A stretch of DNA of 21,647 bases from a virus. The position numbers and the translations under genes are program-made. The stretch spans positions 1 to 21,647 of the IMG/VR virus record IMGVR_UViG_3300031707_000211; one strand, given 5' to 3'. Positions 1 through 21,647 of this stretch are shown here, piece after piece (the first letter of the stretch is position 1; every line of letters starts with the position of its first letter). A model generated the notes under the pieces. The model had not been told where the DNA came from, searched no databases, and was given only the letters and a program-made list of their open reading frames with translations.

Positions 1-230
1 GACGTGCAGGGTAGCGTGCTTCTACCCACCCAAGAGTAGGCGGCCTTGGGACGGCTGGTGCATCTCCACATCGGCCCACTCCGGAGCCTGGGGCCGCCGG
101 CGCCTACCGATTTCGAGTCTAACTCCACATTACAGTGAAGCTGGACCCCTGCCGACACCCTCTAAGTGATTGATTCTAGGTCCAGCCAGGGGCGCGAACG
201 CAACAGAATGACTGATTTGTGGAGTTCGCG
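1..230. other. Left-edge non-coding region upstream of the integrase
   Basis: No convincing gene is seen here. Two small tandem hairpins lie at the edge: GGGTAG/CTACCC (9-14 with 22-27) and CCAAG/CTTGG (30-34 with 45-49). A phage attachment site would be expected near an integrase, but only one end is in the window, so no direct repeat can be paired. No tRNA gene could be folded. Confidence 0.5.
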
Positions 231-779
231 GTGACTCCTAAGTACCTGACAGAAGAGGAGTTACGGGCGCTGTTTTCGGCGATCAAGGGCCTCCGAGACC
301 GGGCGATCTGGACGGTGGCGTTCTGGCGGGGCCTCCGGGCGAGCGAGGTGGGGCTGCTCCAGGTGGCCGACGTCAGGCTGAAGGTCGGCCGGATCTACGT
401 GCACCGGCTCAAGGGGTCGCGGAGCGGGGAGCACCTGCTATCCGATGAGGAGCTGCGCGCGCTGCGGGCGTGGTTGAGGGTGCGGGGATACGATCCGGGC
501 CCACTGTTTCCGTCCCGGCGGAGACGGGGGATCTCGCGTTACCAGCTCCACCGGCTGATGCAGAGGTACGGCGCCGCGGCGGGCCTGGCACCGGAGAAGC
601 GGCACTTCCACGTGCTGAAGCACTCGGTGGCGACTTGGCTGATGGGGCGCCCGGACAGCGACATTCGGCGGGTGCAGGACTGGCTCGGGCATGCCAACAT
701 CCAGTCCACGGTGATCTACGCGCAGATCACGAGCGCGCAGCGCGACGATTTCGCGCGGCGAGTGTTTGGGAGGCGATGA
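231..779 (+). CDS. Minimal tyrosine recombinase / phage integrase (catalytic domain only)
   Basis: The 182-residue protein is a tyrosine recombinase that would cut and rejoin DNA for integration or excision. Numbered from the GTG at 231, the active-site residues are Arg36 (GLRASE), Lys61 (RLKGSR), the box H127-x-x-K130 (HVLKHS), His154 (WLGHAN) and the nucleophile Tyr163 (VIYAQ). The usual second arginine is lysine, which I recall as normal for HVLKHS-type relatives. The N-terminal arm-binding and core-binding domains of lambda-type integrases are absent, so the size is like FimB/FimE. An in-frame GTG at 219 would add four residues, but GGAG at 221-224 sits 6 bases before 231, and a stop at 213-215 closes the frame. 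The next gene overlaps the stop codon. Confidence 0.9.
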   Translation: MTPKYLTEEELRALFSAIKGLRDRAIWTVAFWRGLRASEVGLLQVADVRLKVGRIYVHRLKGSRSGEHLLSDEELRALRAWLRVRGYDPGPLFPSRRRRGISRYQLHRLMQRYGAAAGLAPEKRHFHVLKHSVATWLMGRPDSDIRRVQDWLGHANIQSTVIYAQITSAQRDDFARRVFGRR

Positions 780-946
780 TGGAGAAGAGCAGAGATTCCG
801 GGGTCGAGATCCTGTTGGCAAACGTGCCGGCAATGGTCATGGCGGGCCTGGCTGTGATAGCCGCGGCCAGAGGTTGGTTGTTGCTGCCGGTCGGGCTGTT
901 CGTCTTGGCGGCGCTGCTCATACACACCGCCGGACAGAGAGACTGA
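776..946 (+). CDS. Small two-helix membrane protein
   Basis: The protein has 56 residues. After a short charged N-terminus (MMEKSRDSG), two hydrophobic stretches at about residues 13-30 and 33-50 are separated by an Arg-Gly turn, so a helical hairpin in the inner membrane is likely. The start overlaps the integrase stop (ATGATG across TGA), with GGGAGG a few bases upstream inside the integrase, and the stop overlaps the next gene, indicating translational coupling. I do not recognise a family. A holin or superinfection-exclusion role is possible from size and topology alone. It is too short to stand out from overlapping frames, but the coupling on both sides makes it credible. Confidence 0.6.
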   Translation: MMEKSRDSGVEILLANVPAMVMAGLAVIAAARGWLLLPVGLFVLAALLIHTAGQRD

Positions 947-1203
947 TGCTGAGGCGCGGATTCTTCGCGGCGTTATTCGGAGCGGGTGGTCTGAAATCGA
1001 GGCCGCCAGGTCCGGACCTGTCGAAGTGGAAGATCAGGCGGTTGAAGTGCTCGGTGCCGTGCGACTGCATGATGGCGGAACACCAGCACGGAGACTTTAA
1101 TGCGGAGTTCGAGATCACTGACCGGGTGACGAATGGCTCACGCGTAGCCTGTAGGGCGTGTGTGGAAGAGTTGCGGCGGGCGCCGGTGCGGTTGTTGGGG
1201 TGA
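946..1203 (+). CDS. Small Cys-rich hypothetical protein
   Basis: The protein has 85 residues. The ATG at 946 overlaps the preceding TGA (TGATG), so the three rightward genes form one coupled set. The N-terminus LRRGFFAALFGAGG has twin arginines and a short hydrophobic run, a little like a Tat signal or a membrane anchor. The middle has a cluster C-x4-C-x-C followed by H-x-H, and a later C-x2-C, which could bind a metal. No family is recognised. It is the last gene before the convergent - strand genes, with a hairpin region 14 bases beyond its stop. Confidence 0.55.
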   Translation: MLRRGFFAALFGAGGLKSRPPGPDLSKWKIRRLKCSVPCDCMMAEHQHGDFNAEFEITDRVTNGSRVACRACVEELRRAPVRLLG

Positions 1204-1216
1204 GGATCGCTGGGGC

Positions 1217-1260
1217 GGGCTGACTCTCGACTCGCGGAAGTCAGCCCGGCCCAGGCCGGG
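1217..1260. terminator. Convergent-gene hairpins, possible bidirectional terminator
   Basis: GGGCTGACT (1217-1225) pairs perfectly with AGTCAGCCC (1239-1247) around a 13-base loop. A second perfect inverted repeat, CCCGGCC/GGCCGGG (1245-1251 with 1254-1260), overlaps its right arm. The structures lie between the end of the rightward genes (1203) and the end of the leftward genes (1262). No T-tract follows on either strand, so this is at best a non-classical terminator. Confidence 0.45.
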
Positions 1261-1261
1261 G

Positions 1262-1465
1262 TTAGGCGCGTTCTGTAATCGAGATGCGCATAGACCGCGC
1301 ATCATCCGGGTAGCGTGCCACCACGTCGTCAGGATTGCCTTCGACGGGCCTGACATCCTGGCATTCGCCGACCAGACGCGCAAGCTCTACTCGCGCATCT
1401 GGCAGAGATCGCACTTCGGCCATGCAGGTGACAAGGCCGTGGACTGTCACAGTGACATGGTACAT
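1262..1465 (-). CDS. Small hypothetical protein (67 aa)
   Basis: The protein begins MYHVTVTVHG and ends ISITERA. The start is set by GGAGG eight bases upstream of the ATG at 1465; a longer frame continues upstream but has no ribosome site. The pattern VTVTVHG...ARVELARL...MRISITE suggests a small mixed alpha/beta fold with strands at both ends and a helix between. No family is recognised. It is the last gene of the left - strand operon, 83 bases after its neighbour and separated from it by a strong GC hairpin at 1516-1536. Confidence 0.6.
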   Translation of the reverse strand: MYHVTVTVHGLVTCMAEVRSLPDARVELARLVGECQDVRPVEGNPDDVVARYPDDARSMRISITERA

Positions 1466-1515
1466 TTCAGCCCCCTCCAGGGCATCTGGCTGCGCTCGGG
1501 GAGTGTAGCCAGGTG

Positions 1516-1536
1516 CCCGCCCCACTACGGGGCGGG
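1516..1536 (-). terminator. GC hairpin between two leftward genes
   Basis: CCCGCCCC (1516-1523) pairs with GGGGCGGG (1529-1536) around ACTAC. It lies just after the stop of the 146-residue gene on the - strand. There is no U-tract, so it may be a partial terminator or an mRNA-stabilising stem. Confidence 0.4.
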
Positions 1537-1548
1537 GGGTGGAGCTAC

Positions 1549-1989
1549 TCAAGCCTGATCTCCTTCCCACGGGGCCAGGCACGGCAACTTAGCCGCCCGA
1601 CGCCAATGGCAGATACGCTCCAGCGCCTTGTGCGGCTGGCCGTCTTTCCGGGTCCACACCGATAGCACCCATTCTCGGCCCGCCTCTGGCTTTGCGGGCA
1701 AGAGGTCGAAGGATTCCGGCGTCAGATGCATTGAGTAGGGGGAGTCGGTGTCGTCCTGCCACATGATCTCGACCGCCTGCAAAGCTCCCGCCTCTGGCCA
1801 TGGCCCGCGCGACAGCACACAATGGGTGCCTGCGCGCATGTCAGCTAGATCGTCGTATCGCGCCGGAGGGAGCAACACCCGGATGGCGCCAGCGTTGACG
1901 GAGGCAAACACCTTGCCCGCACGGGCTAGGTCGGTCTCCCAGTAGTTCGTCCACACGATCAGCGGGCCATGGTTGGTGATTTTAAGCAT
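1549..1989 (-). CDS. Hypothetical protein of a plasmid/phage-type family (146 aa)
   Basis: The protein starts MLKITNHGPLIVW and has an aromatic N-terminal half, a segment RVLLPPARYDDLADMRAG, and the stretch LSRGPWP followed by acidic WQDDTDSPYSMHL. I recall similar patterns (NAGAxRxLLP, LSRGPW, DDxSDxPF) in small proteins of unknown function on plasmids and phages, so it is probably a real accessory family. The ATG at 1989 overlaps the stop of the upstream gene (1982), indicating coupling. No catalytic motif is visible. Confidence 0.75.
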   Translation of the reverse strand: MLKITNHGPLIVWTNYWETDLARAGKVFASVNAGAIRVLLPPARYDDLADMRAGTHCVLSRGPWPEAGALQAVEIMWQDDTDSPYSMHLTPESFDLLPAKPEAGREWVLSVWTRKDGQPHKALERICHWRRAAKLPCLAPWEGDQA

Positions 1990-3001
1990 GTTCCACCTCC
2001 CGCAATATCCGCAATATCTGGATGCACGCCCCGTCCGACAATCGGCCTGGGTCTGCCTGGAGATGGTGACGCCCTGTGCGCTGAGCTAGGGCCTTAGCGT
2101 CGCGTTCAGCGCCAGCGACTGACCGCCGGTCGCTAGATGCTCGCTCCTCCGCGCGGTAGGTGGGGTCGCCGTCGCGTGTCAGCTCCACGCGATATCGGAC
2201 GGCACCCCAGTAGGAGTATGATGCGTGGGTCTTGGCGGAACTGACCCGGACGCAAGGGATAGGGCCATGGGCGCGGATATGCAGGGCCAGCGAGTCACGT
2301 GCCTGCTGGGCCTCTCTCGCCCGTCGCCGCTGCTTTTCTTCTCGCACGGCGGCATGGGCCGCGTGCAACTCTCGGGACAGCGCCGCCTGTGGTGAGGCCC
2401 ACAGGATAAGTGACGTTCGGACGCCGCGGTAATCATAAGCGGCAGGGTGCAGCAGTCGATCCCGAGCATCCGCGATGTCCTGGCGGAGATGCCCATTACA
2501 GCGGCCCGCGTGATCGTCACGGTACGCTACGTCGTAGACTACAGCGGGCAGATGGGTACGGGCGTATTCCTCGCCCACGTGCGCGCGGAACCACTCGCGC
2601 TGGGCCGATAGATCGAGGGGGGTGGGTCGGGGGGCACGCGCCCAGGGCCACCGGATCACCTCCACTGGCACCCGATAGCGGTCATGTAGGGCGGCGTAGC
2701 ACCCTAGGTAGAGCGCACGCGGCACCCAGATCCGCGTGATAGTGGCTGCCTGCGCTACCCAGCCATGTTCGCCGATCACGATCTCGCCATCGGGCGAGAC
2801 CTCGACGATGGCGCGATCGGAGGACTGACAGTCTGTGATGGCGTCGGCCTGGAGAGCTGCAAGATCGTGGTAGGCGTGGATGCCCGACTCGGCTGGCTGG
2901 GGAGGGCCGAATGTTTCGGCGCGCGCTATCGGCCAGCGCATATACTGTGCGGGCGACACCAGCGTGTCGCCGTGGACTCGCATGATCTTCAACCCCGTCA
3001 T
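1982..3001 (-). CDS. Hypothetical phage protein with an N-terminal DUF7666-like segment (339 aa)
   Basis: The N-terminal third reads like the phage leader domain that follows HAYHDLAAL with a stretch ending in VIGEHGWVAQAATITRIWVP (about residues 40-95), which I tentatively match to DUF7666-like proteins. The middle is rich in aromatic residues, and residues ~205-245 form a basic, Ala/Arg/Glu-rich helix (EEKQRRRAREAQQARD) likely to be a coiled coil or nucleic-acid contact. The C-terminal third has mixed alpha/beta character. It overlaps the genes on both sides by ATGA-type junctions. The function is unknown. Confidence 0.75.
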   Translation of the reverse strand: MTGLKIMRVHGDTLVSPAQYMRWPIARAETFGPPQPAESGIHAYHDLAALQADAITDCQSSDRAIVEVSPDGEIVIGEHGWVAQAATITRIWVPRALYLGCYAALHDRYRVPVEVIRWPWARAPRPTPLDLSAQREWFRAHVGEEYARTHLPAVVYDVAYRDDHAGRCNGHLRQDIADARDRLLHPAAYDYRGVRTSLILWASPQAALSRELHAAHAAVREEKQRRRAREAQQARDSLALHIRAHGPIPCVRVSSAKTHASYSYWGAVRYRVELTRDGDPTYRAEERASSDRRSVAGAERDAKALAQRTGRHHLQADPGRLSDGACIQILRILREVEHA

Positions 3002-3246
3002 GCGACCGCCCTCCGGGTAGTGGCGAGCACCACCAGATCAGTCAGCGTCTGGACCTCGGCAGACTGGGTCGGTGCCTCGGGTGGTAGCAGGTACTCCAGC
3101 GGGATGCGGCCCTCACGGAGGGCCATGGTGGTGATGATGGCGAGCTCCAGGAGCTCGTGTAGCGTCATACCGGGCAGCGCGATCACCCGGTCTGACGGAT
3201 CACGACGGGCTACTGTCACCCGCCGAATCTCTCTGCCGATCTGCAT
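2998..3246 (-). CDS. Small hypothetical protein (82 aa)
   Basis: The protein starts MQIGREIRRVTVARRD. The start is fixed by GGAGG four bases before the ATG at 3246; the frame stays open for 240 bases upstream but without a ribosome site. Basic beta-like residues 1-25 are followed by helix MTLHELLELAIITTMALREG and a second helix near the C-terminus (LTDLVVLATT). The stop overlaps the next gene's start. No family is recognised. Confidence 0.7.
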   Translation of the reverse strand: MQIGREIRRVTVARRDPSDRVIALPGMTLHELLELAIITTMALREGRIPLEYLLPPEAPTQSAEVQTLTDLVVLATTRRAVA

Positions 3247-3323
3247 ATCTCCTCCGTTCCCCTTTTTCGCTGGGGGTGCGTTCCCGGCGCGGGTTGCCCT
3301 CGCTCTTCCGGGCTGGGTTTTCC

Positions 3324-3359
3324 CCACCACTGCCCGCCGCCTGGGGTGGGCAGCGGTGG
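3324..3359 (-). terminator. 12-bp hairpin between leftward genes
   Basis: CCACCACTGCCC (3324-3335) pairs with GGGCAGCGGTGG (3348-3359), with one G.T pair, around a 12-base loop. It starts 10 bases beyond the stop of the 67-residue gene on the - strand and is followed there by GGAAAACCC. It may attenuate transcription into the four downstream genes or protect mRNA ends. Confidence 0.45.
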
Positions 3360-3368
3360 AGGGGCGGC

Positions 3369-3572
3369 TCAGGCCGCCCGGTCGACGATTGACTGTGCTG
3401 CCAGCACGCGGTCCGCAGCCTGGGTCAAATCGTCCGCTGCGTATGCAGCGCGGGCTGCGCGGATCTCTGTGTCCGCAGCTGGCGGCCAAGCCACCGGATC
3501 ATCCGCCAGTAATTCGGCGTCCGACTCGCAGACGCCGTGAAATCGCGCACCCAACATTTCGAGTAATTTCAT
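3369..3572 (-). CDS. Small acidic helical protein (67 aa)
   Basis: The protein starts MKLLEMLGARFHG. AGGAG lies 7 bases before the ATG at 3572. After residue 30 it is almost all Ala, Asp, Glu and Arg in a pattern typical of one or two amphipathic helices (TEIRAARAAYAADDLTQAAD). It is net acidic, in contrast to its basic upstream partner, whose stop overlaps the start here by four bases (ATGA). No family is recognised. The pair could act together, but that is only inferred from coupling. Confidence 0.65.
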   Translation of the reverse strand: MKLLEMLGARFHGVCESDAELLADDPVAWPPAADTEIRAARAAYAADDLTQAADRVLAAQSIVDRAA

Positions 3573-3760
3573 TTACGTGCTCCTGGTCGCTGCGGGCAGT
3601 GGGGCAGGTGGCGGCGGAGGGCCGCAGCGCCGTACTCCTGGCGGCACCAGGGGCACGGCGTCATGATCGCTGGCTGGCCCCCGCGGCGATGCCGGCGCCT
3701 GCTCTGTAGCAGGCGCGCGGCCTCGCTCGCCTGCCTCGCTGCCTGTGTTTGTTTGCTCAC
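3569..3760 (-). CDS. Small basic zinc-type protein heading the left leftward operon
   Basis: The GTG start at 3760 gives 63 residues beginning MSKQTQAARQ; an ATG at 3778 would add six more. Neither has a strong ribosome site, and the GTG is preferred because the ATG would sit only seven bases from the 3785-3799 palindrome. Residues ~12-30 read EAARLLQSRRRHRRGGQP. A C2HC-like finger follows: CPWC, then H-x4-H-C (ALRRHLPHC). The basic segment is shared with the gene at 7672-7890 that heads the other leftward operon, with clear DNA similarity over about 57 bases. The GGRP/GGQP part with flanking basic residues recalls an AT-hook. A DNA-binding or regulatory role is inferred. Confidence 0.6.
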   Translation of the reverse strand: MSKQTQAARQASEAARLLQSRRRHRRGGQPAIMTPCPWCRQEYGAAALRRHLPHCPQRPGARK

Positions 3761-3929
3761 AATCCCAGGGTCGCACATCGCGCTGTACTTGTCAAGTACT
3801 GCGCTGGTGAGATTGGGGCTAGACCGTTGATTCGCAGGCAGAAATAATTCTGCGGGGATGGCGGCGGGCGGGGCCCGGCGCCCTGCTTCGCGCGCCGCAC
3901 CGGGCGCGTCTATACCTGCGCGCGAGGGC
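3761..3929. other. Boundary region between two leftward transcription units
   Basis: There is no gene in these ~170 bases. From the right (- strand direction) it holds a GC-rich imperfect inverted repeat (CCCGG...CCGGG, about 3869-3905), an inverted repeat GCAGAA-ATAA-TTCTGC (3838-3853) that may be part of a terminator for the operon ending at 3930, and a 15-bp palindrome at 3785-3799. It probably ends the replication operon and contains the promoter of the left operon. No good -10 box could be assigned. Confidence 0.5.
3785..3799 (-). promoter_or_regulatory. 15-bp palindrome over a TTGACA box (candidate operator/-35)
   Basis: GTACTTG-T-CAAGTAC is a perfect inverted repeat. Read on the - strand its centre is TTGACA (3795-3790), matching a -35 hexamer that would serve the gene starting at 3760. 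The spacing suggests a repressor dimer covering the -35 element. The expected -10 position (around 3767-3772) reads GACCCT, a poor match, so either an activator is needed or the TTGACA is incidental to the palindrome. Confidence 0.45.
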
Positions 3930-4199
3930 TCACTCGTCGGGACGGATGTGGAGCTGACGCAGGAGGTCGACGGTCAGTGGTACATATAAGCCGTCATCAC
4001 CGAGGACATAAACGACTACACCGACTGGCCTTAACCCTGCCAACTGAGGGACTGCAGCGCTGAGGCAGCGGAGGGGTGTCGGTGCGTACGACCCGTCCGG
4101 ATGATGCTCGCAGAGACAGACTAAAAGGTAGTTCGCAGCGCTGACTCGTACGACGTCGGCGGTGGGTTCGACTTGGAGGATTGGTTCGCGTTCAGGCAC
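3930..4199 (-). CDS. Small hypothetical protein (89 aa), last gene of the replication operon
   Basis: The GTG start at 4199 gives a protein beginning MPEREPILQVEP. The frame is open further upstream but there it only shadows the neighbouring gene, and the GTG lies inside that gene's 3' end (79-base overlap). No strong ribosome site is seen, although an A/T-rich TATACTT lies just upstream. Three Cys are scattered (LLVCLCEHH, LRCLS), and the C-terminal part GVVVYVLGDDGLYVPLTVDLL looks like strands plus a helix. No family is recognised. Confidence 0.5.
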   Translation of the reverse strand: MPEREPILQVEPTADVVRVSAANYLLVCLCEHHPDGSYAPTPLRCLSAAVPQLAGLRPVGVVVYVLGDDGLYVPLTVDLLRQLHIRPDE

Positions 4200-4426
4200 G
4201 GGCCAAGTATAACAACCTGCGCGCGAGGCCGCCGGGCGACTGGCGCGCGATGCCACCGGCGAACTTGTCCGGTCGCTCGGTTGTCCCGCCAGGCACGATA
4301 TTGGATGCGGCCGTTGACGACGCGGAAATCCAGCCTGTGCGTCAGGCCGCAGTCGCAGCAGGTCAACTGGTATGCTCTGCGGACCGGCTGGACCCACTCG
4401 CCGTCTCGGCAGCGGTGCGTCGTCAT
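4121..4426 (-). CDS. Small phage protein with CCDCGLTHRLDF motif (101 aa)
   Basis: Residues 1-57 carry a pattern I recall from many phage genomes: WVQPVRRAYQLTCCDCGLTHRLDFRVVNGRI, then YRAWRDNRATGQVRR (split here across two quotes). The CCDC cysteines and a nearby His suggest a small metal site. The last ~40 residues (from HRAPVARRP) look unlike the rest and overlap the next gene, so this tail may be an unstructured extension or the product of a shifted stop. The gene starts two bases after the stop of the upstream gene. The role is unknown. Confidence 0.75.
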   Translation of the reverse strand: MTTHRCRDGEWVQPVRRAYQLTCCDCGLTHRLDFRVVNGRIQYRAWRDNRATGQVRRWHRAPVARRPRAQVVILGPCLNANQSSKSNPPPTSYESALRTTF

Positions 4427-4428
4427 TG

Positions 4429-4608
4429 CTACGCGGCGGGGGCGGGCGCGGGCGCCGGCGCGGCGGGCCGGGTGAAGGCGACGGTGGAGATCGAGCCGTC
4501 CGACCAGCGGACGATCAGCAGGTCGGGCTGAGTGTCGAGCTTCTGGGTGTTCTGGATGAGCTGGCCGGCACCGCCGGCGGCGCGAAGGTCAATCAAGGTG
4601 ATGGTCAT
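4429..4608 (-). CDS. Small hypothetical protein with Pro-Ala tail (59 aa)
   Basis: The protein starts MTITLIDLRAAGGAGQLIQ. The ATG at 4608 overlaps the upstream stop (ATGA), which selects this start over a longer frame. A compact beta-rich core (LLIVRWSDGSISTVAF) is followed by a low-complexity tail of Ala-Pro repeats (PAAPAPAPAPAA). No family is recognised. Confidence 0.6.
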   Translation of the reverse strand: MTITLIDLRAAGGAGQLIQNTQKLDTQPDLLIVRWSDGSISTVAFTRPAAPAPAPAPAA

Positions 4609-4838
4609 GCGGGGTTGTCGGCGGCGGGGCCGGTGGACTGTGGGCGGCGGAGGACCCAGCCAGGGCAGCCGCCGACGATGCTGATGGGCACGCTCTCCGG
4701 CACCAGCTCGCATACGGGCGATCGTGCGCGGTGGTCGGCGAGGAGGCGCAGGAGGAATGCGGTACCTGATCGAGGCGGGACCACGCTGCCGCGCTCACGG
4801 CAGACGTCGCAGCGCCAGTGCTCGAGGCGGGGGGTCAT
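4605..4838 (-). CDS. Small Cys-containing phage protein (77 aa)
   Basis: The protein starts MTPRLEHWRCDVCRERGSVV. An early C-x2-C and two later Cys (SPVCEL and GGCPGW) could form a small zinc-ribbon-like site. The segment LLADHRARSPVCE recalls small phage proteins of unknown function. ATGA overlaps at both ends place it firmly in the operon and fix the start at 4838; the much longer upstream frame is a shadow of neighbouring genes. Confidence 0.7.
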   Translation of the reverse strand: MTPRLEHWRCDVCRERGSVVPPRSGTAFLLRLLADHRARSPVCELVPESVPISIVGGCPGWVLRRPQSTGPAADNPA

Positions 4839-5113
4839 GGGTAGGCCTGCCTGGCCGCAGAAGCGCAGCGGCTGCACAGGTTTGGCTTGGCCCAGACGCG
4901 GGACTCCGAGCAGCCGCAGACCACGCAGGTGTGCTCGACGCCGGCGGCGATGCGGGCCTGGCGCTGAGTCTCGGCGTCGGCGGCTTGCGCGATCGCGTTG
5001 ACCGTTTCGTCCATCCCGTACTGCCGCGCCGCGTCGAGCGCCAGGCAGGCATCGGCGGCATCGACGGCGAGTTGCCACTCGTTGGGGGTCTCCGGATCGC
5101 GTGGCTGCTTCAT
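4835..5113 (-). CDS. Phage protein with NEWQLAVDAADACLALDAAR motif and C-terminal zinc ribbon (92 aa)
   Basis: The N-terminal half, after MKQPRDPETP, has the helical phrase EWQLAVDAADACLALDAA that I recall in small phage proteins near replication genes. The C-terminal half carries C-V-V-C-G-C then C-S-R-C (about residues 63-84), a likely zinc ribbon. GGGAGG stands four bases before the ATG at 5113. The start overlaps the upstream stop and the stop overlaps the next start. The function is unknown. Confidence 0.8.
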   Translation of the reverse strand: MKQPRDPETPNEWQLAVDAADACLALDAARQYGMDETVNAIAQAADAETQRQARIAAGVEHTCVVCGCSESRVWAKPNLCSRCASAARQAYP

Positions 5114-5607
5114 ACAACCTCCCTCGGTTGAGTGGTTTCTACTGCGGGTGCCGGAAGCGCTTTCAGACCGCGCTCAATGAACGCCTCGAACAGGGTCTGG
5201 CCGCCCTGTTGCAAATACGGCAGGAAGACTTCGTGGGTCTGCACCATGCCGGTCTGGATCATCGCCACCTGTGCCTGTATCCAGCGGAGTAGTTGCCGCC
5301 AGGCGATTCGTTCCGCCTTCGCGCGCAGCTTGTTGGTCTGGTCTTGGTTGCCGTACCACGTGCGTCGCGCCTTGATCTGGCGGAGTAGATAGTCGTAAAC
5401 CGGCGCGGTGCGCGCCGGCAGTGCGAACAGTAATTGATGTGGACCGACTTGGATGACGAAGCGCAAACCGACCACTTTCTGGCCCCCGTCGTAGGACATC
5501 GCAATCTCTCGCGCGCCGGTTCGCACCAGGAGAGCGACGACCTCGGCTGCGGTGCGCTCTGGGGAGACCTCCGTCGTTTCGAGATAGAGGGTCGTTCGTG
5601 TCCGCAT
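5110..5607 (-). CDS. Conserved phage hypothetical protein (165 aa)
   Basis: A beta-rich N-terminal half has an early EVSPERTAAEV...LLVRTGAREIA pattern followed by FVIQVGPHQLLFALP. The helical C-terminal half is built around AERIAWRQLLRWIQAQVAMI and VFLPYL. I recall this combination (AExxAWRxLxxWxxAQ and EVFLPY) in phage and prophage proteins of unknown function. It lies in the middle of the replication operon, three bases after the previous stop. No catalytic motif is visible. Confidence 0.8.
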   Translation of the reverse strand: MRTRTTLYLETTEVSPERTAAEVVALLVRTGAREIAMSYDGGQKVVGLRFVIQVGPHQLLFALPARTAPVYDYLLRQIKARRTWYGNQDQTNKLRAKAERIAWRQLLRWIQAQVAMIQTGMVQTHEVFLPYLQQGGQTLFEAFIERGLKALPAPAVETTQPREVV

Positions 5608-5610
5608 GAC

Positions 5611-5925
5611 TCACACCACGTAGGCCAGGGGCAGAGGCAGGTAGACGTCCTCGGCGAGGATGGGGACGCCGTGGTCGGGGTTGTCCATCAAGTGCTGGAC
5701 GAAGGGCATGGGCAGATCGAACTGCTCGGTGAGGTGCGCGCATAAACGGTCGCGCTGCTCGACGGTCAGACTGGCGACGTCCAAGCGATAGAAATCGGCG
5801 TAGCCACCGCAGGCGCAGTTGCGGACGGGGAACGGCTCGAGGACGCGCACGGTGAGGCTCCCGAGCACCTCCATCCATTCGCGGGCCCGAGGGGAGACTG
5901 GCAGGATTTTCGCTTCCCAGCTCAT
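5611..5925 (-). CDS. Hypothetical phage protein (104 aa)
   Basis: The protein starts MSWEAKILPVSPRAREW. It contains a C-A-C-G-G pair, a helical middle (SLTVEQRDRLCAHLTEQF) and a C-terminal HGVPILAEDVYLPLPLAYVV stretch (written without flanking residues). The start overlaps the upstream stop (ATGA) and a GGAGG is nearby. No family is recognised; position and coupling support it as a real gene. Confidence 0.7.
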   Translation of the reverse strand: MSWEAKILPVSPRAREWMEVLGSLTVRVLEPFPVRNCACGGYADFYRLDVASLTVEQRDRLCAHLTEQFDLPMPFVQHLMDNPDHGVPILAEDVYLPLPLAYVV

Positions 5926-6224
5926 GCGGCGGCACCTCCTGCACTTGACGTTAGTTGACGGTTTTCGGGGGAGGGCAGGCGCAGGGTCGCGCCGAAGTTC
6001 TTGAGGTCCGCCTGGCGCAGGTCCTCCTGGCCGGCGCGCCAGCCACGCAGCCAGGCGAGCCAGTCCTCGGATCGGCGGAACTGGAGCGCGGGAAGGCAGT
6101 GGCGGTCATACCGGCCGTCGCGGAAGCCGATGCCTTCGGGTGTTGTGATACCTCGGCGACGCGGCGGTTGCCGACGGAAGAAGGAGGCGGGGCAACGAGC
6201 GCGGTTGTCCACGTGCGGTCTCAT
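5922..6224 (-). CDS. Small protein resembling ribosome modulation factor (100 aa)
   Basis: The start at 6224 is set by AGGAGG and by overlap with the HNH gene's stop. Residues ~31-70 recall RMF: a glycine-rich turn (GIGFRDGRYD), a Cys-x-Pro (CLPAL), then a tryptophan-rich helix WLAWLRGWR followed by acidic residues. E. coli RMF has CPYQTLNQRSQWLGGWREA in the same arrangement. RMF binds ribosomes and drives 100S dimers in stationary phase. A phage version could act on translation or be an unrelated small fold of the same type. The extra N-terminal 30 residues (RCPASFFRRQPPRRR) are strongly basic, fitting RNA contact. Confidence 0.55.
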   Translation of the reverse strand: MRPHVDNRARCPASFFRRQPPRRRGITTPEGIGFRDGRYDRHCLPALQFRRSEDWLAWLRGWRAGQEDLRQADLKNFGATLRLPSPENRQLTSSAGGAAA

Positions 6225-6619
6225 GCGGCCTCCTGGCCGGCCAGGAGCGGCCGGCGAGCGTCTTTGCGCACGCACCGCGTATCCTTGTGGTGGCTGCGGT
6301 CGTGGTGGAGGTGACACCACTGGCAGAGCGCCATCAGGTTCTCGTCGCGGTTGTCGGCGGGATCGTGGTTGAGGTGGGCGACGGTGAGGACGATGCGGAC
6401 GTGGCGCACACTCTTGCGGCCCCAGTTCCAGGGACTCCTACCGTCCGGGGCATACCAGTTGTCCGCGTGCCGCCATCCACCTCCCGACCGAGCCACGGTG
6501 GCCCGGTCGGGCACGTGGCAGTCTTCGCACTGGTTACCTGCGCGGGCCAGGATGCGCGGGCGGATGACGGTGCGCCACTCGCGGCCGTAGTACTGGCGGA
6601 GGTCAGGGCGGATGGGCAT
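6221..6619 (-). CDS. HNH endonuclease
   Basis: The protein has 132 residues, with GGAGG six bases before the ATG at 6619. The HNH fold is visible: zinc pairs C31-x2-C34 (CEDC) and C99-x2-C102 (CQWC), the first catalytic box VAHLNHD (80-86), the Asn of ENLMALC (94) and the final His cluster CHLHHD (102-107). Such nucleases cut one or both DNA strands and in phages aid packaging, replication or DNA invasion. It sits directly after the replication initiator gene, overlapping it by 17 bases, rather than beside the terminase, so a replication or host-DNA role is as likely as packaging. The closing RPLLAGQEAA looks disordered. Confidence 0.9.
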   Translation of the reverse strand: MPIRPDLRQYYGREWRTVIRPRILARAGNQCEDCHVPDRATVARSGGGWRHADNWYAPDGRSPWNWGRKSVRHVRIVLTVAHLNHDPADNRDENLMALCQWCHLHHDRSHHKDTRCVRKDARRPLLAGQEAA

Positions 6620-7610
6620 GGGGAACCTCCGGGTTGTGGGCCTCCCAGTGGAGGCCGGGGAACATGCGCAGGAGCTGCGTGCGCTGCTGTGCGGCGCAGG
6701 CGGGATGCGCCAGGATCTTCCGGGCGACGGCGACGGCGGCATCGCCGCTGGCATCGACCAGCTCGTCGAGCAGCGCGTCGTAGGAGGCCGGGCGGCCCAG
6801 GCGCTCCCAGGCCACCCGGCAGTCCTTGGCGAGCAGCGGGACGAACGGCCAGCTACGGACCTTGTCCCGCTTCAACTCGATGGCGGCCTCGAGGTCGCCG
6901 ATCGGGGCCTCGCCGAGGCACTTGGCGATGAGGTTCAAGACGGCCTGATCAGGCACCGAGTGCAGTTTGGCACTCAACGTGCGCTCAAGCATCGAGCGCA
7001 GATCGCCGTTCGGGGAGGGCGAAGACGAGGCGAACGATACCGGAACCCGGGTTCCGGTATCCTTCGCCTTCTGTTCGTCCGGGAGAGGGACGTTGGTCAG
7101 GCCGTCCGGCCCATCATAGACCTCGTGGACCGGGCATTCGGAGCCCAGCGGACAGGTGAGGACCACGGGCACCGGCGCTGCCGGCGCCGACTTCGCCGAA
7201 CGATCGAGGGTGCGGCTGGCTCTCTCAGGCAGGGCGAAGAGTCGCTGGGGTTCGACCGCGTAGCAGTACTCGCGGCCGCGTTTCTGGCGGCGGATGACGC
7301 CGAGACTATCGAGTTGGGCGAGGGCCTGGCGGACGCCGCGCGTGCTAAGCCCGGTCCAGCGCGCGAATTGCGTCTCGCTGATGGGCTCGGACATTTCCGG
7401 TGGCGCGGAGCCCGCAGCACGAGGTTTGCCGACGGTCTCCTCGAAAATGATGCCCAGGCAGAGGAAGGCCGCATAGTCGAGGCGGCGGCCCAGTTCGCGG
7501 AACAGGCCGCGCGGGACCGGCGTGTAGCCCTGCGCGGTCAGCCAGTCCGGAAGGCCTGTTGGCCGGCGCTCAGACACGGCCTCGAGGGGCTTCCGGGCTG
7601 GCGATGCCAC
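6603..7610 (-). CDS. RepO-like phage replication initiator (winged-helix)
   Basis: The protein has 335 residues. The N-terminal part matches phage replication protein O logic: GYTPVPRGLFREL (28-40), a helix containing IIFEETVGKP, then a winged helix-turn-helix (ETQFARWTGLSTRGVRQAL, 79-97, then LDSLGVIRRQ). A flexible, Pro/Ser/Ala-rich middle (125-205), with a C-x5-C, leads to a helical C-terminal domain (205-320) that could recruit a host helicase loader. No helicase or polymerase gene is visible, so host machinery is probably used. GTG at 7610 is preceded by AAGGAG nine bases upstream. The linker is encoded by a 40-bp palindrome (7029-7068), comparable to lambda, whose origin lies inside gene O. 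Confidence 0.75.
   Translation of the reverse strand: MASPARKPLEAVSERRPTGLPDWLTAQGYTPVPRGLFRELGRRLDYAAFLCLGIIFEETVGKPRAAGSAPPEMSEPISETQFARWTGLSTRGVRQALAQLDSLGVIRRQKRGREYCYAVEPQRLFALPERASRTLDRSAKSAPAAPVPVVLTCPLGSECPVHEVYDGPDGLTNVPLPDEQKAKDTGTRVPVSFASSSPSPNGDLRSMLERTLSAKLHSVPDQAVLNLIAKCLGEAPIGDLEAAIELKRDKVRSWPFVPLLAKDCRVAWERLGRPASYDALLDELVDASGDAAVAVARKILAHPACAAQQRTQLLRMFPGLHWEAHNPEVPHAHPP
7029..7068. repeat. 40-bp near-perfect palindrome inside the replication gene (candidate origin site)
   Basis: The central 26 bases (7036-7061) are a perfect palindrome made of GATACCGGAACCC and its complement. One mismatched pair (7035/7062) separates it from outer arms GGCGAA (7029-7034) and TTCGCC (7063-7068), so 38 of 40 positions are symmetric. 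The core ACCGGAAC-N4-GTTCCGGT is the one repeated three times at 7951-8019. It encodes D184-V191 and flanking residues of the initiator's linker. Confidence 0.85.
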
Positions 7611-7671
7611 GGGCCCATTCTCCTTCTCCCGGCCCGCAACTTCCGATAACAGATAGTGTGTCTGAAGCCCC

Positions 7672-7890
7672 TCAGGCCGGGGGTTTGGGCTTCAGAGCCG
7701 CCTTGCGGCGGAGACGACAGTCAGGGCACTCGCAGTAGCGACCGACGAGGTGCTTGCGAGTGCGTGGGCGGCCGCCGCGGCAGTGGCGGACGGCTGACTT
7801 TAGGAGGCGAGCGGCCTCGCGTACTCGGGAGCGAGGCCGACCGGTGCGTAAGGTGCGGGCAGCCTCAGCCAGGGTTAGAGGAGCCCGCAT
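7672..7890 (-). CDS. Small basic Cys-containing protein heading the replication operon (72 aa)
   Basis: The protein starts MRAPLTLAEAARTLRTGRP and is very rich in Arg and Lys. A first helix (LTLAEAARTLRTG) is followed by EAARLLKSAVRHCRGGRPRT (about 25-44), a C-E-C-P-D-C cluster and a basic tail. The middle segment is shared with the gene at 3569-3760. The ATG at 7890 has no convincing ribosome site, and a TTGACA promoter lies so close that the mRNA may be leaderless. As the first gene beside three palindromic sites it is a candidate autoregulator, but DNA binding is inferred only from charge and position. Confidence 0.65.
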   Translation of the reverse strand: MRAPLTLAEAARTLRTGRPRSRVREAARLLKSAVRHCRGGRPRTRKHLVGRYCECPDCRLRRKAALKPKPPA

Positions 7891-7897
7891 GTTTCTG

Positions 7898-7927
7898 ATT
7901 TAAGCGCAAAACTACGAAACATGTCAA
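7898..7927 (-). promoter_or_regulatory. Leftward promoter of the replication operon
   Basis: On the - strand TTGACA (7927-7922) is followed after 17 bases by CTTAAA (7904-7899), or after 18 by TTAAAT (7903-7898). The surrounding A+T-rich sequence stands out against the GC-rich background. The -10 box ends only 7-8 bases before the ATG at 7890, so transcription would begin at or next to the start codon. Confidence 0.6.
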
Positions 7928-7950
7928 GAAGTATTTTTAGTCGGGTGGAA

Positions 7951-7970
7951 ACCGGAACTGGAGTTCCGGT
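7951..7970. promoter_or_regulatory. Palindromic site 1 of 3 (operator or iteron)
   Basis: ACCGGAACT-GG-AGTTCCGGT is a perfect 9+9 inverted repeat. It is the best conserved of the three intergenic copies and lies about 24 bases upstream of the leftward -35 box. Confidence 0.8.
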
Positions 7971-7976
7971 GGGGAC

Positions 7977-7996
7977 ACAGGAACTGGGGTTCCGGT
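7977..7996. promoter_or_regulatory. Palindromic site 2 of 3 (operator or iteron)
   Basis: The site has a GGAAC-TGGG-GTTCC core (7980-7993) followed by GGT. One outer base of the left arm differs (ACAGGAAC). Its centre is 26 bases from site 1. Confidence 0.75.
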
Positions 7997-7999
7997 TGA

Positions 8000-8019
8000 A
8001 CCAGAACGGGAGTTCCGGT
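8000..8019. promoter_or_regulatory. Palindromic site 3 of 3 (operator or iteron)
   Basis: The left arm ACCAGAAC and right arm GTTCCGGT give an imperfect copy of the same site. Its centre is 23 bases from site 2. The right half-site is identical in all three copies, as expected for an asymmetric array of graded affinity. Confidence 0.7.
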
Positions 8020-8030
8020 CAGAGGGTGTC

Positions 8031-8046
8031 GTATCACTATTGATAC
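8031..8046. promoter_or_regulatory. Inverted repeat GTATCA-CTAT-TGATAC
   Basis: This is a perfect 6+6 repeat with a 4-base centre, unrelated in sequence to the three upstream palindromes. It overlaps TTGATA (8040-8045), a possible rightward -35 box without a good -10. It may be bound by a second regulator. Confidence 0.4.
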
Positions 8047-8070
8047 AGAATGAAGAAGAAAGGACATCCA

Positions 8071-8107
8071 GTGGGTGAGTGGGTGTTCCGGCAACCCACC
8101 CACCCAC
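8071..8107 (+). promoter_or_regulatory. Long stem-loop upstream of the late operon
   Basis: GTGGGTGAGTGGGT (8071-8084) pairs with ACCCACCCACCCAC (8094-8107) at 13 of 14 positions around the loop GTTCCGGCA. The 3' arm also belongs to a perfect palindrome ACCCACGTGGGT (8102-8113) that runs into TTTT. It may be an attenuator, a leader-RNA structure or a DNA cruciform. The loop contains GTTCCGG, the half-site of the nearby palindromes. Confidence 0.5.
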
Positions 8108-8222
8108 GTGGGTTTTCGCCTATACTTCTCCTATAGAGGGATGTGGGGATGCGCTGCGGGCGTGGGCGCACCAGCCCGCAGAGGTCTGCAGGCGTCGTCG
8201 GCTCGCGACGACGTATGGTGGC

Positions 8223-8696
8223 GTGCCGAAAAAGATCTCACGGCCGGCGAAGGCTCGTACCACGGCCAGGCGGCGCAAGATCGCGGCGGGGCTCGTGGCA
8301 GGCAAGGCCGTAGCGGAAGTGGCGCGCGAGACGGGGATCTCCCGGCAGTGGGCGTCGCGGGAGGCGCAGCAGCCGGAGACGCAGGTGGAGTTGGCTACCT
8401 TCCTGGCCGAGCACCAACTCGCGCTGCGCGGGCTGGTGGCGCGCGCGGTGAGTGTGATCGGCGAGGGGTTGGGCGCCACAAAGGTGGTGGCGACGAAAGA
8501 GGGCGGCGCCCTGGATCTCGGCCCGGACCACTACGCGCGCCTGCAAGCGGTGAAGCGGTTGATTGAGTTAGTCACCGCCGGGCAGGCACGGGTCCCAACC
8601 GGCGGCGATCAGCCGAGCGATCCGACCCTCCTCACCATGGATCGCCTCCGAGCCGTCTTCGAGCGAGGCAACCGCGGTGGACCTCGACGAGCGTAA
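8223..8696 (+). CDS. Terminase small subunit-like protein
   Basis: The protein has 157 residues. A basic N-terminus (PKKISRPAKARTTARRRK) leads into a helix-turn-helix (GKAVAEVARETGISRQWASR, about 27-46), then helices with LAEHQLALRGLVARAV and the phrase LDLGPDHYARLQAVKRL before the C-terminus. This matches small terminase subunits that recognise phage DNA and hand it to the large subunit, and its place two genes before a clear large terminase agrees. The start is uncertain: the GTG at 8223 fits protein similarity but has no spaced ribosome site. A longer frame from 8079 would translate the stem-loop and is unlikely. It overlaps the sigma gene by 20 bases. Confidence 0.75.
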   Translation: MPKKISRPAKARTTARRRKIAAGLVAGKAVAEVARETGISRQWASREAQQPETQVELATFLAEHQLALRGLVARAVSVIGEGLGATKVVATKEGGALDLGPDHYARLQAVKRLIELVTAGQARVPTGGDQPSDPTLLTMDRLRAVFERGNRGGPRRA

Positions 8697-9219
8697 CGAA
8701 CTGGTAGTCCGGTACCGTGGGCTGGCCCGGCTGGTCGCGCTGAGCGTCAAGCGGCGCATGCCGCCGTGGATCGAGCTCGACGATCTGGAGGCCTGGGCCT
8801 TGGTGGCCCTCCTACAGGTGGCGGAGACGTACGATGCGGCGCGTGGCGTCCCTTTCCCGTGCTACGCCTGGCGGCGGGTGCGTGGAGCCGTGTGGGACCA
8901 CTACCGGCGGTCGCACTACGCTGAGGAACTCGCACCCCGGATCGGTGTTGGGTCGTCGGGGGCAGTTGAGTACCCGACCGTGGATGAAGACCTGGATCGG
9001 CAGAAAGAACGCGCGCTACTCGCCAGGGCGTTGGCGACGTTGCCGGCGCGGGATCGGGAGTTGGCGCGGCTCTACTACACCGATGGACTGTATTTGAAAG
9101 CGGTAGGGAAGCGCCTCGGGGTGAATGAGAGTCGCACCTGCCAATTGAACAAGCGGATGTTGGTGCGCATGCGCCGAGCGCTCGAGCAGGCCGGGTACTC
9201 CAGGACGGCGACAGGCTGA
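8677..9219 (+). CDS. Phage RNA polymerase sigma factor (sigma-70 family, FliA/Xpf-like)
   Basis: The protein has 180 residues. Region 2 spans about 9-80: VRYRGLARLVALSVKRRMPP, then ELDDLEAWALVALLQVAETYD (split after ALVALLQ when aligned) and a YAWRRVRGAVWDHYRR promoter-melting helix. Region 4 spans about 115-170, with LPARDRELARLYYTDGL and the helix-turn-helix LKAVGKRLGVNESRTCQLNK. Region 3 is short, making it small and FliA- or SigF-like. It lies between the two terminase genes, recalling Xpf beside xtmA/xtmB in PBSX, and so probably directs late transcription. GAGG lies eight bases before GTG 8677. Its TGA lies in the REP-like hairpin at 9210-9234. Confidence 0.85.
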   Translation: MDLDERNELVVRYRGLARLVALSVKRRMPPWIELDDLEAWALVALLQVAETYDAARGVPFPCYAWRRVRGAVWDHYRRSHYAEELAPRIGVGSSGAVEYPTVDEDLDRQKERALLARALATLPARDRELARLYYTDGLYLKAVGKRLGVNESRTCQLNKRMLVRMRRALEQAGYSRTATG

Positions 9220-9234
9220 AGCCTGTCCCACGGG
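9210..9234 (+). repeat. REP-like hairpin, copy 1
   Basis: GACAGGCT-GA-AGCCTGTC followed by CCACGGG. It supplies the sigma factor's stop codon and fills most of the gap before the large terminase. It is related to copies at 15566-15590 and 16225-16248, with compensating base changes in the stem. Confidence 0.7.
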
Positions 9235-9250
9235 CGCCGACAGTACAGTA

Positions 9251-11008
9251 GTGCCACTCACGCGGGCAGCGCTGGCCGAGGCCTACCGAGACTTCCAGGT
9301 TCACCGCACCTTTGCGGAGGAGTGTCTCTCCGTCCAGGACAAGCAGGGCCAGATCATTCCTTTCAGCTTCGCGCCGGCGCCGGAGAAGCTGCGGTTGGCG
9401 GTCGAGGAGCTGCGCAAGAAGCGGCAGCCGATTCGGATCATCTACCTGAAGGCGCGGCAGGTCTTCGTCTCGACGGCGACCGCGGCGCGGTTCTTCCACG
9501 AGATCCCCTTCCAGGCCGGTCAGAAGGGGATGGTAGTTGCGCATGACAAGGAAGCCGCCGAGGAGATTTTCGGTTACTACAAGTTCTTCCAGGAGAGCTA
9601 CCAGCCGTTCCGAGGCGTGATCGGCCTACCGAAGTTGAAACAGGACAACCGGGGCATCCTGCGGTGGGCCAACAAATCCTACATCAAGGTCTCCACCGCG
9701 AACAACGTGCGGAAGGGCCGCGCGTTCTCGCTGCGGTACCTGCACCTAAGCGAGTTCGCGTTCTGGCGGGACGCCCGGACGTTGATGGCCGCCCTGATGC
9801 AGTCGGTGCCCGACGATCCGGACACGATGGTGGTGGTCGAGAGCACGGCGAACGGGATCGGAAACGAGTTTTACCAGCTCTGGCAACGCGCGAACGACCC
9901 AGCGGGCGAATGCGAGTGGACGGCCATCTTCTGCGGGTGGTGGGAGCATCCGGAGTACCGGCGCGCCCTAGATGTGCCGGCAGACGAGTTCCAGCGCTCG
10001 CTCACCGATGAAGAGTACGAGCTGGCCGAGCGGTACGGGCTGAGCCTCGAGCAACTCAATTGGCGCGGCTGGTGCATCCGGAACAAGTGCGACAACAACC
10101 CCGACACCTACCGGCAGGAGTACCCCAGTTGCCCCGAGGAAGCCTTCCTATTCAGTGGCCGGCCGCGGTTCTCGCACGTTCATCTGGCGAGAATGCCGAT
10201 CATTCGGGACGCCCCGGTGGGCGAACTCGTGGAAGTCGCTCTGGGCCCGAAGACGCACATCCAGTTCGAGATGCGCCAGCGCGGCGCGGTCACGTTGTAC
10301 AAGAAGCCTGGGCGTGAGCGGTTGTACGTCATCGGGGTGGACGTGGCGGAGGGGATTGACGCGGCGGGACCGCAGGCCACAGGAGCGTCGGACCGGGACT
10401 ACACCGTCTGCACGGTGCTCGATCGAGACACCGGAGAGCAGGTCTGCAAACTGCGGGCTCGGTTGGAGCCGTCGCCGGCGGGAGTCTATCTGGCACTGCT
10501 GGCGCGGTGGTACAACTGGGCCTTTTTGGTGCCGGAGGCGAACGGCGCCGGCCTGGCGCTACTTACCGAACTTCAGCACCAGGGGTATCCGCCGGCGCTG
10601 ATCTACCACCGGCAGCCGCAGCCAGACGACCTGTACGCGCCGGAAGCGCACAACGTTCTGTCGCACCTCGGGTGGCTGACCACCACGGTCACCCGGCTCC
10701 AACTGGTGAGCAAGTTGGACACCGCGATCCGGGAGTTGGCGGTGGTGATCCGGGATCCGAACACGCTGGCAGAGTGCCGGACGTTCGTGGTCCATCCGTC
10801 GGGGAAGCCGGCGGCGCAAGCCGGCTGTCACGACGACGAGGTGTTTGCGCTCGGCCTGGGGGTGGTGGGGCTGGAGCAACCGCCGGCGGATGCGCGGTTG
10901 CTGGGGCTGAAGCGGCCAGCGCCACCCAGGAGCGCGGCCGGGGGTGCAGTCCGGTACGGGCGCCGCCGACGAACCACCGGAGAGAGGGCGCCGACGATCA
11001 GGCTATGA
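9251..11008 (+). CDS. terL: Terminase large subunit
   Basis: The protein has 585 residues and is the ATP-driven DNA packaging motor with a headful-cutting nuclease. Motor domain: Walker A-like KARQVFVST (67-75, with Phe where Gly is common), Walker B LRYLHLSE (161-168) and the coupling motif ESTANG (197-202). Nuclease domain: GVDVAEG (362-368), PEANGAG (428-434) and CHDDEVFALG (526-535), giving Asp364, Glu429 and Asp528/529 as metal ligands. Length fits the family. The start GTG at 9251 has no ribosome site, and no other start precedes it in frame, so translation may depend on sigma-gene coupling across the REP-like hairpin. Its stop overlaps the next ATG. Confidence 0.95.
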   Translation: MPLTRAALAEAYRDFQVHRTFAEECLSVQDKQGQIIPFSFAPAPEKLRLAVEELRKKRQPIRIIYLKARQVFVSTATAARFFHEIPFQAGQKGMVVAHDKEAAEEIFGYYKFFQESYQPFRGVIGLPKLKQDNRGILRWANKSYIKVSTANNVRKGRAFSLRYLHLSEFAFWRDARTLMAALMQSVPDDPDTMVVVESTANGIGNEFYQLWQRANDPAGECEWTAIFCGWWEHPEYRRALDVPADEFQRSLTDEEYELAERYGLSLEQLNWRGWCIRNKCDNNPDTYRQEYPSCPEEAFLFSGRPRFSHVHLARMPIIRDAPVGELVEVALGPKTHIQFEMRQRGAVTLYKKPGRERLYVIGVDVAEGIDAAGPQATGASDRDYTVCTVLDRDTGEQVCKLRARLEPSPAGVYLALLARWYNWAFLVPEANGAGLALLTELQHQGYPPALIYHRQPQPDDLYAPEAHNVLSHLGWLTTTVTRLQLVSKLDTAIRELAVVIRDPNTLAECRTFVVHPSGKPAAQAGCHDDEVFALGLGVVGLEQPPADARLLGLKRPAPPRSAAGGAVRYGRRRRTTGERAPTIRL

Positions 11009-11601
11009 CGGACGCGATGCGAGGGGTCGCGCTGGGGAACGCACGTCGCGGGTGCGCCCAGTGCTACGGTCTCGGGACCTATCAAGCCCGGAACGAGGTC
11101 GCCCTCTGCGGATGTGCGCTGCGGGCGGCCTTCCGGGGAGCGCTGGGCCGGTATCGGTACGCTCAGGCGGTGGGACTCTGGTTGTACCGCGCCAGTAGGG
11201 CCGAGGTCTGCCGGCGCATGGGATTCAACTTCGGGAACAAAGACGCCGAGTTTTGCGCGGATTTCGTCCTGATCGCCCGGCGACTGCTCAATGATTTCGA
11301 GTTCCAGGTGTTTCGCCTGCACTTCTTGTGCGAGATGGAGTGGCGGGACTGCCTGCCGCTGTTGGCGCGCTGGGTTCGGATGGCACGCGCGGCCGGCGTG
11401 GATGGTTTTCCGCACGTCGATCGCGGGAACTTCTTTCACGCCGTCTATCGGATCGAGAACAGCTTGGGGCGAGCCTACCTGGAGATGAAGCCGTACGCCG
11501 TCTACCCGACCGGGGACTACTACCGGGGCCACTTCGTGGACCGGGAGCAGATCGCCAAAGGGACCCTCACACAACTCCACGTGATGGCCGCAGGGGGATA
11601 G
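11005..11601 (+). CDS. Zinc-knuckle plus sigma-region-like helical phage protein (198 aa)
   Basis: The N-terminus has C17-x2-C20 and C35-x-C37 (GCAQCYGLG and LCGCA), a DnaJ-like zinc knuckle. The C-terminal half, ADFVLIARRLLNDFEFQVFRL onward in two segments, then DRGNFFHAVYRIENSLGRAY, recalls phage proteins in which a sigma-region-4-like helical unit (LSPFEYxIFRxHFL, RGxFFHxVYRIExxLGR) is fused to a zinc motif. It could be a transcription or assembly factor, since it follows the large terminase directly and lies near the sigma factor. ATG 11005 overlaps the terminase stop. It ends with an aromatic stretch (KPYAVYPTGDYYRG). Confidence 0.75.
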   Translation: MTDAMRGVALGNARRGCAQCYGLGTYQARNEVALCGCALRAAFRGALGRYRYAQAVGLWLYRASRAEVCRRMGFNFGNKDAEFCADFVLIARRLLNDFEFQVFRLHFLCEMEWRDCLPLLARWVRMARAAGVDGFPHVDRGNFFHAVYRIENSLGRAYLEMKPYAVYPTGDYYRGHFVDREQIAKGTLTQLHVMAAGG

Positions 11602-11608
11602 GGGATAG

Positions 11609-12022
11609 ATGAAACAGGAACCTTTGAAGGCGCCGACATCGGCGGAATTGATCGACGAACTGGGGGACTTACAGGCCGAGATCGCACGACTGAAGAAGGT
11701 GCAAGCTCGCGCCGGGGTCATCCGGGAGCAGATCCTGGGCTGGATGGCGCGCGCGAAACCGGCCGCGGAAGGCACGTTTGATGGCAACCGCTGGCTGGTG
11801 GTGGTGACCGCCTGCCAGAAGGCTCGCACGATCAAGGACCTCGGGAAAGTGCTTGACCGGCTGGGCAGGAAGACGTTTTTGGGACTGTGCTCGTTCCCGC
11901 TCAGTGCGGTGGACGAGAACGTGCCACTGCCGGAGCACGCCAAGTACATCGAAGAGAGCCTCACCGGACCGCGCCAACTCAAAGTGATGGCGCGGGGGCG
12001 GGCGCCGGACAAGAACAAGTGA
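11609..12022 (+). CDS. Hypothetical phage protein with N-terminal coiled coil (137 aa)
   Basis: Residues ~12-50 (SAELIDELGDLQAEIARLKK onwards) have heptad spacing suggesting a coiled coil. The rest is a mixed alpha/beta unit: FDGNRWLVVVTACQKARTIK, then LDRLGRKTFLGLCSFPLSAV and a basic C-terminus (MARGRAPDKNK). The shape (coiled coil plus small alpha/beta unit) recalls Gam-type host-nuclease inhibitors, but no firm match is claimed. A weak ribosome site (AGGGGATAG) precedes the ATG, seven bases after the previous stop. Confidence 0.7.
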   Translation: MKQEPLKAPTSAELIDELGDLQAEIARLKKVQARAGVIREQILGWMARAKPAAEGTFDGNRWLVVVTACQKARTIKDLGKVLDRLGRKTFLGLCSFPLSAVDENVPLPEHAKYIEESLTGPRQLKVMARGRAPDKNK

Positions 12023-12036
12023 CAGGAGAGGAAACG

Positions 12037-12306
12037 ATGCAACTGTTTCTGCGAATTATCGGTCTCATGGCCGGACTTCTGCCGGGACTTACCGAGCTGA
12101 TCAAAGCGGTCGAGCGCGTGTTCGGCGGCGGCACCGGGGCGGTCAAGAAAGACGTGGTCAAGAGCACGGTGATCGAGGCCCTGCGTGAGGATCCCTCGTT
12201 CGAGGGCATCCCCGTCGAGGTGCTGGACAGGGTAGTGGACGGGGCGATCGAACGGCAACTTGAGGCGCTGAAGAAGACCGGTCCATTCGAGACTCAGGCC
12301 AAGTAG
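12037..12306 (+). CDS. Small protein with hydrophobic N-terminus (89 aa)
   Basis: The protein starts MQLFLRIIGLMAGLLPGLTE. AGGAGAGG lies five bases before the ATG at 12037, which decides this start over a longer upstream frame. A hydrophobic/amphipathic helix (1-27) is followed by GGGTGAVKKDVV and a charged helical remainder. I recall similar small proteins in phage head regions but cannot name one. It could be membrane-active (holin-like) or a structural helper. Confidence 0.65.
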   Translation: MQLFLRIIGLMAGLLPGLTELIKAVERVFGGGTGAVKKDVVKSTVIEALREDPSFEGIPVEVLDRVVDGAIERQLEALKKTGPFETQAK

Positions 12307-12316
12307 GCGACACGGA

Positions 12317-14482
12317 ATGAACGGGTCCTCGATTCGACGGGCGCATGGGCGGCAGCTCGCGTTGTCGCGGAACGAGTTGGGGCGGCTGGCCGACCGGATC
12401 CAGGAGGACTACCACGCGGCGCGGAGCGATCACGACGCGCGGATCGAGCGGTTTCGGCGCTACCTGCGCCGCTGGCGCGACTTGACCGACGAGCCGATCG
12501 CCGGCGAGGAGGATGTCCCGAACTTTCGCGTGCCCATGACCCAGTGGCATGTCTTCAGCGAGTGGGCGAACGAGTTTGCGGCGCTGTTTGGCGACGATTC
12601 GGAGATCGTCGCCAAACCCACGGGGCCCTCCGATCAGCGTCAGGTGCGCAAGGTTGCCCTATACACGTGGTGGCGGCTGTTCCAGTCGATGCGGATCCGG
12701 CACAAGGCCTGTGCGTTCAGTTTTCGTAGAATCCTCTTCGGCCGGGCGCACGCTTACGCGCCGTGGCGGCGTGAGACTTTCTGGGCGCCTACTGAGGATG
12801 GCGGGGAAGTCGAGTTAGTCGATTACGAGGGGCCGGGGTTCGAGCCGCTCCAACCAGACGACTTGATCGTGCCGGGGGAGGACGCGGACACAATCCACGA
12901 TTTCAGTTTCGTGCTCCGCAAGTACCAGGACACTCCGGACGCGCTCCTGCGGGCGGATGGTGTCTTGTACCAGGGCATCGAGGACCTGTTCGAGGAGCTG
13001 GTCAAGCTGGGCGAGCAGCGCAGGGACCGGGACTGGCAGGGCGACGAGTTGAAGCGCGAGTTGGACCTCGCGGAGGGAGTGAACCGCGAGAGTAACTTGA
13101 GCGCGCGCGGCGCCGTGCGTATCTGGGAATGGTACGGGAAGTGGCGGCGGTTGAAAGGCCGGAAGGACGCTAGCGCGGGGAACTTGGGCGGCCGCGAGCG
13201 GTTCGAGAGTGAACTGGTGGTGCGGTACCAGCCCGATCTGCACCGGGTGATCGGGGTCCAGGACCTGGCCGAGATGTACCCGCTGATGGCGCAACGCCGG
13301 CCGTTCGTCGAGAGCGCGTTAGTCCGCGATGGAAGTTACTGGTGCCCATCCTTTGGTGAACTCCTCGAGAAGGTCGAGGCGGGGGCGTCAGTGGCCCACA
13401 ATCTGGGGACGGAAGCTGGCCAACTTTCGGTCTGGCCGGTACTCTTCTATCGACCAGGGGAGGGCTACGACCCGGAAACCACACCCTACGAACCGGGACA
13501 GGCGATTCCGACTGCGGACCCGTCCAGTGTCAGGGCGATCGAGGTCCGCGCGAACCTCGAGTACCCGGTCATGGCGGTGCAAACTTATCTGGCCCATGCT
13601 GAGCGGCTGACGGGTCGGACAGAAATGAACCTGGGCCGGGCGAGCGATCGCCCGAACGCTCCCAGGACGGCGCGCCAGACCCTGGCGCTGCTGGAAGAGG
13701 GCAACATCAGGGCCAGTCTCGACATCGCCTGCCTGCGCGAGGATTGGGCGGCGATCGCGGCGCGGGTCTGGCTGCTGGATTCGATGTACGCGCCGGACTC
13801 GGTGTTTTTCCGGGTGACCGAGGAGGACGCTGGCGGGTTGTTCGAGACCAAAAACGGCGGGGCGCAAATGACCCAGCAGGAACGCGGCGGCCGGTACGAC
13901 TTCGACATCCGGTTCGCCACGAGTTACTGGGCGCGCGAGGCGAAGCGAGATCGCCAACTGGCGCTGTACCAGCTCGACCTGCAGAACCCGCTGGTGGCCC
14001 AGAACCCGCGAGCGCTCTACCGGATCACCCAGGAGGTGCATCGGGCGTTCGGCGACGACCGGTTCTGCGACCTGATTCCAGAGCCGCCGGACATGGGGCT
14101 GCCCAAGAACCCCCGGGAAGAGTGGACGATGGCGCTCCAAGGGGAGGACATTCCGGTTCATCCGGAGGACAATGACGACCTCCACTTGTTGGACCACAAC
14201 AAACGGCTACGCGAGGCGCGAGTGGATCCGCAGCGCGACGAGGGCGCTTTCCACACGATGGTCAGCCACACACTGGACCACATGAACCAGTGGCAGCAGA
14301 AGAAGCTGATGGGCGCCCTGATGGAACGTTTGGTCGAGTCGCTGAAGGGCGCGGCGGGGCCGGGGCAGATGCCTGGCGGCCCTCTGCCGGCGGAGCAGAT
14401 GCAGGGTCTGCTGGCGGGGATGCAAGGCGGCGGCGGCGGGCAACCGCTCCCTGACGGTCGCGGCTCGGAAGCGGAGCCATGA
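12317..14482 (+). CDS. Portal protein (P22-sized)
   Basis: The protein has 721 residues, close to the 725 of P22 gp1. The portal ring sits at one capsid vertex, carries the terminase and admits DNA. Early features are a basic helical N-terminus, FRVPMTQWHVFSEWANEFAA (73-92) and GDDSEIVAKPTGPSDQRQVR (94-113), typical of the family. The middle contains MAVQTYLAHAERLTGRTEMN near a flexible stem. The C-terminal end is low-complexity (GGGGGQPLPDGRGSEAEP), made by a palindromic repeat at about 14440-14479. A weak ribosome site (CGGA) precedes ATG 12317. The stop overlaps the next start (ATGA). Gene order (terminase, portal, scaffold, coat) also suggests a P22-like podovirus head. Confidence 0.85.
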   Translation: MNGSSIRRAHGRQLALSRNELGRLADRIQEDYHAARSDHDARIERFRRYLRRWRDLTDEPIAGEEDVPNFRVPMTQWHVFSEWANEFAALFGDDSEIVAKPTGPSDQRQVRKVALYTWWRLFQSMRIRHKACAFSFRRILFGRAHAYAPWRRETFWAPTEDGGEVELVDYEGPGFEPLQPDDLIVPGEDADTIHDFSFVLRKYQDTPDALLRADGVLYQGIEDLFEELVKLGEQRRDRDWQGDELKRELDLAEGVNRESNLSARGAVRIWEWYGKWRRLKGRKDASAGNLGGRERFESELVVRYQPDLHRVIGVQDLAEMYPLMAQRRPFVESALVRDGSYWCPSFGELLEKVEAGASVAHNLGTEAGQLSVWPVLFYRPGEGYDPETTPYEPGQAIPTADPSSVRAIEVRANLEYPVMAVQTYLAHAERLTGRTEMNLGRASDRPNAPRTARQTLALLEEGNIRASLDIACLREDWAAIAARVWLLDSMYAPDSVFFRVTEEDAGGLFETKNGGAQMTQQERGGRYDFDIRFATSYWAREAKRDRQLALYQLDLQNPLVAQNPRALYRITQEVHRAFGDDRFCDLIPEPPDMGLPKNPREEWTMALQGEDIPVHPEDNDDLHLLDHNKRLREARVDPQRDEGAFHTMVSHTLDHMNQWQQKKLMGALMERLVESLKGAAGPGQMPGGPLPAEQMQGLLAGMQGGGGGQPLPDGRGSEAEP
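14440..14479. repeat. Repeat encoding PLPDGRGSE at the portal 3' end
   Basis: CCGCTCC (14444-14450) and GGAAGCGG (14467-14474) flank CTGACGGTCGCGGCTC to make an imperfect hairpin. The translated peptide PLPDGRGSE recalls, from memory, a recurrent peptide in Acidobacteriota and some Planctomycetes annotations that arises from an abundant small genomic repeat. It abuts the portal stop codon. Confidence 0.55.
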
Positions 14483-14757
14483 GGATCCGGATACCCGCCG
14501 ACCGGGTGGATCTCGAGCACCTGCGCCAGACCCTTGAGACGCGGGGGTGGCAGATGATCGGGGCCCGGATCGCCGAGATGGCTACGCAGGCGCAGGCGCA
14601 GCTTGAGATCCAGGACGCCGGGCCCGAACTGTACCGCGCGCAGGGCCAGTTGGCGGCCTTGCGGCGGGTGCTCGAAGTGCCAGGGATACTCGCGCAGGAG
14701 ATTCGGGCGCGAGAGCAGAGGAAAGAGAGGAAGCACCATGCCCAGGTCGAGAGCTGA
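14479..14757 (+). CDS. Small helical head-region protein (92 aa)
   Basis: The ATG overlaps the portal stop (ATGA), so it is coupled to portal synthesis. After MRIRIPADRVD the protein is nearly all amphipathic helix (LRQTLETRGWQMIGARIAEM and LYRAQGQLAALRRVL), with a basic tail (REQRKERKHH). A bundle or coiled-coil structural or chaperone-like role is likely. It overlaps the next gene by 20 bases. No family is recognised. Confidence 0.7.
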   Translation: MRIRIPADRVDLEHLRQTLETRGWQMIGARIAEMATQAQAQLEIQDAGPELYRAQGQLAALRRVLEVPGILAQEIRAREQRKERKHHAQVES

Positions 14758-14905
14758 GGTGCGGTTGGCGCACGCGGTGGTCGCCGGGAAGGCGAAGGAC
14801 AGCGGGATGAGGAAGGGTTACGCCCGCGAGGTGGTCGAGAAGATGCACGGCAGGAGCATGAAATCGTTGCCGGAGCACACGAAGGCCAGCCGGAAGCGGC
14901 GGTGA
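14738..14905 (+). CDS. Small basic phage protein, DUF3008-like (55 aa)
   Basis: The protein starts MPRSRAEVRLAHAVVAGKAK. GAGAGG lies seven bases before the ATG. The pattern, a Ser/Arg-rich start, LAHAVVAGKAK, then YAREVVEKMHG...LPEH, resembles small phage proteins (KSKAQ.R.M.AA.HGK...GIPK.V..EF...GLPER), annotated DUF3008-like. It is very short and basic. The long open frame upstream shadows its neighbour. Confidence 0.6.
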   Translation: MPRSRAEVRLAHAVVAGKAKDSGMRKGYAREVVEKMHGRSMKSLPEHTKASRKRR

Positions 14906-14940
14906 AGGCTACCCTAGGCGGCGCCGACTAACCCGGTGCG

Positions 14941-15282
14941 ATGAACGTGCTGCCGCGGGTGCGTTGCCGCTTCTGCTCGAAGTGGCGGGACCCGCGGGAA
15001 TTTGTCGGACCGCCGGCGGTGGCGCCGTGCTGGGACTGCTACTACTGGCACCGGGCGGCGCTGGCCGTGCTGGCCGGGTGTGCGCCGCCGGGATGCCAGG
15101 GACCCTGCCGGCGAACCTGGGAGGACCTGCGGCGGGACACGCCGGGGGAGAACGTGAGGATGTTCGTGCAGCCGAAGGATGGGATCTACCAGCTCCTGTG
15201 CGGCGCGTGCTCGGACGCATACGAACGCAAGCGGCTGGATCTGTATCGGGCGACCCGTTACGGGGCCGCCAAAGGACTCTAG
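14941..15282 (+). CDS. Phage zinc-finger protein (113 aa)
   Basis: Four Cys pairs are visible: CRFC near residue 9-12, CWDC, C-x4-C-x3-C around GCAPPGCQGPC, and LCGAC in the final third. The sequence ends KDGIYQLLCGACSDAYERKR. A two-zinc ribbon protein is likely. I recall similar patterns (KxxYQxLCxxCSxxYxxKRxDLYRxTxFG) in phage head clusters; the role is unknown. The stop TAG forms part of the next gene's Shine-Dalgarno sequence (TAGGAGG). Confidence 0.75.
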   Translation: MNVLPRVRCRFCSKWRDPREFVGPPAVAPCWDCYYWHRAALAVLAGCAPPGCQGPCRRTWEDLRRDTPGENVRMFVQPKDGIYQLLCGACSDAYERKRLDLYRATRYGAAKGL

Positions 15283-15291
15283 GAGGCGCTA

Positions 15292-16200
15292 GTGGCGAAG
15301 GACAAAGAACAGGACCGCGACGCGGGAGAGGCGACTTTCCTGGCGGAACCCGGCGCGGAGGGTGAACCTGAAGCGGTGGTGGAGGTCGAAGCGGCCGGCG
15401 AAGGGGAACCAGACAAGGAGAAGAAACCCGAGGGCGATGCAGCGACGCGCGAAGCGAAGGCGCTGCGCCGGGAACTGAGGCAAGCCAGGGGCCGGATCGG
15501 GGAACTCGAGGCCTCGGAACGGCACTGGAGCGAGGTGGCACGCGCCGGCCAGAGGCAGGAGCATCCACCGGCTGAAGCCGGTGCCACGGGCGCGTCGGCG
15601 GAGGAGGAGATCGACGTCATCGAGGCGCTCACCAGCGACGGGGCAAAGGGGCTCGACAGAGTCCTCCGGAAGCTCGGGTACGCCCGAGTCGAGGAGATCG
15701 ACCAGAAGATCGAGCGGACGCGGGGCCAGATCACGCAGGATGCCCGGCTCCTGGGCAGGTTCCCGGAACTGGCCGACGAGAAGAGCGAGTTCTTCGCGGC
15801 GACCGCGAAGCGGTACGAGCAGCTCAAGGGGAACAAGGGGATTCGGGAGTCGGGGATGCTGATGGAACTGGCGGCGGAACTCGCGGAGAAGGACCTGGGA
15901 ATCGGCAAGAAGGAACCCTCTGGCGGCCGCCGGCGGGAACCAAAGGGCGACCAGGACGATGACGGGGGCTACAGCGACGACGGCGCCGGACCCGATGAAC
16001 CGGAGAATGAAGAGGATCGCATCGAGCGGGTTCGGGCGCAGGCCGGCAGTCGAGGCCGCCGACCGGCGCGTGAGGCGGAGCCCAGCGATGATCTGAGCCC
16101 ACTCCAGAAGAGGATCGCGGGCCGGCTGGGGGTCTCCGAGGAGGCCTACCGGAAACGGGCGAAAGCCGGGGTAAGAATCTCCGGCCTGCCCAGGCAGTGA
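15292..16200 (+). CDS. Capsid scaffolding-type protein (302 aa)
   Basis: Strong AGGAGG lies five bases before GTG 15292. Residues 1-50 are highly acidic and disordered; ~50-85 (TREAKALRRELRQARGRIGE) form a coiled coil; a linker carries the peptide PPAEAGATGA encoded by a REP-like hairpin (15566-15590). A helical core then runs about 100-210 (IDVIEALTSDGAKGLDRVLR and AATAKRYEQL), a second acidic Gly-rich linker, and finally a C-terminal helical motif LSPLQKRIAGRLGVSEEAYR. Scaffold proteins guide coat assembly through such helices and leave before maturation. Position between portal and coat agrees with this. Confidence 0.75.
   Translation: MAKDKEQDRDAGEATFLAEPGAEGEPEAVVEVEAAGEGEPDKEKKPEGDAATREAKALRRELRQARGRIGELEASERHWSEVARAGQRQEHPPAEAGATGASAEEEIDVIEALTSDGAKGLDRVLRKLGYARVEEIDQKIERTRGQITQDARLLGRFPELADEKSEFFAATAKRYEQLKGNKGIRESGMLMELAAELAEKDLGIGKKEPSGGRRREPKGDQDDDGGYSDDGAGPDEPENEEDRIERVRAQAGSRGRRPAREAEPSDDLSPLQKRIAGRLGVSEEAYRKRAKAGVRISGLPRQ
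15566..15590 (+). repeat. REP-like hairpin, copy 2 (within the scaffold gene)
   Basis: CACCGGCT-GA-AGCCGGTG followed by CCACGGG. Copy 1 has GACA where this has CACC, with matching changes on the 3' arm, so base pairing is kept. It is read in frame as part of the linker. Confidence 0.75.
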
Positions 16201-16208
16201 GGATGGGG

Positions 16209-16886
16209 ATGAAGAAGACAAAGCGGCCGGTTGAAGCCGGCCCCACGGCAGACCCGAAAGGGACGCCCGTGAAGGCGAGGACCGTGCAGGGGAAACCCGT
16301 GCCGACACACCTCGAGCACGCGATTCCGCATCGACTCACCGACGAGGGCATTGACGAAGAGAACGCGAAACCGCACAAGAAAGGCCATCGGGTCAGTGTG
16401 AGGGACGGGTTCGCCAGGCAGATCGAGGCGCGCGAGGCGGCGGCCAAGGACCTGATCGAGCCATGGTCGGCTCCGGATCCGATAGCAGAAGCCGTGGCGC
16501 GCGACGGCGATCCGCGCCCGGATATGACGCACAAGTTGCTGTCGGACACGGTGGTGAAACGCCGCGGGATGCGCGGGTTCGAACCGTGCCGCGACGAACA
16601 GGGCGAGTTAATCAAAGTGGGCGGGATGACCTTGGCGCGCATGCCCAAGGCCCTCGCCAAAAGGCGCAACGAGCACTACCGCGAAGAAGGGAATGCTCAG
16701 TTGCGCGAGTCTGAGGCTTTGCTCCAGGAGCAGCAGGAAAAGCTCATCGCGGACGGGAAAGCTGTGGGGCTCGCGCCCCTGCGTCCCCACGATGTGCTGC
16801 GCGATTCGAGAGACCGCACTCGTACCGCTTCCGTTGGTCTGCGAATGCACCGCGGCAACAGCCGCGATCCGGTTACGGACCCGTAG
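16209..16886 (+). CDS. Head-associated hypothetical protein (225 aa)
   Basis: The start is chosen at ATG 16209 (MKKTKRPVEAG), because GAGG at 16199-16202 is six bases upstream; ATG 16203 and GTG 16197 are alternatives. The basic N-terminal 20 residues include a REP-like insert read as RPVEAGPTA. A helical middle contains VSVRDGFARQIEAREAAAKD and PWSAPDPIAEAVARDG, then MRGFEPCRDEQGELIKVGGM and a helical, charged C-terminus (LLQEQQEKLIADG). A minor head or scaffold-cooperating protein is suggested by position; no family is recognised with confidence. Confidence 0.65.
   Translation: MKKTKRPVEAGPTADPKGTPVKARTVQGKPVPTHLEHAIPHRLTDEGIDEENAKPHKKGHRVSVRDGFARQIEAREAAAKDLIEPWSAPDPIAEAVARDGDPRPDMTHKLLSDTVVKRRGMRGFEPCRDEQGELIKVGGMTLARMPKALAKRRNEHYREEGNAQLRESEALLQEQQEKLIADGKAVGLAPLRPHDVLRDSRDRTRTASVGLRMHRGNSRDPVTDP
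16225..16248 (+). repeat. REP-like hairpin, copy 3
   Basis: GGCCGGTT-GA-AGCCGGCC followed by CCACGG, with one G.T pair. It is read in frame near the start of the head-associated gene. Confidence 0.65.
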
Positions 16887-16953
16887 CCGGGCGTGGAAGA
16901 GTAAGCCCTCCAAGTAGTTCCCGCGGAATTGACGAACTGGAGGACTGTCTTTC

Positions 16954-17472
16954 ATGGCGAACGTTGACAACCCCCACGGACTGCTTCCCGTGTATTCCCT
17001 GTTCGGGGGGGCCATGGTTCTGGAGGAATTCACTCGGGCCGCCGCCTACGGCACCGCGCTCTACAGGGGCGACGTAGTCGGACGGATCAACGACCACACA
17101 ATCACCATCCCGGCGACGCCGGGAACCACTCGAATCTCCGGGGTCAACCTGGTGCATTGCGTGGCCAGTTACGCCGCCGCCACCAAGCACCTGGTGGTAG
17201 TCGGGCCGGACCAGGTCTTCGAGGGGCAGGCGGACGGCTCGCTGCTCGAAGCCGACATGGGCCTGAACGCGAACCTGCTCTACGGCGCCGGCGACGCGGT
17301 GGCCCTCAAAAGCGCTCACGAGATCGACTCGGCGACCGAGGCCGAGACCGCGACCCTGGACGTTCACCTGCTCGGCAGGTTGCGCGTCGAGGAGAACGCC
17401 TACGGGGCGAACGTGCGCCTCGAGGTCCTGATCAACAAGCACCGCATGGCGAGCGACGCGGTGGGGGTCTAG
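16954..17472 (+). CDS. Capsid decoration / structural protein (MANVDNPHGL family)
   Basis: The protein has 172 residues. The start MANVDNPHGLLPVYSLFGG is a phrase I recall in phage structural proteins encoded next to the coat protein. It is a beta-rich chain with TALYRGDVVGRIN, an Ala/Thr-rich core and a C-terminal VRLEVLINKHRMASD. It probably sits on the capsid surface as a cement protein or is a minor head component. GGAGG is ten bases before the ATG. The TAG stop begins the ribosome site of the coat gene (TAGGAGG), so the two are likely coupled. Confidence 0.75.
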   Translation: MANVDNPHGLLPVYSLFGGAMVLEEFTRAAAYGTALYRGDVVGRINDHTITIPATPGTTRISGVNLVHCVASYAAATKHLVVVGPDQVFEGQADGSLLEADMGLNANLLYGAGDAVALKSAHEIDSATEAETATLDVHLLGRLRVEENAYGANVRLEVLINKHRMASDAVGV

Positions 17473-17486
17473 GAGGCAATTGAGTC

Positions 17487-18416
17487 ATGTTAATACGAGC
17501 ACAATTTCCCGACCTCTTCCTGGCATCCATGCTGCCGGCGCTGGACGAAGTGATCTTCCAGCGCTACGACCGCTTCCCTCCGCAATACACCCAGGTCTTT
17601 CGGATGATGAGCTCCGGCAAGTCGATCGAACAGACTACGGAGATCGCCGGGCTCGGGACTTTCGTGCAGATTCCCGAAGGCGGCCCGATGCACTACGACA
17701 CCGCGGTGCCGGGATTCGACAAGACCTACCTCCACGAGCAGTACGGGCTGGGTTTCCGGATGACGCGAGTGATGGTCGATGACGACCGGTTCGCCATCAT
17801 CCAGAAACTGGCCAGCGAGCTCGGCAGGAGCGCCAAGGAGACGGTCGAACTGGCCGTCGCCTCGCACTTTATCAACGGGTTCGCCGGGGGCGCCTACGTG
17901 GGTCCGGACGGCCAACCGTTGTTCTCGCTCAGTCACCCGATGGTGAAGAGCGGGCTAGTCCAACAGAACTGCCTGACCTCGGCGGCTGATCTGGATATCA
18001 GCTCGCTCGAGATCGCGCTGACGGATTTCCGGAGGATGAAAGACCCCTCCGCGAAGAAGATCCGGGTGCGGCCTCGGAGGCTGATCATTCCGCCGGAACT
18101 GGAGTTCGCGGCGGCTGAGATCCTGAAGAGTCCGACGCGCAGCGACACGGCCAACCGGTCGATCAACGCGTTCCAGAACCGCTCGGGGATGCCGGGGTTC
18201 GAAGACGCCTTCGTGTGGGACTACCTGACCGATCCCGACGCCTGGTTCATCCAGGCGGAGCCGGAGGACACCGAACTTCGGTTCTACTGGCGCGAGAAGC
18301 CCAACACGGTCCACGAAGTGGACTTCGACAGCCGAAGCATCAAGACGGCGATGTGGTACCGCTGCTCGAGCGGCTGGTCGAGCTTCTACGGCGTGTACGG
18401 GACGCCGGGGGCGTAA
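17487..18416 (+). CDS. Major capsid protein (HK97-fold, Mu-gpT-like)
   Basis: The protein has 309 residues. Key features are an acidic/aromatic N-terminal arm, IPEGGPMHYDTAVPGFDKTY (residues ~62-81), a spine helix IIQKLASELGRSAKETVELA, then VGPDGQPLFSLSHP (~135-150), which matches the DG-x-LFsxxH phrase of Mu-type head proteins, a loop RRLIIPPELEFAAAEILKS, and a C-terminal beta domain. The fold would assemble into hexamers and pentamers with the scaffold encoded upstream. AGGAGG lies ten bases before ATG. A GC-rich hairpin follows at 18446-18470, perhaps limiting downstream expression or protecting the coat message. Confidence 0.85.
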   Translation: MLIRAQFPDLFLASMLPALDEVIFQRYDRFPPQYTQVFRMMSSGKSIEQTTEIAGLGTFVQIPEGGPMHYDTAVPGFDKTYLHEQYGLGFRMTRVMVDDDRFAIIQKLASELGRSAKETVELAVASHFINGFAGGAYVGPDGQPLFSLSHPMVKSGLVQQNCLTSAADLDISSLEIALTDFRRMKDPSAKKIRVRPRRLIIPPELEFAAAEILKSPTRSDTANRSINAFQNRSGMPGFEDAFVWDYLTDPDAWFIQAEPEDTELRFYWREKPNTVHEVDFDSRSIKTAMWYRCSSGWSSFYGVYGTPGA

Positions 18417-18445
18417 GCCGCCGGCAAACTGGCAACTGAAACCGC

Positions 18446-18470
18446 GGAGGGGCCCGAAGGGGGCCCCTCC
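18446..18470 (+). terminator. Strong hairpin just after the capsid gene
   Basis: GGAGGGGCCC (18446-18455) pairs perfectly with GGGCCCCTCC (18461-18470) around GAAGG. No U-tract follows (CCCAAGAG), so it is probably a partial terminator or a 3'-end stabiliser for the abundant coat mRNA rather than a complete stop. Confidence 0.6.
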
Positions 18471-18489
18471 CCCAAGAGAGAGGTGAACA

Positions 18490-18918
18490 GTGGCGACGAG
18501 AGGAGTCACACAGATCGAGGGCACGATTGCGGTCGTGCCGAAGACGCAACTGGCCGTGTTCAACACGCTAGCGGGTGCGGCGGCGACGGACTACGATGGC
18601 CTGTTTTTCATCGCGGATGCAGCGTACCAAGTCACCGCGGTGGTCGAGCGGCACGCGGTACTGGGCACGGACGGCGGCGCAGTGACGCTGATGGTGAAGA
18701 AGGTGCCGTCCGGGACGGCGAAGGCAGCGGGAACGGACGTCCTCAGCGCGGGGTTGAGCCTGAAGGCGACGGCGGACACGAACCAGGCCGGCACGCTGCA
18801 CGGCACTGCGGCGAACCTGCAACTGGCCATCGGCGACGCCTTGGGCGTGGTGCCGACCGGCACGCTGACCGCCGTGGACGGCGTGACGGTGCGGGTCAGT
18901 TTGACGCGCATTCCGTAG
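18490..18918 (+). CDS. Head decoration / capsid fibre-like protein (142 aa)
   Basis: The GTG start has GAGAGAGG six bases upstream. The protein is Ala/Thr/Gly/Val-rich and beta-like throughout: VVERHAVLGTDGGAVTLMV, then KKVPSGTAKAAGTDVLSAGL and GTAANLQLAIGDALGVVPTG, closing with GVTVRVSLTRIP. I recall this GTDGxAVTLxIxK...NLLSGxINLKATANT...LQLAxGDRLA pattern in phage virion surface proteins. Exact placement on the virion is inferred. Confidence 0.7.
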   Translation: MATRGVTQIEGTIAVVPKTQLAVFNTLAGAAATDYDGLFFIADAAYQVTAVVERHAVLGTDGGAVTLMVKKVPSGTAKAAGTDVLSAGLSLKATADTNQAGTLHGTAANLQLAIGDALGVVPTGTLTAVDGVTVRVSLTRIP

Positions 18919-18973
18919 CGCCGGGCCCGGACTCTACAGGAGAGGCTGCGGCCAAACCGCGTAGGAGGAGCAA

Positions 18974-19363
18974 ATGGCGCTCAAGGGATGTCGAGTTTTA
19001 CTGGCCAGCGGCGCGCGGCTGGCGGATACCGCCAGCCCCGTCCAGGCCGACAGGCGGAGCATGCGCGTCCGCCTGTATCTCAATGTGACGGCGGCGAGTG
19101 GGTCGGGTGGCCTGCGGCCGGTGATTCGCGGATACGACCCAGTGTCCGGCCAGACCTTCCAGATGACCACCGGGGGAGTGGCGCCGGTGACCCAGACGGG
19201 CCTGTACGTCTACGAGATGCGCCCCGGTCCCTTGCCCGACCCGTTCGGGTGCGTTCTCGAGCGGGTGAATGACTGGCTGCCGAACCAGTGGGACGTTCTG
19301 GTGAAGCACGGCGATGCCTCCAGCTACACCTACTCGCTCAGTTGCGAGGTGGACGACGACTAA
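18974..19363 (+). CDS. Small virion-type hypothetical protein (129 aa)
   Basis: The protein starts MALKGCRVLLASGARLAD, with AGGAGG five bases before the ATG (GTAGGAGGAGCAAATG). A beta-rich protein with the phrase TAASGSGGLRPVIRGYDPVS (~48-67), then DWLPNQWDVLVKHGDASSYT. I recall similar phrases in phage structural gene clusters. It lies within the decoration and fibre block. No enzymatic motif is visible. Confidence 0.7.
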   Translation: MALKGCRVLLASGARLADTASPVQADRRSMRVRLYLNVTAASGSGGLRPVIRGYDPVSGQTFQMTTGGVAPVTQTGLYVYEMRPGPLPDPFGCVLERVNDWLPNQWDVLVKHGDASSYTYSLSCEVDDD

Positions 19364-19398
19364 AGGCAGATCGACCAAGAGGAAGGAGAACATCTCAG

Positions 19399-20034
19399 AT
19401 GCTTGACATGCGAATCGGACCGCAGGCGATTGCGGACGGTAACTTGACGTTTTTGCGCGGCGACAAGACCGGAGCTCAGGTCGTCACCGACGCACACGGC
19501 CGATACACGGAGGCCGTCCTGCGGGGAAACTGCTTCATCACAGCGGTGAAGTCGGCGACCGTGACGGTGACGACGGACATTTCTCCGCTGCCCGCAACCA
19601 CGGGCCGTTCCTTGCTGGGGGTCTTCAACCCGGCGACTTCAGGGAAGAACCTGGTGGTGCTGAAGATCGGGATTGCGACGGTCTCGGGAACGCCCGGGGG
19701 GCCGTTCTATCTCGACTACATCGCGGCTCCTTCCGGGATCGTGGCTGGAATCGGCGGGGTGCCCACGAACCTGCTCACCTTGCTGGCGGCGGGATCGAGC
19801 AGTCGGACGCTGAACGCCCAAGTTGTCGCCCAAACCGTGGTAGCGGTGATGCTGCGGCCACTGGGAGGGTTGGCGGCTGTGGCAGCCGGCGCCGGAGTCT
19901 ACAGCATCGACGAGGACGTCGGTGGACTCATCGTGGTGCCGCCGGGCGCGGCCCTGGTGGTGTCGGCGCACGCGGTCGGGACCACCCACGTCATTTCCGG
20001 GTACATGGCCTGGGAAGAGATCGCGATCGTCTAG
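19399..20034 (+). CDS. Virion-type hypothetical protein (211 aa)
   Basis: The protein starts MLDMRIGPQAIADG. AAGGAGAA lies about nine bases before ATG 19399. Beta-rich throughout, with FNPATSGKNLVVLKIGIATV and a Gly/Ala-rich middle. NPxxSGKNLV patterns are typical of phage structural proteins near the head/fibre boundary. The chain ends AWEEIAIV. A hairpin (CGCCGG-CGCT-CCGGCG, 20037-20052) follows closely, before the fibre gene. Confidence 0.7.
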   Translation: MLDMRIGPQAIADGNLTFLRGDKTGAQVVTDAHGRYTEAVLRGNCFITAVKSATVTVTTDISPLPATTGRSLLGVFNPATSGKNLVVLKIGIATVSGTPGGPFYLDYIAAPSGIVAGIGGVPTNLLTLLAAGSSSRTLNAQVVAQTVVAVMLRPLGGLAAVAAGAGVYSIDEDVGGLIVVPPGAALVVSAHAVGTTHVISGYMAWEEIAIV

Positions 20035-20036
20035 AC

Positions 20037-20052
20037 CGCCGGCGCTCCGGCG
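20037..20052 (+). terminator. Short hairpin before the fibre gene
   Basis: CGCCGG (20037-20042) pairs with CCGGCG (20047-20052) around CGCT, three bases after the preceding stop. It is weak and lacks a U-tract. Confidence 0.3.
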
Positions 20053-20103
20053 TGTCAGCAATCGCGTACTCGATCACGGTGGAAGCCCGCTAGGAGGCGC
20101 TCG

Positions 20104-21647
20104 ATGAGGAAGTGGCTGGCGCTGGCGGCACTGGCCGGGGCGTTGCAGGGCCAGGTGTTCGTCCAGCGGGACCCGCGTTGGCGGACCGTTGCCGTGGGAC
20201 CGCTGGCCGATCTGCCGGCCACCTGCACCGCGAACCGCAGCGTCTACCTGTGCAACGGGGCGGGCTGTCCGGCGGCCGGGGTGTACCTCTACTGCACGGC
20301 TACCAACACCTGGACCGACGCTGTTTCTGAGGCCATCGCGGCGCTGTGCGCGCTGCCGAACCAGACCGGGCACGCGGGCAAAGTCCTCAAGACGGACGGA
20401 AGCGCGGCTACTTGGACCGCTTTCCTCAACCTGATACCCTCCGCTGTGCAGACCATCGACGCGGCCAGCGACGCGATCGCGGCGGACGCCCTGAATGTGC
20501 GCATCGCGCCCGACGCCGATTACACCCTCACCTCCGCGCCCACCATTGCGGACGGGGTGGACGGGCAGTTGCTGGTGATCTCGAACAACAGCGCCAGCTA
20601 CTCCGTGACCCTTCAGGACGAAAGCTTCCTGGCCAACTCCAACTTGCGGCTGGGTGGCAGCAACGTCACCATCGTCGCCCGCGGGTCGCTGCTGCTGGCC
20701 TACAACACGGCCTTGGCCTCCTGGGTGCGGGCAGACACCCCGGGGGGAGGGGGCGGCGGGGGGGGCGCCCCGACTGACGCGAGCTACATCACGCAGACTC
20801 CCGACGCGACGCTCTCCGCCGAGCAGGCGTTGTCGGCGCTGGCGACGGGCATTCTCAAAAACACGACGACGACGGGAATACTCAGTATCGCCGTGGCGGG
20901 CGACTTCCCGACGTTGAATCAGAGCACCACCGGAAATGCTGCGACGGCCACGGCGTTGGCGGCGAACGGAGCGAATTGCTCGGCCGGCTACTATCCGCTG
21001 GGGGTGGATGCTTCCGGCGCGGTGGAGAGTTGCACGGCGGCGGGTGGCGGGAGCCACACCGAATCAAGCACGGACACGCTGACCAACAAGACGCTCGACG
21101 TGGAGGGGACGGGAAACAACATCACCACCGTGCAACTGCTGGGGTATGTGACCGCCACCTGCCAGATGGGGGTGGCTTCGACGGGGTTCGCGCTTGGCTC
21201 GACGAATTACCCGAGCGCTACGTGCGTCGAGGGGACCAACAGCGTCTACGGGACTCTGGCTTTCGCCGAGAACGGCGCTGGCGCGGCCCAGTCGATCCAA
21301 GGGCGGTTTCGCTTGGCGAACGACTGGACGGGCGGGATTGACGTGAACGCGACTTGGCGGACCTCGGCCATCGCGGGTGACGTGGTGTGGCAGATCCAGA
21401 CCGCCTGCGTGGCCGACGGCGAGACGGGGGATCCGGCGTGGAACGCGGCGCAGGCGTTCGCGGCGGACGTCGCAAAGGGGACCACGCTCCAGTGGAACGA
21501 TGTCACCCAGTTGACGGGATTGACCACCACCGGATGCGCGGCGGGCGAGACGTTGCTGTTCAAGTTCTTGCGCGACGCCACGGATGCCGGGGACACGTTG
21601 GCGGCGGCTGCGGAACTGATCTGGGTGCAGTTCAAGGTGCGGAGGAC
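20104..21647 (+). CDS. Tail fibre/spike-like protein with signal peptide (3'-truncated by the window)
   Basis: The frame is open from ATG 20104 to the window end (514 codons plus two bases), so the C-terminus is missing. AGGAGG is six bases before the ATG. N-terminus MRKWLALAALAGALQGQ reads as a Sec signal peptide. A small Cys-rich module follows (TCTANRSVYLCNGAGC, later YLYC), then a Thr/Ala/Asn beta-rich chain. A run of eight glycines (~213-221) encoded by long G tracts is a linker, followed by NQSTTGNAATATALAANGA and ESSTDTLTNKTLDVEGTGNN, phrases typical of fibre trimers. It probably makes contact with host cells or sits outside the virion. The signal peptide is unusual for a virion protein. 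Confidence 0.8.
   Translation, partial: MRKWLALAALAGALQGQVFVQRDPRWRTVAVGPLADLPATCTANRSVYLCNGAGCPAAGVYLYCTATNTWTDAVSEAIAALCALPNQTGHAGKVLKTDGSAATWTAFLNLIPSAVQTIDAASDAIAADALNVRIAPDADYTLTSAPTIADGVDGQLLVISNNSASYSVTLQDESFLANSNLRLGGSNVTIVARGSLLLAYNTALASWVRADTPGGGGGGGGAPTDASYITQTPDATLSAEQALSALATGILKNTTTTGILSIAVAGDFPTLNQSTTGNAATATALAANGANCSAGYYPLGVDASGAVESCTAAGGGSHTESSTDTLTNKTLDVEGTGNNITTVQLLGYVTATCQMGVASTGFALGSTNYPSATCVEGTNSVYGTLAFAENGAGAAQSIQGRFRLANDWTGGIDVNATWRTSAIAGDVVWQIQTACVADGETGDPAWNAAQAFAADVAKGTTLQWNDVTQLTGLTTTGCAAGETLLFKFLRDATDAGDTLAAAAELIWVQFKVRR

What the first reader, a model, noticed from the sequence alone, without database searches (positions are those of the whole stretch)
7951..8019. 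Array of three 20-bp palindromes between divergent early and late units
Seen: sites at 7951-7970, 7977-7996 and 8000-8019, centre spacings of 26 and 23 bases, with right half-sites identical and left arms drifting. They stand beside the only strongly A+T-rich stretch and between the leftward promoter and the late operon. Known: lambda OR has three operators spaced by about 23-24 bases between divergent promoters, and iteron origins also sit beside A+T-rich DNA. Inference: either a three-site genetic switch or an iteron origin.
Basis: partly seen in the sequence, partly recalled or inferred. Interest (0 to 1): 0.7.

Follow-up and report, generated by a model that had tools for sequence, protein, structure and literature searches.

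The report
Phage replication origin with swappable specificity
The three palindromes are most likely the landing sites of the phage's own DNA-replication starter protein, forming an origin in front of that protein's operon; in sister phages the sites and the protein's DNA-reading domain have been changed together while the rest of the genome stays nearly the same.

Summary
In detail: three 20-bp palindromes, consensus ACCGGAAC-N4-GTTCCGGT, at the stated places. That gene encodes a winged-helix protein whose DNA-binding domain matches a profile built from 36 unrelated phage initiators (E=3e-10); the site lies in its disordered linker, where lambda O carries its iterons. In relative L027/L028 the linker holds five copies at 33-bp period plus three upstream. 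The array is conserved in all five distinct related contigs. Between near-identical phages (portal 94-99%) the palindromes and the DNA-binding domain are islands of divergence, and sites change where the recognition helix changes. Scanning IMG/VR for paired GGAAC-N4-GTTCC sites found the same design in dozens of unrelated initiators, with AT-rich DNA just 3' of the array. In the window's clade the in-gene sites lack that AT tract; the intergenic array has it, flanked by the window's most AT-rich stretches. Best reading: an O-type origin moved or duplicated into the promoter region. Initiator binding is well supported; origin function is inferred; autoregulation is the main rival. The lambda-OR-like switch is not supported.

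The parts
7951..7970 (.). initiator site A (ACCGGAACTGGAGTTCCGGT)
   Evidence: aligned in relatives
7977..7996 (.). initiator site B (ACAGGAACTGGGGTTCCGGT)
8000..8019 (.). initiator site C (ACCAGAACGGGAGTTCCGGT)
7036..7061 (.). fourth site, perfect 26-bp palindrome GATACCGGAACCCGGGTTCCGGTATC in the linker-coding part of the initiator gene
   Evidence: present and co-varying in L004, L005; five copies in L027/L028
6603..7610 (-). O-like replication initiator, 335 aa: winged helix, disordered linker, helical C-terminal domain
   Evidence: PHROG replication initiation O-like; HMM of 36 unrelated initiators E=3e-10; low-confidence AF2 model
7254..7505 (-). part coding for the winged-helix domain (residues 36-119), the diverged specificity domain
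7892..7951 (.). AT-rich tract (GC 0.35, lowest in the window) on the gene side of the array; candidate unwinding element, overlaps the leftward promoter
8011..8070 (.). second AT-rich tract (GC 0.433) on the far side of the array, with a conserved ATAnTGAT core
7898..7927 (-). leftward promoter-like TTGACA-18-TTAAAT; ATG at 7890-7888 follows at once, so the first gene may be leaderless
   Evidence: sequence
7672..7890 (-). 72-aa basic protein, first gene of the leftward operon; does not co-diverge with the sites
8071..8107 (.). hairpin GTGGGTGAGTGGGTG...CACCCACCCAC beside the array
   Evidence: z about -3 in the window and L004, weak (-1.1, -0.9) in L012 and L028
7639..7655 (-). conserved 17-bp element TATCTGTTATCGGAAGT between the 72-aa gene and the initiator gene

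Best explanation
The palindromes are binding sites (iterons) for dimers of the winged-helix, lambda-O-like replication initiator encoded by 6603-7610. The initiator fills the three-site array; in lambda such an assembly opens the neighbouring AT-rich DNA, here 7892-7951 and/or 8011-8070, after which the C-terminal domain would recruit the host helicase. Its relatives keep such sites inside the initiator gene; in this clade an additional cluster with the AT tract stands in front of the operon's promoter, so the working origin appears to have moved or been duplicated there, leaving one to five copies in the gene. Binding there may also couple replication to early transcription. The DNA-binding domain and its sites have been replaced together between sister phages, giving different replication specificities. 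Shown by sequence: site conservation, in-gene copies, co-divergence, AT tracts, initiator homology of the domain. Inferred: actual binding, unwinding, helicase loading, effect on the promoter.
For: (1) The same palindrome recurs in the array and in the linker of the initiator gene, with no further match to the site consensus in the contig. (2) Five in-gene copies at 33-bp period in L027/L028. (3) Array of three in every related contig at spacing 23+34/35, with an 8-bp deletion in the window. (4) Array and wHTH-coding DNA are about 65-80% identical islands in 90-98% identical DNA; wHTH 55-71% against C-terminal 90-96% identity, while window-L027 is the reverse (wHTH 71-73%, C-terminal 43%). (5) Half-sites resemble one another within a phage more than between phages, and change in the two phages whose recognition-helix Arg is Ala (L004) or Trp (L005). 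(6) IMG/VR scan: 46 of 47 ORFs with this wHTH hold the site pair, against 163 of 2998 ORFs overall; 8 of 10 sampled are PHROG replication-initiation proteins. (7) In unrelated initiators GC drops by about 0.11 in the 60 bp 3' of the array (31 non-redundant, p about 1e-4); in this clade the drop (0.20-0.29) is at the intergenic array and absent at the in-gene sites.
Against: The AT tract on the gene side is also the promoter, so it may be AT-rich for that reason. Unrelated initiators with exact sites have no second cluster outside the gene, so the intergenic array could have another role. No helicase or loader gene was recognised in the ORFs scanned. The C-terminal domain has no recognised family and its model is poor. 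No DnaA box near.
Confidence: 0.65

Rival explanations
1. Same binder, different job: the array is an operator with which the initiator regulates its own leftward early promoter (activation from -70 and upstream, or repression by looping to the in-gene site), while the origin is elsewhere, e.g. in the gene or beyond the contig.
For: The array lies 23 bp upstream of the -35 with conserved spacing to it; unrelated initiators keep their sites only in the gene, so the extra promoter-side cluster is a clade-specific addition; L027/L028 keep five in-gene sites.
Against: Three of the four phages whose initiator gene is known have only one in-gene site and no AT tract there, which would leave them without a recognisable multi-site origin; the array has the AT tract on the same side as other origins of this type.
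Confidence: 0.27
2. Lambda-OR-like lysis/lysogeny switch: three operators for a CI/Cro-type repressor between divergent promoters.
For: Three palindromes, about 23-26 bp spacing, between divergent operons.
Against: Sites also lie in the initiator gene and co-vary with its wHTH; sites do not overlap the leftward -35/-10; no repressor gene seen among the ORFs scanned, though the contig is a fragment.
Confidence: 0.04
3. The 72-aa basic protein (7672-7890) is the binder.
For: Adjacent, first gene of the operon, small basic protein.
Against: It is 94-97% identical where the sites diverge strongly; no DNA-binding family found.
Confidence: 0.03

Closest known systems
Phage lambda ori / O protein (and Stx-phage O; PMC7466680)
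   Same: Initiator dimers bind several iterons beside an AT-rich tract; iterons lie in the middle of the initiator gene, and extra iterons lengthen the protein, as with the five 33-bp repeats of L027.
   Different: Here only one in-gene site remains in three of four phages and the multi-site cluster with the AT tract is intergenic, in front of the operon promoter, about 0.95 kb from the in-gene site; site sequence differs; no P-like gene seen.
Bacillus phage SPP1 gp38 with oriL (inside gene 38) and oriR (PMC6316719)
   Same: One initiator, two separated site clusters, one inside its own gene.
   Different: In SPP1 both clusters have an AT-rich region and lie about 13 kb apart; here only the intergenic cluster has the AT tract and the two are about 1 kb apart.
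Mycobacteriophages phiGD21-1 gene 54 and IdentityCrisis gene 55 (HTH proteins)
   Same: Same recognition-helix motif (TTRAVRxA[LI]), same half-site ACCGGAAC, in-gene palindromes at 33-bp period right after the wHTH.
   Different: Different C-terminal domain; no promoter-side array seen in the near-identical IMG/VR prophages.
Lambda OR (CI/Cro operators)
   Same: Three palindromes between divergent operons.
   Different: Wrong binder class, extra copies inside the initiator gene, no overlap with the leftward -35/-10.

Membership tests
lambda-O-type phage origin/initiator | initiator with N-terminal winged-helix DNA-binding domain of the phage-initiator type | tested here: met
   PHROG O-like matches E 9e-5 to 1e-3; HMM of 36 unrelated initiators E=3e-10, only this ORF in the window
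lambda-O-type phage origin/initiator | multiple palindromic initiator sites within the initiator gene, in the linker after the wHTH | tested here: inconclusive
   one site in window, L004, L005; five in L027/L028
lambda-O-type phage origin/initiator | AT-rich tract adjoining the iterons | tested here: met
   met at the intergenic array (GC 0.37-0.45 against 0.65-0.66), not at the in-gene sites
lambda-O-type phage origin/initiator | protein binds the sites as a dimer and opens the DNA | not testable with these tools
   symmetry of the sites fits a dimer; needs EMSA, footprint, permanganate assay
lambda-O-type phage origin/initiator | partner helicase loader (P-like) gene next to the initiator | tested here: not met
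   next ORF downstream is an HNH endonuclease; loader function may lie in the C-terminal domain or the host; contig incomplete. For this reason it is described as working like an O-type origin, not filed as a lambda-type O/P system
lambda-OR-type switch | CI/Cro-like repressor gene flanking the operators | tested here: not met
   none among the ORFs scanned; contig is a fragment
lambda-OR-type switch | operators overlap the divergent promoters | tested here: not met
   sites lie 23 bp or more upstream of the leftward -35; rightward promoter not identified

The most novel reading that the evidence does not exclude
In a clade of Acidobacteria-associated phages an O-type origin has been relocated from the initiator gene to its promoter region, and the initiator's DNA-reading domain plus all its sites, in the gene and 0.9 kb away, recombine as one specificity module across otherwise near-identical genomes, creating replication-incompatibility groups that let sister phages escape origin decoys or resident prophages.
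Probability: 0.4. Interest if true: 0.68.

Novelty: new variant of a known kind. Interest (0 to 1): 0.56.

Why it matters
It gives a sequence-only handle on where uncultivated phages start replication and which protein reads the origin. Near-identical phages that differ in the recognition helix and its sites are a ready-made natural experiment on how initiator specificity evolves. Extra lambda origin copies block lambda (PMC4488673), and phages carrying the P22 replication genes escape a lambda-specific replicative block (PMC3349717), so such changes plausibly matter for competition between phages. The one-line pattern GGAAC-N4-GTTCC in pairs retrieved dozens of initiator genes from IMG/VR, with spacings clustered near 2, 3 and 4 helical turns and an AT-rich block just 3'.

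Tried and rejected
Pattern GACTAAAAATACTTCTTGACA in IMG/VR gave two unrelated chance hits, L007 and L009. First genome-contig scan with A2 found nothing; 396 genomes of the phylum of G004 gave only that element plus weak wHTH hits. No tblastn match of the initiator in INPHARED. Plasmid hits were repeat look-alikes. Rfam: nothing in 7000-9300. No DnaA boxes near. Foldseek on the AF2 model matched only generic wHTH regulators. The idea of point-by-point positive selection on the wHTH was dropped: pS is raised there too (0.54 against 0.28-0.39), which points to exchange of the segment by recombination. Conservation of the helix Arg alone is weak evidence of a recognition code, since from general knowledge it is common in winged helices; the weight rests on its loss together with the site change.

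Full report
OBSERVATION. The three palindromes are at 7951-7970, 7977-7996 and 8000-8019, spaced 26 and 23 bases. ACCGGAAC-N4-GTTCCGGT with up to three mismatches occurs four times in the window against 0.15 expected. The lowest-GC 60-bp windows of the whole record, 7892-7951 (0.35) and 8011-8070 (0.433, shared second place), flank the array on both sides.

THE GENE. ORF 6603-7610(-) has weak matches to three PHROG families called 'replication initiation O-like' (two of four family members match at E below 0.01). An AlphaFold model is good only for a winged helix (residues 36-119, pLDDT about 70-82), followed by a disordered linker (about 127-200) and a helical C-terminal domain (202-325). The in-gene palindrome encodes residues 185-191, in the linker. 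That is the layout of lambda O, whose gene carries the iterons in its middle beside an AT-rich tract (PMC7466680).

RELATIVES. Five distinct related contigs carry the array: the window, L004, L005, L012 and L027 (L028, an Acidobacteria MAG contig, carries the same sequence as L027). All have three palindromes upstream of a conserved TTGACA promoter-like sequence, spaced 23 and 34-35; the window has lost 8 bp between two sites. In L027/L028 the initiator gene carries five palindromes in tandem with 33-bp period (protein DTGTPVPVSAR repeated), plus the three upstream. In L012 the contig ends before the linker.

CO-DIVERGENCE. Window, L004 and L005 are near-identical phages (terminase 94-96%, portal 94-99%). 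Along the region, identity is 90-98% through the promoter and the 72-aa gene and in much of the C-terminal-coding part, but falls to about 65-80% in the array and in the wHTH-coding part. Substitutions concentrate in the palindromes (25 of 60 columns) compared with other intergenic columns (37 of 169; p=0.004), and the promoter side is nearly constant (6 of 60). Some changes in the in-gene site are compensatory, e.g. GATACCGGAACCCGGGTTCCGGTATC in the window and GATACCGCAAGCCGGGTTGCGGTATC in L004. Half-sites within a phage resemble each other more than those of different phages (this permutation treats half-sites as independent, so its p-values are optimistic). The protein shows the same mosaic: wHTH 55-71% against C-terminal 90-96% among sisters, but window against the more distant L027 is the reverse, wHTH 71-73% and C-terminal 43%, and window and L027 share the same site type. 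Synonymous divergence is also raised in the wHTH part, so the segment was probably exchanged by recombination. The 72-aa product does not co-diverge and is not the specificity partner.

SURVEY. All IMG/VR viral contigs were scanned with one pattern, two GGAAC-N4-GTTCC palindromes 5-35 bases apart (87 stretches, 80 loci). Of 2998 stop-to-stop ORFs in these loci, 47 carry the wHTH by a profile and 46 of these contain the palindrome pair, always after the wHTH (-1 to 98 aa). The profile was seeded from site-bearing ORFs, so the count is not blind. Eight of ten sampled ORFs are independently assigned to PHROG replication-initiation families. Centre spacings cluster at 20-24, 33 and 44-46 (65 of 147 at 33; many from similar mycobacterial prophages). 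A profile from 36 initiators without the window's kin finds the window's ORF at E=3e-10 and no other window ORF. In the unrelated initiators GC drops by about 0.11 in the 60 bp just 3' of the array and nowhere else nearby (31 non-redundant initiators, Wilcoxon p about 1e-4): an unwinding-element signature. At the matching recognition-helix position 31 of 33 distinct helices have Arg and two Lys; L004 has Ala and L005 Trp, and their sites have departed from GGAAC.

WHAT IS SPECIAL HERE. In the unrelated initiators exact sites are confined to the gene. In the window's clade the in-gene site(s) have no AT-rich 3' flank, while the intergenic array has one, on the same side and deeper (GC 0.37-0.45 against 0.65-0.66). 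The simplest reading is that the working origin now lies in the intergenic array, with one to five copies left in the gene. SPP1 is a precedent for one initiator with two clusters, one inside its own gene (PMC6316719).

RIVALS. The same protein could use the array to regulate its own promoter; the array sits 23 bp upstream of the -35 and the AT tract overlaps the promoter, so origin and operator are not exclusive. A lambda-OR switch is unlikely: wrong binder, extra in-gene copies, no repressor seen in the ORFs scanned. Not shown by any tool here: protein binding, unwinding, helicase loading, transcription effects.

STATUS. Initiator binding about 0.9; array as origin (alone or with autoregulation) about 0.65; co-exchange of domain and sites is a direct sequence observation for three phages plus L027. 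The survey pattern was limited to one site type; whether other site types follow other recognition helices was not tested beyond L004 and L005. Literature searched: held open-access library only; no paper describing this arrangement was found there.

Noticed in passing
7639-7655 (-): 17-bp element TATCTGTTATCGGAAGT between the 72-aa gene and the initiator gene is identical in all related contigs, once per window; role unknown.
   Followed up: partly
8071-8107: Strong G+C hairpin GTGGGTGAGTGGGTG/CACCCACCCAC next to the array, recognisable in all relatives; could be a terminator between the divergent units or part of the origin.
   Followed up: partly
7888-7903 (-): The -10-like TTAAAT is 7 bases before the ATG of the 72-aa gene, so the first early transcript is probably leaderless; the same in L012.
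   Followed up: no
8677-9219 (+): The late operon carries its own sigma-70-like factor (Pfam Sigma70_r2 and r4) after a possible small-terminase/late-activator ORF; it differs much between relatives (52-95%).
   Followed up: no
L063:10739-12010 (+), L066, L086, L100, L103: Pro/Thr-rich repeat proteins (TGTPVP) also contain paired GGAAC-N4-GTTCC by codon coincidence, so the pattern alone needs the wHTH check.
   Followed up: partly
L022:919-1713 (-): Relative L005's contig carries a 264-aa protein that looks like a RecB/Cas4-type nuclease and a 1481-aa ORF beyond the integrase; not searched.
   Followed up: no
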